Under the pieces are notes generated by a model that worked only from the letters and a program-made list of their open reading frames with translations, made no database searches and was not told the origin of the DNA. This document shows positions 1 through 64,000 of a stretch of DNA of 64,000 nucleotides, one piece after another (positions within the stretch are counted from its first letter, which is position 1; each line of letters starts with the position of its first letter). This DNA is from Lachnospiraceae bacterium (GTDB lineage: Bacteria > Bacillota > Clostridia > Lachnospirales > Lachnospiraceae), in NCBI GenBank assembly GCA_017395635.1, contig JAFQOE010000008.1:1-64000 (forward strand), read 5' to 3'. Position numbers and translations under genes: made by a program.

Positions 1-112
1 CATGTAAACAAACAGACTTCATAACACGAAGTATAGCACTTTTCAGAGTACTTTTGTATAGGGTATCTTAAAAAAAGTTGCTCAAAATCGAAAATACAAG
101 GTCAAAATGATT

Positions 113-313
113 TTAAGTGGAATTTACTTTTTCATTTGACCCCAAACTACGATTATTCGTTTCGTCATAAGATAATACTTGGATGTTAACATCCTCAAAA
201 CTCACGTTGTCTTCAACTTCTGCCGCTGACACACTCGTTGGTAAACACCAAATCATAAATAGACTCATTAGCGTCAATACACTTAATTTCAAAAAACTTC
301 TTACTCGTATCAT
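113..313 (-). CDS. Small secreted peptide, unknown function
   Basis: A 66-residue protein with a clear N-terminal signal peptide: basic start (MIRVRSF), a hydrophobic stretch at about residues 8-27, and an AXA-like cleavage site (SVSAAE) near residue 30. The predicted mature part is only about 36 residues, acidic and Asn/Ser-rich. A strong ribosome site (gaaagggg) lies just upstream of the ATG. It sits 36 bases downstream of the anti-sigma gene on the same strand, so it may be the last gene of the ECF operon and could be a secreted signal or envelope peptide. I do not recognise the family. The start and signal peptide are convincing; the function is unknown. Confidence 0.6.
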   Translation of the reverse strand: MIRVRSFLKLSVLTLMSLFMIWCLPTSVSAAEVEDNVSFEDVNIQVLSYDETNNRSLGSNEKVNST

Positions 314-349
314 TTGTAAACCCCTTTCTTGATATGTTTATATTTCCAT

Positions 350-1522
350 TTATTTTATTTCTGTGTAACTAAACTGAAAACCATCGTTTTCACATTGTTC
401 TTTATGTCTATTTTTCCACTCTTCGAAACTTTCTTTTGTAAACAAACGATATTGATAAAATGTTTCTGTTACATAACTGTAGCTTATTACCGATACCATG
501 CCATCTTCCAACTCGAAGCAATAGTTTATAATTCCTCTCTGTAAACAATTAGTATCCTCTTTAACAATCGTTTGTACATAACAGTTATCCCCCAAAGATT
601 CTTCATCCGTAAAAACTTTGTTTTTCATCTGTGCCATATCATATAATGTTGTTTTTTCCAATTCAGCATCTCTACACATTCCGTCTGCATAGTTCGATTC
701 CGTACCCTCAAAACTAATGTTAGTTATACGATTTTCATCAGTGTCATATACAACAATATATTGTGTTTTATCCGCTTGATTACAAATTTTAATATACTCC
801 TGTAATTGTTCGTTTTGACCTGTTTGTATGTTTTGCAGTTCGCTCGACTCAATATTTAAGTCTGTTCGCTCTTCATCAAAAAGCACAGCCATCAATTGCA
901 CAACCATCTCCTCTAATCCTATATCATTCTTTGGTTCTATCAATTCTTCCGTCGTAATATTTGCTTCCTGTGTTAAACTGTAGTCTCTCATATAACGAAA
1001 GTCTATTATCTCAAGCAAATCCTCATCATTTAATTCATGTTTCGGTAAATAAAATGTTGATGTGTTCGCCAAAAAACAGACCCTCTCAGAATTAATTTCT
1101 TCTACGCTTTGGATGATAAGCACTTCATCTTTTGGAAAACGACCTTCTTCCATATAAACTACCTCAAGCTCCGAATAGCGCGCTTTTTCTTCTTCTGATA
1201 ATTCTCTCGAAAAGGTATCTGCATTAGCATTAGAATTCTGAACATCTTCTATATACTGTTCCACTGAGTCCTTTGAAAGTTCTTGCTGTCTTTTAGCAAC
1301 ATAATTAGTACCTGCATATACACCAGTTCCACCAATACAAACAAACACAATAACTAAAATTGCCACTCTACTTTGCCAGTTTTTCTTATTTATACCTTTT
1401 TTCTCATTCAATTGAACTAATGTTTGTTTGACCATTTCCTCATAATCCTTAGGGAGATTCACACTTTGTCTATTTACATAAGCAAAAATTGTATCATCCA
1501 TTTCTGTACTAGATATCTTCAT
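350..1522 (-). CDS. Membrane-anchored putative anti-sigma factor
   Basis: A 390-residue single-pass membrane protein: about 50 cytosolic residues, one transmembrane helix at about 51-71, then a long acidic extracellular domain. It follows the ECF sigma gene with a 12-base gap, the usual arrangement for a sigma and its membrane anti-sigma. The cytosolic part (residues about 20-42, with PKDYEEMVKQ) resembles the N-terminal segment of clostridial anti-sigma proteins of the DUF4179 type, where this short helix binds the sigma factor. The outer domain has no motif I recognise. Family knowledge says such proteins hold the sigma factor until an envelope signal triggers release or proteolysis. Anti-sigma function is inferred from context and topology, not from a catalytic motif. 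Confidence 0.65.
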   Translation of the reverse strand: MKISSTEMDDTIFAYVNRQSVNLPKDYEEMVKQTLVQLNEKKGINKKNWQSRVAILVIVFVCIGGTGVYAGTNYVAKRQQELSKDSVEQYIEDVQNSNANADTFSRELSEEEKARYSELEVVYMEEGRFPKDEVLIIQSVEEINSERVCFLANTSTFYLPKHELNDEDLLEIIDFRYMRDYSLTQEANITTEELIEPKNDIGLEEMVVQLMAVLFDEERTDLNIESSELQNIQTGQNEQLQEYIKICNQADKTQYIVVYDTDENRITNISFEGTESNYADGMCRDAELEKTTLYDMAQMKNKVFTDEESLGDNCYVQTIVKEDTNCLQRGIINYCFELEDGMVSVISYSYVTETFYQYRLFTKESFEEWKNRHKEQCENDGFQFSYTEIK

Positions 1523-1534
1523 CGCACTACTCCT

Positions 1535-1996
1535 TTACTTTAAAAACTCATATAATTTCCGCCTTGCACGTGCCAAACGCGATTTCACTGTTCCCTCTGC
1601 TATTTTTAGTATTTTGCTAATTTCCTTCGTTGTGAATTGTTCATAGTAGAACAAAACAACAATATATCGAAGATCTTTTGGCAACTCCATGACTACTAAC
1701 CAAAGTTCATCATATTCAAACGGGCTGCAATTCTCTATTGAAAATTGTATTTCTGATTCCTTCTTTTTTTGTCGTAAAATAGATACACATTTATTAACCA
1801 ATATCTGCATAAGCCATGCACGTGCACTCTCTTTTTTTCTTATTGAATACAATTTCTCATATGCTGTCACTATCGCCTCGCTTACAGCATCTTGTGCATC
1901 CGCGTCATTTTTCACATACGAAAACGCAAGCCGATATAAATATTCTCTATTATCTAGTATGAGTTTTTCTAGTTCTTGTTTGGAAAATTTCGTCAT
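1535..1996 (-). CDS. ECF-type RNA polymerase sigma factor
   Basis: A sigma-70 family protein of about 153 residues with the two ECF domains. Region 2 is near residues 10-75 (YRLAFSYVKNDADAQDAV, then ARAWLMQILVNKC), and region 4 is near residues 100-150 (LPKDLRYIVVLFYYEQ, helix-turn-helix TTKEISKILKIAEGTVKSRL). I chose the ATG at 1996 because gaaggg sits at the right distance before it; the frame stays open ten codons upstream. It leads an operon with the putative anti-sigma gene and possibly the small secreted peptide. ECF factors in Firmicutes often direct their own promoter, so autoregulation is likely. A second, separate ECF pair lies at 44432-45375. Confidence 0.9.
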   Translation of the reverse strand: MTKFSKQELEKLILDNREYLYRLAFSYVKNDADAQDAVSEAIVTAYEKLYSIRKKESARAWLMQILVNKCVSILRQKKKESEIQFSIENCSPFEYDELWLVVMELPKDLRYIVVLFYYEQFTTKEISKILKIAEGTVKSRLARARRKLYEFLK

Positions 1997-2026
1997 TTCA
2001 TCCCTTCTTTCTATAAACCGGTTCAC

Positions 2027-2242
2027 ATATTAGACGCTTTAACAGAAGATTTGGTTCATTTTATTTTACAAAAAAACAAAAAAAAATTTACAATATAATT
2101 GTATTAAGAATTACCTTTATAATCGGCTACTCTCTATCATTATACTACCACTCTTTTTATGATGTGTTTTTCTCTACAATTTTTCTGATTGAAAGAAATA
2201 AATATAGCTGTTGTATGCACCAAAATCTAAAATATCAATACA
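2027..2242. other. Intergenic region, likely sigma-operon promoter
   Basis: An AT-rich gap between the ECF sigma gene and the TnpV-like relic. It should carry the promoter of the leftward sigma operon. I see poly-A runs near 2068-2090 but no clear hairpin, RNA gene or ORF. Confidence 0.35.
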
Positions 2243-2653
2243 TTAAAAAAATACTTTCAAGAAATCTTTTACAGTTTCCTCTTCCATCCTACTCCTAATC
2301 CCGTTCACTCTCCGTACCCACTCAATCAGATTCTCAACCTTCAGCTTCTCCGTCACACCTTCTTTCTTCATTATCCGTTTCACTGAAATTTCCATTTCCC
2401 TATGACACTCCTCATCTACTTCATGTAAACGCTTATTCCACGTTCCATCCATCACCATATCCAAATACTGTTTTCGATGATATTTCATTACGTATTCAGC
2501 ATACATCATTCCATACTTTCCAATACTGAAATCTGTCTCCTGCTCCAAACCCATAACCGGATAATAACAACTATTCTCGGCCAAGCAATACTCTATTCCA
2601 TTTTCTGCAATTACCTCTTTCAATTCTTCCATATCAATCTCCGTCCTTTCCAA
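2243..2653 (-). CDS. TnpV-like transposon protein, possibly 5'-truncated
   Basis: This 136-residue protein resembles the TnpV family found on clostridial mobile elements: a short N-terminal part with CYYPVMGL, then FSIGKYGMMYAEYVMKYHR, then KKEGVTEKLKVENLIEWVRR and a final helix with NGIRSRMEE. The molecular role of TnpV is not established; it is generally carried as an element passenger. The only start giving the full length is a TTG at 2653 with no good ribosome site; the first in-frame ATG is at 2632. The reading frame stays open upstream to a TAA near 2695, so the original start may be lost. It sits beside the CTAGCA array and marks the left part of the integrative element, or an older neighbouring element. 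Confidence 0.55.
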   Translation of the reverse strand: MERTEIDMEELKEVIAENGIEYCLAENSCYYPVMGLEQETDFSIGKYGMMYAEYVMKYHRKQYLDMVMDGTWNKRLHEVDEECHREMEISVKRIMKKEGVTEKLKVENLIEWVRRVNGIRSRMEEETVKDFLKVFF

Positions 2654-3163
2654 AATCCAATTCTCATATTCAACATCAAAACCATTCTTCCAATTTTATT
2701 TTACAACACACACCTGCCAAACCATGGCACGAATCTAGCATTTTTGCTAGATTATGCTAGACCGAATTTTTCTTAATAATATGCTAAAAATCCTCCTCTG
2801 CACTTTGCTTGTCATTTCTGCGCAGTTCTGTCGGTGTATTTGCCAGATACGCATCGTGTATCACGATGCTACTGGTCAGGGGAATCCCCCTGAAACCCCT
2901 TCTATTTTCTCCAAAAAATCACCCAAAACCACAATGGTATTGTAATCTGCTACTAATACTATTGTAAATCACTACCACTTTCCCAAAATGGTAGTGTATT
3001 TTTCTACCATCGTTTTCATCTCACAGAAAAATGGTATTATAAAATTCTACCAGTGGTATTGCAATCTTCTATCATTTTTCATAAATGATATGATGAAACA
3101 CTAGCATTTTTTCAACAGCGTCATTACGTTCTAGAAAATTGCTAGCATGTCTAGCAAAAAGTG
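2654..3163. other. Gene-free region holding two inverted-repeat arrays
   Basis: This stretch of about 500 bases has no convincing gene. It contains part of the CTAGCA/TGCTAG array (2734-2760 and from 3101 on) and a second set of short inverted repeats built on TGGTAT/CTACCA (2935-3059). The small ORFs that cross it have no ribosome sites and unlikely composition. Confidence 0.5.
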
Positions 3164-3312
3164 CTAGATTTCCACCCTGTTTCTAGCATTTTCTAGCATC
3201 TGTTTTTCCGAATCTAGCAAATTTGATAGCGCGTCTAGCATCCACTTTCTCGTGTCTAGCAATAATGCTAGATTTCCTCCCTTTTCTAGCAAAATTGCTA
3301 GACTCACCTTTA
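2734..3312. repeat. Phased CTAGCA/TGCTAG repeat array
   Basis: About sixteen copies of CTAGCA or its complement TGCTAG. Direct copies begin at 2735, 3101, 3142, 3151, 3183, 3193, 3214, 3235, 3256 and 3296; complements begin at 2745, 2755, 3140, 3162, 3266 and 3306. The copies at 3193, 3214, 3235 and 3256 are exactly 21 bases apart, 3151 is 42 before 3193, and 3183 is 10 before 3193, so they lie on one helical face. Pairs form palindromes with 4-5 base spacers at 2734-2751, 3150-3168, 3255-3272 and 3295-3312. This is typical of a protein-binding array such as a partition centromere or recombinase arm sites. Two ribbon-helix-helix proteins are encoded just beside it. Confidence 0.75.
2935..3059. 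repeat. TGGTAT/CTACCA inverted repeat cluster
   Basis: A second family of short sites: TGGTAT/G at 2935, 2989, 3032 and 3054, and CTACCA at 2972, 3004 and 3047. The copies at 2989 and 3004 face each other (ATGGTAG and CTACCAT), and those at 3032 and 3054 are 22 bases apart. It lies between the two blocks of the CTAGCA array. A binding role is inferred from the arrangement only. Confidence 0.4.
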
Positions 3313-3430
3313 TGTACATAAGACTCCAACTGCATTTACGCCAAAAGAAATAGGTGCCAGCAACTACGCCAACACCTATCTCACAGACTCGTACAGATAA
3401 AAGAAGTATCTTTCTCACCACTAGCTCCAT
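3164..3430 (-). CDS. Small membrane protein overlapping the repeat array
   Basis: An 88-residue ORF whose ATG overlaps the stop codon of the upstream RHH gene, which suggests translational coupling; there is no separate ribosome site. Residues about 5-40 form one probable membrane helix (VCEIGVGVVAGTYFFW). The C-terminal half is translated straight through the CTAGCA repeats and gives Leu-rich sequence (LALLLDTRKWMLDALSNLLD); the stop codon itself lies in a repeat. The N-terminal half looks like a real small element-encoded membrane protein, but the C-terminal half may simply be read-through of binding sites. No family recognised. Confidence 0.4.
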   Translation of the reverse strand: MELVVRKILLLSVRVCEIGVGVVAGTYFFWRKCSWSLMYIKVSLAILLEKGGNLALLLDTRKWMLDALSNLLDSEKQMLENARNRVEI

Positions 3431-3852
3431 TTCATAATGTCATCCATCATTGCACTCGGCAATTCTGCTTGCGATTCGTTATTTGGCATAGGATTTGTTC
3501 CGGCAGTATAGCTACCAGTCTGTTTCTCCGATTGTATCTCTGCAACCGTTCTTGATACATTCACCGTTGCCAGAAATCGGATCAAATCCTGATACACTTC
3601 ATTGCGAATCTGCTCCCTATCTTCCGCTCTCTTTTTTTCGTACTCTTCCACTGTGATATAATTTTCACGTTTTGCCTGCTTTTCCAAATATTCAGCTCCA
3701 TAACCATTGATATAATCATACAAGGCATTGATAACGAACCGATTCTTTGACTTATGAATCGATACATTCAGGCCATCAAGTACCTTGAACACTTCTTGGT
3801 CAATTGGATTATCCAGACGAAACCTAATATTAAATTGCTTAGAACGTACCAT
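3421..3852 (-). CDS. ParR-like ribbon-helix-helix DNA-binding protein
   Basis: A 143-residue protein with an N-terminal ribbon-helix-helix-like domain (KQFNIRFRLDNPIDQEVFKV, then SKNRFVINALYDYI) and a polar C-terminal tail. This layout matches ParR-type centromere-binding proteins of Firmicutes plasmids and conjugative elements, which bind arrays of short repeats and are captured by an actin-like ParM. No ParM is encoded here, so the role may instead be repression or nucleoprotein assembly. A good ribosome site (agggggaaaa) precedes the ATG, and the gene follows the other RHH gene by 14 bases. The phased CTAGCA array just downstream is an obvious candidate target. ParR-like naming is by resemblance, not certainty. 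Confidence 0.55.
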   Translation of the reverse strand: MVRSKQFNIRFRLDNPIDQEVFKVLDGLNVSIHKSKNRFVINALYDYINGYGAEYLEKQAKRENYITVEEYEKKRAEDREQIRNEVYQDLIRFLATVNVSRTVAEIQSEKQTGSYTAGTNPMPNNESQAELPSAMMDDIMKWS

Positions 3853-3866
3853 ACACTTTTCCCCCT

Positions 3867-4193
3867 TTACTCTTTCACCTTTGCCATTTCTTCTAACGTT
3901 TGCGCTACCACTTGAATGGTGTAAAATAATTCTTCCTCACACTCTCCACCATCTTTAACAAGTTGTAGTTCCTCATAGATTTCTTCCATCTGCTCTCGTA
4001 GTGCCTTAAACACTCTTGGACTTCGTCCTTGCACCACCACATCTCTGTTAGTGAGCTTTCGCAGGATATAATCCTGCTTTGAAAGCCCTGACATTTTCAC
4101 ACAATCATCAAGAAATTTTGCTTCCTCTTCCGATACTCGAAAACCAATTGTGCGTTTTCTCCATCTTCCCTTATGGTCTACAATTCTTTCCAT
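3867..4193 (-). CDS. MobC-like ribbon-helix-helix protein
   Basis: A 108-residue protein with a basic start and a ribbon-helix-helix domain (RKRTIGFRVSEEEAKFLDD, SKQDYILRKLTNRDVV), then a charged helical tail. It resembles the MobC/relaxosome accessory and arc-type proteins of mobilisable elements, which help a relaxase nick oriT. No relaxase gene is present in the window, so the element could at best be mobilised in trans. The ATG lies one base beyond the integrase stop codon, so the two are probably translated together. Function beyond DNA binding is inferred. Confidence 0.6.
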   Translation of the reverse strand: MERIVDHKGRWRKRTIGFRVSEEEAKFLDDCVKMSGLSKQDYILRKLTNRDVVVQGRSPRVFKALREQMEEIYEELQLVKDGGECEEELFYTIQVVAQTLEEMAKVKE

Positions 4194-4194
4194 A

Positions 4195-5286
4195 TCATTT
4201 CACCTTGCCTTTCTCTATTTTTGCTGTTCGCTCCAAATCCAGTTTCTTTGCCATTTCACACTGCTTTGTAGGGAATAAATGTGCGTAATTATAAGTGATG
4301 TCTATACTCTCATGCCCCACGCGTTCCGCAATTGCTAACGCTGTAAACCCAAGCTCAATCAACAAGGAAATATGACTATGACGCAAATCATGGATTCGTA
4401 TTGGTTTCACACCAGTCTCATTGCAACCTCTATCCATCTCGTGATGAAGATAAGACTTTGTCACAGGGAAGATTCTCTCCGTCGGTTTCACCTTATAGAG
4501 CATTGCTAGATAATCCTGCATTTCATCACTTAGAAAATGCGGCATTGTAATTACTCGGTTACTTTTCGGAGTTTTCGGTGATGTGATTAAATCTCTGCCC
4601 TTCAGCCTTTGATATGACTTATTGATTGTAATTGTCTTTTTCTCAAAGTCGAAATCCTCTGGTGTCAAAGCAAGCATTTCTCCCATTCTTAATCCACACC
4701 AGTAAAGAATCTCAAACGCATAATAAGACAGAGGTTTCTCCATCATCGCCTCAGAAAATTGCAGATATTCTTCCTGCGTCCAAAACTGCATTTCCTTATG
4801 TTCTTCCATTCCGATACAGCCCGCCAACTTTGCCGGATTCGTGCCTAAATGATAGAACCGCACTGCATGATTAAAAATAGAACTTAGCTGCGCATGAATT
4901 GTCTTGAGATAGGTTGGGGAATATCCCGTTCCATTCTCGTAACGAAACGCCAGCAATTCATTCTGCCATGCGATTACATCTTTTGCTTCAATCGCCGTCA
5001 TCGGTCGGTCTTTAAAATAGGGAAGTATTTTTGTTTCTACCATGTGCTTTTTTGTCTCCCACGTGGTTTCCTTCAACCTCGCCTGACGGTCTTGTTTGTA
5101 AAGTTCCCAGAAGCTTTCGAAGGTCATATCCAACTTTGACTCTGTCTTTAACATCGCCTCATGCTCCCAAGCCACGGCTTCTCTTTTTGTTGCAAACCCT
5201 CGTTTACTCGTCTGTTTCCGTTCCCCCTTAAAATTAGTATAACGGAAAACAACTCTCCACTTGTTTCCTTCCTTGTATACAGCCAT
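4195..5286 (-). CDS. int: Tyrosine recombinase, Tn916-type integrase
   Basis: A 363-residue phage/ICE-type integrase catalysing site-specific integration and excision. It has an N-terminal AP2-like arm-binding segment (YKEGNKWRVVFRYTN, then KQTSKRGFATKREAV), a SAM-like core-binding domain around residues 60-165, and a C-terminal catalytic domain. Visible active-site residues are Arg in CGLRMGEM, HDLRH with His and Arg, GHES with the second His, and the Tyr nucleophile in TYNYAHLF. I chose the ATG at 5286 (aaaggatg upstream) over the longer frame from 5331, which overlaps the excisionase stop. The gene lies between the excisionase-like gene and the RHH genes, all leftward. It looks intact, so the element may still excise. 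Confidence 0.92.
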   Translation of the reverse strand: MAVYKEGNKWRVVFRYTNFKGERKQTSKRGFATKREAVAWEHEAMLKTESKLDMTFESFWELYKQDRQARLKETTWETKKHMVETKILPYFKDRPMTAIEAKDVIAWQNELLAFRYENGTGYSPTYLKTIHAQLSSIFNHAVRFYHLGTNPAKLAGCIGMEEHKEMQFWTQEEYLQFSEAMMEKPLSYYAFEILYWCGLRMGEMLALTPEDFDFEKKTITINKSYQRLKGRDLITSPKTPKSNRVITMPHFLSDEMQDYLAMLYKVKPTERIFPVTKSYLHHEMDRGCNETGVKPIRIHDLRHSHISLLIELGFTALAIAERVGHESIDITYNYAHLFPTKQCEMAKKLDLERTAKIEKGKVK

Positions 5287-5323
5287 ATTGACCACATCCT
5301 TTCTGGTGGCAATTTCATGCCAC

Positions 5324-5506
5324 CTATTCACTGTACTGAAAACGCTTCATAAAATACTCTTTGTTAACTCTGCCCCGAATGGTGATATACCCTTTGGCAT
5401 TCAATTCTTCATTCAAGGTACGGATAACATCATAGGCTTTTTGCTCTGAAATCTGTAAAGCCTTCTGAACATCATCCACTCTTAATAAAATTGTTTCCTC
5501 TTCCAT
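5324..5506 (-). CDS. Excisionase-like small DNA-binding protein
   Basis: A 60-residue protein starting at the ATG at 5506, behind a strong ggagg at 9 bases; the longer frame back to 5608 runs through the operator region and is unlikely. It has a MerR/excisionase-like winged helix (LLRVDDVQKALQISEQKAYD, then LNAKGYITIRGRVNKEYF). Small proteins of this form precede tyrosine integrases in Tn916-like elements and either bend DNA for excision or regulate int. It is the first gene of the leftward operon and is probably controlled by the XRE repressor through the TAAACA palindromes just upstream. Confidence 0.7.
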   Translation of the reverse strand: MEEETILLRVDDVQKALQISEQKAYDVIRTLNEELNAKGYITIRGRVNKEYFMKRFQYSE

Positions 5507-5548
5507 ATTGCATTTCCTCCTTCTCCTTACTTCCCCACGCACAACAAC

Positions 5549-5644
5549 TAAACACTTTTGTTTAACTCGTTGTTTTGTCATTCTACTAAACAATTCTGTT
5601 AAAGTCAAGTGGTTTTTAAATAAATAATTAAATAAATTTGTTTA
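5549..5644. promoter_or_regulatory. Putative XRE operators, TAAACA-N4-TGTTTA
   Basis: Three copies of one palindrome lie between the divergent excisionase-like and XRE genes: 5549-5564 (perfect arms), 5587-5602 (TAAACA and TGTTAA) and 5629-5644 (TAAATA and TGTTTA). Extra half sites TGTTTA occur at 5696 and 5704, next to the XRE start. Multiple spaced operators between divergent genes are typical of a lysogeny-type switch. A further copy is at 7043-7058. Confidence 0.6.
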
Positions 5645-5727
5645 AGTTCTTATTGCACCACTAAAAATGCTGTGTTATACTGACTTTATCAGTTTTGTTT
5701 AGTTGTTTATTATAGGAGGATACAATC

Positions 5728-6213
5728 GTGGCAATCGGAAAAAGAATTAAATTTATTCGTACACTTCGCAACTTAAAACAGAAAGACCTCGGGGCAATGA
5801 TTGGTTTCAAAGGTAAAACTACTGATGTGCGTATCGCACAGTACGAGTCTGAAACCAGAGTTCCAAAGGAAGACATTCTTTCCTCACTGGCAGATGCGTT
5901 ACAGGTTAGTCCAAAAGCATTGTCCGTGCCGGACATTGATACATACAAAGGAATTCTTCATACATTTTTCGCATTGGAAGATATGTATGGTTTCAAAATC
6001 AGCACCAACCCTGACGAGTTAACCATCTCTTTGGATATGGATAACCCTGCTTATGATTCCTTAAATGAACTCTTTTCTCACTGGCAAAGAGAAGCTATCG
6101 CACTTGCAAGTGGTGAAATCAGCAAGGAAGAATATGATAACTGGCGTTACAACTATCCAGAATCAGAAGCTAAGCGTAACAAAACTCGTCTCAAGAAAAA
6201 GTCCAACAAATAA
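5728..6213 (+). CDS. XRE-family transcriptional repressor
   Basis: A 161-residue regulator with an N-terminal Cro/C1-type helix-turn-helix (IGKRIKFIRTLRNLKQKDLG, then VRIAQYESETRVPKEDILSS), and a C-terminal region of unclear fold that ends in a very basic tail. Translation starts at GTG 5728, preceded by ggagg at the right distance. Proteins of this type control integrase/excisionase expression on clostridial integrative elements. It is transcribed divergently from the excisionase-like gene across a set of TAAACA palindromes, and 15 bases upstream of the unknown 221-residue gene, with which it forms a two-gene operon. Confidence 0.85.
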   Translation: MAIGKRIKFIRTLRNLKQKDLGAMIGFKGKTTDVRIAQYESETRVPKEDILSSLADALQVSPKALSVPDIDTYKGILHTFFALEDMYGFKISTNPDELTISLDMDNPAYDSLNELFSHWQREAIALASGEISKEEYDNWRYNYPESEAKRNKTRLKKKSNK

Positions 6214-6228
6214 CAAGGAGGATTTTCC

Positions 6229-6894
6229 ATGGATAAAATAGTTCCTGCTTTTCAAGTAACCCTTTTTGATCCCACCCTTAGTGATGCCTGTGCTGATATG
6301 GCAGAATTAGGAATAGATTCACTATTAGACGATGGTATCTTTAAAAGCCTTCCCATCGTCAGTGTTCTTGTTGGTTTAGGGAAAACTGCGCAAAACATTC
6401 ACGACCGCAACCTATTAAAACAATCTGCTCAATTCATCAATACTTTTAACACAAAAACCATTTCACAAGCAGCATTAGACAAACATCGAAACAAACTAAA
6501 TAACAATCCCAAATTTGCCGAAGAAGAACTTGGTCGAGTTGTAATCCTTCTTAATTCGAATGTAGAAACCAAGAAATCCGAATTATTAGGCAAATTTTAC
6601 AGAGCTTATGTTTTGGAAGAAATCGACTGGGAACTCTTTTGTGAATTTGCCGAAATCACGTCAAAACTCTTTGTATCAGACCTAAAGCTCTTATCAGAAA
6701 TTTTTTCAGATGTTGTCACTAACACTACACAATGCCAAGGTTATAGGGCAGAACGACTAATCTCTCTCGGATTAATTGATTCTGCACCTAAATCCATTAG
6801 CATCGGAAATATCGGATCTAGCATGACCCAAAACTATATTCGAGTTAATGAACTCGGAAAACAGTTCTGTGAAATCATCCAAAAAACAGAATAA
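6229..6894 (+). CDS. Unknown 221-residue element-encoded protein
   Basis: Follows the XRE gene by 15 bases with its own strong ribosome site (aaggagg), and is closed by a hairpin terminator. The N-terminal half contains a Gly/Val-rich segment (SLPIVSVLVGLGKTAQNI) followed by charged helices; the C-terminal part around residues 170-215 has a winged-helix look (RAERLISLGLIDSA, then YIRVNELGKQF). I see no catalytic motif and do not recognise the family. As the only cargo gene of a small integrative element it may act in superinfection immunity, defence or element control; that is inference from position only. Confidence 0.7.
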   Translation: MDKIVPAFQVTLFDPTLSDACADMAELGIDSLLDDGIFKSLPIVSVLVGLGKTAQNIHDRNLLKQSAQFINTFNTKTISQAALDKHRNKLNNNPKFAEEELGRVVILLNSNVETKKSELLGKFYRAYVLEEIDWELFCEFAEITSKLFVSDLKLLSEIFSDVVTNTTQCQGYRAERLISLGLIDSAPKSISIGNIGSSMTQNYIRVNELGKQFCEIIQKTE

Positions 6895-6946
6895 AGCATA
6901 AAAAAACCTTACTGTTCACTCAAAACAGTAAGGTCCTTTTATGCTT
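6894..6946 (+). terminator. Rho-independent terminator of the XRE operon
   Basis: A nested hairpin starting at the stop codon: outer arms AAGCATAAAA/TTTTATGCTT and inner arms CCTTACTGTT/AACAGTAAGG. The T-rich right arm could work in both directions, limiting transcription between the element and guaA. Confidence 0.75.
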
Positions 6947-7042
6947 CTATAAATAGAGATTATTCTTTTGAACTATCAGCTCACAAACACATCCACTTCT
7001 CACAAAACCTGCTTAAACTGTTGTCAAAACGTTGCCAACACT

Positions 7043-7058
7043 TAAACATTTTTGTTTG
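7043..7058. promoter_or_regulatory. Distant copy of the XRE-type palindrome
   Basis: TAAACA-TTTT-TGTTTG matches the putative operators at 5549-5644 with one mismatch. It lies beyond the terminator and 39 bases from the guaA stop codon, so it may mark the right end of the element or be a recombination-associated site. It could be chance in AT-rich DNA. Confidence 0.35.
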
Positions 7059-7096
7059 AAGTTATTGTGTTTACTAGCTCTATCCACTCCAAAAGT

Positions 7097-8389
7097 CTAC
7101 TCGAACTCAATCGTCGCCACAGGCTTCTTTGTCAACTCGAAACATACACGAGTAACAGTTGGAACCTCTGCTGCGATTCTGTCAGCAATCTTCTCTAAGA
7201 TATCATAGTCCACTCTCTCGATTGTTGCTGTCATCGCATCGATGGTGTTAACCGCACGAATTACTACCATGTAACCCATGCTTCTCTCATGATTTCTTAC
7301 ACCAACAGCCTTGAAATCAGGCACTACAGTAAAGTACTGCCATACCTTCTTATCAAGTCCTGCTTTAGCGAACTCCTCACGGAGAATTGCATCAGACTCA
7401 CGAACAGCCTCAAGACGTTCACGTGTAATTGCACCAAGGCAACGAACGCCAAGTCCTGGTCCTGGGAATGGCTGACGGTATACCATGTGTGGTGGAAGAC
7501 CAAGCTCAATACCACATTCACGAACTTCATCCTTAAACAACTGTAACAATGGCTCAACCAGCTCGAACTGCATGTCCTCTGGAAGACCACCTACATTGTG
7601 GTGTGACTTAACCATCTTCGCTGTCTTTGTTCCACTCTCAATAATATCTGGATAAATGGTACCCTGACCCAAGAAATCGATACCTTCTAACTTTCTTGCT
7701 TCCTCTTCGAATACTCGAATGAACTCGCCACCGATAATCTTTCTCTTCTCTTCCGGATCAGCAACACCTTCTAATTTACCTAAGAAACGATCTGTTGCAT
7801 CTACATAAATTAGGTTAGCATTCAACTGGTTCTTGAATACTTCAACTACGTCTTCTGACTCATTCTTACGCATCAAACCATGATTAACATGTACACATAC
7901 TAACTGCTGGCCAATTGCTTTCAATAACAAAGCTGCTACAACGGAAGAATCCACACCGCCAGACAAAGCCAACAATACTTTTTTATCTCCAACCTGACGA
8001 CGAACCAATTCAATCTGATCCGCTACGAAGTTCTTCATATTCCAGTTTGCCTCAGCTTTACATGTATCAAACACGAATGATTTCATAGTCGCATCATCCG
8101 GTAACTCCGATAACTGCTGTTCACACTTTGCAGTTGGATGATCGATAGACATTACTGGGAATCCACACTCATAAATAGCTGGGTCTACATCAACTGCCAC
8201 ACCATCTACTATGCGGTTCTCACCACCGTTCAAAATAATACCTTTCACATTATCTAAGGCTTTCAATGCATCTGGCGTAATGTCATGTGGGTGAATCTCA
8301 CTATACACACCGAGGGCACGAATCTGACGGGCAACAACAGTATTCTCTGTACTACCCATGTCTAAAATGACAATCATATCTTGTTTCAT
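7097..8389 (-). CDS. guaA: GMP synthase lacking the glutaminase active site
   Basis: Converts XMP to GMP with ATP and an amide donor. The synthetase half is intact: the PP-loop SGGVDSS near residue 143, then GGEFIRVFEEEA, GQGTIYPDIIES, and the C-terminal dimerisation domain (QPFPGPGLGVRCLG to the end, TIEFE). The N-terminal class I glutaminase domain begins normally (ILDMGS, GVYSEIHPHDI, GIILNGG) but after GFPVM, where the GICYGMQ nucleophile motif is expected, it jumps through a short linker to NWNMKNF. About 80 residues are missing, including the catalytic Cys, His and Glu. At 430 residues it is much shorter than the usual 510-525. The frame is open throughout. It probably uses free ammonia or a partner glutaminase. 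ATG 8389 is preferred over TTG 8395 by ribosome-site spacing. Confidence 0.92.
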   Translation of the reverse strand: MKQDMIVILDMGSTENTVVARQIRALGVYSEIHPHDITPDALKALDNVKGIILNGGENRIVDGVAVDVDPAIYECGFPVMSIDHPTAKCEQQLSELPDDATMKSFVFDTCKAEANWNMKNFVADQIELVRRQVGDKKVLLALSGGVDSSVVAALLLKAIGQQLVCVHVNHGLMRKNESEDVVEVFKNQLNANLIYVDATDRFLGKLEGVADPEEKRKIIGGEFIRVFEEEARKLEGIDFLGQGTIYPDIIESGTKTAKMVKSHHNVGGLPEDMQFELVEPLLQLFKDEVRECGIELGLPPHMVYRQPFPGPGLGVRCLGAITRERLEAVRESDAILREEFAKAGLDKKVWQYFTVVPDFKAVGVRNHERSMGYMVVIRAVNTIDAMTATIERVDYDILEKIADRIAAEVPTVTRVCFELTKKPVATIEFE

Positions 8390-8676
8390 CGTCAATTTCT
8401 CCTTTTTATTATTGGTATATTTTCATTGTGGCAAACAAAACTACATCACTCTAGGTATTTACCACTCTGATATTATAGTATAATTTTATTTATCGGAAAA
8501 GTATTTTTTTATTTTCGTCATTTTTTTCTAAAATAGCCATTTATAGCCTCGTTATTCATCATAATATCCAATTTATAACAAAAAAACAATTTTTTATTTT
8601 CAAATTTATATCACATGTGATAGAATGTACGTTGTAAATGTAAGTGAATACTCTATATAGCAAAGGAGACTCTATC
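8390..8676. promoter_or_regulatory. Divergent guaA/purC promoter region with palindrome
   Basis: The two purine genes diverge from this AT-rich gap. A perfect 14-base palindrome, TATCACATGTGATA, lies at 8609-8622, about 55 bases before the purC start, and overlaps a plausible -10 box (tagaat). It is a candidate operator. I see no purine-riboswitch fold. Confidence 0.45.
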
Positions 8677-9360
8677 ATGAAAAAAGTATATGAAGGCAAA
8701 ACAAAAGACGTGTATCAGCTTGACAACGGCAATGTAATGCTTAAGTTCAAGGATGACTGTACAGGAAAAGATGGTGTGTTTGATCCGGGTGAGAACAGCG
8801 TTGGATTAACAATCGAGGGTATCGGTAAAGCTAACCTTGAGACATCTATTCACTATTTTGAGCTTTTAAAGGATGCCGGAATCAAGACTCACTATGTAGG
8901 TGCTAACCTTGACGATGCTACAATGGAAGTTCTTCCAGCAACTGTATTTGGTCATGGTCTCGAAGTTATCTGCCGTTTGGTAGCTACAGGTAGTTTCATC
9001 CGTAGATACGGCGAGTACATAGAAGATGGTACTGTATTAGAGGGTGGATATGTAGAATGTACATTCAAGAACGATGCATTAGGTGATCCGCTTGTTACTG
9101 GCGAAGGACTTGCTGCATTAGGTGTTATGACTCCAGCTATGTTCGACAGCATGAAAGAACAGACATTAAAGATTACTAAGATTGTTGCAGACGACTTAAA
9201 GTCAATCGGTCTTGACTTATGGGATATCAAGTTTGAGTTCGGTTACAACAACGATGAAGTTATCTTAATCGATGAAATCGCTTCTGGTAACATGCGTGTT
9301 TACAAAGACGGAAAGATTGTTGATCCTGTTGAATTAACAAAGATCATCAATAACAGATAA
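8677..9360 (+). CDS. purC: SAICAR synthetase
   Basis: Phosphoribosylaminoimidazole-succinocarboxamide synthase, the step joining aspartate to CAIR in purine biosynthesis. The 227-residue length is normal. Family motifs are visible: [11 protein letters not shown] at the N-terminus (nucleotide binding), KDDCTGKDG, then [17 protein letters not shown], and near the end [11 protein letters not shown] with [12 protein letters not shown] chose the ATG at 8677 behind aaaggaga; an upstream in-frame ATG at 8644 has no ribosome site. It is transcribed alone, divergently from guaA, and ends in a hairpin, so it is not part of a pur operon here. Confidence 0.96.
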
Positions 9361-9386
9361 TTAACTTTGTATTGATTTATATGAAA

Positions 9387-9414
9387 AAAGCTGGCAGAAC
9401 TTCTGTCAGCTTTT
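9387..9414 (+). terminator. Terminator after purC
   Basis: Stem AAAAGCTGGCAGAA / TTCTGTCAGCTTTT with one G-T pair, followed by T-rich sequence, 27 bases after the purC stop. Confidence 0.8.
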
Positions 9415-9457
9415 CTTATGTTGCAGAAAATTCCACTGCGTGGGATCTCCTATGCAA

Positions 9458-11845
9458 TTATTTATCCACTAATTGAACAATATCCTTCGGTAAATGATGA
9501 AGCAGTAACGCATCCAACATATCCGTCTTAACCGGTTTCGAACAATAGTCATCAAAACCTTTTTCCATGTACATCTCCCTGCATCCGGCAATCGCATTTG
9601 CTGTCAAGGCTATCACTACTGAATTGTGATTAGAATTTTCATCGTCTGCACGTAGTTTGTGCAAAGTTTCAATTCCATCCATTTCCGGCATCATATGATC
9701 CATCAAAATGATATCATACTTATTCTTCTTGGTAAGTTCCAGACATTTCATACCACTTTCTGCTATTTCTGTCTGAATCTGTGTTCGTTTCAACAACGCT
9801 TTAATAACCGAAAGGTTCATGATATTATCATCTACCACTAATATTCTCGCGTCCGGTGCGATGAATCGTTGACCCGGTTTTAATTGTTCATTCCGATATT
9901 GACGTACCGATTCTTCCAAATTACCAATCGGCTTACTATCGGTAATCCTCTGTGGTATGGAAACAGTAAATGTAGAACCTTTTCCATACTCACTTTCTAC
10001 TGTAATATCACCATTCATTAGTTCTACAAGACTTTTTGCGATATTCAGACCAAGACCTGTACCTTCGATGTTCCGATTCTTGCTAAGTTCCAATCGTTTG
10101 AAACTATCAAACAGTTTTCCCAAATCATCTTTCTTAATACCGATGCCTGTATCCACTACCGAAATATTTAGTACAATGTTCTCTTCATCGACCAACGAGC
10201 ATTTTGCTTTCAAGGTTACACTACCTTCTTTTGTATATTTCACAGCATTCGATAACAAATTAGTTAGAATCTGCTTAATGCGCAATTCATCGCCATATAA
10301 CTTAGATGGCATGTTTGAATCGATTTCCAGTTGAGTACTTATTGCCTTGTTAGTAGCTCTGGCATTCAGTAACAACATTGCATCCTGAAGCAAACTGCCT
10401 AAGTGATAGGTCCCTTCTACTAGTTCCAAACGTCCGGATTCAATCTTCGAAAAATCCAACACATCATTGACAAGACTTAATAACATATTACTTGAGCTTT
10501 GAATATTATGTGCATATTCACGAATCGTTTCATTCTCATTCTCACGTAGAATCATTTCGTTCATACCAATAACTGCATTAATCGGCGTACGAATCTCATG
10601 GGACATATTCGCCAGAAATTGAGCCTGTGCCTTTGAAGACAGAATTGCCTGTTGTTTCTTTTTCTCTGACTCAAACCAATCCTGTCCGGTCTTAACAACA
10701 GCCATCACCAGCAAAAACAGCAGCCCTCCTGACAATATCGCTCCTAACGTATACCTTGGATTAATATAATAAAGTACCAACTCAAAAATCGCAGATACCA
10801 GCATTCCACAAAGACCTATTCCTACAAAGAAATATCCCGAAATTTTCTTTGTAAACGCATCCCAAACAATTGTCCCAATAATACAAATCATCGTGATTGC
10901 AATTCCGGCATGAATAAATGGTAATTGTTCCACAAACTGCACGATATCAAACACCTGCAACACAGCACCCACCACCATTATAATGGCTGAGTAAATCATT
11001 GGAAATTTATATATTTTTCTATATCTTCCCGATTGTACATCATCTATGTAAATCATCAATGGAATTGGAATCAGCATCAAACACATATATGTACAATTGG
11101 TTATAACAGAAACATTTTTAAAAACCAACTGCCGAAACTCCATTTCTGAAATCATCCAAAACGCACAGAAAAATAATGCCCATGCCAAGTATTTCAATGA
11201 AAGTTTCTTCTTATATACATACTGTAAAATCGTACACACAATAATACAAAACAGACTAACAACAAGCAACAAAACTGCTACCATTGTTTTTGAACCGAAT
11301 TTATCTAAAAAATGAATCCATATGCTTGCTCTGTCTCCTATATAAACGGTTCGAACATCTCCTGCATACTTGGAATCACTTGAGAATTGAAAGGACAATG
11401 TTTTACCCGCATCCTTCTCATACAACTCTACAAAAAGATATCGAAATGCACTATTGGTTCCAAATGGTCTGGAATCCTTTGTTGTATAGCTTTCCCTCAA
11501 TTCACCATCAATATAGACTTCTGCATCCTGCCACACAATTCGAAAACACAAACATTCACGGTTAAAGATATCTTGAGGCAATTGAGTCTCTATTGTAACT
11601 AATTCCCCGTATTCAGCAGGTAGTTTCCCAGGGACTTCTATCTTTTTTCGTTCGCCATCTTCTAAGATACGATACCAATCTGTTTCAAACACACTACATT
11701 CACTACTGACTACATCACGCTCATCCGGAAGAATAAGCTCACCAAGCAAGAAAAAAGTCAGCACTATAGATGCAACAACGACAAAAACTTTTTTCACGAC
11801 CTTTGTATAATCATCAAAGAAATTCATTTTATCCTTTGTATCCAT
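9458..11845 (-). CDS. Hybrid sensor histidine kinase/response regulator
   Basis: A 795-residue membrane sensor. In order: one membrane helix (about 20-40), an extracellular beta-rich domain (about 41-190), seven further membrane helices (about 195-395) in the manner of 7TMR-type sensors, a HisKA domain with the phospho-accepting His in FLANMSHEIRTPINAV, an HATPase domain (NLLSNAVKYT, DTGIGI, GTGLGLNI), and a C-terminal receiver (VVDDN, phospho-Asp in ILMDHMMPEMDG, SKPVK). It should sense an extracellular or membrane signal and pass phosphate from His to its own Asp. There is no DNA-binding output and no adjacent regulator, so a separate partner is needed. ATG 11845 follows ataggaga; 11863 lacks a site. 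Confidence 0.9.
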   Translation of the reverse strand: MDTKDKMNFFDDYTKVVKKVFVVVASIVLTFFLLGELILPDERDVVSSECSVFETDWYRILEDGERKKIEVPGKLPAEYGELVTIETQLPQDIFNRECLCFRIVWQDAEVYIDGELRESYTTKDSRPFGTNSAFRYLFVELYEKDAGKTLSFQFSSDSKYAGDVRTVYIGDRASIWIHFLDKFGSKTMVAVLLLVVSLFCIIVCTILQYVYKKKLSLKYLAWALFFCAFWMISEMEFRQLVFKNVSVITNCTYMCLMLIPIPLMIYIDDVQSGRYRKIYKFPMIYSAIIMVVGAVLQVFDIVQFVEQLPFIHAGIAITMICIIGTIVWDAFTKKISGYFFVGIGLCGMLVSAIFELVLYYINPRYTLGAILSGGLLFLLVMAVVKTGQDWFESEKKKQQAILSSKAQAQFLANMSHEIRTPINAVIGMNEMILRENENETIREYAHNIQSSSNMLLSLVNDVLDFSKIESGRLELVEGTYHLGSLLQDAMLLLNARATNKAISTQLEIDSNMPSKLYGDELRIKQILTNLLSNAVKYTKEGSVTLKAKCSLVDEENIVLNISVVDTGIGIKKDDLGKLFDSFKRLELSKNRNIEGTGLGLNIAKSLVELMNGDITVESEYGKGSTFTVSIPQRITDSKPIGNLEESVRQYRNEQLKPGQRFIAPDARILVVDDNIMNLSVIKALLKRTQIQTEIAESGMKCLELTKKNKYDIILMDHMMPEMDGIETLHKLRADDENSNHNSVVIALTANAIAGCREMYMEKGFDDYCSKPVKTDMLDALLLHHLPKDIVQLVDK

Positions 11846-12019
11846 AAAACCGTCTCCTATCATTCAAAATCTGCTATTATATATGTTTCATATACTTCTA
11901 ACATAACAAATATCAAAATCTCTTATATGATATCATATTTTTTCTGTTTCCTCTATACCATTACAATATTTTGTACTCCGATTATACTTTAGCAAACTAC
12001 TTTTTTCTTCAATCAAAAG

Positions 12020-12046
12020 GCGATGATTTTCCAAAAAAATCACCGC
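12020..12046 (-). terminator. Terminator after the AGCS symporter gene
   Basis: Read on the minus strand: stem GCGGTGATTTT / AAAATCATCGC (one G-U pair) followed by CTTTT, 20 bases beyond the stop codon. Confidence 0.65.
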
Positions 12047-12065
12047 TCATTATATTACTTTTTAT

Positions 12066-13478
12066 TTATTCTTTCCAAACAGTTCCTTCTATTCCGGTGT
12101 CTTCCCCAACAAATTTTATTTCTTTTCCATCTTTCTGTTGTTGCTCATAATGCTTCAACACTTTAATTGCTACATTACCGAGCAACAAAATTGCTATAAT
12201 ATTAACAATTGCCATAAATCCCATTGTCACATCTGCAAGATTCCAAGCCAACGAAAAATCGGCCTGTGCCCCCAGAAAAATGGCAACCACACAGGTTACA
12301 CGAAAAGCATTTAACAACACTTTGTTATTCTTAATAAATAAAATGTTAGACTCTGCGTAATAATAGTTTCCAATCAAACTGCTAAATGCAAATGCAAAGA
12401 TAGCAAATGTAATAAAATGTATTCCCCATTCTCCTACATTTTTGCTAATAGCAGCCTGAACATACGGAATTCCGTCTAACGTACCATTTTCACCTTGCAC
12501 TCCGGACACGAACAACATCATAGCTGTACTGGAACATACCATCAAAGTATCAATAAATACGGAAATTACCTGAACAAGACCCTGTTGTACCGGATGATTT
12601 ACATCTGCAGATGCAGAAGCGTTGGGTGCACTACCCATACCAGCCTCATTCGAAAACAAACCACGCTTAATACCAATTACCACCGCACTACCTGCAAATC
12701 CTCCCATGATTGCCTTTACATCAAATGCACTCTTGAAAATCAAGGCAAATATGTTTGGCAACTCCGTGATATGCATAATCATTGTCACAATTCCCATCAA
12801 AATATATGCCAGTGCCATAACCGGTACCAACACGGATGAAATAAAGCCAATACGATGAACACCACCCCAGATAACCAATCCAGTTAACACTGCAAGAACA
12901 ATTCCAACAAGCATAGGAAACAGCGTATCAGAGTAATTCGGAATATAATATTCTAATGCGGAAGAAATATTATAAGACTGCAAACCGTTGAATCCATAAG
13001 CAAAACAGATAATCAACAAAACAGAAAACAATACCCCCATCCATCTCTTACCAAGAGCCTTTTCCATATAGTAGGAAGGTCCACCGCGAAACTGTCCATC
13101 TACTTTCACCTTATACACCTGTGCTAATGTACTTTCAATAAATGCAGACGCACCACCAATAATTGCTGTTACCCACATCCAGAACACTGCTCCCGGGCCA
13201 CCGGCAGCAATTGCTGTTGCAATGCCTGCGATATTCCCCGTACCAACACGAGATGCCGTAGAAATCATCAACGCCTGAAAAGAAGATACTTTTTTATTTC
13301 CATCCTCATCTACCCCTGATTTTTCAAGCATAGACTTGATTCCATCTTTCAAAAGTCTAAACTGTACTCCTCTTGTTCGAATCGTAAAATAGATTCCGGT
13401 TCCTACCAACATAATAATCAAAATATAAGTATACATGATCTCATTCACTTTGCCCAAAATATCATTTACTATTGTCAT
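12066..13478 (-). CDS. AGCS family alanine/glycine:cation symporter
   Basis: A 470-residue sodium- or proton-coupled amino-acid transporter of the AlsT/DagA type. The signature is clear: about ten hydrophobic segments, FQALMISTASRVGTGNIAG near residue 75 (the conserved GNIAG substrate/ion site), PGAVFWMWVTAIIGG, and GIKRGLFSNEAGMGSAPNAS. I chose ATG 13478 behind gggagaagagag; the longer frame to 13622 adds a polar, Asn-rich segment not typical of the family. It stands upstream of and divergent to the glutamine synthetase gene, so it may supply alanine, glycine or glutamine to nitrogen metabolism; the substrate cannot be read from sequence alone. Confidence 0.92.
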   Translation of the reverse strand: MTIVNDILGKVNEIMYTYILIIMLVGTGIYFTIRTRGVQFRLLKDGIKSMLEKSGVDEDGNKKVSSFQALMISTASRVGTGNIAGIATAIAAGGPGAVFWMWVTAIIGGASAFIESTLAQVYKVKVDGQFRGGPSYYMEKALGKRWMGVLFSVLLIICFAYGFNGLQSYNISSALEYYIPNYSDTLFPMLVGIVLAVLTGLVIWGGVHRIGFISSVLVPVMALAYILMGIVTMIMHITELPNIFALIFKSAFDVKAIMGGFAGSAVVIGIKRGLFSNEAGMGSAPNASASADVNHPVQQGLVQVISVFIDTLMVCSSTAMMLFVSGVQGENGTLDGIPYVQAAISKNVGEWGIHFITFAIFAFAFSSLIGNYYYAESNILFIKNNKVLLNAFRVTCVVAIFLGAQADFSLAWNLADVTMGFMAIVNIIAILLLGNVAIKVLKHYEQQQKDGKEIKFVGEDTGIEGTVWKE

Positions 13479-13835
13479 CTCTCTTCTCCCGTTTTTATAA
13501 ATTCGCAAAACCGTTTCGTTCCCTGTTTTTATAGAATCGTTACGATTATTATTTCTCGCATTGAGAATATTATCCTCATTCTCTACAGGCAATTCAAAAC
13601 GCACTGTCGAGTGTTCTATCATGATGAATCCTCATTTACAACTTTGATTTCTTACAAAAAGCTCCAGGCTTATTTAATAAAACAAAGTATTACCCCTTTC
13701 TTATCTAATTGTCAAAAAAAATCCAAAATGAAAAATGAAAAGTTGTCTTTATGTTGATTTTTTAGTAAAATTTTATACATAGGCAGATTATGTCTTTTGT
13801 CTATATAAAAATAATGTGTTGGAGGTAACTAATTA
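13479..13835. promoter_or_regulatory. Divergent symporter/glnA promoter region
   Basis: 357 bases between divergent genes. The AT-rich part at 13700-13815 should hold the glnA promoter, and taggcagattatgtct at 13781-13796 could include a -10 box. I see no glutamine-riboswitch fold or clear GlnR box. Confidence 0.3.
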
Positions 13836-15260
13836 ATGGCAAAAAATGCACAAGAACTAATGCAATTTATCAAGGACAATGATATCAAAATGATCGACTT
13901 CAAAGTCGTTGATATCAATGGTCAATATCGTCACGTTACAATCCCTGCTTCTCAGTTTTCTGAGAGTACGGTAAAGGAAGGTATCGGTTTCGATGCATCC
14001 AACTATGGTTATGCTGTAGTTGAAAAAAGTGATATGGTATTCATTCCGGATTTGGAGACAGCAATGATTGACCCATTCTGTGAGATTGCAACTTTATCGA
14101 TTACAGGTAATGCAATGATTATTGATTATCCTGAGAACCGTCCTTTAGACCAGTATCCTCGTAATATTGTAAATGCTGCAGAGCAGTACATGAAAGATAC
14201 CGGAATTGCAGACACTATGTTGATTCTTCCGGAATTTGAGTTCCATTTATTTGATAACGTAGGCTGGAAGGTTAACCCGGATGATATTTCCGTTCAGGTA
14301 GATGCTTCTCAGGCTTATTGGAATAGCGATGTGGAAGGAACCGGACGCATTGTTGCACATCAGAAGGCTTACCACGTTGCAAAACCATTTGATACATCTT
14401 ACGAATGCCGTTCTGAAATGTGTCTACAAATGGAAAACGCAGGTATCCCAATCAAATATCATCATCCTGAAGTAGGCGCTGCAGGACAATTTGAAATCGA
14501 ACCAATGCTTGGACAGATGTCTAAGATGGCGGATAACACTATGATGATTAAGTACATCATCCACAATACAGCGTTGAAATATGGCAAGGTTGCTACATTT
14601 ATGCCAAAACCAGTATACAATGAAGCCGGTAATGGTATGCATGTGCATATGTTATTGTTGAAAGATGGCGAGCCTGTGTTCTCAGATGACAACGGATACT
14701 CCCATCTGAGTGAGACTGCTCACTACTTTATGGGTGGATTACTAAAGCACATCGCTTCTCTTTGTGCCATCACTAACCCAAGTACCAACTCTTTCAAGCG
14801 TTTGGTACCAGGCTTTGAAGCACCTGTAACAGTAGGCTATGCAACTTCTAACCGCAGTGCAGTTATCCGTATCCCTGCTTACGCTAAGACACCTAAAATG
14901 AGACGTTTTGAGTTGCGTAACCCGGATGCAACCTGTAACCCATACCTTTGCTACGCAGCAATCCTTATGGCAGGTCTTGATGGTGTGAAGAATAAGATCG
15001 ATCCTCACGCAAACGGCTGGGGACCATACGATATGAATCTTTATCATTTGTCAGATGAAGAAAAAGCAAAGTTATCTTCTCTTCCAACCAACTTAGAAGA
15101 CGCATTAGACGCGTTGGAAGCTGACCATGATTACTTGACTGCTGGTGGTGTTTTCCCAGAACAATTAATCAAGAACTTCATTGCAAACAAGAGAAAAGAA
15201 GTTGCTGAATTGAATAAGATTCCTCATCCTGCAGAGTTTGATCGATACTTCAACCTCTAA
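13836..15260 (+). CDS. glnA: Glutamine synthetase type I, beta-like subtype
   Basis: Makes glutamine from glutamate, ammonia and ATP. At 474 residues it is longer than the 444-residue GSI-alpha enzyme of most Firmicutes and matches GSI-beta. Visible motifs: FDASNYGY (beta-grasp domain), LPEFEFHLFD (metal Glu), AAGQFEIEP, GNGMHVHM, NPSTNSFKRLVPGFEAP (ATP-binding signature), NRSAVIRIP. The C-terminal region carries NLYHLSDEE with Tyr403 where GSI-beta enzymes are adenylylated, and ends HPAEFDRYFNL like enterobacterial GlnA. Whether an adenylyltransferase exists in this genome cannot be seen. A good ggagg precedes the ATG. It neighbours an amino-acid symporter and is followed by a terminator, so it is monocistronic. 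Confidence 0.93.
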   Translation: MAKNAQELMQFIKDNDIKMIDFKVVDINGQYRHVTIPASQFSESTVKEGIGFDASNYGYAVVEKSDMVFIPDLETAMIDPFCEIATLSITGNAMIIDYPENRPLDQYPRNIVNAAEQYMKDTGIADTMLILPEFEFHLFDNVGWKVNPDDISVQVDASQAYWNSDVEGTGRIVAHQKAYHVAKPFDTSYECRSEMCLQMENAGIPIKYHHPEVGAAGQFEIEPMLGQMSKMADNTMMIKYIIHNTALKYGKVATFMPKPVYNEAGNGMHVHMLLLKDGEPVFSDDNGYSHLSETAHYFMGGLLKHIASLCAITNPSTNSFKRLVPGFEAPVTVGYATSNRSAVIRIPAYAKTPKMRRFELRNPDATCNPYLCYAAILMAGLDGVKNKIDPHANGWGPYDMNLYHLSDEEKAKLSSLPTNLEDALDALEADHDYLTAGGVFPEQLIKNFIANKRKEVAELNKIPHPAEFDRYFNL

Positions 15261-15279
15261 ACGGAACAAGAACATCTAA

Positions 15280-15318
15280 AAAAACGCTGGACAAGCAAAT
15301 CTGCTTTCCAGCGTTTTT
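15280..15318 (+). terminator. Terminator after glnA
   Basis: Perfect stem AAAAACGCTGGA / TCCAGCGTTTTT around a 15-base loop, 19 bases after the stop codon. Confidence 0.9.
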
Positions 15319-15322
15319 AACA

Positions 15323-15922
15323 TTATATCTCAATATTACTCGCATCCGACAAAAACATCTTGGTATAAATAAACACTCTGTCGCCGGCTTCCATTACCAT
15401 ATTACCGTTCGGAATCAAGGACTTGTTTTTACGTTTTACCAAAACAATAATCGATTGGCAACCATACCCACACCAAGAAATGAAATGATAATTCCTAACA
15501 TCTTCCCTAATATCGTAACAGGATAAATGTCACCATACCCGATTGTTAAAAGTGTGGATGCTGCCCACCAGATTCCCGAAAAGGCATTCGAGAACACTTC
15601 CGGCTGAGCTTCATGTTCCAAGCTATACATACAAAGGCTGGCACCTGTCATTAAAATCAAAATCAGTACAACCGAAGAAACCAATTGCTGACGTTTACCG
15701 TAGATAACCTGCGTAATAACATGAAGAGAATCGTAAAAAGTAAGATTGCTCCATGCTGCATACGCATATTCTCATAGGTGTACATGATACTGACAATCAA
15801 ATTCAACACAATAGTAAATGCATAAAAAAATCGTACGCACGGCTGACATGATCCAAGTCATTACCAACCTCTAATATTTCAAACAGTCGCTTCCGTCGAC
15901 GATACCATTTTTTGCTTTTCAT
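15323..15922 (-). pseudogene. Frameshifted potassium channel gene
   Basis: Pieces of one gene lie in different minus-strand frames. The N-terminus starts at ATG 15922 after ggggg and reads KSKKWYRRRKRLFEILEVG, then breaks near 15823. A second frame gives transmembrane sequence (FTIVLNLIVSIMYTYENM). From 15684 a third piece holds a membrane helix and the selectivity filter, STLLTIGYGDIYPVT, then GKMLGIIISFLGVGMVA. Near 15455 the frame shifts again, and the last piece (KRKNKSLIPNGNMVMEAGD, then RVFIYTK) resembles a TrkA-C domain, ending at TAA 15323. The original would be a six-helix voltage-gated-like K+ channel with a cytosolic TrkA-C domain. At least three lesions make it inactive, unless they are sequencing errors. 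Confidence 0.75.
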
Positions 15923-16075
15923 CTATAATCCCCCTGTAATATATTTCCAATATACTATCCAGTACCTTCCTGGTTACAATCCTCATATCCATGAAAATCA
16001 GTTACTCTCCTGGTTATTAACACAATCAAACGCAAAGGTCTAGCTGACTAAGCATATACACACAAGCACAATCCG

Positions 16076-17926
16076 TCACTTCTTCCGTCCTTCAAAATAC
16101 ACAAAACTATCAATAGCATCTAAGATATCTTTAAAATCCTCTCTCGGTGCAAGCTCCAAATATTTCCGTAGCAGTTCTTTCTCCTGCTTTCTAAATGGTC
16201 CATAAAAGATATCATACAAATTATGTCCACGCATATATATCTTGAAGGTTTCATAATTCTCTTTCAAATCCTCAACGGATTCGATGTCTTTACCAAGTAC
16301 CTCTATGAGATGCATTCCACTCTTAATACGGTGCAAATACTGCTTCCATTTTTCAAACAATGTTTCCCAAAATGCATCTACACTTTCCACCACACCAATC
16401 CGGGTCATAACTTCCGGATTCAAAAAATAATTCTCGAAAGAATAATATTTCAAAATCAAGACATTCTGGCGCTGCACAGTTGGAAGCTTATCAATATCCT
16501 GCTTGTTACGCTCCCTATAATAGCGGCAAAGTTGCTCCGCTAACTCTTCCGCATCTTTTCCATCCCCATCTCGAATCATAAGAAATTGATCCCGTAAATA
16601 CAATTGATTCATATACTTTAGGTTCGCATAGATTTTAATATTCGTACAACTATTCGTTGTAATAATAGAAATTCTGGACAGATTATCGTCCTTATCGTAT
16701 ACATCCGAATAATACTTTTCTAACAGTAAAGGAAACCTTGTCTTATCCTGTTTTCCCTCCACGATAAATACAAAATCCACATTCAAAAAATCATTGGCAC
16801 TATATCCCAAGTCGTTCAAAATATCGTCAATGTCCGCATTTTGTCTGGCAACCGAATATCCATTCCTATCCAGTATCATCTGACAAATTTGACCACGGGT
16901 AAAATTCGACACCATATTCGGAGAATGGGTCGTAAAAATCACCTGATTTTTCTTGGACAAACGGTAGAGAATTTTGCTCGCAGTCTTCTGTAAAGATGGA
17001 TGCAGGAACAATTCCGGATATTCCACCACAATAATGCTCTGCATTATATTTTCATCTTCAATATAGGTTTCCAACATAGAAAGCATATAAATGCTCTTCA
17101 TACCATTACTAAGATTCTCAACTGTATTGACACGTTTCAATTCCTCATGCCAAGTCTCCACTTCAATTGAAAACATTTTCTCCATATCATAGGATAGAGA
17201 ATAATAAATATCCTCCATACCACCATTTTTACGATAGTTGGCATTCATTTTCTTAGAAAATTCGCTGATATTCAGTTGGAAAATCTTGTACTCCAATAAT
17301 TTCGCCGTCTCATGCAACTGCAAATCTTCCGGCTTTTTCTGATTAATCAAACCGATACAGCTAAAACATTGATTGCAACACTTTGCTTCATCAAACATGC
17401 ATTTATTCGAACGCAGACAGCTTAATTCCTTGGACTTTTGGAAAATCAACAAATCTTCCTGAAAAGCTGCCAAATTTCTAGTCGTATCAATAAAATGAAG
17501 TTTTGGCAAGATATCAATGATGTATGGATTATGTTTCACAATTCCGTCATCATATCGCACTTTTCCACTATGATTCATTATGCAGGTAAAACTCAGTTTA
17601 CTACCCTTGAAAGAGGGAAGTTTTCCACAAAAATCACGTTTCCACGCATCATATCGCTTGTAACCACTTACCATACCCTGTGCGTGAAACTGCTGCAAAT
17701 CCTCTTCTACCATCTCTAATACCATAGCAATCTCAATATTCTGTTTTTTCTCATTAAAATCGTTATCACTCACTGTGTAATTACCGGTTACCGCACGAAT
17801 CGCATCCAACACAGCCGTTTTTCCGGTGTTATTCTTACCGACAAAAATCAAGGAGCTCTCAATATCATGAATCTCCAACTCCTGAATGGATTTGAAATTT
17901 TTGATACATAAGGAATGAATCTGCAT
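16076..17926 (-). CDS. OLD-family ATPase/TOPRIM nuclease-like protein
   Basis: A 616-residue protein with an ABC/SMC-type ATPase followed by a TOPRIM domain, the OLD nuclease layout. Visible: Walker A GKNNTGKT near residue 31, ABC-like signature ENLSNGMKSI, Walker B SIIVVEYPELFLHP, H-loop VIFTTHSPNMV, then TOPRIM acidic motifs FIVEGKQDKT (Glu) and MIRDGDGKD (Asp-x-Asp). An unusual insert at about residues 175-195 has a cysteine cluster (CLRSNKCMF, CCNQCFSC) that could bind zinc or Fe-S. OLD proteins act in phage defence and DNA processing, sometimes with a UvrD-like helicase (Gabija); none is here. The gene follows the ankyrin gene by 12 bases, with its ribosome site just past that stop codon, so the two form an operon. 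Confidence 0.85.
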   Translation of the reverse strand: MQIHSLCIKNFKSIQELEIHDIESSLIFVGKNNTGKTAVLDAIRAVTGNYTVSDNDFNEKKQNIEIAMVLEMVEEDLQQFHAQGMVSGYKRYDAWKRDFCGKLPSFKGSKLSFTCIMNHSGKVRYDDGIVKHNPYIIDILPKLHFIDTTRNLAAFQEDLLIFQKSKELSCLRSNKCMFDEAKCCNQCFSCIGLINQKKPEDLQLHETAKLLEYKIFQLNISEFSKKMNANYRKNGGMEDIYYSLSYDMEKMFSIEVETWHEELKRVNTVENLSNGMKSIYMLSMLETYIEDENIMQSIIVVEYPELFLHPSLQKTASKILYRLSKKNQVIFTTHSPNMVSNFTRGQICQMILDRNGYSVARQNADIDDILNDLGYSANDFLNVDFVFIVEGKQDKTRFPLLLEKYYSDVYDKDDNLSRISIITTNSCTNIKIYANLKYMNQLYLRDQFLMIRDGDGKDAEELAEQLCRYYRERNKQDIDKLPTVQRQNVLILKYYSFENYFLNPEVMTRIGVVESVDAFWETLFEKWKQYLHRIKSGMHLIEVLGKDIESVEDLKENYETFKIYMRGHNLYDIFYGPFRKQEKELLRKYLELAPREDFKDILDAIDSFVYFEGRKK

Positions 17927-17938
17927 AGAACCCCTCCA

Positions 17939-18814
17939 TTAATATTCCAATAACACCTGCTCTAATTTCTTCATTTCTCTTTCGCGAGCTTCTTCCAAAG
18001 CAGTTCCGCTATATCGGCTACTCACATTTCGTTCAGCACCATTATCCAGTAATAATTTTGCTATCTCAACCTGCACATCTTCACCGGAACTTGAATGACC
18101 ATAGTGAACCGTATATACCAATGCTGTTTTCCCACAATAATCTTGGGCATTAACATCAGCACCATTCTCAATTAATACCTTCACCGCATCATAGCTTCCC
18201 GCAGCACATGCTTTCATAAGTGGAGTTTCCCCACATCCATCATTGTAACCTGTATCCGCATCATATGCATCGCTCATATGATCTTGTGGCGTATATTCAC
18301 ACCAATAGGTTCTTCTATTCACGTCTGCGCCATAATCAATCAGAAGTTGCATCTTTTCAGCATAATCCGGAATGTTGTTTTCATAACACAAATAATCGAG
18401 CCATGTGTATTCCCCATCCTCTGCTACAATGTTTTCTTCAAAACCATCTCGTGAACCTTCTGGATTCACACCTGCCTTCAATAGGCGTTCCACATCCGCC
18501 ACCGTGCCATTTTTAATCTGTTGTCCAAGAATTCCTTCATTTCGAATACTCGTCTGAACGTTACCAATAATCGATACAACCACAATAAATGTTACTGGTG
18601 CCATCATTAACGCACCAAGTATACTCAATACAATCGGTGATTTGGGCTTTTTTACCACCTTAACATTGTCCATCTCGTCATATATTGGTGTTTGGGATTG
18701 CTTCTTATGGCGAGCTCTTACACATAGTCCTATGATAATTAGTATAAGTCCCGCAATCCACAACACGCATAAAATTAAAAATATTGCTATGAATACTAAA
18801 CTTATAAATGCCAT
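17939..18814 (-). CDS. Membrane-anchored ankyrin-repeat protein
   Basis: A 291-residue protein with two N-terminal membrane helices (about 5-30, ending in basic RARHKKQ, and about 60-85) and a C-terminal ankyrin domain. Repeats include NGTVADVERLLKAGVNPEG, then MQLLIDYGADVNRR, TPLMKACAAGSYDAVKVLIE with NGADVNAQD, and VEIAKLLLDNGAERN. Ankyrin repeats bind other proteins; here they would face the cytosol. It is the first gene of a two-gene unit with the OLD-like nuclease, so it may anchor or regulate that enzyme. This pairing is inference from the 12-base gap. Confidence 0.8.
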   Translation of the reverse strand: MAFISLVFIAIFLILCVLWIAGLILIIIGLCVRARHKKQSQTPIYDEMDNVKVVKKPKSPIVLSILGALMMAPVTFIVVVSIIGNVQTSIRNEGILGQQIKNGTVADVERLLKAGVNPEGSRDGFEENIVAEDGEYTWLDYLCYENNIPDYAEKMQLLIDYGADVNRRTYWCEYTPQDHMSDAYDADTGYNDGCGETPLMKACAAGSYDAVKVLIENGADVNAQDYCGKTALVYTVHYGHSSSGEDVQVEIAKLLLDNGAERNVSSRYSGTALEEAREREMKKLEQVLLEY

Positions 18815-18973
18815 TCTGTATTACCTGCTTTCCATACTAAATTCAATGTATTTTTTAGAATATTTTAACATAAAATCTACTACAATATATGAAGTATCTC
18901 AGTCATTTCTCTTATTATCTATTGCGATACAGTATATAACGAATAGAAATACTCTTTCTTTTTCATCAATTCA

Positions 18974-19522
18974 TCATAATTGCTTTTTCCCAATATCATC
19001 GTTTTTACGCATTTGTTTCTTCACATACACATAATCCACAATCAAAAATACCTGCGGAACAATAAATGTTCCCACCTTAAGAATTATACTCTTAATTCCC
19101 AAACTATCACATATTTGCCAATACGTAATTCTTGCAAGCAAGAAAACCACGAACATGCTTATCAGCAAAATAATTACACAAATCAAAAGATAAGGTACGT
19201 TAATATCTATATCAATCGTCTCCGTTTCGATATAGGTTTTGATAGCTGCAAACAGATTGTTCTTGAGGTGCTTTTTCATGAACTTAGAACTTATCATACT
19301 AAGCAAATCAAACAACATTTGCACGAAAAAAAGCCATTTTCGCTCCTTCCATGCATTCTTATAGATTAGATATGTTCCATAAAATGGTATCAAGCTTTTC
19401 CACCATTTCTCCTGCCACGCATGAAAAACCATGCACATTCCTACAATTGTAACGATACTCCAAACAATTCCCAACACGTTCTCCGGAGTAACCCAAAACT
19501 TCACAAATATATCAAATAACAT
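18974..19522 (-). CDS. Multi-pass membrane protein, DUF5684-like
   Basis: A 182-residue membrane protein with about four hydrophobic segments (about 17-35, 65-80, 110-135, 150-170). The WKSLIPFYGTYLIYKNAW motif near residue 42 is typical of the DUF5684-type small membrane proteins common in Firmicutes, whose function is unknown. It is transcribed leftward after a terminator and separated from the ankyrin gene by about 160 bases, so it is probably a single-gene unit. Confidence 0.65.
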   Translation of the reverse strand: MLFDIFVKFWVTPENVLGIVWSIVTIVGMCMVFHAWQEKWWKSLIPFYGTYLIYKNAWKERKWLFFVQMLFDLLSMISSKFMKKHLKNNLFAAIKTYIETETIDIDINVPYLLICVIILLISMFVVFLLARITYWQICDSLGIKSIILKVGTFIVPQVFLIVDYVYVKKQMRKNDDIGKKQL

Positions 19523-19560
19523 ATGTATCTATCAACCTTTATCCTTATATCCATTATAGC

Positions 19561-19586
19561 AAAAAACGCCTTTTCAGGCGTTTTTT
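19561..19586 (-). terminator. Terminator after the 72-residue protein gene
   Basis: Perfect stem AAAAAACGCC / GGCGTTTTTT with a 6-base loop. T runs on both strands allow bidirectional action; it lies 11 bases past the stop of the gene ending at 19598. Confidence 0.9.
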
Positions 19587-19597
19587 GTATTGTCACA

Positions 19598-19816
19598 TTA
19601 GAAAAGTTTCTTTAAAGAATCCATCGCTCCCGATAACTGGTCACCGGCAATCTTAGCTTTCACACCATCAATCACCTTATCCACCATTCCATCCGGAATA
19701 TCAATACCTGCAAGATTTTCAATTGCTTTTTCCGGATTCTTCATAAACTCCTCTTTGAAATTGTCATCATTTTTTACCTTGTTTACAATCTCTTCAATTT
19801 TTTCTTTAACATCCAT
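19598..19816 (-). CDS. Small acidic helical protein, leader-peptide-like
   Basis: A 72-residue, wholly helical, charged protein. Residues about 12-45 (VKNDDNFKEEFMKNPEKAIE, then IDIPDGMVDKV) resemble the leader segment of Nif11/NHLP-type ribosomal peptides, where NP-x-x-A and a later LP or IP motif are typical. There is no Gly-Gly cleavage site followed by a Cys/Ser/Thr-rich core; the tail is GAMDSLKKLF, and no modification enzyme or peptidase-transporter is nearby. It may therefore be a cytosolic relative with another role. It is followed at once by a strong terminator, so it is probably monocistronic and well expressed. Confidence 0.65.
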   Translation of the reverse strand: MDVKEKIEEIVNKVKNDDNFKEEFMKNPEKAIENLAGIDIPDGMVDKVIDGVKAKIAGDQLSGAMDSLKKLF

Positions 19817-19885
19817 GTCTTTATCTGCTTTAAAAAATATATATTTGATTATAAATCATATCCACCCTATTATACAAGTAAAAAT

Positions 19886-20758
19886 CTAATCTTCATGCGC
19901 ACCGGTATATTCATATGAAGTAAACGGATAAAATGTAAGCGTCTTAATTTTCTCACTGTACTCAGCAGATTTTGCCCAATATGCATCTTCCTCCATTTCT
20001 TCAGAAACACTAACCTCCCAATCGCCGGTTTGATTATGATAAAATCCAATTTCTTCAAAATTTTCATCTTTCTCATGAGAGAAATAGTAATCAATGTAGG
20101 AAACCTCTGTAGCTCCCGACTCTAATTTTACATTTTCAAAGATACTATACATTGCCCCTGCCGAACCTTCACTATAGAAGGTTCCATCCTCTAGCAGATA
20201 ACATCTGTTTCTAGACCAGCCCTCCAAAATAAGGTGTGGTGTATCTTTATAGGTATATACGGTATAAATCGTCTGGCTTTGATATGTTGTATCATCTTCA
20301 TAAATTGCCCCAATTATCAACTCTACCGTTCCATCCTGATTCACATCTTCAAAAGTAAACCCTACTTGTTCTAAGACGTTATCATCTCCACTCATAATAA
20401 GTTCTCCAATACCATTGGTACCATCTATATAGTCATAATCCTCCGGACCTGCACATATCATCTGATACATAGAATCCAAAATCTCATAATACATATTGGT
20501 ATATTCTGCATACTCTTCATCCGCCATTTGTCCCACTTGTTCTGTTGCCTTATCCGTTATCTTTTCCGTTGATTCATCCTCCACATCCTCTGTGGTCGCA
20601 GTCATTTCATCATCATGCACGTTCTCTTGTATATCTTCCTCTGTAAGAATACTTTCTGTATCATATGTTTGTGTCTCACCTCTTCGACCTCGCATACATC
20701 CACATAATGAACACATCAAAATAGCACTCATGCCAAGTAATGTAATAATTCGTTTCAT
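19886..20758 (-). CDS. Putative lipoprotein, unknown function
   Basis: A 290-residue protein with a lipoprotein signal peptide: MKRIITLLGMSAILMCS and lipobox LCGC with Cys21. Next comes a low-complexity Thr/Glu/Asp linker (residues about 30-75) and a folded domain at about 80-285 (EYTNMYYEILDSMYQM, then FTFEDVNQDGTVELIIGA). The VNQDGTVEL segment looks like a calcium-type or FG-GAP-like acidic loop, as in other clostridial lipoproteins. It should be anchored to the outer face of the membrane. Flanked by unrelated single genes; function unknown. Confidence 0.75.
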   Translation of the reverse strand: MKRIITLLGMSAILMCSLCGCMRGRRGETQTYDTESILTEEDIQENVHDDEMTATTEDVEDESTEKITDKATEQVGQMADEEYAEYTNMYYEILDSMYQMICAGPEDYDYIDGTNGIGELIMSGDDNVLEQVGFTFEDVNQDGTVELIIGAIYEDDTTYQSQTIYTVYTYKDTPHLILEGWSRNRCYLLEDGTFYSEGSAGAMYSIFENVKLESGATEVSYIDYYFSHEKDENFEEIGFYHNQTGDWEVSVSEEMEEDAYWAKSAEYSEKIKTLTFYPFTSYEYTGAHED

Positions 20759-21059
20759 ATAAATTTCTCCCTTCTGTATACCAAATACTCAACTGCCGAA
20801 ATGTAAATCATTTCGCATATCTATAACAAATTGCAAATGCAAATAGTTGCAATCACAAACCTCATTCTGTCTGTGTACATCTCTTCTCTTTTGCATATAT
20901 TGTACCACACAAAGAAAAAAACACCTAAAGAAATTCCAGAAACGCCATAAATATTGTATTGAAATCGCATGAATAATTTTCCAGTTGACATTTTAAAACA
21001 GACGCAGTACAATTCATTTAACACTTAGGTTAAATGTTAAACGAAAGGAGGGTGATTAT
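20759..21059. promoter_or_regulatory. Divergent region with SdpR-type operator
   Basis: About 300 bases. At 21017-21041 an inverted repeat TTTAACA-N11-TGTTAAA lies 19 bases before the sdpR-like start, a natural operator for an autoregulating ArsR-family protein. The rest carries no convincing gene; a 67-codon frame at 20821-21024 has no ribosome site. Confidence 0.5.
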
Positions 21060-21335
21060 TTGGGTATACAAAATACACTAAAAGCACTTGCCGATCCAAT
21101 ACGCCGTGAGATATTGAATCTTCTGAAAGAAGGTAAAATGTCAGCCGGAGAAATCGTCGAAAAATTCCCTGTCACGGGAGCCAGCATTTCCAGACATCTA
21201 TCCGTGCTGAAAGATGCTGATCTGATTCGAGACACAAGGGACGGCAAATATATCTTTTACGAAATAAATACTTCTGTTTTGGAAGAAATCATGCTATGGA
21301 TTACAGATTTGAAAGGAGAGGATTCCGATGCTTAA
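21060..21335 (+). CDS. sdpR: ArsR/SdpR-family repressor
   Basis: A 91-residue winged-helix repressor: LKALADPIRREILNLLKEG, MSAGEIVEKFPVTGASISRH and a wing DLIRDTRDGKYIFYEIN. It lacks the metal-binding Cys motifs of ArsR/SmtB sensors and resembles SdpR, which represses its own sdpRI operon until SdpI at the membrane captures it. Start is TTG 21060 behind ggaggg. Its last codons overlap the sdpI-like start by 8 bases, so the two are translationally coupled. Confidence 0.85.
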   Translation: MGIQNTLKALADPIRREILNLLKEGKMSAGEIVEKFPVTGASISRHLSVLKDADLIRDTRDGKYIFYEINTSVLEEIMLWITDLKGEDSDA

Positions 21336-22422
21336 GAAACACAAAAAAACATTAATTTTATCATCAATCGTTACTCTATTACCAATTATAGTTGGATTGT
21401 TACTATGGAAGCACTTGCCGGAACAAATTGCAACACACTGGAACGCAAATGGCGAAAACGATGGATGGAGCACAAAATCATTTGCCATCTTTGGACTTCC
21501 AATCATCATGCTTGCAGTCCATTGGATATGTATACTATCTACCTGCCTAGACTCTAAAGCCAAAGAACAAAACAGCAAAATTATTCACATGGTACTTTGG
21601 ATTATGCCAATTACTTCTATCTTAGTATCAGGCTTTACTTATTCCGTTGCATTGGGAATTAAGCTAAATCCAACCATTATTATGAGCCTGATTCTCGGCC
21701 TTACATTTATTATTCTAGGAAACTACATGCCAAAATGCACACCGAACCACAGTATCGGTGTACGCATTCGCTACACACTTCGTAACAATGAGAACTGGAA
21801 CAAAACTCATCGTTTTGCAGGACGTGTTTGGGTAGTTGGCGGCATTTTTATCCTGCTAACCATGTTCTTACCACTAGAAAAATTTTTCCTAATCACATTT
21901 CCGTTCATAATGTTAGTTGCATTGACTCCGGGATTATACTCTTACATTTATTACAGAAAACAGTTAAAAGATGGAACCACCACCAAGGAAGAAAATGTGT
22001 TAACACCTTCCGAAAAGAAAACTGGCGCCATTGGCACAATTATCGGATTAACTGCTTTGATAATTGCCTTGCTTTTTATCTTTACCGGCAAATTCGAAAT
22101 CACCTACGACGATACCTTCCTGAAGATAGACGCTTCTTACTGGGATGATGCAAATATTCGTTATACCGACATTGATAGCATTGAATATCGAACAAGCGAC
22201 GACCCGGATGCTACCATGAAAAGAAACTTCGGTTACGGATCACCATTCTTGTTGATGGGTGAGTTTGACAGCGATGAATTCGGAACTTACACAAGATATT
22301 CTTATACAGCCTGCGATTCCTGTATTGTCCTCACCGTAGACGAAAAAACAATGGTTATCAACGGCAAAGATGACACGCAGACCAAAGCAATCTACGAACA
22401 GTTGCTTGAGAAAATGAATTAA
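21328..22422 (+). CDS. SdpI-family immunity-like membrane protein
   Basis: A 364-residue membrane protein. The N-terminal DUF1648-type segment (LPEQIATHWNANGENDGW) and the SdpI signature (GNYMPKCTPNHSIGVRIRYT, ENWNKTHRFAGRVWV) are clear. About seven or eight hydrophobic segments end near residue 255. A C-terminal soluble domain of about 100 residues (FEITYDDTFLKIDASYWDDA, then VLTVDEKTMVING) looks like a small PH-like beta domain, an addition to the plain SdpI of Bacillus. SdpI protects against the SdpC toxin and recruits SdpR. No toxin gene lies nearby, so it may give immunity to foreign toxins or sense envelope stress. Confidence 0.85.
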   Translation: MLKKHKKTLILSSIVTLLPIIVGLLLWKHLPEQIATHWNANGENDGWSTKSFAIFGLPIIMLAVHWICILSTCLDSKAKEQNSKIIHMVLWIMPITSILVSGFTYSVALGIKLNPTIIMSLILGLTFIILGNYMPKCTPNHSIGVRIRYTLRNNENWNKTHRFAGRVWVVGGIFILLTMFLPLEKFFLITFPFIMLVALTPGLYSYIYYRKQLKDGTTTKEENVLTPSEKKTGAIGTIIGLTALIIALLFIFTGKFEITYDDTFLKIDASYWDDANIRYTDIDSIEYRTSDDPDATMKRNFGYGSPFLLMGEFDSDEFGTYTRYSYTACDSCIVLTVDEKTMVINGKDDTQTKAIYEQLLEKMN

Positions 22423-22438
22423 GAAGGAGGAACCTATC

Positions 22439-23368
22439 ATGGAAACCAATAAGAAATTAGAAACCAAGCGAATTTTCATTTACCTTGCACTCACATTTAC
22501 GATTACCTACAGTTTTTGTTTCTTCGTCATCTATCCTTTGAATACTTCGGATAATGTACGAAGTAACCTTGATTCCTTAACCACTCTTTTGATTGCATCC
22601 ATTATGTTCTTCCCAGCACTGGGTGTACTTTTAACAAGATTGATTACAAAAGAAGGATTCAAAAATGCGTGGTTACATCCACACTTTAAGGGAAATATCA
22701 AAACATATCTATTGGCATATTTCGGACCAGGTGTGTTGACTTTGTTGGGAACCGCCCTTCATTTTATCATCTTTCCGGATGATTTTGATTCCAGCTTTGG
22801 CTTCCTTAATACCATGCTTGAATCCGCTGGTGCCAGTGCCGACACCTATCCAATGTCTTTATCTACGCTTATATTAATACAAGCCTTAACAGGATTATTC
22901 TTTGGACCACTGATGAACTTCTTAACCTGCTTTGGCGAAGAATGGGGTTGGCGTGGTTACTTGCTACCAAAGATGTCCGAAAAGCTTCCACTCATCCCAA
23001 TGCTCCTTGTGAATGGTGTTATCTGGGGCCTATGGCATGCACCAATCACAGCACTTGGTCATAACTACGGTGTCGGTTATCCTGGATTTCCATTTACCGG
23101 TATCGCTGCAATGTGTGTGTTCTGTATTGTAATTGGTGCATTCTTATCCTACGTTTCCTTAAAGACACAAAGTTGTATTCCTGCCGTATTAGGTCATGGT
23201 GCAATTAACAGTATTGCAGGTATCGGCCTTTACATGACCAAAGATGGCGGTAACGCATTTATCGGACCTGCACCAACCGGTATTGTAGGTATGCTCCCAT
23301 TTATTATTGTTGGAGTGATATTAATCATTCGATACCAGTCAGAGAAAAAGAAATCGGACGTACAATAG
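22439..23368 (+). CDS. CPBP family intramembrane metalloprotease
   Basis: A 309-residue multi-pass protein with the Abi/CPBP motifs that form the active site in the membrane: EEWGWRGYLLPK (Glu-Glu and Arg), GVIWGLWHAP (His) and GHGAINS (second His). These enzymes are Rce1-like proteases, and in Firmicutes often give bacteriocin self-immunity. It is the third gene of the sdpR-sdpI-like operon, 16 bases downstream with aaggagg, which supports a joint immunity role. Substrate unknown. Confidence 0.88.
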   Translation: METNKKLETKRIFIYLALTFTITYSFCFFVIYPLNTSDNVRSNLDSLTTLLIASIMFFPALGVLLTRLITKEGFKNAWLHPHFKGNIKTYLLAYFGPGVLTLLGTALHFIIFPDDFDSSFGFLNTMLESAGASADTYPMSLSTLILIQALTGLFFGPLMNFLTCFGEEWGWRGYLLPKMSEKLPLIPMLLVNGVIWGLWHAPITALGHNYGVGYPGFPFTGIAAMCVFCIVIGAFLSYVSLKTQSCIPAVLGHGAINSIAGIGLYMTKDGGNAFIGPAPTGIVGMLPFIIVGVILIIRYQSEKKKSDVQ

Positions 23369-23430
23369 GAACAAACCACGATAAATATTTTTAATAACTT
23401 ATCTAAATATACAATTAATTCAGACTAAAA

Positions 23431-23473
23431 ATCAGGGGATGCATAACTCATACGAGTTACTACATCCCCTGAT
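23431..23473. terminator. Bidirectional terminator between convergent genes
   Basis: Strong stem ATCAGGGGATG / CATCCCCTGAT with an inner AACTC-ATAC-GAGTT hairpin and T/A runs on both sides. It separates the rightward sdp operon from the leftward methyltransferase gene. Confidence 0.85.
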
Positions 23474-23506
23474 TTTCTAGACTCTCGATTTCCTTCGCAA
23501 CGTTTC

Positions 23507-24166
23507 CTATCTCTTTTCAATCATCAAATGATGAAAAAATGCAATCTCCTTATATTCATCCATATCCGATACTCGCATCTCTATTTCTATCATTTTATTC
23601 TGCCAAGCAACATCCTTATGTATTTCCTGATTTTGCTGCATATCCCAAAAAGTTCTCATCCCCAAAGTCTTCTTTATTACAAGTTCAGGACACCACTTCT
23701 CAATATCTGTATCCTCATAATAACGAATTGCTCCGTACTTGGCTGCCATTCCATCCTTACCATCCAGTAAGCTATGAGCATGATCAAAATCATTCAAAAG
23801 AACAACCATCTGCATCACCCTTCCTGCACGGTTATGCTTTACAATTGAAATCTTACCATCCGCTTTCACAATCCTTGCAAACTCTTTAACAATATCCGCT
23901 CTATCTTCCGCATACTCCAAGACATTATGACAGATAATCATATCAAAAGTTTCTGCATCAAACTGACGCAACTCATCGGTACTCCCAACAATTTGTGTGT
24001 ACGGATGGTCTACCCATCGCTCTTTTATACTATCTTCATCCGGTTCAATGGCTATTACATCATTATGCTTCGCCAAATAGTTTGCGGTCACCCCGATTCC
24101 ACTACCAAAATCAAGTATCTTTTTATCACGAATCTCCCCCAATTGCTTCCATACCATCTGTTTCAT
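23507..24166 (-). CDS. Class I SAM methyltransferase, probably 5'-truncated
   Basis: A 219-residue protein with the SAM-binding motif ILDFGSGIGVTANYLAKHN near residue 18, acidic loop VIAIEPDED, and FDMIICHNVLEYAEDR. Related enzymes usually have 30-50 residues before motif I; only about 17 remain. Directly upstream is a relic of another gene on the opposite strand, so the 5' end was probably lost in a rearrangement. Translation could restart at ATG 24166 (ggag 10 bases before). Substrate unknown; activity doubtful. Confidence 0.7.
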   Translation of the reverse strand: MKQMVWKQLGEIRDKKILDFGSGIGVTANYLAKHNDVIAIEPDEDSIKERWVDHPYTQIVGSTDELRQFDAETFDMIICHNVLEYAEDRADIVKEFARIVKADGKISIVKHNRAGRVMQMVVLLNDFDHAHSLLDGKDGMAAKYGAIRYYEDTDIEKWCPELVIKKTLGMRTFWDMQQNQEIHKDVAWQNKMIEIEMRVSDMDEYKEIAFFHHLMIEKR

Positions 24167-24203
24167 CAGACATCTGCTCCAACACTATAATCGTTCCTCT
24201 TAT

Positions 24204-24452
24204 TCAATTGATTATAGTCATCCAATTGATGCCAATGGTGAAAACTATGATGTTATCGATAGTGCCTTTGGTGATTTTGGGTTAAGCAAAATATATGTAA
24301 CTGAAAATTATATCTGCCTTTCCGAAGAAGGCAATAATTATCAATACATTTATTCCCTTGAATGCAAACCCGAATCCGCACACTATGCCCCACGGGACGA
24401 TGATGAAATTCATGAACTTGGGAATAATTGGTACTTAATCACACCGAATTAA
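24204..24452 (+). pseudogene. Orphan C-terminal gene fragment without a start
   Basis: A plus-strand frame with no start codon reads IDYSHPIDANGENYDVI, then FGDFGLSKIYVTENYICLSE and DDDEIHELGNNWYLITPN, ending at TAA 24452. Composition is that of a real folded protein. The upstream part is missing at about 24204, where the methyltransferase start region begins on the other strand. I do not recognise the family. It looks like the tail of a deleted gene. Confidence 0.5.
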
Positions 24453-24678
24453 ATAGTTTACTTCCATATACCCATCCCTACAAATCCTTCTTCCAGAGGG
24501 CTGTGACCTCTGTTTACATAGAAATCCACTCGCGGAAATCTCAGAACAGAGGATTTGCTTATACTAACCGTCTATCGACAGCACTTTTTCTATAATCATA
24601 GAACCACCGTCCCACATCAACTGCAAGGAGAAATCTGATAAAACACTCAATCAAACCGAGATTTCAAATACTCGCTCT
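24453..24678. other. Intergenic region, nothing clear
   Basis: 226 bases between the gene fragment and the ABC-2 permease gene. A weak complementary pair (AGAGG near 24495 and CCTCT near 24508) is present, but no gene or strong terminator can be supported. Confidence 0.3.
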
Positions 24679-25446
24679 CTATGCATACTTAAGATACATC
24701 TTCACCGTCACCACATAGGAGACAATCTGCGCAAGAACACCAGCTCCTACAACTCCATAACCTATGCCCCATACTATCTTACTATGAGTAGTAATCCAAC
24801 TGATTATGTTTTCCATCAAATTGTCCTGTTGAAAGAAAGAGATATCTCCCAATGCCAAATAAGCAAATCCTGCATACACAGCAATCTCCACACAAATTGC
24901 AAAGAAAACATCAATCCAATTCGTTTTGCTTTTACATATCAGAGGTAGAATAATCGCATTGCCTACAAGGCTCCCCCCTACTAATAACAGCATTAGAATC
25001 ACAAATACATCCGTTCCCACATCTTCAATTGGGATACCATCTACATCCACCTCAAAACAATACTTAATGATTCCTACTGTAAAAAGGCTCAGTAATACTG
25101 CTACAACATCTCCCAACAAGGCAACAATATACTTTTCAGCCACAATTACCTTATATCCTCCCGGAAGTGCCATGGCGTAATTGGTCCATTTTGTCTTGTT
25201 ATCCATTGCGCAAATGGTTGTTGCCATAGCTGTCGGAATAAGACAAGCTACCAAAATACTCGACATCAGCGTTAAATATCCTTCTGACAGTACACCCATC
25301 TTTTCCTCAATTCCTACCACTCCATTGAACTCCCAAGCCACTGCTCCCACCATCATAACACTATAAAACAGATAAAATGTCACAACAGCCAAATGTCCCT
25401 TGCTATTGACAAAATCCTTATAAAGCAAGCCTTTCATTATGCCCAC
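24679..25446 (-). CDS. ABC-2 type transporter permease
   Basis: A 255-residue protein with about six membrane helices. It opens MGIMKGLLYKDFVNSKGHLA, the LLYKDF motif being usual in GntR-linked ABC-2 permeases of clostridia. Conserved-looking MSSILVACLIPTAMATTICAMD and LPGGYKVIVAEKYI follow. It is the last gene of the gntR-ATPase-permease-permease operon and its start overlaps the end of the preceding permease by 10 bases. The two permeases probably form the heterodimeric channel. Substrate unknown; relatives export antimicrobial peptides or lipids. Confidence 0.8.
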   Translation of the reverse strand: MGIMKGLLYKDFVNSKGHLAVVTFYLFYSVMMVGAVAWEFNGVVGIEEKMGVLSEGYLTLMSSILVACLIPTAMATTICAMDNKTKWTNYAMALPGGYKVIVAEKYIVALLGDVVAVLLSLFTVGIIKYCFEVDVDGIPIEDVGTDVFVILMLLLVGGSLVGNAIILPLICKSKTNWIDVFFAICVEIAVYAGFAYLALGDISFFQQDNLMENIISWITTHSKIVWGIGYGVVGAGVLAQIVSYVVTVKMYLKYA

Positions 25447-26156
25447 CTCCTATTTCTCTTTCCTAAATACGAGAAAACAAATGATGTCACAACCACTCCC
25501 AACACGACAACTATTCCATGGTCATAAATCCAGTTCAACCATCCAATTACACTTGTAATGATGTTTTCTACTTCTTGCTCACAAGTCAGCCAAATAAAAA
25601 ATACAATCAAACATACACCCATTAGAAAACAAGATATTACAACACTGGTTTTAGCCGAAAATACAATATCAATCGGAAGACGGATTAGTATTGCAAGCAT
25701 GCCTACAAGCCAGCAATAGATTACCGTTTTCATTTGTGCCAATCCGAAATTTTCATTCCCTGCCATATACACCAACGGAATTAAAACACCTGCCCATGCA
25801 CACATAATGGTATTCACCAAAAACGCCAATATATATCTCGAAAATATCTCCTGCCAAATATTAATCGGTGATGAATACAGCACCCTATACCACTCTGCTT
25901 TGTAGTCTTGTTCAATAGATGAAGAACTTGTCAGCGCTGTGCAAACGCCGCCTATACATACCATAAAAATAGTACCTTTAAAAAACAGGTTATATACATC
26001 CGGCAATTCCTTAATCTCCTGAAAATTTCCTATATTCATTCCCAATATGAATATAATCGCAAATAACACACCGCCTGCAATTAGAAAAAGCCCCGTAACT
26101 ATATTCTTTCGAACTAACAAAAAGTCCTTATATAATAATCCTGACATAAACTCCAC
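25437..26156 (-). CDS. ABC-2 type transporter permease
   Basis: A 239-residue six-helix permease, similar in plan to its downstream partner: MEFMSGLLYKDFLLVRKNIV, then ALTSSSSIEQDYKAEWYRVL with SSPINIWQE, a motif common in this subgroup just before the second helix pair. It follows the ATPase gene by three bases and overlaps the next permease gene, so the three are co-translated. Together with the ATPase it should form a membrane exporter. Confidence 0.8.
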   Translation of the reverse strand: MEFMSGLLYKDFLLVRKNIVTGLFLIAGGVLFAIIFILGMNIGNFQEIKELPDVYNLFFKGTIFMVCIGGVCTALTSSSSIEQDYKAEWYRVLYSSPINIWQEIFSRYILAFLVNTIMCAWAGVLIPLVYMAGNENFGLAQMKTVIYCWLVGMLAILIRLPIDIVFSAKTSVVISCFLMGVCLIVFFIWLTCEQEVENIITSVIGWLNWIYDHGIVVVLGVVVTSFVFSYLGKRNRRWA

Positions 26157-26159
26157 CTC

Positions 26160-27038
26160 CTAGATTTGGGTGTTGTTTACATAGAACAACATAATCTCTT
26201 CAAGTGATGTTTTCTCACAAAACATACCCTCATACTTTATCCGGCATTTTCCCAAATCCCCTACTAATGCTTCTATACCAAAAGATGACTTTCTGTATCC
26301 AATTACATCCTCTTCATCCACTGTGGCAAATTGCTCTTTTGAGCACTTTAGAATTCCATGACGCTCTGCCATTGTATCCTTAGGCTCTGCTAGAAGAATT
26401 TTTCCTTTGTGGATAAATACAATGTTATCTGCTATTCGTTCAAGATCTGTAATAATATGGGACGATAAAAATATCGTGTGTTCGCTATCCTGAATAAATT
26501 CCATAAATATATCAAGAATCTCATTGCGAACTATTGGGTCAAGACCTCCTGTCGGTTCATCCATAATCAAAAGTTTCGCATGATGAGACAGTGCTGTTGC
26601 AATCTGAAGTTTCATTTGCATACCACGAGAATAATCTTTGACCTTCTTATTAAGTGGAAGTGCTAACTTATCAAGATAATCAAAAAACACTTCAGAATCC
26701 CAGTTTTTGTACATACCCTTCAATATCTTATCGATATGTTTCGGTTTGAGATTTGGATGAAAACCAATATCATCAAATACAACTCCTACATTTTCTTTTA
26801 TATCAAATTCTGCTTCCACATTATCTGCACCAAAAACCTTAATATCTCCACTATCCGTTTTAAGCATATTAAGAATCGCCTTAATCGTAGTCGATTTGCC
26901 AGCACCATTTTGCCCTATAAAACCTGTTACCTGTCCACTTGGCACTTGAAATGTCACATCGTGCAATTCAAAGTCCTTATAACTTTTATTAAGATTGTTA
27001 ATTTCTATTGCATTGTTTGCTGCATAATTTAACGCCAT
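26160..27038 (-). CDS. ABC transporter ATP-binding protein
   Basis: A 292-residue ATPase with all motifs: Walker A GQNGAGKST, Q-loop, signature YSRGMQMKLQIATAL, Walker B KLLIMDEPTGGLDP, and switch His in FLSSHIITDLER. The C-terminal part (about 215-290) is an accessory domain of the kind found in NatA/CcmA-like exporters. ATG 27038 behind ggaggaaaaa is chosen; the frame runs further up to 27182 inside the gntR gene without a ribosome site. It powers the two downstream permeases. Confidence 0.93.
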   Translation of the reverse strand: MALNYAANNAIEINNLNKSYKDFELHDVTFQVPSGQVTGFIGQNGAGKSTTIKAILNMLKTDSGDIKVFGADNVEAEFDIKENVGVVFDDIGFHPNLKPKHIDKILKGMYKNWDSEVFFDYLDKLALPLNKKVKDYSRGMQMKLQIATALSHHAKLLIMDEPTGGLDPIVRNEILDIFMEFIQDSEHTIFLSSHIITDLERIADNIVFIHKGKILLAEPKDTMAERHGILKCSKEQFATVDEEDVIGYRKSSFGIEALVGDLGKCRIKYEGMFCEKTSLEEIMLFYVNNTQI

Positions 27039-27069
27039 ATTTTTTCCTCCGTCTATAAGACTTACTTCT

Positions 27070-27450
27070 TTACTTAGCATCCTCCTCATATATAATGGAC
27101 AGAATATCAACAAGTTCTTGTAAAGGAATGTCGCAAACCTTTGCTCTTGCCACAGCATTTTCAAAATAATCTTCAATCTCACACATAACTTTTTCGCGAA
27201 TAAAACCTTGGTTCTTTGCTTTTACAAAACACCCAACACCAACCCGCGTTTCAATAAATCCATCACGTTCCAGCTCCTCATAGGCTCGCTTAGTCGTTAT
27301 TAGGCTAATTCGAAGCTCCTTAGCAAGAAAGCGCATAGAAGGAAGCATCTCTCCTTCTTTCAACGTACCGGAGACAATCATATTCTTAATCTGCTGTTCA
27401 ATCTGTTCATAAATCGGAACACTGCTTGTATTACTAATAATAATATTCAT
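27070..27450 (-). CDS. GntR-family (YtrA-like) regulator
   Basis: A 126-residue regulator: winged helix with PIYEQIEQQIKNMIVSG, LPSMRFLAKELRISLITTKR and YEELERDGFIETRVGVG, then a short C-terminal helix pair. The short effector region marks the YtrA subfamily, whose members repress adjacent ABC exporters and respond to cell-envelope antibiotics. It is the first gene of the operon that it probably controls; a matching inverted repeat lies just upstream. Confidence 0.88.
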   Translation of the reverse strand: MNIIISNTSSVPIYEQIEQQIKNMIVSGTLKEGEMLPSMRFLAKELRISLITTKRAYEELERDGFIETRVGVGCFVKAKNQGFIREKVMCEIEDYFENAVARAKVCDIPLQELVDILSIIYEEDAK

Positions 27451-27482
27451 AGGTATACCTTTCTAAATTTAAACTCTCGAGT

Positions 27483-27503
27483 GTGTATAATGTATATATA
27501 CAC
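27483..27503. promoter_or_regulatory. Putative GntR operator
   Basis: Inverted repeat GTGTATA-N7-TATACAC, 33 bases before the gntR start codon, overlapping the expected promoter. This fits autoregulation by a YtrA-type dimer. Confidence 0.55.
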
Positions 27504-27570
27504 CCAAACACACTTTGTGTCAACACTTTTTTAAGCATATATAACAGAACAAAGAGTTTTCTTGCAAACT

Positions 27571-27682
27571 ATTCGCACGCGAGCGGTGTCCAAAGGACAT
27601 ATTTCTTTTCTGCGAGCTACGCATCCTTGCGGAGCATTTTTTATGATATAGGATGTTCCTCACAGAGGAATTTCCCATATCA
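27571..27682. repeat. Structured intergenic element
   Basis: A locally GC-richer block with small stems (TGTCC-AAA-GGACA at 27587-27599) and a large hairpin at 27644-27682: an 18-base-pair stem with two mismatches, TGATATAGGATGTTCCTC against GAGGAATTTCCCATATCA, loop ACA. It looks like a dispersed intergenic repeat or a small structured RNA. There is no second copy in this window. Confidence 0.4.
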
Positions 27683-27688
27683 CAAAAA

Positions 27689-27716
27689 AAAGATTTGAAG
27701 TCTCCCTCAAATCTTT
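27689..27716 (-). terminator. Terminator of the ftsE-ctpA cluster
   Basis: Stem AAAGATTTGA / TCAAATCTTT with an 8-base loop and flanking A and T runs; on the minus strand it lies 69 bases beyond the ctpA-like stop codon. Confidence 0.75.
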
Positions 27717-27784
27717 CTTTATATCCTATATTCTTCCATTTCAATCATCGCATCCAAGTTACAAGAATCTATAACCTTTGTAAC

Positions 27785-29077
27785 TTATTTCTCAGCATCT
27801 TCAGCCGAATCCGTTGTACTTTTACCCAACTTCTGCATAATGCACTCAATCGCAGCATCCAACTGGTTATCTTTCTCACCGTCCGACTCACGATAAGCTT
27901 CCACATCTAATTCTACTTCCACGTCCGGCTTAACACCCACTTTGTGAATATCATTACCATTTGGAGTAAAATATTTAGCAATAGTAAGCTTCACTGCAGA
28001 ACCATCATCCAACGGGAAAAGTCTTTGTACAATACCCTTACCATAGGTTGTTTCGCCTATAATCGTTCCTGTTCCATAATCCTTAACTGCTCCTGCAAAA
28101 ATCTCAGATGCAGATGCACTATACTCATTTACTAATACTACCAACGGCATTGTAAACTGATGTTTTTCGTCTGATGTATACTCACTAGTCACGTTGCCGT
28201 CCTTATCCTCTGTATATACAATCTTTCCTTCCGGCAACATATAGTCAAGCATATCCACAGCAATGTCCAATAGACCACCACCGTTATCACGCAAATCAAC
28301 AATCAAACCTTCCATTCCCTGTTCCTTTAATGATTCAACGCCTTCTATGAATTGATCTCCTGTTACCTCATAGAAATTTGTCACCTGAATATAACCGATA
28401 TTGTTATCTAACATCTTATACTCAACTGTAGGATTCTCAACCTTTTGTCTTGGCATAGTGAAATCGTACTCTTTTGCATCAGAAGCACGATATACCGTAA
28501 TTGTCACTTCTGTTCCTTCTTTACCTCTAATTATGTCCACAACTGAATCAATATCAAGTGTTGTGATGTCCTGACCATTGACTTTTGTAACTACATCCTT
28601 TGATAAGATACCTGCTTCCTTGGCCGGTCCATCAAACACTTGCATAACTGTAATTACCTTTGTATCAATATTCTGAGAAACAGCAATACCAACACCTACA
28701 TATTCTCCACCTGTATCTTCCATAAAACTAGCATATTCCTCTTCTGTATAGTATACAGAGTAAGGGTCATCCAAGCTTTCCAGATACCCTCGAATGATTC
28801 CCTCCTGTTTCGCCTCAGCGTCACCTTCAAAGTAGAAGTTCTCGTTAATCAACTCTTCAATCTCTTCCAGCTTATCATTGGTTTCTTTACCAATCACATC
28901 ACTATTATTCAGCATCTTAATTGAATCCTGCTTTGAATCTTCTGTCTTACTTTCATACTGTGTAGATTCCGCTTCATCCTTAATCATTTTGACTGAACTA
29001 AAGCAACCTGTCAGACAAAATGTTACCACAGTAGCTAACACACCAAATGCGATTTTCTTATTCGACATTTTCTTCAT
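27785..29077 (-). CDS. S41-family C-terminal processing protease
   Basis: A 430-residue lipoprotein protease of the CtpA/CtpB type. Lipobox LTGC with the lipidated Cys25, a PDZ domain (GGEYVGVGIAV, VFDGPAKEAGILSKDVVTKV), and the catalytic domain with the Ser in NEYSASASEIF and the Lys in GETTYGKGIVQ (Ser-Lys dyad). Another marker is LIVDLRDNGGGLL. It acts on the outer face of the membrane, trimming envelope proteins. It ends the ftsE-ftsX-M23 gene run; in other Firmicutes such proteases adjust cell-wall hydrolases. A weak hairpin separates it from the M23 gene. Confidence 0.93.
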   Translation of the reverse strand: MKKMSNKKIAFGVLATVVTFCLTGCFSSVKMIKDEAESTQYESKTEDSKQDSIKMLNNSDVIGKETNDKLEEIEELINENFYFEGDAEAKQEGIIRGYLESLDDPYSVYYTEEEYASFMEDTGGEYVGVGIAVSQNIDTKVITVMQVFDGPAKEAGILSKDVVTKVNGQDITTLDIDSVVDIIRGKEGTEVTITVYRASDAKEYDFTMPRQKVENPTVEYKMLDNNIGYIQVTNFYEVTGDQFIEGVESLKEQGMEGLIVDLRDNGGGLLDIAVDMLDYMLPEGKIVYTEDKDGNVTSEYTSDEKHQFTMPLVVLVNEYSASASEIFAGAVKDYGTGTIIGETTYGKGIVQRLFPLDDGSAVKLTIAKYFTPNGNDIHKVGVKPDVEVELDVEAYRESDGEKDNQLDAAIECIMQKLGKSTTDSAEDAEK

Positions 29078-29125
29078 CTTAATCCTTCTTTCCGTGCAAA
29101 ATATTGCTCTCTATTAAATATATAT

Positions 29126-29160
29126 TGCCAGATAAAATGAATATACCATCTTATCTGGCA
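29126..29160 (-). terminator. Hairpin between M23 and S41 genes
   Basis: Stem TGCCAGATAA / TTATCTGGCA with a 15-base loop and only a modest T tract on the minus strand. It may terminate part of the transcripts or act as an intergenic attenuator. Confidence 0.5.
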
Positions 29161-29182
29161 TTTTATTGTCATTCTATAAACA

Positions 29183-30460
29183 TTATTGTAAGTATGCTAA
29201 CGGATCCATATACGTTCCATCCACACGCACACCAAAATGTAAATGTGGTCCGGTCGAATATCCAGTGGAACCTGCTTGTGCAATCTGCTGTCCTGCAACC
29301 ACAGATTCTCCCACAGAAACTAATAACGCAGAATTATGCATATATACTGTCACTACTCCACCACCATGGTCAATACAGATATAATTACCCTCTGCGTAAT
29401 TGTAAGTTGAAACAATTACTGTTCCCGTTGCTGCTGCTACAATAGGATCGCCTGTATTACATGCAATATCAATTCCTCTATGGTCAGAACTTGCACCAGG
29501 TGTCGGTGCATTTCGACTTCCGAAATAGGATGTAATCCTATTATTTCCCGGTGCCGGCCACACGAACACTCCCCCTGTATAGGTACTGGTCGCACTACTA
29601 CTTGCTGCCGCTTCCGCTGCTGCAATAATCGCTTCCGCCTCAGCTTCCGCCGCTGCATACTTTGCAACTTCTTCAGCCTGAATACTAATTGACTCTTCAT
29701 ATTCCGCTACCTGTGCGCTTTTTTCTGCCACCAAGGCTTCCATCGTCTCTTTCTGACTATTGACTTCCGCTTGCAACATTGCATTCGTTTCAAGGTCTTT
29801 ATCCAGCTTTTGTTTCATATTTGCAACTTGTTCTTTTGCAGTTTTCAATTTTTTGAGAACATTGTAATCATATAAAGAAACCTGAGCAGCATATTCCGTC
29901 TTATTCAACATATCTGTCATAGATGTTGCAGTAAGCAGAACATCCAAATATCCTTTATTACCAGATTCATATACCATCTGAATACGCGTCTTCATTGCAT
30001 CATATTGCTGACTCTGTGCTTTCTTTGCCAATTCAAGACTCTTCTGCGTTTCTTTAATTGATTTTTCCAACTCTTTCTGACTTCTCTCCAGACGACTAAT
30101 TTCCACCTGCAGTTCTGTCAATTCAACATCTAATTGAACAATATAATTCTCAAGGCTGTTCTTTGCATACTCTAGCTCATCCAATATTTCCTGTGCTGCA
30201 TTTTTCTTTTGTTTTGCATCATCGGCATCTTGTCTTGCTTTATCAATCGATGCATCTGCTGTTCCATTATCCGTAGCTTTACTTTCCGTGCTTGTCTCTG
30301 TTGTACTTTCAGACAAATCTCCTGCCGTTGCATAGCTCACAAATCCATTAGCAGATACACAGCTAATCAATATCGTAAACACTAGTATATAGCTTAACAA
30401 AATCTTTCTGCTTTTATTCTTTACAAATACTTCAATCGTATGATTTCTTTTGTCTTTCAT
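29183..30460 (-). CDS. EnvC-like M23 murein hydrolase/activator
   Basis: A 425-residue secreted protein: signal anchor (about 18-42), a Glu/Lys-rich coiled coil (about 70-275, with AQEILDELEYAKNSLENYI), an Ala-rich hinge, and a C-terminal M23 (LytM) domain. Zinc-site motifs are present: SDHRGIDIACNTGDP (His and Asp), VTVYMHNS and GPHLHFGV, so the peptidase may be active, unlike E. coli EnvC. The coiled coil is the part that FtsX grips in division complexes. It follows ftsX by 31 bases with a strong ggaggatt, which supports joint action at the septum. Confidence 0.92.
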   Translation of the reverse strand: MKDKRNHTIEVFVKNKSRKILLSYILVFTILISCVSANGFVSYATAGDLSESTTETSTESKATDNGTADASIDKARQDADDAKQKKNAAQEILDELEYAKNSLENYIVQLDVELTELQVEISRLERSQKELEKSIKETQKSLELAKKAQSQQYDAMKTRIQMVYESGNKGYLDVLLTATSMTDMLNKTEYAAQVSLYDYNVLKKLKTAKEQVANMKQKLDKDLETNAMLQAEVNSQKETMEALVAEKSAQVAEYEESISIQAEEVAKYAAAEAEAEAIIAAAEAAASSSATSTYTGGVFVWPAPGNNRITSYFGSRNAPTPGASSDHRGIDIACNTGDPIVAAATGTVIVSTYNYAEGNYICIDHGGGVVTVYMHNSALLVSVGESVVAGQQIAQAGSTGYSTGPHLHFGVRVDGTYMDPLAYLQ

Positions 30461-30491
30461 ATATCAACAATCCTCCCTGTGGCCTGAAAAA

Positions 30492-31403
30492 TCAAACCTT
30501 AACATGTCGTTTCGTTGTGAATAAACTTCCAAAAAATCCAACTCCAACACCCATAACAATGGATATTGGGGCCAAACCGATAAACACCTTACCAACTGGC
30601 ACAAATTCAATCATATTGTCAATTAAAACAAAATGTTCTGCCAAATATCCTGTCATAGCTGTATATACAAAATACATAATAATCAACGGTATCACAGAAC
30701 CCAACAAACCAATAAATATCCCTTCAAACAAAAAGGACGCCCTCACAAAAATATCCTTTGCTCCAATCAGTTTCATAATTGCAATTTCTTCTTTACGAAC
30801 CGAAATTCCAATAGTAATTGTATTACTAATTAAGAATAACGACACTAACAATAGAATGGAACTGACACCAATCGATATATAACTTAGCAAATTAATCACT
30901 GCATTCAAGCTCTTAGCTGTAACATCACTACTATTGACTTTCCGTACACCAGAAATTTCTTCTAACTGTTTAACGGTAACATCTTGTCGCGAAACATCTT
31001 TTAATGTAATTGTATAAGAAGATGAATTTTCCAACGGATTATCCTCTCCAAACACCGAATCTACATATTCCTGGTCACCCTTATATACGTCTTCCACATA
31101 ACCTTTCCATGCTACGTCTGCAGAAACATAATGAATGGTATCTATATTTTCTAACTTTTTAATTTCATTACCTATATTTGCAATCTGGTCATCACTACTT
31201 CCTTCTTCAAAGAATACAGAAACCGTAAGGGTTTTTTGAATATCCTTCATCTCATAATCCATATTTATAAGGATAGCGTAAAAAATGCCAAACAAAAACA
31301 AACAGGCTACCATAGTACCAATCGAAGCAAGTGAAAAAAGAAGATTTCTCTGGATGTTCTTGATACCCTGCTTAATGCAATAACCCAATGTACTAATCTT
31401 CAT
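30492..31403 (-). CDS. ftsX: Cell division ABC transporter permease FtsX
   Basis: A 303-residue permease with four membrane helices: one at about 20-45 followed by a large external loop with SVFFEEGSSDDQIANIG, then three helices in the last 130 residues. RNLLFSLASIGTMVACLFLF at the first helix is the family signature. FtsX transmits ATP hydrolysis by FtsE to extracellular peptidoglycan hydrolases. ATG 31403 is chosen because it overlaps the end of ftsE in the usual coupled way; an upstream frame to 31457 lies inside ftsE. Confidence 0.93.
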   Translation of the reverse strand: MKISTLGYCIKQGIKNIQRNLLFSLASIGTMVACLFLFGIFYAILINMDYEMKDIQKTLTVSVFFEEGSSDDQIANIGNEIKKLENIDTIHYVSADVAWKGYVEDVYKGDQEYVDSVFGEDNPLENSSSYTITLKDVSRQDVTVKQLEEISGVRKVNSSDVTAKSLNAVINLLSYISIGVSSILLLVSLFLISNTITIGISVRKEEIAIMKLIGAKDIFVRASFLFEGIFIGLLGSVIPLIIMYFVYTAMTGYLAEHFVLIDNMIEFVPVGKVFIGLAPISIVMGVGVGFFGSLFTTKRHVKV

Positions 31404-32079
31404 CTTTGTAACCACCTTCTTCTTCGTCACTGACAATCTTACCTTTTTTGAGCACAATAACTCGTTTCTTCATAAGATTGACAATTTCTTTGTTATGTGT
31501 AACAACCACAACTGTAGTACCTTTTTTATTAATTTCCTCTAAAAGAGTCATGATTTCCAAAGAATTCTTCGGATCCAAGTTACCTGTAGGCTCATCGGCC
31601 AAAATGATATCCGGCTGGTTAACAATGGCTCTTGCTAATGCAACTCTTTGTTGTTCACCACCGGACAATTCCTTCGGAAACTGCTTATATTTTTGCGCAA
31701 GACCGACCAACGTAAGAGTTCCAGGTACTTGTCTGCGAATTTCAGACATTGGCTTTTCAATTACCTGCTGTGCAAATGCAACATTCTCAAACACGGTACG
31801 GTCTTTCAGCAAACGGAAATTCTGAAATACTACGCCGATTTTACGACGTAGCATTGGAATTTCTTTTCGTTTTATTTTACTATATATTTTATCATCAACT
31901 GTAATCTCACCACTTGTTGGGGTGATTTCCTTCAATAACAATTTGATTAACGTTGTTTTTCCAGAACCACTACTACCAACAATAAACACAAAATCACCTT
32001 TCTTAATATGAATACTTACATCATCTAAGGCTTTCGTACCAGTCGGATATTCCATGGTTACATGATCTAGTACTAGCAT
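31393..32079 (-). CDS. ftsE: Cell division ATP-binding protein FtsE
   Basis: A 228-residue ABC ATPase with Walker A GSSGSGKTT, signature LSGGEQQRVALARAI, Walker B IILADEPTGNLDP and the switch His in VVVVTHNKE. Opening MLVLDHVTMEYPTGTKALDD is typical of FtsE. It drives FtsX to activate peptidoglycan hydrolases during division or sporulation. First gene of the ftsE-ftsX-M23-S41 cluster; ggaaagga upstream. Confidence 0.95.
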   Translation of the reverse strand: MLVLDHVTMEYPTGTKALDDVSIHIKKGDFVFIVGSSGSGKTTLIKLLLKEITPTSGEITVDDKIYSKIKRKEIPMLRRKIGVVFQNFRLLKDRTVFENVAFAQQVIEKPMSEIRRQVPGTLTLVGLAQKYKQFPKELSGGEQQRVALARAIVNQPDIILADEPTGNLDPKNSLEIMTLLEEINKKGTTVVVVTHNKEIVNLMKKRVIVLKKGKIVSDEEEGGYKDED

Positions 32080-32152
32080 ATCAACGTTCCTTTCCTCCTA
32101 AGTTGTAACATATACCAATCTGTTATATCATTACACTTCTATCAAGCTAAAC

Positions 32153-33241
32153 TTAATATTCCAAGGACTCCATATACTTCATATATTTCACTACCATCAA
32201 TGCAATCTTAAATGTAATTGCATCTTCAAACACACGAAGATCTAATCCTGTACTTTTTTGTAGTTTATCCAAACGATATACCAATGTATTACGATGAATA
32301 TACAACTGTCTTGAAGTCTCTGATACATTCAAACTGTTCTCAAAGAATTTATTAATAGTGGTAAGTGTCTCTTCATCAAAATCATCCGGAGAACGGTTTT
32401 CGAAAATCTCTTTAATAAACATTTTGCAAAGAGGAATTGGCAACTGATAAATCAAACGACCAATACCAAGATTGCTATATGCAATAATGTTACGATTGCC
32501 ATAGAAAATCTTACCTACATCTAACGCCATCTTTGCTTCTTTGTAAGAGCGGGACACTTCTTTAATTTCATTCACAATTGTACCAAAGGCAACATGAACC
32601 GATGACATTGCCTCTGTGTTCAACATATCCACAACTACTTTAGCTGTCTTGTGCATATCTTCATAAGTTTCATTCTGTTTAACTTCTTTCACAAGAATAA
32701 TATTCTTCTCATCGACTGCTGTCACAAAATCCTTGGACTTGCTAGAGAAAAGACTACGAACGATTTCTAAAGCATTCGTATCCTTATCATTCTTTGTTTC
32801 AATAATAAATACAATACGTCTAATATCAGTATCTATATGAAGCTTTTTCGCTCTATTATAGATATCCACTAACAAAAGATTGTCCAACAATAAATTCTTG
32901 ATAAAGTTATCCTTGTCAAAACGCTCTTTATAAGCAACCAAAAGATTCTGCACTTGGAACGCTGCAATTTTACCAATCATATATACATCGTCTGCTTCGC
33001 CCTTTGCTATAATAACATATTCTAACTGATTATCATCAAATACTTTGAAAAACTGATAACCTTGTAACATCTGGCTTTCTGCCGGAGAATCAACAAATGT
33101 AAGAACAGAAGTCTCATACTCCTCTGTATCACGAAGAGTAGATGCAAGGGCTTTCCCCTCTGTATCCATTACACATAAATCAATTCTTGTAATTGCTTTG
33201 ATTCCCTCAATGGTATCCTGTAAAATCTGATTTGATATCAT
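32153..33241 (-). CDS. CdaR/PucR-type transcriptional regulator
   Basis: A 362-residue regulator. Residues 1-130 resemble the sugar-diacid-binding (CdaR N-terminal) domain (ISNQILQDTIEGIKAITRID), the middle is a GGDEF-like fold of the PucR type (SSVHVAFGTIVNEIKEVSRS), and the C-terminus is the PucR helix-turn-helix (FFENSLNVSETSRQLYIHRN, TLVYRLDKLQ). In other species these activate uptake and use of carboxylic acids such as glycerate. No obvious target gene is adjacent, so the ligand is unknown. Gene stands alone. Confidence 0.85.
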   Translation of the reverse strand: MISNQILQDTIEGIKAITRIDLCVMDTEGKALASTLRDTEEYETSVLTFVDSPAESQMLQGYQFFKVFDDNQLEYVIIAKGEADDVYMIGKIAAFQVQNLLVAYKERFDKDNFIKNLLLDNLLLVDIYNRAKKLHIDTDIRRIVFIIETKNDKDTNALEIVRSLFSSKSKDFVTAVDEKNIILVKEVKQNETYEDMHKTAKVVVDMLNTEAMSSVHVAFGTIVNEIKEVSRSYKEAKMALDVGKIFYGNRNIIAYSNLGIGRLIYQLPIPLCKMFIKEIFENRSPDDFDEETLTTINKFFENSLNVSETSRQLYIHRNTLVYRLDKLQKSTGLDLRVFEDAITFKIALMVVKYMKYMESLEY

Positions 33242-33388
33242 CCTATTCTCTCCTTAATGTATAGTTAAAACACCTAACTTACATTTTAACGGAATTTATC
33301 AAAAAAAGAAAGTATCTGTTGCAATTTTTTTTTTTTAATTTATAATAAAACATATATTAAGGGAGATTTATGAATATGGAGGGGTTTT

Positions 33389-33865
33389 ATGAATACAAAC
33401 ATTCGGCATTCAAAGAAAAATGGCGGTTTTTCTTTAGTTGAACTCATTATTGTTATTGCCATAATGGCTATATTAGCTGGCGCATTAGCACCTGCACTAA
33501 TTAAATACATCGAAAAAACAAGAAGAACCACGGATCTCGCAACTGCAGATGCAATACAATTGGCATTACAACGAGTTCTAATCGAAACTGATTTCGAACC
33601 TGTTAACGGACAATATACTATTGTTGCAAATGACTCTATGAGCTATAACAATCCTGCAACATCCATTGCAGATGAGTTATTCATTGAATTAGACGGAATT
33701 CCTCCTATCAAGTCATTTCCTGATTATTATTGGTATGTTGTGTACACTCCTTCCACCGGATCTGTTCCTGAAGTTCACTTAACAGACAAGCAAAATGGTA
33801 CACCGATTTATGAATTATTTCCAGACGAAACTGATTTTATAGAAAACAAACAAAGGAACAATTAA
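33389..33865 (+). CDS. Type IV prepilin-like protein
   Basis: A 158-residue pseudopilin: short basic leader ending in Gly, then the class III signal NGGFSLVELIIVIAIMAILA with Glu at +5, a long hydrophobic helix, and a C-terminal domain of about 110 residues. It should be cut and methylated by a prepilin peptidase and assembled into a pilus or type II-like filament. No pilus motor, peptidase or other pilin genes are nearby, so it is an orphan pilin. It has a strong ggaggggttt ribosome site and its own terminator. Confidence 0.88.
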   Translation: MNTNIRHSKKNGGFSLVELIIVIAIMAILAGALAPALIKYIEKTRRTTDLATADAIQLALQRVLIETDFEPVNGQYTIVANDSMSYNNPATSIADELFIELDGIPPIKSFPDYYWYVVYTPSTGSVPEVHLTDKQNGTPIYELFPDETDFIENKQRNN

Positions 33866-33869
33866 CAGA

Positions 33870-33903
33870 AAATCCTGAGTGTAATAGTGCACTCAGGATT
33901 TTT
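33870..33903 (+). terminator. Terminator after the prepilin gene
   Basis: Stem AAATCCTGAGTG / CACTCAGGATTT followed by further T, five bases after the stop codon. Confidence 0.85.
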
Positions 33904-34044
33904 AATTATATTAGATGATTTCTATCTCAAGAATATAAGAACCATTCCTTTCGGTATACTCATTGACAAAACAAGCCTAAATATCTTCCACACCTATTTT
34001 TAACGGGGTCTACCCCACTCTTGACAAAGAGCCCAAAATGAATA

Positions 34045-34070
34045 AAGGCGACTACTTATGTAGTCGCCTT
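34045..34070 (-). terminator. Terminator after the MsmK/UgpC-like gene
   Basis: Perfect stem AAGGCGACTAC / GTAGTCGCCTT with a 4-base loop, 23 bases past the stop on the minus strand, with a short T run. Confidence 0.8.
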
Positions 34071-34092
34071 ATATATGTTAGAAAATTCTAAA

Positions 34093-35205
34093 TTAATCTA
34101 AGATCTTCTGCTCTGTTTCCTTATCAAATACATGAATCTTGCTCAAGTCAAATGCTAACTGTACTGTATCGCCAGGTCTAGCTGTTGTACGAGGGTTAAC
34201 TCTAGCTGTAATATCAAACTGGTCAATTGTAAAGTACAAATAAACTTCAGCACCTAACATTTCGTAAATTGTAACTCTTGCATCGATAACACTCTCTGGA
34301 GAAGACTCGATGAATAACTGCTCGTCATGAATATCTTCCGGACGAACACCTAATACAACTTCCTTATCAATGTAGCCCTGCTCTACTAAGATACTTGCCT
34401 TCTGATCAGGAACCTTGATAGAATGAGAACCAAACATTAACAATACATCTGCACCAGACTTAACAACCTTACACTCGATGAAGTTCATTGGAGGCATTCC
34501 CATGAAACCTGCAACGAAAAGATTAGTTGGGTGATCATATAAGTTCTGAGGTGAGTCAACCTGCTGAATAATACCATCCTTCATAACTACGATTCTTGTA
34601 CCAAGAGTCATAGCCTCTGTCTGGTCATGTGTTACATAGATGATTGTTGACTGTAATCTCTGGTGTAACTTAGAAATCTCAACACGCATCTGAACTCTTA
34701 ACTTAGCATCCAAGTTTGATAAAGGCTCATCCATCAAGAATACCTTTGGCTCACGAACGATAGCACGACCCATAGCCACACGCTGTCTCTGACCACCTGA
34801 TAAAGCCTTTGGCTTTCTATCAAGCAAGTGCTCGATATCAAGAATCTTAGCAGCTTCATGTACCTGCTTGTCAATTCTCTCCTTCGGAACCTTTCTTAAC
34901 TTAAGACCGAATGCCATATTATCATATACTGACATATGTGGATATAACGCGTAGTTCTGGAATACCATTGCGATATCTCTATCCTTAGGTTCTACATCGT
35001 TAACCATCTTGTCACCAATCCATAATTCACCAGAACTGATATCCTCGAGACCTGCAATCATACGAAGTGTTGTAGATTTACCACAACCTGAAGGTCCTAC
35101 GAAGATAACGAACTCTTTGTCTTCAATTTCAAGATTAAAATCCTTAACAGCATTGAATCCGTTAGAATAAATCTTATAAATATTTTTGAGTGATAAACTA
35201 GCCAT
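34093..35205 (-). CDS. ugpC: Sugar ABC transporter ATPase, UgpC/MsmK type
   Basis: A 370-residue ATPase of the carbohydrate-uptake class: Walker A GPSGCGKST, Q-loop MVFQNYALYPHMSVYDN, signature LSGGQRQRVAMGRAI, Walker B FLMDEPLSNLDAKL, switch His in TIIYVTHDQTEAM, and a C-terminal TOBE regulatory domain (VLGVRPEDIHDE). In Firmicutes one such MsmK-like protein often powers several sugar transporters. There are no permease or binding-protein genes here, which fits that shared role. Codon choice is strongly optimised, suggesting high expression. Confidence 0.93.
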   Translation of the reverse strand: MASLSLKNIYKIYSNGFNAVKDFNLEIEDKEFVIFVGPSGCGKSTTLRMIAGLEDISSGELWIGDKMVNDVEPKDRDIAMVFQNYALYPHMSVYDNMAFGLKLRKVPKERIDKQVHEAAKILDIEHLLDRKPKALSGGQRQRVAMGRAIVREPKVFLMDEPLSNLDAKLRVQMRVEISKLHQRLQSTIIYVTHDQTEAMTLGTRIVVMKDGIIQQVDSPQNLYDHPTNLFVAGFMGMPPMNFIECKVVKSGADVLLMFGSHSIKVPDQKASILVEQGYIDKEVVLGVRPEDIHDEQLFIESSPESVIDARVTIYEMLGAEVYLYFTIDQFDITARVNPRTTARPGDTVQLAFDLSKIHVFDKETEQKILD

Positions 35206-35395
35206 TTCAAAATTCCTCCTTGGGTTATTAATATTATTATCTGACTAAAATCATGATGTTATAATACATCATTTAAAATTCAAATGAAATATTACTATTT
35301 AACAAATTAATTTTAAAATCTTTGTTCATTTTGTCACAAACGATTCTTTTACCATGAAAATGCACATGATTTAATATAGTTTATTATCTAAAATA

Positions 35396-35428
35396 AACAA
35401 GAACCATATTGCTATGGCTCTTGTTTCC
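35396..35428 (-). terminator. Terminator overlapping the TagA-like gene end
   Basis: Read on the minus strand the stem AACAAGAGCCATA / TATGGTTCTTGTT is followed by TATTTT. The stop codon of the gene lies inside the hairpin. Confidence 0.7.
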
Positions 35429-36146
35429 TTTTATGTTTTTTCAATTTTAATTTCATTTTCATATTGCTAAACATAGAACGAAGTCTTCCATCCTTACGAT
35501 ACCATTTATACAAATTCTCAATTCTTAACTTCTGAATCTTTTCTGGAACCTCTGCCTCTGCAACAGCCTTATTATAAAAAACTGTTCCTGTAAACATCAT
35601 CAAGCTGGCATTTATCTGATTGCGGTATTCCTGTAACAATTCAAGCTGTCTCTTTTCTTCAAGTGCAACTAACAAAATGTCCGGTGCAACTGAATTAATC
35701 TCATTAACAATATGGCCTGTTGATTCCTCTTGCTCTGTCAAAAACACGCCACTTAATGTAATAAATGGTCTTTTTTCCTGTATATTCTCCTGAATCGAAA
35801 TAAATCTATCTTGATTCTCTGCTACAATTAAGATTTCATATCCCATTTCCACCACATAATCTAATATAGTGTCAAAAAAACTCTCCACAAAAAATGATTC
35901 TCTTTTGTGACCAAGAACTTGGTTAATACTTGCATTGACACTGGCAGTTCCCGGCAAAACCAATTCGCTGTCTTCTACAATTGCACGTAAATCTTCATTC
36001 TCTTCCAAAGACAAAAGAGTTTCGCTATTAAGAAAATAGACCACTCTACTGCTCTCTTCCTTCAAATATCCGATTGTAGCATTACTTGCAGTCTTAGTTG
36101 ACGCAATATCCACTGCAACATTTAACAATTGGATTCTATCTTGCAT
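35412..36146 (-). CDS. Degenerate WecG/TagA-like glycosyltransferase
   Basis: A 244-residue protein whose outline follows the WecG/TagA/CpsF family: VVYFLNSETLLSLEENEDLR, then SELVLPGTASVNASINQVLG, then SVAPDILLVALEEKRQLELL. In active enzymes the second block reads LPDG with a catalytic Asp; here it is LPGT, and the later GTP..EFW part is lost. The C-terminus is short and very basic (MKMKLKLKKHKRK), suiting membrane or RNA contact. It follows the LytR_C gene by 13 bases. Catalysis is doubtful; it may be regulatory. Confidence 0.6.
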   Translation of the reverse strand: MQDRIQLLNVAVDIASTKTASNATIGYLKEESSRVVYFLNSETLLSLEENEDLRAIVEDSELVLPGTASVNASINQVLGHKRESFFVESFFDTILDYVVEMGYEILIVAENQDRFISIQENIQEKRPFITLSGVFLTEQEESTGHIVNEINSVAPDILLVALEEKRQLELLQEYRNQINASLMMFTGTVFYNKAVAEAEVPEKIQKLRIENLYKWYRKDGRLRSMFSNMKMKLKLKKHKRKQEP

Positions 36147-36159
36147 ATATTCACCTCAA

Positions 36160-36759
36160 TTATTGGACAGAAGAATTATCACTTCCGATTACAACATAAA
36201 TATCAACGGTGGAAATCGAACCACTTATAATTGTATACTGTGATGTTTCTAATGCTCCCACTATGATTGTCGCTCCATTAAAATACTCTAACAAATCTTC
36301 CCCCATACCTTCTTCAGCAACATAAATCTTAGTCTGAACTTCTCCACTAGAATTATAATTACCAATCGCTGTATTGGCGAATCCCGCACCATTAATCTTC
36401 TTATTCCATGCACTAGCCAAACCTGCTACACTCGTACTATTCAAGAGTAAAATATTCTTGTCTGTAGATGGTATCTTCTGTACTTCTGTTGTTGCTTCAG
36501 TTGTCACTTCCTCTGTTGTCACTTTCTCCTCCGAAGCTTCTGTATCTTTTGCATTCTCTTTCTCTAACATATCATGTAACTGATCCTCTGAATATTCTGT
36601 TGTATTCAGCTTGGCTTCATTCTCTGCAAGAACCTTTTTATCTGAATTCACCTTAATAATAAAGAATGCGGCAAAGCCAATAATTGCGATAGCCATCAAA
36701 ACTACCATTGAACGTAAAAAAGCCTCTCCAAACACTCTTAACATGGTTTTTTTATCCAT
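36160..36759 (-). CDS. Membrane protein with LytR C-terminal domain
   Basis: A 199-residue protein: short cytosolic start, one membrane helix (about 14-38, MVVLMAIAIIGFAAFFII), a Thr/Glu-rich linker (TTEEVTTEATTE) and an extracellular LytR_C domain of about 90 residues (NILLLNSTSVAGLASAWNKK, ILNGS-like start, ending VDIYVVIG). LytR_C usually sits behind an LCP catalytic domain; here it stands alone. With the TagA-like gene it suggests a cell-wall polymer role. ATG 36759 follows taggagg. Confidence 0.75.
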   Translation of the reverse strand: MDKKTMLRVFGEAFLRSMVVLMAIAIIGFAAFFIIKVNSDKKVLAENEAKLNTTEYSEDQLHDMLEKENAKDTEASEEKVTTEEVTTEATTEVQKIPSTDKNILLLNSTSVAGLASAWNKKINGAGFANTAIGNYNSSGEVQTKIYVAEEGMGEDLLEYFNGATIIVGALETSQYTIISGSISTVDIYVVIGSDNSSVQ

Positions 36760-36878
36760 AATACTGCCTCCTAAAAATATCAATAATTATACCTAGTATA
36801 ACAGAACAGGATTTTCATTTCAAGTAATTCATGGTATCATACAAATATATGAAAGAAGCGAAGGAGATTTTAGATACC

Positions 36879-37604
36879 ATGAATGCTGCAATTGTAACAG
36901 GTGCCTCTCGTGGAATTGGGAAAGCATGTGCTATTGAATTAGCCAAACATTTTGATGTAATTATAATCAATGCCTATTCCCATCCCGAAAACTTAAATCA
37001 AACCCAACAATTAATAGAAGCACAGGGCTGTCATTGCCTATCCTTTGTAGGTGATATCGGAAATTATGATTTTGTACGTTCTATGATGCGTTCTATTTTT
37101 GATCAGAACCTCACGGTAAAATTATTGATAAACAATGCCGGTATTTCCCATGTGGGGCTGTTATCCGATATGTCTATTGAAGAATGGAATCAAATCATTC
37201 AAACCAACCTCACATCTGTATTTAATTGCTGCAACCAAATTGTTCCACACATGGTTAACAATCGTTGTGGCCATATTATTAACATTTCATCCATATGGGG
37301 ACTAAGCGGTGCATCCTGTGAAGTGGCATACAGTGCTACTAAAGGAGGAGTAAATGCTTTTACCAAGGCCTTGGCCAAAGAACTTGCACCTAGCAATGTT
37401 CGAGTTAACGCATTAGCTTGTGGGGCAATTCATACAGAAATGAACTCCTGCTTCTCCACAGAAGAATTAGACGCTTTTTGTGAAGACATTCCAGCCTGTA
37501 GGCTTGGCACCCCCGAAGAAATAGCAAGCATGATATGGCAATTATACAATACTCCATTTTATCTAACCGGAGAAGTAATAAAAATAGACGGTGGCTATCT
37601 GTAA
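36879..37604 (+). CDS. FabG-like short-chain dehydrogenase/reductase
   Basis: A 241-residue SDR enzyme: TGASRGIGKACAIELA (NAD(P) binding), NNAGISHVGLL, active-site Ser in NISSIWGLSG, YSATKGG with the Tyr-x-x-x-Lys pair, and ending IKIDGGYL. It reduces a ketone with NADPH. Relatives include FabG and the EF-P 5-aminopentanone reductase YmfI of Bacillus; absence of fatty-acid genes nearby favours the latter or another role, but sequence alone does not decide. ATG 36879 gives the normal SDR start, though the ggag is 12 bases away; ATG 36849 is an alternative without a site. Confidence 0.85.
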   Translation: MNAAIVTGASRGIGKACAIELAKHFDVIIINAYSHPENLNQTQQLIEAQGCHCLSFVGDIGNYDFVRSMMRSIFDQNLTVKLLINNAGISHVGLLSDMSIEEWNQIIQTNLTSVFNCCNQIVPHMVNNRCGHIINISSIWGLSGASCEVAYSATKGGVNAFTKALAKELAPSNVRVNALACGAIHTEMNSCFSTEELDAFCEDIPACRLGTPEEIASMIWQLYNTPFYLTGEVIKIDGGYL

Positions 37605-37616
37605 CCACCGTCTATT
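37583..37616 (+). terminator. Terminator overlapping the SDR stop codon
   Basis: Stem AATAGACGGTGG / CCACCGTCTATT; the stop codon lies in the loop. A second hairpin, GGACAATACA / TGTATTGTCC at 37642-37666, follows and may serve the leftward NlpC gene. Confidence 0.75.
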
Positions 37617-37696
37617 TCTCACACTTGAATCACTTTTTCACGGACAATACAGCAAGTGTATTGTCCTATACTAAACAGTTATATCATCTCTAATAA

Positions 37697-38437
37697 TTAC
37701 TTACCCTTCGCATAAGCAGTAACACTCTCATTCACATCTTCACCCGGATAAGTTGCTTTCTTTAACACTCGACCATATCCAATTGCTTTTCTATAATCGT
37801 AATCCGAAACTACAATACCTGTACTCTCTGTTGATGCATGAACAACCTTCTTATTACCAATATATAAAGCAACATGAGAACAGCTTGTCTTACTACTTCC
37901 GTAAAAAATCAAATCACCCGGTTTCAAGTTCTTTTTCTTGACACTCTTTGTATCACACAATTGCTGATATGCGGTACGCTTCATCTCATAACCAAAATTT
38001 CTATAAACAGAATATGTAAATCCAGAGCAATCCGTTCCATTCGTCAAACTGGTTCCACCATAACGGTACTTGTTTCCAACGTACTTCAACGCGAAACTTA
38101 CAACCTGCTTCTGCTCAATTGACATACCTGAATAATCTGCCACTGTTACTTTACATGTATAACTCTTACCTGAAACTTTAGCTGTTATTGTCGCCGTTCC
38201 AACCGACACTGGTTTCAATACACCTTTATTAACCTTAACAATCTTCTTATCTGACGTAGACCACTTAACATTCTTCTTTGTATTCTTGACCTTCAACGTC
38301 TCAGTAGTTCCCATCTCTAATACAAGCTTACTCTTATTCAACGCCACCTTACCAGCAGCATTTGCCTGTAACGGCATACAGGTCACTGTAAGAAATGCAA
38401 CTATTAATGTAAAAAATACTAAAAACTTACGATTCAT
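37697..38437 (-). CDS. Secreted NlpC/P60 hydrolase with Ig-like domain
   Basis: A 246-residue exported peptidoglycan endopeptidase: signal peptide (about 1-27, ending NAAG), one bacterial Ig-like (BIG2) domain at about 30-100 (LNKSKLVLEMGTTETLKVKN, KVSGKSYTCKVTV), and an NlpC/P60 domain at about 108-235 with Cys in NGTDCSGFTY, His in SCSHVALYIG and a third polar residue in VVHAS. It should cleave stem-peptide links in the wall. The Ig domain likely contacts the wall. Long AT-rich promoter region upstream; single gene. Confidence 0.9.
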   Translation of the reverse strand: MNRKFLVFFTLIVAFLTVTCMPLQANAAGKVALNKSKLVLEMGTTETLKVKNTKKNVKWSTSDKKIVKVNKGVLKPVSVGTATITAKVSGKSYTCKVTVADYSGMSIEQKQVVSFALKYVGNKYRYGGTSLTNGTDCSGFTYSVYRNFGYEMKRTAYQQLCDTKSVKKKNLKPGDLIFYGSSKTSCSHVALYIGNKKVVHASTESTGIVVSDYDYRKAIGYGRVLKKATYPGEDVNESVTAYAKGK

Positions 38438-38605
38438 AATCCATTACCTTCCAAATCTTTTCTGTTCATGTTTTGTATTTTAACACATTTTTTACATTTT
38501 TCAAGTGTTTTTCGAAATATTTGTAACATTTTTGTAACATTTAGCATTGTTTATTATATTTTCTTTATAATTTCTTAAGTAATAAACCCTTTTAAAGCAA
38601 AGAAA

Positions 38606-38626
38606 AAACAGGACATAGTCCTGTTT
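38606..38626 (-). terminator. Terminator after luxS
   Basis: Stem AAACAGGAC / GTCCTGTTT with a 3-base loop, followed on the minus strand by TTTTC, 18 bases past the stop. Confidence 0.8.
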
Positions 38627-38643
38627 GTAACATTTTCTTTATA

Positions 38644-39123
38644 CTATTCCGAATATATCAATCTATCCTCTGAGATATCACAGAGCACATTATCATAATA
38701 ACGTTTTGCAACAAATTTTGCCATTCCAAGATTCATGTCTAAATAGTTACCACAATCCCTTGCAGCCGCACCAGGAACCTCTCCTTCAAAGTCTTTCATG
38801 AACGCATACATTTCCTTCACCAAAGGAACAATTGCTTTCGATTCATAATCTCCTGCCAACACAAGATAGAATCCTGTACGACATCCCATCGGCCCAAAGT
38901 AAATCACCCGGTCTTTATACTCTGCATGATTGCGTAAAAATGTTGCACCCAAATGTTCTAACGTGTGAATCTCGGCCGTGTTCATTACCGGTTCAAAATT
39001 CGGTCTTGTCATTCTTAAATCAAAAGTGGTAATCACTTCGCTACCTATTGTATCCTTACGCGAAACATAAACACCAGGTAAAAGTGTCAGGTGGTTCACA
39101 GTAAAACTTGCTATCTTCTCCAT
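38644..39123 (-). CDS. luxS: S-ribosylhomocysteine lyase
   Basis: Splits S-ribosylhomocysteine to homocysteine and DPD, the AI-2 precursor. Length 159 is normal. Visible: MTRPNFEPVM, the iron/zinc site HTLEH, GPMGCRTGFY with the catalytic Cys, and AAARDCGNY. It follows mtnN on the same strand, with about 87 bases between, so the two consecutive steps of S-adenosylhomocysteine recycling are grouped. Strong ggagac before the ATG. Confidence 0.96.
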   Translation of the reverse strand: MEKIASFTVNHLTLLPGVYVSRKDTIGSEVITTFDLRMTRPNFEPVMNTAEIHTLEHLGATFLRNHAEYKDRVIYFGPMGCRTGFYLVLAGDYESKAIVPLVKEMYAFMKDFEGEVPGAAARDCGNYLDMNLGMAKFVAKRYYDNVLCDISEDRLIYSE

Positions 39124-39209
39124 TCTAATCGTCTCCTTATATCCTTAATATCTATTTATCAAGCTCTGTATTTCCTTCAAAAACCCTTGAAATACTTCCT
39201 ATCAAATTC

Positions 39210-39902
39210 TCACATCTGCTTACATAACTCTAACAACAGTTTGACAGAATGATCGATTGCCTGTGCTTCAAAGGTAGGATAATCCATAGAGGCTGAATCA
39301 TCTGCCTTGTCTGATATTGCACGAATAACCAGATATGGAGTTTTATTAAGATAGGCTGCATGCGCAATTGCTGCACCTTCCATCTCTGTACAGTATCCAG
39401 CAAAATTCTCAACCAACCAATCTTTTTTCTTCTTATCTGAAATAAACTGGTCTCCACTCACTACTCTTCCTTCAAAAACAGAAATCTCCGGTACTACTTC
39501 CTGACATACCTTCTTTGCCAAAGCACGTAGCTTATCATCCGCCTTAAATGCCAAAGTATCCATTCTGGGAATCTGTCCCAACGGATAACCAAAGGCTACT
39601 GCATCCATATCATGTTCTATCGTATCTACAGACAATACAATATCTCCAATATCTATATTCGCATTCAAAGAACCGGCAATACCTGTATTAACTACTGCAT
39701 CTACCTGATAATTGTCTACCAATATCTGTGTACACATTGCCGCATTTACTTTTCCAATTCCGGAACGTACCACTACAACATCTTTCCCGCCTAATGTTCC
39801 CTCATAGAAATCCATTGCAGCCTTAGACATCACCTTTACGTTCTCCATTTGTTCTTTAATCTTTGCTACTTCCTCATCCATAGCACCAATAATTCCTAAC
39901 AT
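39210..39902 (-). CDS. mtnN: 5'-methylthioadenosine/SAH nucleosidase
   Basis: Removes adenine from methylthioadenosine and S-adenosylhomocysteine, producing the LuxS substrate. The 230-residue protein has the family features: MLGIIGAMDEEVAKI, VVVVRSGIGKVNAA, NTGIAGSLN, FEGRVVSGDQFI, MEGAAIAHAAY (substrate Glu-Met-Glu loop) and the catalytic Asp in VIRAISDKADDSA. Upstream of luxS and in the same direction, giving a two-gene methyl-cycle unit. Confidence 0.96.
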   Translation of the reverse strand: MLGIIGAMDEEVAKIKEQMENVKVMSKAAMDFYEGTLGGKDVVVVRSGIGKVNAAMCTQILVDNYQVDAVVNTGIAGSLNANIDIGDIVLSVDTIEHDMDAVAFGYPLGQIPRMDTLAFKADDKLRALAKKVCQEVVPEISVFEGRVVSGDQFISDKKKKDWLVENFAGYCTEMEGAAIAHAAYLNKTPYLVIRAISDKADDSASMDYPTFEAQAIDHSVKLLLELCKQM

Positions 39903-39926
39903 AATCTACCTCTTCTATGTTTTATT

Positions 39927-40625
39927 CTATACAATACGATATCCTCTTCCCCATATGTTATGAAGATATTTTGCTTCCGGTCCCGTATCTCCTAATTTCT
40001 TTCGAATATTACGAATATGTACCATAACCGTGTTCGTCGAATTTGACATAAAAGTCTCCCCCCACACCTTTTCATATATCTCTTTTGCTGTAAATATATG
40101 ATTACGATTAGTAGCCAACAAATGTAATATCCTATATTCTATCTCTGTTAACGGAATCTCTTCGTCTCCTCTCAACAACTGTTCAATTCCGGTATCTAAC
40201 ACAAGATCTTTGATTATAATACGTTCTGCTTCTTTCTTTTCTTCTTTAATTACATTGGTAGCAGATCTGCGAAGCAATGCTTTCACCCGAAGCTTTAATT
40301 CAGTACAAGAAAACGGTTTCACTAAATAGTCATCACCACCTGCTTCAAATCCTTCCACTAAATCCTCTTCTGCAGACTTTGCTGTCAAAAAGAGAATCGG
40401 AACCTCAGTCTGCTCTCTAATTCTAGTACAAGCATCAATCCCACCACATATCGGCATCATAATGTCTAATATCACCAAGTGTATACTGTTGTCAAATTTT
40501 TCAACTGCTTCAAGACCATTTTCAGCCAAAACAACTTCATACTCTGCATCTTCTAATACAATTCGTAACAATTCTCGAATTTCTTTGGCATCGTCCGCAA
40601 CCAAAATCTTATATTTATAAGCCAT
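39927..40625 (-). CDS. OmpR/VanR-family response regulator
   Basis: A 232-residue regulator: receiver domain (ILVADDAKEIRELLRIVLED, phospho-Asp in LVILDIMMPICGG, LFLTAKSAEED, Lys in YLVKPFSC) and C-terminal winged helix (PLTEIEYRILHLLATNRNHI, then NTVMVHIRNIRKKLGD). No histidine kinase is adjacent, so it is an orphan or paired elsewhere; the hybrid kinase at 9458 lacks a DNA-binding output but pairing with it is speculation. It lies 24 bases upstream of mtnN on the same strand, so it might be co-transcribed with it. Confidence 0.93.
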   Translation of the reverse strand: MAYKYKILVADDAKEIRELLRIVLEDAEYEVVLAENGLEAVEKFDNSIHLVILDIMMPICGGIDACTRIREQTEVPILFLTAKSAEEDLVEGFEAGGDDYLVKPFSCTELKLRVKALLRRSATNVIKEEKKEAERIIIKDLVLDTGIEQLLRGDEEIPLTEIEYRILHLLATNRNHIFTAKEIYEKVWGETFMSNSTNTVMVHIRNIRKKLGDTGPEAKYLHNIWGRGYRIV

Positions 40626-40663
40626 ATTGTATCTCTCCTACCGTCTAGTGTATTGAAACTTCT

Positions 40664-41839
40664 CTAGTATACCTTAAACCATTTAATAAACTGTCGTACG
40701 ATCTTATAAATCGGCGTTTCCAGTATCTTTTTGGCATTTTTTAACTCTTGCCGAATCTGTATCTGTTGTGGACAATGTTTCTCGCATTTTCCGCATTCCA
40801 CGCAATTCGATGCCGCAGATGAGGTTTTTCTCAATGCTGTACACATTAAATACTCTTTCTTGGCTTTCTTTTTGTCTAGATAAAATCTATTATATATAGC
40901 AAATGTTCCCGGTATATCTACATTTTTCGGGCATGGCATGCAATAACCACAACCAGTGCATCCAACTTTCATCTTCGAATGAATCGCTGCAACAACCTCC
41001 TTTAGCATTGCCTCGTCCGATTCTGTCAGTTCTCCGACTTCAGCAACAGAAGCTGTATTCACATTCTCCTCCACCATCTCCAAAGAATTCATTCCGGATA
41101 ATACACAAGTCACCTCCGGTTGATTCCAGAGCCAACGCAATGCCCATTGCACAGGTGTATACTTTGTCGGATATTTCTCCATAATACGCACGGCCTCTTC
41201 CGGCAACTTATTCACCAGTCTTCCTCCACGAAGTGGTTCCATAATAATTACCGGTATTCCTTTAGAAGCTGCATAGCGAAGACCTCTTCTACCCGCCTGC
41301 GTATGCTCGTCCATATAGTTATATTGAATCTGCGTAAAATCCCAATCATACGCATCTATCAGTTGGCAAAACATATCCGAATTCCCATGATACGAAAAAC
41401 CAACCTGTCGAATCGTACCATTCTTTCGCTTTTCTTCCAACCAATCCAAAATTCCTATCTCTTTCAACTTATCCCATGTTGCAACATCTGTCAACATATG
41501 CATGAGATAATAATCAATATAATCCGTCTGCAGTCGGGAAAGTTGCTCTTGAAATGTCTTTTCGAGCCCTTGCACACTCTTAATCATGTAATGCGGAAGT
41601 TTCGTCGCAATCTTGATATTCTCCCTAATCTGATTCTTAGCAAGAATCTTGCCCAAAGCCACTTCATTTCCAGAATAAATATAGGCAGTATCAAAATAAT
41701 TCACACCTGCATTATAAGCAGCCATTATTTCCTGTTCCGCCTTATCCATATCAACCTTTCCGCCAGTCTGGGTAAAACGCATACAACCATAGCCTAAAAT
41801 CGATATATCATTCCCATATTTATCCTTTCGAAAATTCAT
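40664..41839 (-). CDS. Aldo/keto reductase with ferredoxin domain
   Basis: A 391-residue enzyme: an aldo/keto reductase barrel (about 1-270) with the active-site Tyr in VNYFDTAYIYSGNE and Lys in IKIATKLP, fused to a C-terminal 4Fe-4S region with two cysteine groups, CTGCGYCMPCPKNVDIP and CVECGKCEKHCPQQI. This fused form is common in anaerobic Firmicutes and may take electrons from ferredoxin. Substrate unknown. Single gene, transcribed toward the response regulator. Confidence 0.92.
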   Translation of the reverse strand: MNFRKDKYGNDISILGYGCMRFTQTGGKVDMDKAEQEIMAAYNAGVNYFDTAYIYSGNEVALGKILAKNQIRENIKIATKLPHYMIKSVQGLEKTFQEQLSRLQTDYIDYYLMHMLTDVATWDKLKEIGILDWLEEKRKNGTIRQVGFSYHGNSDMFCQLIDAYDWDFTQIQYNYMDEHTQAGRRGLRYAASKGIPVIIMEPLRGGRLVNKLPEEAVRIMEKYPTKYTPVQWALRWLWNQPEVTCVLSGMNSLEMVEENVNTASVAEVGELTESDEAMLKEVVAAIHSKMKVGCTGCGYCMPCPKNVDIPGTFAIYNRFYLDKKKAKKEYLMCTALRKTSSAASNCVECGKCEKHCPQQIQIRQELKNAKKILETPIYKIVRQFIKWFKVY

Positions 41840-41894
41840 AATTGACTGCTATCCCTCTTTTTTCATTTCTAGATTTATATTCCTGTTTAAAGGT

Positions 41895-42638
41895 TTATTT
41901 CTGTTCCTTCAAAAAATCCTCTATCTCCAAAAGCTCTTCTTTTGACATTTTGGTATACTCCGCCAGTTCTTCCACTGTTGGTTCCTGACCTTTTTCCATT
42001 GTCAAAATTTTCTTTGCTTCATGTACCAAACTAATCTTTCCAACTAATGTATTCTCTAACTCTCGTTCTCCGACCAATTCCGAACAATAGGACATAATTC
42101 CTTCCTCGACAGCACTAGACAGTACTTCCTCTATTTTCTCATCTGTCCCCTTGCCTAACATGTCCTGTAATTTCATAAACAACGCCATGTTACCTTCCTG
42201 CACCAAATCTTCTATATTCAATCTAGGTTCCATATATTTTTCTGCAATGGTAAGTACCTTCTTAAGCCATGCAGTAGAAATAGTTTCAATTACACCGGCA
42301 TCCCCATTCACTAATTTCTCATAGAGCTTCTCACGATCGTCTGCCGTATAGGATGGCAACATTGACAACTCTTCCAAATACATCTGAAACACCTTTGATT
42401 GAGAGGTGTCTTCCGCCTCTTCATCCGTATATTCTTTCAACGCCTCAGTCTGAACGTCTTCCTCCTCACGATTCTGTGCGGTCACAATATATTCCAATAC
42501 CAGCTTTTTCTGATTCTCATCCAAATCCATATCTGAAAAGTAGGCTAATATCTCCTCTTCCGTCATCGGAACTTCTGCAGTCCTTACAATCTCTGATACG
42601 TTCTGCACAACTTCCATAAATGTATTCTGATCTGTCAT
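41895..42638 (-). CDS. Sigma-70-like protein lacking regions 2.3-2.4 and 4
   Basis: A 247-residue acidic protein. The middle follows primary sigma factors: region 1.2-like SQSKVFQMYLEELSMLPSYT, then 2.1-2.2-like LNIEDLVQEGNMALFMKLQD, the core-polymerase contact. Where region 2.3-2.4 (promoter melting and -10 reading) should follow, there is unrelated short sequence (SSAVEEGIMSYCSELVGERE). Region 3-like KKILTMEKGQEPTVEELAEY follows, and the protein stops without region 4. The N-terminal 80 residues have an EVPMTEEEILAYFSDMDLDE segment resembling sigma region 1.1. It may bind RNA polymerase core without recognising a promoter. ATG 42638 is chosen for its ggag; family assignment is firm, function is not. 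Confidence 0.6.
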   Translation of the reverse strand: MTDQNTFMEVVQNVSEIVRTAEVPMTEEEILAYFSDMDLDENQKKLVLEYIVTAQNREEEDVQTEALKEYTDEEAEDTSQSKVFQMYLEELSMLPSYTADDREKLYEKLVNGDAGVIETISTAWLKKVLTIAEKYMEPRLNIEDLVQEGNMALFMKLQDMLGKGTDEKIEEVLSSAVEEGIMSYCSELVGERELENTLVGKISLVHEAKKILTMEKGQEPTVEELAEYTKMSKEELLEIEDFLKEQK

Positions 42639-42745
42639 CCTGCCATCTCCATTTCCAAATCTACTATCCAATCCGTAAGTATCTTTACCTTTACCATCAA
42701 ACTTATCCGTTGTTTACCAACCATATTCTCTTAGAATTCAAACTA

Positions 42746-43516
42746 TTATCTCTGTAATATATCCAGCGTATGAGCACCAGCTCCAATTAAATCCTGACGT
42801 TCGCAAGTCGACAAATGATATTCCACAAATATACGAAATGTTTCCTCATCCATAGCATTCAAAACCGGACGCATATAGTCAGAGGGACCATCCGGCGATA
42901 TAATTTTCACCCGTTCAAGTCCCGCTGCCTCATTTAACTGATTAATATCTTCTATACGTACGTAATCATATAAGTGTTTCTCCTCTGCCAGAGAATGAAA
43001 ATCCTCGGTCAAACGATTTTCTTCCAAACATTCCTTGATATGGTTTTCCTTAAATGCATAAGTAAGCACACAATATTCATTCATACAATAGGCAACCAGA
43101 ATTTTACCACCCGGTTTTGTCACTCTTTTTGCCTCATTCAATGCCTTCAACTTATCTTCAAACGTATATAAATGATACATCGGACCAAACAGTAACGTCA
43201 AATCAAAACTTGCATCTTTAAAACGTTTCAAATTCAACGCATTTCCCTGATATGCTTTCACATTACTCTGTTTCTGCTTCAAAATCCCAAGATTATACTT
43301 CACCAATTCCACAGCAGTCACATCATAGCCTTCTTCTGCTAAAGCTACGGAATATCTTCCTGTCCCGGCACCAATATCCAAAATCTTGGGATTCTCCATA
43401 TCAACAAGGCACTCATGAATATACTTCATCGATGTAATAAACTCCACCTGCCCGTGTCGACTCAATAACCGTTTGTCCTCATTAAATTTGTTATAATACT
43501 TTTCTAACTCTGTCAT
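42746..43516 (-). CDS. Class I SAM-dependent methyltransferase
   Basis: A 256-residue methyltransferase: ILDIGAGTGRYSVALAEEGY (SAM-binding loop), acidic motif VTAVELVKYN, and SFDLTLLFGPMYHL. The FGPMYHL block marks a group of Firmicutes methyltransferases related to UbiE/Methyltransf_11 with unknown substrates. I prefer ATG 43516 (aaggataga before it); an upstream in-frame ATG at 43558 adds 14 residues without a ribosome site. Stand-alone gene. Confidence 0.85.
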   Translation of the reverse strand: MTELEKYYNKFNEDKRLLSRHGQVEFITSMKYIHECLVDMENPKILDIGAGTGRYSVALAEEGYDVTAVELVKYNLGILKQKQSNVKAYQGNALNLKRFKDASFDLTLLFGPMYHLYTFEDKLKALNEAKRVTKPGGKILVAYCMNEYCVLTYAFKENHIKECLEENRLTEDFHSLAEEKHLYDYVRIEDINQLNEAAGLERVKIISPDGPSDYMRPVLNAMDEETFRIFVEYHLSTCERQDLIGAGAHTLDILQR

Positions 43517-43608
43517 GTATCTATCCTTCGCTGCTCTTTTATACAATTCTATAGCCATTCGTAGTAATTCGGCACTCTCCTAGTGACGGCTTGCAAAGTC
43601 GTTATTAC

Positions 43609-44373
43609 CTACTCTTCAACATCCGGAAATGTTTTTTTAATACTTTTCTCAACCTGTTGTTCAATTTGCTGTTCCAACTCTTCTTCACTCATATTCTCAT
43701 CATATTCAATACCATATTTTTCAAATAAGTCCTGAAAATCTTTCAAGTTCAGATCCACTGTTTCGTTGGCTCCATCCACTTTTAACAATTCATTTCCGTC
43801 TTTATCTGTAATGACTACCACCTCATCGCTAACAGAAATGTGCACCTCTTCTTCGTCAAACAAAACATCGAGATCACCCAATGTATCTTCCAAAGTGTCA
43901 CTCCATTGTACGGAACTAAGCTTTGAAACCCATTCAACAGCATCTCCAACCAGTTGTAAACTTCCAATCACCATACTTGCAGCCATGAAAATTGAGAGAA
44001 TGACAATCGCACCTATTGTCGAAAAGAACCCAATCAATATCTTCTTTTGTGATTTTTTGAATGCGTCATCCTCTGTCACCTCAACCACCGGAATCAGTTC
44101 TTCTCCACAATTAGAACAAAACTTATTCGATCCATTTACCGCCTTATCACACTTAGAACATCTCACCTTATTATTGTCCATTCGAACAACCAAGTAAATG
44201 ATTAATCCAATATAACTCGGAATTAATAATACAACCAAAGTCCATAAAACAGCATTCATATATTTGCTCTTTGCATCTCTATATACCCATGCACATAGCA
44301 AAACTGTAAGGACAATCCCCGCAATTGACAATAACGCACCCAAAATAATTGAAATCGAAATACCTAACATCAC
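43609..44373 (-). CDS. Zinc-ribbon membrane protein
   Basis: A 254-residue protein. Two N-terminal helices (about 5-30 and 38-62) include LVVLLIPSYIGLIIYLVVR, as in PLDc_N-type anchors, then a zinc ribbon with four Cys (CSKCDKAVNGSNKFCSNCG) at about 72-90, a third helix (about 118-140), and an acidic C-terminal domain that probably lies outside. It follows the sigma/anti-sigma pair by 58 bases, so it may be its third gene. A role in envelope sensing is plausible but unproven. Confidence 0.75.
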   Translation of the reverse strand: MMLGISISIILGALLSIAGIVLTVLLCAWVYRDAKSKYMNAVLWTLVVLLIPSYIGLIIYLVVRMDNNKVRCSKCDKAVNGSNKFCSNCGEELIPVVEVTEDDAFKKSQKKILIGFFSTIGAIVILSIFMAASMVIGSLQLVGDAVEWVSKLSSVQWSDTLEDTLGDLDVLFDEEEVHISVSDEVVVITDKDGNELLKVDGANETVDLNLKDFQDLFEKYGIEYDENMSEEELEQQIEQQVEKSIKKTFPDVEE

Positions 44374-44431
44374 ACATTCCTCCTAATTATATCTCATACC
44401 TACTTTTTTTGCCACTCAAAAATATAGCAAA

Positions 44432-44854
44432 CTACATTATTCTTGCACTCTTTACAAGATTTCCTTTCCATACTCCTAAAATGGTCACCAACCAACTGAC
44501 AATCACTTCTAATACAATCACTGCCAAATGTATTTTCAGCCATATTTCGCTTACCAACTGTAATAAATTCGGCATCCAAGAACAAGCTCCATTAATGTTG
44601 ACAACCACATAGACTACACACAAAATCCCTGCCAACGCAAATGAAATAATAGTTGCAAGGGTTGCCGGAAGCCACCAGAAAGACACACTGTCTGTTCTCA
44701 TTACTCTTTGACAATCCAACCTATTTTTCAATCGCACTTTCATATCATTCGAAACAACCTCCTGCGAATAAGCGGACAAAAGCAACTGTTCGAATGTGTT
44801 GTCGTCATATCCTTCACTCTGTATGAATTTCTTTTCATTTTCATTACGATTCAT
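44432..44854 (-). CDS. Putative anti-sigma/membrane partner of ECF sigma
   Basis: A 140-residue protein with a soluble N-terminal part (about 1-55: FEQLLLSAYSQEVVSNDMKV, RLKNRLDCQ) and two membrane helices (about 62-85 and 105-130). The start ATG shares a base with the sigma stop codon, so the two are translationally coupled. The soluble part resembles the short sigma-binding segment of small clostridial anti-sigma factors. Function is inferred from coupling and topology. Confidence 0.6.
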   Translation of the reverse strand: MNRNENEKKFIQSEGYDDNTFEQLLLSAYSQEVVSNDMKVRLKNRLDCQRVMRTDSVSFWWLPATLATIISFALAGILCVVYVVVNINGACSWMPNLLQLVSEIWLKIHLAVIVLEVIVSWLVTILGVWKGNLVKSARIM

Positions 44855-45375
44855 TACTCAAGTCCCTCCATTTCCTTTCTCAGTTCTTCCTTTGCTTTAT
44901 GTAGCCTGCTCTTCACTGTTCCTTTAGGAATCTTTAACACTTTTGAAATCTCTTCTAAAGACAATTCTCCCGCATAAAATAGTGTTATTACCTGGCGCTG
45001 TTTCTCTGGCAAATTATCTACACATTTTCTCAACAATTCAAGTTGTTCTTCTTTTACCACCTGCTCCAACACATCCTGTTCACTGCGAATATCCTCTATC
45101 TGAACTCCTTCCAGTTCACTCGATACTGTCGGTGCAATCCTTTCCCGCCTTGCGTACATACTCTTATGATTTCTCCATATATTGGTCGCAATAGACAACA
45201 AATATGCTTTCGGATTCTTCTCCAAAGATATCTTTTTATGCAGTTCAAATGCCTTTAAAAAAGTCTGCTGATACAAATCTTCTGCATCTTCCAGTGTGTA
45301 CGTTATACTTTTGCAATAACGATAAACACTGTCACTATATTGCTCTACCAATTGGTCTATATCGCAAGACTTCAC
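44854..45375 (-). CDS. ECF-type RNA polymerase sigma factor
   Basis: A 173-residue sigma factor: region 2 with YSDSVYRYCKSITYTLEDAE, DLYQQTFLKAFE and NPKAYLLSIATNIWRNHK; region 4 with LPEKQRQVITLFYAGELSLE and ISKVLKIPKGTVKSRLHKAK. It leads a unit with the coupled membrane protein and probably the zinc-ribbon gene. It is distinct from the ECF factor at 1535-1996 and may control envelope genes. Confidence 0.92.
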   Translation of the reverse strand: MKSCDIDQLVEQYSDSVYRYCKSITYTLEDAEDLYQQTFLKAFELHKKISLEKNPKAYLLSIATNIWRNHKSMYARRERIAPTVSSELEGVQIEDIRSEQDVLEQVVKEEQLELLRKCVDNLPEKQRQVITLFYAGELSLEEISKVLKIPKGTVKSRLHKAKEELRKEMEGLE

Positions 45376-45589
45376 AACCTCACCTCCTACTTAGTATTGT
45401 TGCAAATCCAGATAAGGTTCATTATAAAATCAAGCATGCTTGTCTACTTGGCTCATTGTATACACAAAAGGCAGAGAACACTTTCTTAATCGTACTCTCT
45501 GCCCCTACATTCTTTATTTCACAATAGATTAATACTTTTGTAATCAAGTATAAAACTATACCACTATTCTGGCAAGGCTTATTTTTCCA
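45376..45589. other. Intergenic region with hairpin
   Basis: Between the TPM gene end and the sigma start. Complementary arms GGCAGAGA (45469-45476) and TCTCTGCC (45497-45504) could form a hairpin. The sigma promoter should lie near 45376-45440. Confidence 0.4.
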
Positions 45590-46405
45590 TCAGAATGAGT
45601 GACCACCGCCACCACCAGAGGACCCGCCTCCTCCGCCGCCACCAGAAGATCCGCCTCCACCATCGCTACTTTGCGGACTATAGGTTTTCGTTTCTTTCAC
45701 AAACTCCACATTGATATTATCAAGACGTTGTGCTACCATCAAACCTTTCAACAATTCAGACTCAGATGGTTTCTTTGCAGCAGAAACACCCTTCACAAAA
45801 AAATATAATATCACAAATGCTATGACCATTGCCAAAAACGCATTGCTGAGATACTTCATAGGCTGTGCAATTCTACCACCTTCCAACAAGGTATATATCT
45901 GTTCATAAACTTGTGTCGCGCAGATATAATAATCCTCGTCACTCGCATAGGTATACACATTATCCGTTATCGTATTAGCATAAGACTTACTAATCGTACG
46001 GTACACCGCTCCATCGCTATAAATGTAGAGCATCCTGTTATTCATATCAATCACAAAGACTGTTCCGCTTTCATTTCCCCATAAACTATCATAGTAATTC
46101 TCTGCGAAGCGATCTGTTGATATCGAAGATGCAACTGATTTGAAAGCCACATTCCCATACGCCGTAATTGGTTCCATCTCCTGCTGCAACATCACTATCT
46201 CTTCTGAAGATAAAAGCCCTAAATCATCTTCAATTACCACTTCATATCCGTTGCTATTTACATACATAACCTGAGCAGAAACTGTTATTCCATGCATTAC
46301 GAACATCGCAAATAGCAGAAGTGTCATGATGACATATCTTGCAAATTGTTTCTTCCACATTTTCACTTGATTACGCATCTTCATATTTTTCTTTCCTTCA
46401 CGCAT
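45590..46405 (-). CDS. TPM-domain membrane protein with Gly-rich tail
   Basis: A 271-residue protein: signal anchor (about 20-42), a TPM (TLP18.3/Psb32/MOLO-1) domain at about 45-170 (VVIEDDLGLLSSEEIVMLQQ, then NESGTVFVIDMNNRMLYIYS), a second helix at about 188-208, and a low-complexity tail of Gly and Ser ending GGGGGHSF. This tail with a final His-Ser-Phe is common in bacterial TPM proteins. The domain lies outside; its role in bacteria is unclear. ATG 46405 is chosen for its spacing to ggagg. Its start overlaps the end of the zinc-ribbon membrane gene, so the two proteins are made together. Confidence 0.85.
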   Translation of the reverse strand: MREGKKNMKMRNQVKMWKKQFARYVIMTLLLFAMFVMHGITVSAQVMYVNSNGYEVVIEDDLGLLSSEEIVMLQQEMEPITAYGNVAFKSVASSISTDRFAENYYDSLWGNESGTVFVIDMNNRMLYIYSDGAVYRTISKSYANTITDNVYTYASDEDYYICATQVYEQIYTLLEGGRIAQPMKYLSNAFLAMVIAFVILYFFVKGVSAAKKPSESELLKGLMVAQRLDNINVEFVKETKTYSPQSSDGGGGSSGGGGGGGSSGGGGGHSF

Positions 46406-48035
46406 TGTCATCACCTCCCTGATAATCAAACTGAGGTAATTTTCTGGTAGCCAAAATATTATATTTCTTAATCAAATCAATCAAGGTGACAAATACGGCT
46501 ACCAAAGAAAAGCATGCTCCTACATAATAATATAAATCATGTACCGGATCCAAACATGTAATCATAATCGCTACAGTAATTGCAATCATACAATAAGCCT
46601 TCACTGTCACTTTTCCTTTTTCATTGATTTTCTTTTCAAAAGACATACTCTTAACAAAGGCAGTCACAGAAACTACAAGCGCAACTATATTAACAGTCAA
46701 TGCCAACGAATCAGATCCCAAAAAACCAAAAATCAACATAACTATTGGAATAACAAAGCTTGCCGCAAAATAAATCAATACTAATTTCAAAAGAAGTGGC
46801 ATTTTTTTCTCGGGTTTTTTGATGCGTTTCTGACGCTCTAATTCTGCAACCCACGTATCATCCTGGGTTGCTGCAGCTTCCCGATTCCGCCCAAATCTAT
46901 CTTTTATACTATTTTTATATTGCATACCCTCGTCATCCTCATACGACTCTCGTTTCACGATTTCTTTCATTTCCATCGTATAAAGAACAGAAACAAATGC
47001 AGCAATAAATGCCACCACCGCCAACAACACAGATGGCGTCACTGTAAAAATAAGATTTAACAATATAAAAATAGGAATTGCTAAAATCAATGTCCCCAGC
47101 ATATATTTCTTGATATCTACCGGCAAATCTGCTACTACCTTACCAGTTTGTCCATTCACGGTTGCATAAGCAACACGGTCGTTATTTCGATAAGACATAA
47201 ACCAAACCGGAAACATAGCACGACTAGTCTTTTCCATCACACCATACAAATCAGATCGGATATCTGTTTCCTCTACATTATATTTGCGAAATGTACTTTG
47301 CTTTTGTACAAACTGAGTGGAATGTCTATCGGCAATCTCTATTGCATTATCGGAATAAATATCTGCATCTACGTCTGCCGTATCTGCATAAAATCCACTC
47401 AAAAATGTCGGTGTAAATCGTTTCATCGCCTTCACATCAAATGGTGCCAATTTCCCACTGATATTATCTGCAAAAGAAGAGGAACCATCATAGGATATTC
47501 CATCATAATGTGCATCTAAATTTCCATATAAACGATAATGCGAAGTATATATATAGTCCCCTCTTCTCTTTTCTGTCTTTCCCGGTAAAGAAAGGTTTTG
47601 CTGATGTTTTACATCATACAACCAATATGGCATATAGATTCCACGAAAACCGTCAATACACTTCTCATCTTTCAATTCCTTTGGTGCGAAGATTGCCAAA
47701 CGCATAAGTTTCATGTATTCCTTTTTACAATCCACTTTCGTCTTTTGAAAAGGAATAATATAATCCGGTCTAAGTTCCTTATCAATACGACTATTCAACA
47801 CTGTTGTGGAACCACAGAAACTACAAAATCCTGCTACCGTTGTGTCGGTGGTATAAAGTTCTCCACCACACTGAGAACAAGTAAACATGGTGACTTCAAA
47901 AGAATTATCTTCTTCTGCCGCATGTAATCCATCAAATTCATAAGGATCATACTGTGAATTACAATGCTCACAAACCAGTTGTTGCAATGCAATATTAAAT
48001 TTCAATCCACTACTACAATTTGAACATTCGTACAT
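46398..48035 (-). CDS. TFIIB-like zinc-ribbon membrane protein
   Basis: A 545-residue protein with two zinc ribbons at the N-terminus (CSNCSS with CEHCNSQ; CSQCGGEL with CSFCGS), a large soluble domain at about 80-310 (FRGIYMPYWLYDVKHQQ, MFPVWFMSYRNNDRVAYATV, NGQTGKVVADLP), and five or six membrane helices after about residue 320. It is widespread in clostridia, usually beside a TPM protein as here, with unknown function. The zinc ribbons should lie in the cytosol. Overlaps the downstream TPM gene by 8 bases. Confidence 0.8.
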   Translation of the reverse strand: MYECSNCSSGLKFNIALQQLVCEHCNSQYDPYEFDGLHAAEEDNSFEVTMFTCSQCGGELYTTDTTVAGFCSFCGSTTVLNSRIDKELRPDYIIPFQKTKVDCKKEYMKLMRLAIFAPKELKDEKCIDGFRGIYMPYWLYDVKHQQNLSLPGKTEKRRGDYIYTSHYRLYGNLDAHYDGISYDGSSSFADNISGKLAPFDVKAMKRFTPTFLSGFYADTADVDADIYSDNAIEIADRHSTQFVQKQSTFRKYNVEETDIRSDLYGVMEKTSRAMFPVWFMSYRNNDRVAYATVNGQTGKVVADLPVDIKKYMLGTLILAIPIFILLNLIFTVTPSVLLAVVAFIAAFVSVLYTMEMKEIVKRESYEDDEGMQYKNSIKDRFGRNREAAATQDDTWVAELERQKRIKKPEKKMPLLLKLVLIYFAASFVIPIVMLIFGFLGSDSLALTVNIVALVVSVTAFVKSMSFEKKINEKGKVTVKAYCMIAITVAIMITCLDPVHDLYYYVGACFSLVAVFVTLIDLIKKYNILATRKLPQFDYQGGDDNA

Positions 48036-48052
48036 TCTATTTCTCCTCCTGA

Positions 48053-49984
48053 TTATAAATGTGACAAGAGCCTTACACTTGCATCCTTGGATAAAGGGTT
48101 TCGATTGTCGTAATCAAAAAGACAATACACCACTTCACATTCTTTTGCAAACACATCGGCCAGTTCTTCATCCTCTGTACCACTCACAATAAAACCAGTT
48201 GCTTCACGCACAACCGGTTCGATATGCATTATACGAGCTGCCACTTTCGAATCATAACAATCACTATCCAGACGAACCTCCTCTGTCCCTCCATTTTTGA
48301 AGAAATTATGATACTGTGTTTTTTCAATTGGTTCAGTTGGCACCCATGAAGGACGACTTTTGGCATTCTCGCGAAGATAATAATCGTACGTCAATAAACT
48401 TATAAATATATCCTCAGAAAATTGCTGTCCATGATTCATATTTGTACCATTTTTCTCAATCCTCATTTCATATCTTTCACATTTACCAAACCAATCCACA
48501 CAAAACTGTCTTAACACCTCATATCGTGCTTCTCTCTTAAAACCAATTCCAAATAAATCATGACCCTTATAATAATCGCCTAATGCTTCATAAAATTTAT
48601 ACGGAGTTTCAAACAACGGCACCAAATAAGCCAACACATGTTCAAACTGATCACTGTTATAGTAGACCTCCACCATTTCCTCTACCAGTTTCAAACATAA
48701 TACTTCATCATAACTCAACCATTTTGTACTGAGCACTTCATAAGGCTGAAAATCCTGATACTGTAACTCATATTCATGAATTTGTTCTTCCATATAGGAG
48801 CCTTTTAACACCTTAAGAAATCCCAACTGCAACTGGTTCGGTCGCATCTCATAAGCCTCATTAAATGATTTCATAAATGTGTCAAAATCCTCATATGGCA
48901 ATCCTGCTATCAAATCCAAATGTTGATGAATATTCTCAAATCCTCGAATCGCTATCATATTTTCTTTTATTTTCTCAATATTCATACTTCTGCGAATCTC
49001 TTTAATAGTTTCAGGATTTGTGGACTGCAAACCAATCTCTAACTGAATCAATCCCGGACGCATTGTTTCAAATAATTCGAGTTCTTCCTCTCCTATCAAA
49101 TCAGCAGACACCTCAAAATGGAAATTGGTCACTCCATTGTCATGCTCTGTAATATATCTCCAAATTGCCAGAGAATGCTCCCTTTTACAGTTAAATGTAC
49201 GATCAATAAACTTAACCTGCTGCACCTTATTATCCAGAAAAAATTGCAGTTCTTTCTTTACGATCTCCATATCTCGAAATCTAACACTCTTATCAATAGA
49301 AGATAAGCAATAGCTACAAGAAAACGGACATCCTCTGCTTGTCTCATAATATAAGATTTTATTCTTAAATCGTGCTAAATCCTGATATACAAACGGAACA
49401 TCAGAAAGGTTCATCAATGGACGCATTGTATTTTCGCAGATTAAATTCCGATGATTCCGATAGGTGATTCCTGCTACATCTACGTATACAAAATCCTTAT
49501 TACCAGGATCATCCAGGTTCTCTGTATCACTATTTTTCCGGTTCCATCTATCTTTCATCAATCCGTTTAGTAAACTCCAACATTTTACCAATTCGTAAAA
49601 AGTCTCTTCCCCTTCTCCTCGCACAATACCTTCTATACACGGATTTTTCTCCAGTATCCTTTTACTGTCATAACTCACTTCCGGACCGCCTAGCCAGATT
49701 CTTGTTTCCGGTGTTACTTTGTGCAACTCTTTTGCAATGGTTAGAATTTCGTGAACATTCCATATATAACAAGAAAAGGCAATCACTGTTGCCCTCTCCT
49801 CATAAAGCGACTGTAAAATTGAATTCAAATTATGATTAATCGTATATTCACGCACTACAATTTCAGGATAATCCTCTCCTAACTGTCCTCTCTTCAGTTG
49901 TTCTTTCGTATAAGCTTCCAAATCATACACAGCCAAATTGGAATGCACATACTTTGCATTTAGTGCTGCCAGAACAATTTTCAT
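48053..49984 (-). CDS. B12-binding radical SAM protein, DUF4080 type
   Basis: A 643-residue enzyme: N-terminal cobalamin-binding-like domain (KIVLAALNAKYVHSNLAVYD, TVIAFSCYIWNV, WLGGPEVSYD), radical SAM domain with the 4Fe-4S Cys in ETSRGCPFSCSYCLSS, and a C-terminal DUF4080 region. Relatives include methyltransferases and methylthiotransferases acting on unknown substrates. ATG 49984 fits the ribosome site better than ATG 49990. It lies in a close leftward run with the zinc-ribbon gene (17 bases) and the DUF815 gene. Confidence 0.88.
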   Translation of the reverse strand: MKIVLAALNAKYVHSNLAVYDLEAYTKEQLKRGQLGEDYPEIVVREYTINHNLNSILQSLYEERATVIAFSCYIWNVHEILTIAKELHKVTPETRIWLGGPEVSYDSKRILEKNPCIEGIVRGEGEETFYELVKCWSLLNGLMKDRWNRKNSDTENLDDPGNKDFVYVDVAGITYRNHRNLICENTMRPLMNLSDVPFVYQDLARFKNKILYYETSRGCPFSCSYCLSSIDKSVRFRDMEIVKKELQFFLDNKVQQVKFIDRTFNCKREHSLAIWRYITEHDNGVTNFHFEVSADLIGEEELELFETMRPGLIQLEIGLQSTNPETIKEIRRSMNIEKIKENMIAIRGFENIHQHLDLIAGLPYEDFDTFMKSFNEAYEMRPNQLQLGFLKVLKGSYMEEQIHEYELQYQDFQPYEVLSTKWLSYDEVLCLKLVEEMVEVYYNSDQFEHVLAYLVPLFETPYKFYEALGDYYKGHDLFGIGFKREARYEVLRQFCVDWFGKCERYEMRIEKNGTNMNHGQQFSEDIFISLLTYDYYLRENAKSRPSWVPTEPIEKTQYHNFFKNGGTEEVRLDSDCYDSKVAARIMHIEPVVREATGFIVSGTEDEELADVFAKECEVVYCLFDYDNRNPLSKDASVRLLSHL

Positions 49985-50033
49985 ACACATATCCTTTCAT
50001 AATCACCTATCACCTAACATAATCTAACAAAGT

Positions 50034-51449
50034 TCACGCTTTACCCGCGATATAATTGATAAACTGTTGTGCGGTACGTCCTGAGATACCGCCGTGGGAA
50101 AGCTCCCATTTGTTCGCTTCTGCACAAAGTTCCTGTTCCGTTAATGTAATCGAAGGGTCACGTTTTGCAAGCTCTGTCACAATATGGAAATATTCCTTTT
50201 GGTTTGGTCTAGAGAAGTTGATTGTCACACCAAAGCGGTTTACCAACGAAAGTTTCTCCTGCATGGTATCCGAACGATGCAATTCGCCACCGCCACCATG
50301 CTCCAAATCGCTACGATCATTCCATGTCTCTTTAATCAAATGTCTTCTATTCGAAGTTGCATAAATCAACACATTATCCGGCTTAGTCTCAACGCCACCT
50401 TCTATCACAGCCTTCAAAAATTTATACTCAATCTCGAATTCTTCAAAGGACAAATCGTCCATATAAATGATGAATCGATAGTTACGATTCTTAATCATGG
50501 AAATCACCGTAGATAAATCCTTAAACTGATGCTTGTATATCTCAATCATTCGAAGACCCTTGTCATAATACTCATTGATGATTGCCTTGATACAAGTAGA
50601 TTTACCTGTGCCAGAATCACCAAACAGCAAACAGTTATTAGCCGGTCTGCCTTCCACGAAAGCCTCTGTATTCTCAATCAGTTTTTGTTTCTGAATCTCA
50701 TATCCAATCAAGTCATCTAACATTACATTTTCTGTATTATTAATCGGATAAATGTCAACCGTTCCCGCTGCCGAAGCATTCTCCTCACTGACCACATTTC
50801 CTGCAACCGGACGAATACGAAATGCCTTATTCAACCCAAACATTCCCACACCATAATCTGCATAAAATTTCGTTACCGCTTGAAAGAATCCTTCTTCATC
50901 TTTACACTCTTCCAATTTCGCAGACAAATCCTGCACCTTTGCAGAAACATTATAATTATACATACGTTCCTTTTTCACAATTGCCTGATAATTGGAAATG
51001 GTCGAAAAGCAGTCGATGTCTAACTCTCTTTCTATCTCATAAAAATTATAGTCAAATAACTCCTTGAAAATTTTGAAATCATTCTTGGCAAAATGATTGA
51101 CACTTCCCTCATTCGCACCTACCTTTTCACTCGTTAAAGTAAAGGAATTCTCATTGGTCATCAACAAAAAGGTCAAATAATTGTGCCATAGATTCTTATC
51201 AAATCCATAATCTGTAGCCAAATCCAACAATCTCTTAATCTCGCCATAGATTCGTGTAATCAGACTTTCCTTGCTAATATGCTTCTTGTCCTTCATTTCC
51301 TCCAACTTTGAGGCACTAAATGCAGAAGAACCTCCCACTACATTCTCCTTATACCAGTCGAAGTCCTCAAATATAGAAGCCAAACGTTTCAAAATACTAT
51401 CTTCTCCTAAGTCTCTATACACAATTAACTTTGATACCTGTTTGTACAT
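50034..51449 (-). CDS. AAA ATPase, DUF815 family
   Basis: A 471-residue protein. An N-terminal helical domain of about 230 residues precedes a AAA module: Walker [13 protein letters not shown], Walker [15 protein letters not shown], sensor [19 protein letters not shown], and arginine-finger region LVNRFGVTI. This is the DUF815 family, widely conserved and poorly described. Ends with a helical lid ([19 protein letters not shown]). Neighbours DUF4317, a frequent companion in Lachnospiraceae. Confidence 0.88.
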
Positions 51450-51560
51450 ATTACTATCCTTCTTTCAATTTCTTCCTGATTCCCTAACTATCTACCGAAT
51501 ATGGTTTTCTTAGCCTTTCTAACAAAAGATTACTTTTGTATCGACTTTCTATGTTCTTGA

Positions 51561-52718
51561 TTACTCCATAATTTCCCCAGTCTCAACATTCACGTTGCGA
51601 ATGTTAATTCCATTCACCTCAACACTATCATTGACTTCAATCATAATGTACTGCCTGCCATCAATCATTCGAGTCTCTACCAAATCAGTTCTCTCCGGTT
51701 TCACCTTAATTACTACATCCGGCATCTTAATATCAAAGCTTCTGGTGCTTGCCACATTCGCTGCAGCAAACTTCGGTTTTTCCTCATCACAAACAATCGT
51801 ATCAAATGCCGTCTCAAAGCTTTGCAATGCCTCAGGCTTCACGCCACTGTCTGCAAGCAACTTCTTCATGTCCATCTTGTCTAACACTGGTGGTTCCGGT
51901 GCATCCTGATAGGTCTCTACATACTCATTCAGATTCTCATGTATGGTCTTCACTGTCTCAAAATCACACTGTTCTCCCAATGCATTTTCAATAATGTCCT
52001 GGAATGTCTCTTTTTGTGCCTTATAGGATAAGGGTGCTCCACAGCCCAATGTCTTATCGATAAAGTCTTCCTGCATTTGCTCTGAATTCTTTGTATAATA
52101 GAGTAATCCATGAATATCCGTATTACGGTCATTAAATGCAGGGAACAAGAAACCATGTATTGGTGCAGCAACCACCCAGTCGCGAATTCTGCTCTCAATA
52201 CTGTTATTTCGCTCATTGTAACAAAGACCTGCTTCCGTAAGTTTCACCGGGCAGATACTGCAAAGCACATAATCATACACATAATCTGAAGCATCGTCAT
52301 TCTCAATTCCATCTTCAGTCTGTCCCGGAACGTCATAAGCTGCATATATCAATACTATGTAATAATTCTCCGGATAGTTATACGACTCAATTACCTTATC
52401 ATAAAACTGTTCCAATAATGCATTATCTTCCAGCTTGGAATTTTTCAGGCGCAATAAAAACTCCTGGGTTCCACCTTCCTTTTCCTGTTCCATCGGAAAC
52501 TCCATATTAAGCAAATTCTTACCTAGCGTACCAGACATTGTATTCTTAAAAATTGTAAAGTACTTAAAATTCTCTTCCTCCGTCAAAGTCAAAAACGTCT
52601 GAGCAAGCTCTGTCTTTTTATTCTTTTCTCCATCTACATAACAACCACAGATCCGTGTAATTGTACACTTTTCCGGGGTAAATTGTTTCTTTATCTCATT
52701 AATCTCTTTCTTATTCAT
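51561..52718 (-). CDS. DUF4317 family protein
   Basis: A 385-residue soluble protein with the family N-terminus MNKKEINEIKKQFTPEKCTI and TRICGCYVDGEKN. It has mixed alpha/beta content and a C-terminal domain ending in a beta-rich segment (MIEVNDSVEVNGINIRNVNV). No catalytic motif seen; function unknown across clostridia. It sits 12 bases after the Rpn-like remnant and upstream of the DUF815 ATPase. Confidence 0.82.
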   Translation of the reverse strand: MNKKEINEIKKQFTPEKCTITRICGCYVDGEKNKKTELAQTFLTLTEEENFKYFTIFKNTMSGTLGKNLLNMEFPMEQEKEGGTQEFLLRLKNSKLEDNALLEQFYDKVIESYNYPENYYIVLIYAAYDVPGQTEDGIENDDASDYVYDYVLCSICPVKLTEAGLCYNERNNSIESRIRDWVVAAPIHGFLFPAFNDRNTDIHGLLYYTKNSEQMQEDFIDKTLGCGAPLSYKAQKETFQDIIENALGEQCDFETVKTIHENLNEYVETYQDAPEPPVLDKMDMKKLLADSGVKPEALQSFETAFDTIVCDEEKPKFAAANVASTRSFDIKMPDVVIKVKPERTDLVETRMIDGRQYIMIEVNDSVEVNGINIRNVNVETGEIME

Positions 52719-52730
52719 AATTTCCTCATC

Positions 52731-53487
52731 CTAATCTTCTTTTTCTAGAATCCTCTCTACTTCCTCCACAGAAAGTGCCACTTTATTCGCAATTTCTTCC
52801 GCAGACAAACCAACATCTGCATACGCCAAAACGCGTCCTTCTGCTCGTCCTTCCGCTCTGCCTTCTGCTCGTCCTTCTGCTCGTCCTTCCGCTCGTCCTT
52901 CCGCTCGTCCTTCCGCTAAACCTTTTTCTCGAGCTTTTTCTTGCCATGCCTCTATCTCTGGTGCCATAATTTCCGCTAATGCTTCACACATATTTGACTC
53001 CTCCTTCCATATCGCTATTTGTCCTTTGTTTGCAACCGTAACAACCTGCAAAACTGCATCGCCATACAATTCTTTCTGGCGATCATCCAATTCTTCTATC
53101 GAATCTAACAATTCTTGATATGTATCTCTTGTAATATCATTACGCAATGAATGTAACCATATATTTTCCTTGTCCCCTAACTCTTTCGATACAATAATCT
53201 GAACAGCAAACAAGACATTACCTATTACATAATACACACCCGGATAAATTCTATCCACACTACATCCCCTGTTTCGAAGATATTTAATTAACTTACTCGG
53301 ATAACGTTGTCTTACAAGTGTAATTGTAATCTCTTCTACCTTATATCCATCTTCTTTTTCATGACTAATCTTATAAAGTATAGCATATGCCAACACTTTA
53401 TAAAATGCATCTATCTCCATTATCCTGCAATTCCATCCGAATAGCTGCAGCAAATGCGGGATGCCACTGATTCTTCTTGCGTCCCAT
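52731..53487 (-). pseudogene. Rpn/PD-(D/E)XK nuclease, internally deleted
   Basis: Family members start with a GRKKNQWHPAFAAAIRMEL-like segment, then a PD-(D/E)XK nuclease core, then the DFYKVYGY-type block. Here the N-terminus starts at ATG 53487 behind aggagg, but after about 22 codons (LQDNGDRCIL) it stops; the rest continues in another frame as MEIDAFYKVLAYAILYKISH. The roughly 60 residues that hold the nuclease acidic motifs are absent. The C-terminal part keeps a stretch of eight AEGR repeats and a helix-turn-helix-like end (LSAEEIANKVALSVEEVERI). A 240-codon frame from 53453 remains open, but the nuclease is surely inactive. Related proteins are recombination-promoting nucleases. Confidence 0.7.
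52846..52917. repeat. 12-base tandem repeat coding AEGR
   Basis: About six units of a 12-base motif (cgtccttctgct and variants with c/t changes) in the Rpn-like gene, encoding Ala-Glu-Gly-Arg on the minus strand. Such repeats expand and contract by slippage and are typical of this family. Confidence 0.8.
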
Positions 53488-53884
53488 AATCCTCCTATTC
53501 CAGCAAGGTACGAATATACACCTTATCCTCTCTTGCTTATTGTAATAAATACATGAATTTCCAAGCAAGAGTTTTGTTAGAATAAAGATGGTTCCTGCAC
53601 TTAACCAGATATAGCAAGAATTATTTGCTATCAAAGAATAACAGAACTATTTGCTTTCCTTAAGGATAACATAGGGACGACTATCATTCAACCAAATTTT
53701 AATTATACTTCTTTGTTTCTTTCTCGTTACAACTTTTTACATTTTGACTACCAAATATTACATTCACGCCAAATATATGTTTTATTTTGATATACTAGTA
53801 AGCGTAGAAAAACAGCTACAGAATTGCAGATATGTTCTATATTTGCTATACTAAAACGAATAAATACACAGGAAGGTTTTACCA
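53488..53884. other. Intergenic region with cassette promoter
   Basis: 397 bases with no credible gene. The right part, 53770-53880, should hold the promoter for the rightward signalling cassette; gatatact at 53792-53799 is a possible -10 box. No terminator or RNA gene seen. Confidence 0.35.
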
Positions 53885-54985
53885 ATGATAACAATAGGAA
53901 TATGTGATGATGATCATCAATTTACCGATTATTTATATAGTATTTTACATGATATTATGTTGCCGATTTCCGATTGGAAAGCACGTATTTTTCACAGCGG
54001 TGCGGAAGTATTAGCCGCCATTTCTAATGAGGATTTTGATTGTAATCTTCTATTTACTGATATCTTCATGGAAAACGGAAACGGTTTGGAAATAGCTAAA
54101 TACATATACGAGCACGGAGTCGATACCGATATCATTTTTATTACAAGTTCAAAAGATCATGTATATGAATGTTTTCGCTATCACACCTTTGCTTATCTAT
54201 TGAAACCTTTAACCAATTCTGATATTGGAAAAGAAATTCGTCGATACATGGAAGAACTTTCGATGAATGTAAAATGTTTAAATCTAACTATCCGAGGAGC
54301 TAACTACAAAATACCAATTAACAGTATCCTTTATATCGAAAGTAACCGAAGAAAAATCACAATACATACCAAACGAAGAAACTATGATTACTATGAGAAG
54401 CTCGACGTACTAGAACAACTTTTATCCAAAGATGGTTTTGTTCGTTGCCATCAGAGTTATCTTGTTCAAAAAGATATGATTACTTCATATAACAACAATA
54501 ATAGCATAAGCCTTAATGGGATTTCTTTTGAAATACCGGTTAGCCGCATTCATCAAAAAGAAATCCGTCAGCTATTTGAACCGGAGACACCATCTTTACC
54601 AATTCCGGAAATTGCTACCACTACAGAAGCGAATGGATGTTATATCACCAACAGCTTACAGCAAAACCAAGGGGATACCGGTGCATTTATCTGTACCGAA
54701 GGAGCTTATGTCGGTGCCATTATACGTATCAAGCCGGAACAGCCAATTCGAATCGGACGTGACAATACCGTTGCAGATATGATTGTCAATTTGCCTTTAG
54801 TCAGCCGTCTTCATTGTGAGATTACTTATCACGCGGACAAACATGAATACGAAATTATTGATTATTCCACCAATGGAACCTTCGTCAACGGAGACAAACG
54901 TTTGTTGCCACAGGAAGTATACATATTGAAACCAGGAGCAGAATTGTGCTTCGGTGACAGAGAAACGATTTATAAGCTGGGGTAA
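53885..54985 (+). CDS. LytTR response regulator fused to an FHA domain
   Basis: A 366-residue three-domain regulator. Receiver at 1-120: acidic pocket GICDDD, phospho-Asp in LLFTDIFMENG, IIFITSS and Lys in YLLKPL. LytTR DNA-binding domain at about 133-230: LTIRGANYKIPINSILYIES, FVRCHQSYLVQKDMI, ISFEIPVSR. FHA domain at about 283-363: RIGRDN, LVSRLHCEI, DYSTNGTFVNG, all core phosphothreonine-binding residues. LytTR plus receiver is common; an added FHA is unusual and would let the factor bind a Thr-phosphorylated partner. It starts a three-gene unit with a second FHA protein and a Ser/Thr kinase. Confidence 0.92.
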   Translation: MITIGICDDDHQFTDYLYSILHDIMLPISDWKARIFHSGAEVLAAISNEDFDCNLLFTDIFMENGNGLEIAKYIYEHGVDTDIIFITSSKDHVYECFRYHTFAYLLKPLTNSDIGKEIRRYMEELSMNVKCLNLTIRGANYKIPINSILYIESNRRKITIHTKRRNYDYYEKLDVLEQLLSKDGFVRCHQSYLVQKDMITSYNNNNSISLNGISFEIPVSRIHQKEIRQLFEPETPSLPIPEIATTTEANGCYITNSLQQNQGDTGAFICTEGAYVGAIIRIKPEQPIRIGRDNTVADMIVNLPLVSRLHCEITYHADKHEYEIIDYSTNGTFVNGDKRLLPQEVYILKPGAELCFGDRETIYKLG

Positions 54986-55078
54986 TTCATCTTTGTTACT
55001 TCGTAACTATTTACTATCTTCATAGTTACGTCGCTTCTAATCTATTATTAATACACGAAACAAAAGGAGAATTCTTTC

Positions 55079-55621
55079 ATGAATTTGATAAAATGCGAAA
55101 ATGAACACTACTATAATTCTGATAAATTTGACTCCTGCCCACATTGTGCTAATCTTGTAGCAGATGTCAAAGTAACGGATATTCTAGGCAACAATCAACA
55201 AAAAATCGACACCGTTATTCCCGACAAAGACGTATTAAAAGATTATCAGAAAATCGGTCATCGTCGGGTAACCGGATGGCTTGTCTGTATATTGGGTGAA
55301 ATGCAAGGCGAAAGCTTTACCCTATACGAAGGGGTGAACCATATCGGACGTTCTCCTCATATGGATGTCGCGCTTTTCCGTGAACCAAGCGTTTCCAGAG
55401 AAAATCACGCCATCATCACGTATCACACTGATACGAACACATTTGTACTGGAGGTAAATCCAGACGATGTTGCACCTGTTTTATACAATCACACATTAGT
55501 TAAAAAAAGCTTTTCCCAAACCATATCTTTACGTGATATAATTACCCTCGGAGAATGTCAGCTTTGTTTCATTCCATTTTGTGGTGAACATTTTAGCTGG
55601 GCAGAATGCAAAAATAGATAA
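55079..55621 (+). CDS. Zinc-ribbon/FHA domain protein
   Basis: A 180-residue protein: an N-terminal short metal-site-like segment (CENEHYYNSDKFDSCPHC with Cys and His), a linker with a likely Thr phosphosite region (KVTDILG, DTVIPD), and a C-terminal FHA domain at about 80-170 (HIGRSPHMDVA, SVSRENHAII). It keeps the Arg and Ser-Arg binding residues but lacks the usual NGT loop (here NPDDVAPVLYN). It is 93 bases after the LytTR-FHA gene with aaaggagaa, and just before the kinase; it may be a kinase substrate or adaptor. Confidence 0.85.
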   Translation: MNLIKCENEHYYNSDKFDSCPHCANLVADVKVTDILGNNQQKIDTVIPDKDVLKDYQKIGHRRVTGWLVCILGEMQGESFTLYEGVNHIGRSPHMDVALFREPSVSRENHAIITYHTDTNTFVLEVNPDDVAPVLYNHTLVKKSFSQTISLRDIITLGECQLCFIPFCGEHFSWAECKNR

Positions 55622-55696
55622 CTACAGTCGACTAAAGTTTATTATAAATCTTTACTTTCAACTATTATTAAAGAAACATTATAGGAGTTACCATAC

Positions 55697-57238
55697 ATGA
55701 AACCTGCAAATTCACAGCCTTCCCATACTTTACCATTGGGAACGGAATTACCTCACAACTACATAGTCAACAAAATACTCGGTGAGGGTGGGTTCGGAAT
55801 CACTTACTTTGGTACTCTTAGCCTTACGGGTGAAAAAGTCGCCATCAAGGAATATTTTCCTAATGGTCTTGCCCATAGAGAACATAATACCAACGGCACA
55901 CATCCTATCGTTCCTTTCTTTGGAATGGAGGATGCTTTTGAAAAAGGTCGTCAACACTTCATCAATGAAGCAAGTATTCTGAAAGAATTTCAAAATCTTA
56001 ACAGTATCGTTTCTGTCAAAGATGTAATCGAGACAAATGGTACTGTTTATCTTGTCATGGAATATATTGACGGAATTACTCTGAAACAATATGTCAAAGA
56101 AAATGGTGCGCTGTCTTTCCAGGAGCTTTTGCCTCTAATGAAGCCTGTTCTTCAGTCTCTGATTCAGGTTCACAAGCAGGGTCTGATTCATCGCGATATC
56201 AGTCCTGAAAATCTTATGCTAGGAATCGATAATCAGTTGCATTTGATTGATTTCGGTGCTGCCAGCATTGAAAATGGTCACGAAAATAAGACCATGACCG
56301 TCATTCTCAAATCCGGTTATGCACCGCCTGAACAGTATTTATCGGACGGCAAACAGGGCGCATGGACCGATATTTACGCCCTGTGTGCTACCATGTATAT
56401 GACCTTAACCGGTTTTGCACCACCGGAATCCATACGCCGGATTCAGCAGGAAGAACTTCCTTCCCTGGCAGAGCATGCCGACATTTCTTCCTGGCAAGCC
56501 GCTGCAATCGAGAAAGGAATGAACCTAACCGCTGCCGACCGTTTTCAAAACATGGAGTCCTTATATCAGGCACTGATTATTCCACCTCTTGAAATGGATT
56601 CCAAACGTAGAATGTATCAGGATTCTTCCATTGAAGAGAACAAAACCATTATGAAAAATGATGCCAGAACCAAGAAACAACGCAAACCGTTGCTTTTATT
56701 GGTGCTTTTGGCTTTTCTTTTTGTTGCCATTTTTGAGGGTGCTCGCATATTGGACATCCTTCCCCTTAACTTCGTCAGCAAATCCGGCACTACAACACAT
56801 GATTCTTCTACTGATAATTCTACAGAAAATGTTTCTGACAATATATGTACTATGCTTGATTTATATGGGGAGTCTTATCCTGATGCACATAAGAAAATAA
56901 AGGCATTAGACAACTCCATCACTATACGCTCTGAGTGGGTATATGATGATGCACATGACATCAATACTGTCATCGAACAAAGCATCCAGGCCGGTACGGA
57001 TTTTACAAAGGGCAGTCTTAGCAGTATTTTATTAACTGTCAGCAAAGGAACAGAGCCTACTACTGAGGCCACAACCGAGAATACTACGGAAGAAAATACG
57101 AAAAGTCAGGAAAATAGTACTACAAACAATCAAAATAGTGGTAGTTCTAATAATAGAACTACCACTACGAATCACAAGAAAAATGATGATTTTGAAGTTG
57201 CCACTGAATCGGAAGGAGCGGTGATTACTTTTGATTAA
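55697..57238 (+). CDS. Membrane Ser/Thr protein kinase with PASTA-like domain
   Basis: A 513-residue kinase. Catalytic domain about 20-290: GEGGFGITYFG (Gly loop), VAIKEYFP (Lys), HRDISPENLML (catalytic loop), LIDFGAA (DFG), SGYAPPEQYL. One membrane helix near 331-350, then an outer segment of about 80 residues resembling a single divergent PASTA domain (VIEQSIQAGTDFTKGSLSSI, LTVSKG), and a Thr/Asn-rich tail. It differs from the house-keeping PrkC by having one rather than several PASTA units. Third gene of the FHA cassette; its phosphotransfer to Thr would create ligands for the two FHA domains. Confidence 0.92.
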   Translation: MKPANSQPSHTLPLGTELPHNYIVNKILGEGGFGITYFGTLSLTGEKVAIKEYFPNGLAHREHNTNGTHPIVPFFGMEDAFEKGRQHFINEASILKEFQNLNSIVSVKDVIETNGTVYLVMEYIDGITLKQYVKENGALSFQELLPLMKPVLQSLIQVHKQGLIHRDISPENLMLGIDNQLHLIDFGAASIENGHENKTMTVILKSGYAPPEQYLSDGKQGAWTDIYALCATMYMTLTGFAPPESIRRIQQEELPSLAEHADISSWQAAAIEKGMNLTAADRFQNMESLYQALIIPPLEMDSKRRMYQDSSIEENKTIMKNDARTKKQRKPLLLLVLLAFLFVAIFEGARILDILPLNFVSKSGTTTHDSSTDNSTENVSDNICTMLDLYGESYPDAHKKIKALDNSITIRSEWVYDDAHDINTVIEQSIQAGTDFTKGSLSSILLTVSKGTEPTTEATTENTTEENTKSQENSTTNNQNSGSSNNRTTTTNHKKNDDFEVATESEGAVITFD

Positions 57239-57255
57239 TCACCCCTCCTTCGTAA

Positions 57256-59454
57256 CTATTGTGCTTTTTTAATTAATTTCTTATATTTATTTTTCAACTG
57301 CTTTGATGCACCATTTGCTAACATTAACTCTTTCAGTTTTACACCTTTCATCGCATCTTTCCCAACTTTATTCAACTTCTTGCTCCTAATTGTCATATGG
57401 GTAAGCTTCTTATCTTTATAAAAGGCTTTCTTATCAATCGTCTTTAATCCTTTTCCGATTATCACCTTTTTCAGCGATGTGCATTGCGCAAAGGATTGTT
57501 CTCCAATTGTAATCACATTATCCCCAATCGTAACTCTAGTAAGCTTCTTATATCCATAACAAGCTTTCTTGTTAATCTTTGTCACCTTGAACACTCTTCC
57601 CGATATTTCCACTGTGGACGGAATCGTGCATTTCTTAATATTCTTACTTACAGGCTTCATAAAAGTAACGGAAGTAGAACTTGTCACCTTATACTTCATA
57701 CCCTTAATGGTATATGTCTTACCTATTTGAGTTTTTTCCAATATTGAAGTATTTCCGGAATTATTGTTTGTACCATTTTCTGCATTATCCGAATTATCAA
57801 TATCCTTATTTCCTGTATTTTCTTTGTCATCATCTCTAAAAACACCTTCGTCAGCAATAATAGAAAATGTAACTGTTTTCTCTCCTTTATAGTTCCCGAT
57901 TCCAACCAAAGTAAGCATTGCTTGATCTCCAACATTAATATTATTCTGACAACTGTAAAGATAATCCGTTTCGTAGATTAATACTTGTTCCGTATCATTG
58001 TTAAACGCCACAAATGTAGGTATAACTGCTGTTCCCGTATAAACAGTCGGCTGAACAGTTATTGTTATGTTAGCAATATCATAATATACCTTAACATCAA
58101 AACTATCCTGTTTTCCACCATATGTAATGGTAATTGTCTGTTTTCCTGCAAGTGTACTATCAAAACTACTAATGATACAATCCTCTATAGCCACTTCTTT
58201 ATTCTCATACCCAGTTTCTGTAGACAAAGACATAACCGATGCCTTCACCACCAAACCGCTCAAATCTAATTTACCATTTGTACTATACATATATTCTCTT
58301 ATATCCGGCAATTCCGTAACAATTACCGATTGCACACTACTTTCACAGGAAATCCCTGCCTTATCCGCATATATGGTAACATTTCCCACATTAATGCAAT
58401 ATATAACCATATTAGGCGCCTTTTGTGTGGTAGGAAATGCTTTGTTTCCAATCGCTGTATTCTCATTCTCAAATACAACTTGATTCAGACCGGTACAACC
58501 AGCAAATGCTTCGTCACCGATACTAGTACATGCCACGGGGATTTCTATGTTTTTCAAACTTGTACACGATTGAAACGCTGTGCAACCAATAGCACTACAA
58601 TTTTTAGGGAGTATTGCTTCTTGTGCATTGGTTGAATTAATCTGGCTCAAGCTGTTACAATATGCAAACGCATTGTTAGAAATAGACATACAACTCTCTG
58701 GTAACGTTATAGAGCGCAGACTATCACAAGACCAAAATGCATTAGCCGGAATACCAGTACATCCTTCCGGTAAAGAAATTGTTGTTAATAGCTCACAACC
58801 TCCAAACACCTGCGCACCAAGGACCAATGTTCTGTCACTATGTTGTGTTTTTTCAAAAATGACACTTTGCAACTCTTCACACCTATCAAACGCATTACTG
58901 CTAATAGAAGAACATGTTGCGGGAATTGACACACTAGACAAAGAATTACAGTTATAAAATGCAGCTTTTCCAATAGATGTACAATCATCCGGCAAGGAAA
59001 GCCTCAACAAAGATTTACAATCATAACACAACCCTCCCGGAATCACCGTAACACAATCTGGTATATCTAACTCTATAAGATTTGAACAATCCTTAAATAT
59101 ATTATTTCCCAAAGTTAAGGACTTCGTGTCTGGAGCAAAAGTTATTGTTCGTATACTACTTGTGTCAAATGCGCTCTCCCCAATTGCCACAACTGTTTTC
59201 GGCAATATAATACTTGTCAATGTAGTACTTGCAAATGCCCAATCCTTGATTGTAATCTCTGTTGCTTCCGAAAAGTATTCATTCAAATCTAAGCTTGATA
59301 CAGTTCCCTTGTAATCAGTAATAACAATACTATCCGTTCCCGTATATACGATTCCATCAACCTCTGCTGCTTGACTGATGGTGGAATAGCCCATTACAGC
59401 AAACAGACCCAATAATAACACGCACAAATTCTTGCATATACTGTATCCTTTCAC
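57256..59454 (-). CDS. BspA-like LRR_5 surface protein
   Basis: A 732-residue secreted protein: signal peptide (about 1-29, ending SQAAE), a long leucine-rich LRR_5 array at about 70-345 (units such as CDSLRSITLPESCMSISNNA), a domain of the MBG/Ig-like type at about 380-520 (DVKVYYDIANITITVQP), an Asp/Asn-rich linker, and a second shorter LRR block near the C-terminus (TRVTIGDNVITIGEQSFAQC). No sortase motif; ends basic (KKLIKKAQ). Starts at GTG 59454 after ggaggag. Such proteins mediate surface contacts. It converges on the kinase gene. Confidence 0.85.
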   Translation of the reverse strand: MKGYSICKNLCVLLLGLFAVMGYSTISQAAEVDGIVYTGTDSIVITDYKGTVSSLDLNEYFSEATEITIKDWAFASTTLTSIILPKTVVAIGESAFDTSSIRTITFAPDTKSLTLGNNIFKDCSNLIELDIPDCVTVIPGGLCYDCKSLLRLSLPDDCTSIGKAAFYNCNSLSSVSIPATCSSISSNAFDRCEELQSVIFEKTQHSDRTLVLGAQVFGGCELLTTISLPEGCTGIPANAFWSCDSLRSITLPESCMSISNNAFAYCNSLSQINSTNAQEAILPKNCSAIGCTAFQSCTSLKNIEIPVACTSIGDEAFAGCTGLNQVVFENENTAIGNKAFPTTQKAPNMVIYCINVGNVTIYADKAGISCESSVQSVIVTELPDIREYMYSTNGKLDLSGLVVKASVMSLSTETGYENKEVAIEDCIISSFDSTLAGKQTITITYGGKQDSFDVKVYYDIANITITVQPTVYTGTAVIPTFVAFNNDTEQVLIYETDYLYSCQNNINVGDQAMLTLVGIGNYKGEKTVTFSIIADEGVFRDDDKENTGNKDIDNSDNAENGTNNNSGNTSILEKTQIGKTYTIKGMKYKVTSSTSVTFMKPVSKNIKKCTIPSTVEISGRVFKVTKINKKACYGYKKLTRVTIGDNVITIGEQSFAQCTSLKKVIIGKGLKTIDKKAFYKDKKLTHMTIRSKKLNKVGKDAMKGVKLKELMLANGASKQLKNKYKKLIKKAQ

Positions 59455-59756
59455 AACGCCTCTCCTCCGTAACTGAAATACTTATTTTTTCGCTTATTAT
59501 AACTATTCTATCTTCACATTTTCTGCCCCAAAAAGGAGTCTTATGTTTAATATATAACTTCTTTATCTACATCATAAAAGCCTTGAATATGATATAAAAT
59601 TATATCATATTCAAGGCTGGATATCTATATCATATCTTTTTCAGCTTTTTCTTCATTTTACCTTTCAAAAAAATGTGAAATCATAAAAAGATTTTGTCTT
59701 TGAAAAATTCAACACTTTCTTGAACTTCTTGTCATATTGTTTTTACTTACCTTTTG
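59455..59756. other. Intergenic region with long perfect hairpin
   Basis: 302 bases. Contains the leftward promoter of the LRR gene (right after 59470) and the inverted repeat at 59579-59618. No gene seen. Confidence 0.5.
59579..59618 (-). terminator. Perfect 40-base inverted repeat, likely terminator
   Basis: Two 19-base arms (starting AGCCTTGAATATGATATAA) around a two-base centre, with TTTT next on the minus strand. Probably terminates the leftward gene that ends at 59757; unusually long and perfect for that role. Confidence 0.6.
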
Positions 59757-60437
59757 TTATTCCTCTCGCCATCTTCGAATCACATTTCCGTACTCATCCT
59801 TCTCCTCTAATATCTTTGTTCCAGAAGAATCATACATAAAGAAAGAAATGACTTTTATGATACCTACCCCCAATGCTACGATCACCACTAGTGTCATTAA
59901 CATAACCCCAAGTGCGAACCACAGCCCAGAACCGAGCAAAACAAGTACTGTTTTTCTATATTCTCTGTCCATCACAAAAACAATAAATGAAAGCATCATC
60001 GCTATCCCTAAAAGAATTATTGATACGAGCTCTCCAAGTGATCCTACTAAACTTATTCTCAAACCACCTAAAGCATCTATATTAAGCAGCAACAAAACAA
60101 CAGAAGTTACAGCAACCAGACCACAACATACCGCCATTATAATTCTCTTTGTTCCCTCTTTTGCTAAAATATATGAAACAAAAAGGGAAATAACAGCAAC
60201 CACTAATACAATCAAACCAACCTTAAATAACCCTTGTTGATAAAAGTATTCCCATATATAATCTAAAAGTCCCCTTTCCTTCAAATACTGTCCTTCCGTA
60301 TTTGATGTATCCAATCGAAAAAACATAATGACACTCCATATCGCATTAAGCAAATATAGAACGTCGGCAGCAATTGCCAATCCCAAAGCGCACTTCATAT
60401 AATCTAGCTTTTTCATAAACTCCTTTACACGCTCCAT
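59757..60437 (-). CDS. Multi-pass membrane protein, unknown
   Basis: A 226-residue protein with about five or six hydrophobic segments (about 12-35, 70-90, 95-115, 125-145, 155-175, 178-200) and a short cytosolic C-terminal tail (DSSGTKILEEKDEYGNVIRR). The tail looks like an RHS-like or linker motif but is short. It follows the LRR_5 gene at 60473 by 35 bases, so is probably co-transcribed. I do not recognise the family. Confidence 0.65.
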   Translation of the reverse strand: MERVKEFMKKLDYMKCALGLAIAADVLYLLNAIWSVIMFFRLDTSNTEGQYLKERGLLDYIWEYFYQQGLFKVGLIVLVVAVISLFVSYILAKEGTKRIIMAVCCGLVAVTSVVLLLLNIDALGGLRISLVGSLGELVSIILLGIAMMLSFIVFVMDREYRKTVLVLLGSGLWFALGVMLMTLVVIVALGVGIIKVISFFMYDSSGTKILEEKDEYGNVIRRWREE

Positions 60438-60472
60438 CCTCTTTCTCCCTTCTGCATAAACCGATAATATTG

Positions 60473-62314
60473 TTACTTTTTCACTGTTACAGTTTTATTA
60501 CCTTTATTCTTGAGATAAGTCTTATACTTCTTAACCTTACTCTTTGGCACTTTAATTACAAGTTTTTCATTAGTTCCCTTCAATGCATTCTTACCAATGG
60601 ACTTCTTAGTGAGCTTTGTTGATTTTAATGTAATTTTAGTAAGTTTCTTCGCTCCATAAAAAGCATTTGCACCGATCTTGTCAAGCTTGGTAGACTTAAT
60701 TTCTACTGTTTTTAAGTTTGTACACTTTTTAAATGCACTCTTTCCAATGGAAGTTACATTTTTTCCTATTACAATCTTTGTAACTTTTTTATTATTTGCA
60801 AATGCATTATCCGAAATACTAGTAACCTTGTAACTGACCCCCTCAATCATAACCTGATCTGGAATCTTAATTGTTTTTTCCTTTATATTAGTTGGTTTCT
60901 TATATGCAACAGTAGGGTTCTTTACATTCGAAGATGTTACAACTACTTTGCATTTATTAACTACATCTGTAAGCATAGTGTTCTTATTTTCAGGTGTTGC
61001 TGTTTTGTTTTCTTCACTTTTATCATTTGTTACATCAGATGAGTTCTTATCCGTATTATCATTCACGTCAACACCTGGCACAGTATTCGTATTATCACTT
61101 TCATCGGTATCTGGTGTTGTATTCGTATCACCACCTAGTGCAGGTATTTCTTCCGTTTCCTTCACCCCACACATAGAACAATTTCGTTCCTTTAAGCCTT
61201 TCTCACTGCTAGTAGCTTCCTTGGTCACTTTCCATTCTCCATATGTATGTTCATATGTTGCCGAAATGTCTTCAAAGTCACACGCACCAATACATCCTAT
61301 CGTTGTACAATGACGAGATTGAACTCCCTCTTCCGAACAAGTTGGTAAAACATCTATAGTCCATTCTTCCGAATATGTATGTACATGAATATCATCTATT
61401 GTGAATCTGTATCGTTCCGGTACTGCATCGAGCTCACACCAATCAGTAGCCAAATTAACTATTGATGTATTTCCTGCAAAATCTATTACTTCGACATAAT
61501 CAATTCCATATATTACTCCTCGTTGCCATTCTTCCAACGACTTACCCACAACAATAACCCCTAACGGATTAAGGGTAACTCCACCTGACAATCCTATTCC
61601 ACTACTAAAATCCCACGCTGATGAAAATCCTTCACCAAACGACGCGTACGGACCATACCATATTTCTATGCTTTGGATTCCACTTTCATTTTCTTCAACC
61701 GGAATTTGAAATTGTATTTCCTGATATTTTTCCCCTGTAGTATAAGACAACTCTTCCTTACAAATCGCAATATTATCTTTTTCGATAACTGGGGCTGTTG
61801 TATCTTTTTTCTGTCCACTTACATTAAAACTTAAACCACTAAAATCTATTCCTTTGTATCCGTTTGTAATCGTATATTGATTATCATCTGTTAATACAAA
61901 AAAACGATGTATTTGATATACTCCATCTCCTGCACCCCATTCATCAACATAATAACGAAATATATAATATCCATTTTCATCTATCTTAAAGTATCCTCCA
62001 AAACTACTATCATAATAAGTGTTTACAATATTTCCATTTGGTGCTCTTAGTGACATTTCCATTCGCACATCTTCATAACCATCTAGAGGCTTAATCTTCC
62101 ATTCAACAAAATCATTTATCTCTCCGCTATACGAAACGCTACAATTTGCAACATCAATAATCGGCTCTGCAGCCTCAAATCCATAGTCTTCATCATCTTC
62201 TAGTAAATCATGTGCCATCACATATGGATATTGTCCTTGATAACAAAGGGACAAACTTACTATCAACACAACTACCAATCCATATAATATATTTCTTAAA
62301 TTCTTGTGTTCCAT
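60473..62314 (-). CDS. BspA-like LRR_5 surface protein with Ig-like region
   Basis: A 613-residue exported protein: N-terminal signal segment (about 8-30), a large beta-rich region (about 40-300: GEINDFVEWKIKPLDGYEDV, ENESGIQSIEIWYGPYASF), a Cys-containing region (SRHCTTIGCIGACDFE, ERNCSMCG; about 330-400), an acidic Asp/Asn/Thr linker, and a C-terminal LRR_5 block (YKVTSISDNAFANNKKVTKI, IGKSAFKKCTNLKTVEIKST). ATG 62314 is preferred by ggagg spacing. Likely a cell-surface adhesin or binding protein, like the neighbour at 57256, with which it shares the C-terminal LRR style. Confidence 0.8.
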   Translation of the reverse strand: MEHKNLRNILYGLVVVLIVSLSLCYQGQYPYVMAHDLLEDDEDYGFEAAEPIIDVANCSVSYSGEINDFVEWKIKPLDGYEDVRMEMSLRAPNGNIVNTYYDSSFGGYFKIDENGYYIFRYYVDEWGAGDGVYQIHRFFVLTDDNQYTITNGYKGIDFSGLSFNVSGQKKDTTAPVIEKDNIAICKEELSYTTGEKYQEIQFQIPVEENESGIQSIEIWYGPYASFGEGFSSAWDFSSGIGLSGGVTLNPLGVIVVGKSLEEWQRGVIYGIDYVEVIDFAGNTSIVNLATDWCELDAVPERYRFTIDDIHVHTYSEEWTIDVLPTCSEEGVQSRHCTTIGCIGACDFEDISATYEHTYGEWKVTKEATSSEKGLKERNCSMCGVKETEEIPALGGDTNTTPDTDESDNTNTVPGVDVNDNTDKNSSDVTNDKSEENKTATPENKNTMLTDVVNKCKVVVTSSNVKNPTVAYKKPTNIKEKTIKIPDQVMIEGVSYKVTSISDNAFANNKKVTKIVIGKNVTSIGKSAFKKCTNLKTVEIKSTKLDKIGANAFYGAKKLTKITLKSTKLTKKSIGKNALKGTNEKLVIKVPKSKVKKYKTYLKNKGNKTVTVKK

Positions 62315-62395
62315 CCTTTTCATCCTCCGTATTCTCTTATATAAATATGTCTTTCGCTAACTCTACTTCAAATTATACACATCATTAGTATCTTA

Positions 62396-63268
62396 TCAGT
62401 TTATGCGAAAATAAATATATTGTGGTTTACATGAATTGGAATCCCATATTCTCATAATGAAATAAGAGTATTTTCCTAACTTGTTCAATTTTAACGATTT
62501 ATATTTTCCATCTGTGGTTGTACAACTAGAAATCATATCATCAATTATATATGTTTCACTATACGCTAAATCACCCAAGCCAAATCCATTGTATATTCCT
62601 TTTTTATTGTATCTGCACAACTTATAACTTAACGTTGAATCTTTTGTATTGGATTTACTGCTATCTAAAGTTACTTTCGTTCTTTTTGGTAAAATATATA
62701 CCTTGTTCCCGTTAATCTTCTTTGTTTTAATCTTCTTGTTGCCAGGAGCTTCAAATGTAATTCCTGATTGTAGAACCTTTCTAGAATCCTTTTTATATTT
62801 ATTGGCATTCCGAATATACATAAACGTGCAAACCTTGTTTTGTGAATTCAAATAAAATCGAAGAGTATATTTATTGGAACCCTTTTTATAACTATATTCC
62901 AAATATGTTTTCCATAAAGAAATATCATACTCGCAGCACATGGTATCATTCTGTATACTTTTATATATTTTATTCGATGTTTTTACTTTGTTTTTCTTTG
63001 TTTTTCCATATTTTTTCAAAACACGAGACGATTTATCTCCTATTTTTATTTTTCGTTTTGTAACTATATCACTACTATAAAAATATCTAAGTTCCGTTTT
63101 ACCCGTATACCATGGTTCTCCGATAAAATCATATTGCTTTCCTTCTTTATCTGTATAAACAAAATCACTTTTGTTTATTGTCGTTGCTGCCTCTACATCA
63201 TTATGGTAAAAAATACACATTACCATCACCACTGCTACTAGCATAATTTTTAATATTCTTTTCATCAT
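62396..63268 (-). CDS. Secreted basic protein, unknown function
   Basis: A 290-residue exported protein: signal peptide (about 1-27, ending DVEAA), and a Lys/Tyr-rich mature part (KKGSNKYTLRFYLNSQNKVC, KKIKTKKINGNKVYILPKR). High lysine and tyrosine resemble other secreted proteins of this genus that bind polysaccharide or wall polymers. I do not recognise a domain. ATG 63268 follows aggagg; longer frames upstream lack a site. Stands next to the LRR genes. Confidence 0.75.
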   Translation of the reverse strand: MMKRILKIMLVAVVMVMCIFYHNDVEAATTINKSDFVYTDKEGKQYDFIGEPWYTGKTELRYFYSSDIVTKRKIKIGDKSSRVLKKYGKTKKNKVKTSNKIYKSIQNDTMCCEYDISLWKTYLEYSYKKGSNKYTLRFYLNSQNKVCTFMYIRNANKYKKDSRKVLQSGITFEAPGNKKIKTKKINGNKVYILPKRTKVTLDSSKSNTKDSTLSYKLCRYNKKGIYNGFGLGDLAYSETYIIDDMISSCTTTDGKYKSLKLNKLGKYSYFIMRIWDSNSCKPQYIYFRIN

Positions 63269-63384
63269 ATAAATCCTCCTGTTCTGTTGTAAATATTTCA
63301 ATACAACTTCATTTTAACAGAAAAAAAATCAAAAAATCACGCATGTAACTTTTAACAGCATTTATGTAACTATTGGTAAAAAAT

Positions 63385-63428
63385 AAAAGAAGCAGCTCTC
63401 CAATTACAATCAAACAGCCACTTCTTTT
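63385..63428 (-). terminator. Terminator after the HD dGTPase-like gene
   Basis: On the minus strand, arms AAAAGAAG / CTTCTTTT with further partial pairing (GGCT/AGCT) and then ATTTTTT, 44 bases past the stop codon. Confidence 0.6.
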
Positions 63429-63471
63429 CATTCCTAATTTCTATATTCTATTTTCATTTTCGCTCATCCCG

Positions 63472-64000
63472 CTACTCAAAATATGACACATACCGAATCT
63501 GGTACGGACTCTTTGGGAACAAATACTCAAACAAATCCACAAAATAGTCATCTGTCATACTCGCCATATAATCCACCACCATTTGCTCCGGTGAAGTAGT
63601 TTCTAAGTAAGCGTTATATCCATAAGTCGCCGTACTCTCTTTCACAAACTCAATGTGATGCTTGTAGATAATCGAACTCTTATCCTTTGCCTTCACATCT
63701 GCTAAAAGCTTGTCATACATAGTGTGAAACATCGGTCTAATGCTATCTGTATAAGTTTTCTCCACCGCCTCATTGAAGTATATCTTCGCATAATTTTCCT
63801 TCTTGGTAGCTTTGATTGCCATATAATACGCATCATCCATGACAATACAATCCTTGCCATAGCTGTTCTCCACGATATTCACCACTAAGTTATTGATAAT
63901 CTCCGGATTACTCTTTCCAAATGCACGCTCATCGAATATATCATCGCTTTGTATCAGATTCGCTCTCTTAGCATCCTGCCGGTCTTTTCCAAGGTAAGCA
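63472..64000 (-). CDS. dGTPase-like HD protein, C-terminal part
   Basis: The frame is open from the window's right edge to the stop at 63472 (about 175 residues), so the gene is cut by the edge. AYLGKDRQDAKRANLI near the edge matches the segment just after the HD domain of deoxyguanosinetriphosphate triphosphohydrolase-like proteins (usual DAIAYLGKD...DA). The rest (YMASMTDDYFVDLFEYLFP) fits the C-terminal helical part. The product would cleave dNTPs to nucleosides. The true start is beyond the window. Confidence 0.75.
   Translation of the reverse strand, partial: AYLGKDRQDAKRANLIQSDDIFDERAFGKSNPEIINNLVVNIVENSYGKDCIVMDDAYYMAIKATKKENYAKIYFNEAVEKTYTDSIRPMFHTMYDKLLADVKAKDKSSIIYKHHIEFVKESTATYGYNAYLETTSPEQMVVDYMASMTDDYFVDLFEYLFPKSPYQIRYVSYFE

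Follow-up and report, generated by a model that had tools for sequence, protein, structure and literature searches.

PpkA, PppA and Fha1 make up a threonine phosphorylation pathway of the type VI secretion system (T6SS). In Mycobacterium tuberculosis, the transcription factor EmbR is described as carrying an FHA domain at its C-terminus and as being under the control of the Ser/Thr kinase PknH (PMC4601284), and GarA and OdhI of the GarA/OdhI-PknG systems are presented as small FHA proteins with a phosphorylatable ETTS site ahead of the FHA domain (PMC8546545). In the account of TIFA, an animal FHA protein, Thr9 ahead of the FHA domain serves in trans as the ligand for the FHA domain of another dimer (PMC7083832). 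The sites of known LytTR regulators are reported as direct repeats two helical turns apart, upstream of promoters (PMC11347149, PMC4227749).

We analyzed a stretch of 64,000 nucleotides from a Lachnospiraceae bacterium (contig JAFQOE010000008.1, positions 1 to 64,000; hereafter the window), for which a preliminary description had reported a signalling cassette whose REC-LytTR-FHA fusion was not known from any described system. A literature search found no paper pairing LytTR with "FHA domain" or "forkhead-associated", and to this extent the claim holds. However, EmbR-PknH is already an FHA transcription factor under a Ser/Thr kinase, so the cassette is better regarded as a variant of a known theme.

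A three-gene cassette and its relatives

The cassette consists of three ORFs on the forward strand, and Pfam and motif analyses agreed with the composition given in the preliminary description, namely a REC-LytTR-FHA regulator, a Cys-motif/FHA protein and a Ser/Thr kinase that is membrane-bound and has a single PASTA domain. The regulator (53885 to 54985, 366 aa) comprises REC (residues 1-120; Response_reg, E-value 1.4e-12), LytTR (residues 141-231; 3e-22) and FHA (residues 288-357; 5.1e-16) domains. Its REC pocket is complete, with D8-D10, D59, T87 and K107 all present, and the LytTR motif FxRCHxS appears after REC as FVRCHQSY. The FHA domain carries R292, S307, H310 and N330, and an FHA domain with conserved phosphothreonine-binding residues is thus fused to a DNA-binding domain, as in EmbR-type factors.

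The second ORF (55079 to 55621, 180 aa) encodes a protein denoted as ZN-FHA, with a Cys/His knuckle (C6, H10, C20 and C23) that recurs in relatives and is predicted to bind zinc. Its FHA domain (4.5e-5; 24.2 bits against a cut-off of 20.7) retains GR and SRxxH, and the NG(T) loop is missing, in line with the diverged binding loop noted earlier. The linker contains a GarA-like site, I43-D44-T45, and the corresponding [IV][DE]T, a putative phosphorylation site, is found in 22 of 36 ZN-FHA linkers. GarA and OdhI were rejected as sequence relatives of the FHA domain, as neither appeared in a PDB profile search at 1e-4.

The third ORF (55697 to 57238, 513 aa) encodes the kinase (Pkinase, 3.7e-35), which carries HRDISPEN, DFG, one hydrophobic stretch as its single transmembrane segment and a single PASTA domain (residues 385-450; 4.5e-6; 27 bits against a cut-off of 23.2). 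Its best match in the PDB was PpkA (7.7e-38) and not StkP (1e-22), which places the catalytic domain outside the PknB clade, whereas the PrkC-type kinase of the same genome, taken as a control, matched StkP best. With the NCBIfam model PknB_PASTA_kin the window kinase scored 158 bits and the PrkC-type control 219 bits, both below the cut-off of 450. The kinases of loci L032, L034 and L037 show a gap in place of PASTA in the alignment and gave no phmmer match with the PASTA segment of the window, and PASTA was rejected as a conserved sensor on these grounds. The regulator of L032 is 86% identical to that of the window. As the cassette can do without PASTA and its kinase resembles PpkA, the suggested sensing of the cell wall by analogy with PrkC and StkP appears weak. 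Two other features were picked after looking at the sequences: a juxtamembrane T motif, present in 21 of 31 sequences against 9.3 in shuffles, and an acidic tail rule, which fits 26 of 34 and fails for the window.

The preliminary description had made joint conservation in related genomes its own test, and a search for the fused architecture and its neighbours found that the cassette recurs across loci. A ZN/FHA gene lies near 43 and a kinase near 41 of 48 fused LytTR-FHA loci, a kinase being absent nearby at 7. The regulators take three forms: REC-LytTR-FHA (n = 29), LytTR-FHA without REC (n = 19) and REC-LytTR with a separate small FHA gene (n = 5). REC-less loci mostly retain the partners (ZN/FHA at 16 and kinase at 15 of 19). 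Because 18 of the 26 genus genomes contain LytTR-FHA matches, the fusion is not a product of chance or misassembly. A PP2C gene is present in the L046, L112 and L113 clusters and absent from the cassette of the window.

Predicted operators of the cassette and the LRR_5 genes

A predicted LytTR operator, TTACAT-N15-TTACAT, lies on the forward strand at 53737 to 53763 and precedes the regulator gene by 122 bp. A third repeat, TTACAA (53727 to 53732), stands 10 bp upstream of the operator, and a -10 box, TATACT (53791 to 53796), follows 27 bp after the second repeat. A second exact copy is on the reverse strand at 63343 to 63369, 42 bp upstream of a 301-aa ORF (62396 to 63301), with a -10-like TAAAAT (63311 to 63316) 26 bp after its second repeat. 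The mapping of LytTR sites proposed in the preliminary description thus gave a LytTR-type repeat both before the cassette operon and before the adjacent LRR_5 group. As predictions, these pairs of direct repeats, spaced by about two turns of the helix and upstream of a promoter, conform to LytTR sites.

The period-21 repeat gave 21 matches in 871 kb, compared with a mean of 2.9 at 28 other spacings, and a same-strand gene start lay within 300 bp at 18 of the 21 sites, against 0-3 matches at any other spacing. A TATAAT-like box was found 25-28 bp downstream at 14 of 23 operator sites versus 113 of 1974 single repeats. The window, L032 and L033, which all contribute sites, are closely related to one another. 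TTACAW-N15-TTACAW, with its -10 box 25-27 bp downstream in 14 of the 23 sites, is likely to be an operator. At the REC-less loci with the repeat (L099, L100, L101, L103 and L109), its orientation is away from the LytTR-FHA gene, so that one operator common to these regulators is doubtful and was not borne out. A genome-wide regulon defined by the exact repeat was also rejected, as the genome of the window held 19 matches against 17 for the reversed control; 3 of the 19 are at two cassettes. Among the 16 outside the two cassettes, 10 were inspected and by position none falls in an FHA, kinase or LRR_5 stretch. One of the other six, C47:4135, falls among the LRR_5 stretches of its contig.

The LRR_5 group (57256 to 63301, reverse strand), identified from ORFs and Pfam, may be under the control of the regulator. 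Behind the 301-aa ORF at its head are genes for an LRR_5 protein of 616 aa (60473 to 62323), a membrane protein of 226 aa (59757 to 60437) and an LRR_5 protein of 732 aa (57256 to 59454); the last may have its own promoter because a 303-bp gap precedes it. The LRR operator was not borne out as an orthologous site by the head genes, as the gene behind a comparable site in genome G010 matches the 301-aa ORF over the first 29 residues only and that in G016 is unrelated to it. No operator site was found in the examined region of G018. LRR_5 is common in the genome of the window (55 matched stretches), and its proximity to the cassette is to be weighed against that abundance.

Proposed inputs to the regulator

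The FHA binding residues GR, SRxH and NG are retained in 43 of the 48 fused regulators, and REC is missing or degenerate in about 29 (19 without REC, and about 10 of the 29 RECs degenerate). Because of this, we read threonine phosphorylation as the probable common input and REC as an optional one. The proposal that two phosphorylation codes merge on one promoter is possible for the window copy, with its complete REC pocket, but it does not describe the core of the family, given the same counts. In L029, L042 and L118, the acceptor Asp of REC is replaced by Glu.

The cassette would be a threonine-phosphorylation signalling unit with a LytTR transcription factor as its output, and we give this explanation as a whole an even chance. 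It starts from what the sequences contain, namely the architecture, the co-conservation, the three regulator forms, the repeats and the -10 spacing; from these we infer phosphorylation, the FHA ligands, DNA binding, activation and the signal. The extracellular part of the kinase, which is variable, would receive a signal from outside, and the PpkA-like kinase would in response phosphorylate both its own chain and ZN-FHA, the latter at [IV][DE]T. The FHA domain of the regulator would then bind a phosphothreonine, which could belong to the kinase or to ZN-FHA or be Thr255 of another regulator molecule next to it, and this binding would alter the pairing of LytTR domains on direct TTACA repeats with a period of 21 bp. 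The regulator would activate its own operon and, in the genome of the window, the neighbouring LRR_5 surface-protein genes. REC would be a second input, which the window copy has retained and which is missing or degenerate in many relatives. In an extended and tentative form, the family would record a stepwise conversion of response regulators into a threonine-kinase-driven transcription factor, from a separate FHA partner through fusion to REC decay or loss, with the kinase and ZN-FHA kept; in REC-bearing members, including the window copy, phosphothreonine at T255 and Asp phosphorylation would together govern how the protein assembles on tandem LytTR sites. How these steps followed one another is our own reconstruction, on an unrooted tree.

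T255 belongs to a linker motif directly before the FHA domain, T255-N-S-L-Q-Q-N (54647 to 54667, forward strand), which is a candidate phosphothreonine or docking peptide. TxSLxxN is present in 21 of 53 regulator rows, each of which has either a REC pocket or a separate response regulator, and is missing from all 19 REC-less and all 10 degenerate-REC rows; the remaining three motif-less rows are L029 and L118, with Glu for Asp, and L123, which is intact. Among the motif-bearing rows, the response regulator of L120 is cut by the contig end and L042 is the other with Glu. The motif also sits at or near the N-terminus of split FHA proteins, and its S, L and N are conserved besides T. This pattern favours a regulator that requires both REC and FHA, in which docking of the TxSLxxN peptide on REC would couple the readout of FHA occupancy to that of Asp phosphorylation. 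We consider this reading doubtful, however: the Fisher p of 6e-12 for the association counts rows without regard to kinship, and independent contrasts on supported branches went in the same direction in 3 of 4 pairs, with no difference in one (median p 0.25). At this p value, T255 was not accepted as a proven phosphosite.

The regulator could also be an ordinary two-component one, in which REC phosphorylated by a remote histidine kinase drives DNA binding and FHA only tethers the protein to the membrane kinase or ZN-FHA. The intact REC pocket of the window agrees with this, as does the finding that the clearest right-strand operators belong to REC-bearing regulators, and a distant histidine kinase is possible because 22 HATPase_c_5 (AgrC-type) and 3 His_kinase (LytS-type) matches lie elsewhere in the genome of the window. 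However, across the 26 genomes of the genus, no AgrC-type histidine kinase among the matches listed and no LytS-type one lies within 10 kb of a LytTR-FHA gene, so the adjacent cognate kinase of LytTR systems is absent among these matches. HATPase_c was found in just 2 of 114 scanned neighbours, both at REC-less loci (among the families listed, 25 of 117). The REC-less regulators and those with Glu as acceptor also argue against it, and we regard it as unlikely. A further reading is that the kinase and its FHA partner act mainly after translation on a surface or secretion machine, in the manner of PpkA-Fha1 in T6SS, and that LytTR merely autoregulates; we regard it as quite improbable. The kinase is PpkA-like, LRR_5 genes lie near 30 of the 48 loci and paralogous cassettes at L043 and L047 border on T7SSb EssC genes that have an FHA of their own, but a Pfam scan of nine window proteins around the cassette gave no secretion gene and the repeat also precedes the LRR_5 group of the window.

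Significance and comparison with known systems

If the threonine-phosphorylation reading is true, the His-Asp and Ser/Thr phosphorylation languages could be joined in one transcription factor, and one could replace the other. Natural intact, decayed, REC-less and split versions of the regulator are available for comparison, and the 27-bp predicted operator with its fixed -10 spacing could be used as a reporter. The cassette may be a circuit that controls BspA-type LRR surface proteins in gut Lachnospiraceae, and a predicted operator before both the cassette and nearby surface-protein genes makes control of the switch testable.

TIFA provides a model for Thr255 by analogy only, its pathway being unrelated. 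Of the solved structures, PpkA is nearest to the catalytic domain of the cassette kinase, which has FHA readers alongside, as in PpkA-PppA-Fha1, whereas the output of that pathway is T6SS assembly and the proposed output of the cassette, which is without PP2C, is transcription. ZN-FHA may resemble GarA and OdhI in that [IV][DE]T, a putative phosphorylation site, lies ahead of its FHA domain. The complete FHA binding loops expected of GarA and OdhI are not kept in ZN-FHA, whose NG(T) loop has diverged; GarA binds metabolic enzymes, whereas ZN-FHA adjoins a transcription factor gene, and GarA has, to our knowledge, no zinc knuckle. The regulator has the REC-LytTR body of AgrA/ComE-type LytTR regulators and, as predicted here, direct repeats in pairs ahead of promoters as they do. 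It differs from them in the additional C-terminal FHA domain, in the loss of REC in many relatives and, among the matches listed, in having no AgrC-type histidine kinase near the LytTR-FHA genes. EmbR-PknH, for which we know of no ZN-FHA partner, combines an FHA-bearing transcription factor with a Ser/Thr kinase as the cassette does. EmbR belongs to the SARP proteins, its domains being an OmpR-type DNA-binding domain and BTA, with neither LytTR nor REC; the regulator of the window has REC and LytTR instead.

Conservation and composition of the cassette

The preliminary description read three consecutive rightward genes in the window, and open reading frames and Pfam domains bear it out. The regulator (53885-54985) has REC, LytTR and FHA domains, each above the Pfam cut-off; the ZN-FHA (zinc-knuckle/FHA) protein (55079-55621) joins a Cys/His knuckle to an FHA domain with GR and SRxxH and without the NG loop; and the third gene (55697-57238) encodes a complete kinase that has a single membrane helix and a single PASTA domain. 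A second promoter-like element, TTTGCTATACT, lies directly before the regulator gene at 53842-53852 and is common to loci L032, L033 and L034. Gene mapping of 61 sources gave 48 fused regulators, of which 29 have REC and 19 lack it; a small ZN/FHA gene lies near 43 and a kinase gene near 41, so the expected joint conservation of the three genes held. The cassette is genuine and conserved, and its parts fit together. LRR_5 genes lie near 30 of the 48, a type frequent in the own genome (that containing the window) anyway, with 55 stretches.

The LytTR-FHA profile matched 18 of 26 genus genomes, at least 11 of 397 at family level, at least two of 391 at class level (own and G786) and at least one of 398 at phylum level (own), the last three being lower bounds with at most seven candidates scored per genome among the matches listed. 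Among the 11 family matches, both domains share a single open frame only in the own genome, G334, G196 and G378; the G089 match spans a stop between two genes. Both named relatives are MAGs of Lachnospiraceae; goat rectum was the source of one of them.

In a split form at five further loci (L112, L113, L120, L124, L128), a REC-LytTR gene adjoins a separate small FHA gene, with kinase genes in four and PP2C and VWA-FHA genes in some. At L112, L113, L124 and L129, genes for PP2C, VWA-FHA and kinase form big clusters together with several ZN-FHA or FHA genes; these may represent a wider threonine-phosphorylation system in Lachnospiraceae. T7SSb EssC adjoins a second cassette type in L043 and L047 (above the NCBIfam cut-off). 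In the position of this EssC, which is long in L043 and L047, and near a membrane kinase, L029 (own genome, contig C3; locus positions 3916-5559) and L044 (5852-7543; phmmer only) hold only the EssC-like N-terminal FHA part, a protein of ~550 aa without the FtsK/SpoIIIE domain.

Against solved structures, the window kinase matched PpkA best (7.7e-38; StkP 1e-22); for comparison, StkP was the best match of the own genome's PrkC-type kinase. In the extracellular part (56849-57238 in the window), PASTA is present in some relatives and absent in others. By a rule set after looking, an acidic C-terminal tail marks 26 of 34 cassette kinases versus 1 of 16 others; this DDxYxxFxLD-like tail, common in relatives, is weak in the window copy, which does not meet the strict rule. 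In 22 of 36 ZN-FHA proteins the linker has an [IV][DE]T sequence, which resembles the ETTS site described for GarA in the excerpted text of PMC8546545.

REC and FHA as possible inputs

The GR, SRxH and NG residues of FHA are retained in 43 of the 48 fused regulators (exceptions L105, L106, L111, L122 and L123), whereas REC is missing from 19 and its pocket, on our reading of the alignment, is degenerate in 10 of the other 29. In L105, L106 and L122 both pocket and FHA residues are degenerate and a second REC-LytTR gene adjoins; these regulators are perhaps dead partners. Within 10 kb of LytTR-FHA genes in the 26 genus genomes, where several contigs are short, there was no His_kinase (LytS-type) match and no HATPase_c_5 (AgrC-type) among the matches listed, which are the strongest ones; the nearest lay ~13 kb (G014) and, among those listed, ~17 kb (G002) away, respectively. 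Among the families listed, HATPase_c was found in two unassigned neighbours (114 of 135 scanned), both next to REC-less regulators (L098, L110). Since the own genome holds at least 22 HATPase_c_5 and three His_kinase matches elsewhere, a distant histidine-kinase donor for the intact window REC is possible.

A motif ahead of FHA, TxS[LIV]xxN, occurs in 21 of 53 tree rows, all with a REC pocket or separate response regulator (RR), though the L042 acceptor is Glu and the contig of L120 ends within the RR. None of the 19 REC-less and 10 degenerate-REC rows has the motif, nor do L029 and L118, in both of which Glu replaces Asp, or L123, whose REC pocket is intact. By count, ignoring kinship, the association with REC state gives a Fisher value of 6e-12; independent pairs give 3:0 with one tie (p 0.25). 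The motif may dock onto REC, a rival equal to a role as FHA ligand. T with L/I/V at +3, as in this linker, would suit an FHA ligand. As the motif-FHA distance is short, this putative ligand is more probably bound in trans than in cis by a fold-back; TIFA, in the part of PMC7083832 consulted, has its FHA ligand bound in trans.

A predicted LytTR operator

Of the 48 upstream regions, 7 contain a pair of TTACA repeats set exactly 21 bp apart, versus 0.1 expected. In 871 kb, TTACAW-N15-TTACAW gave 21 matches at 21-bp spacing against a mean of 2.9 over 28 other spacings, and 18 of the 21 have a same-strand gene start within 300 bp (0-3 matches at each other spacing). With two regions added, a TATAAT-like box lies 25-28 bp downstream of 14 of 23 sites versus 113 of 1974 single TTACAW (binomial 2e-12, kinship ignored). 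Predicted sites on the right strand precede REC-LytTR-FHA genes in the window (53737-53763, +) and L032-L036, stand-alone LytTR genes in L029, L043 and L046, and a kinase (L032), a PP2C (L113), a REC-LytTR (L128) and an unassigned gene (L121). The second exact window copy (63343-63369, -) lies 42 bp before the 301-aa ORF (62396-63301) heading the LRR_5 gene group (57256-63301, -). Sites also precede gene runs leading to LRR_5 genes in G010 and G016, where the first gene has just 29 residues in common with that ORF or is unrelated to it, respectively; the G018 region examined has no site. The repeats of L038 and of REC-less L099, L101 and L103 face other genes, small or unassigned, and not the LRR_5 or LytTR-FHA genes, and those of L100 and L109 face no gene within the locus. 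At L099, L100, L101 and L103, TTACA repeats of 21-bp period lie near REC-less LytTR-FHA genes, directed away. Genome-wide, the exact pattern occurs no more than at control level, which points to a small and local regulon, if any.

Proposed signalling and known systems

Most likely, phosphothreonine made by the kinase would be read by the regulator's FHA, and its LytTR would act at the paired TTACA repeats, with output to its own cassette and, in the window genome, the LRR_5 genes. LytTR sites with paired direct repeats are described in the portions consulted of PMC11347149 and PMC4227749. The earlier statement that no described system has this fusion stands in part: the literature searched, limited in coverage, gave no earlier description of the LytTR-FHA fusion, the REC-loss series or the operator. 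The principle itself is already known, since in EmbR-PknH, in the excerpt of PMC4601284, a threonine kinase controls a transcription factor that has an FHA domain.
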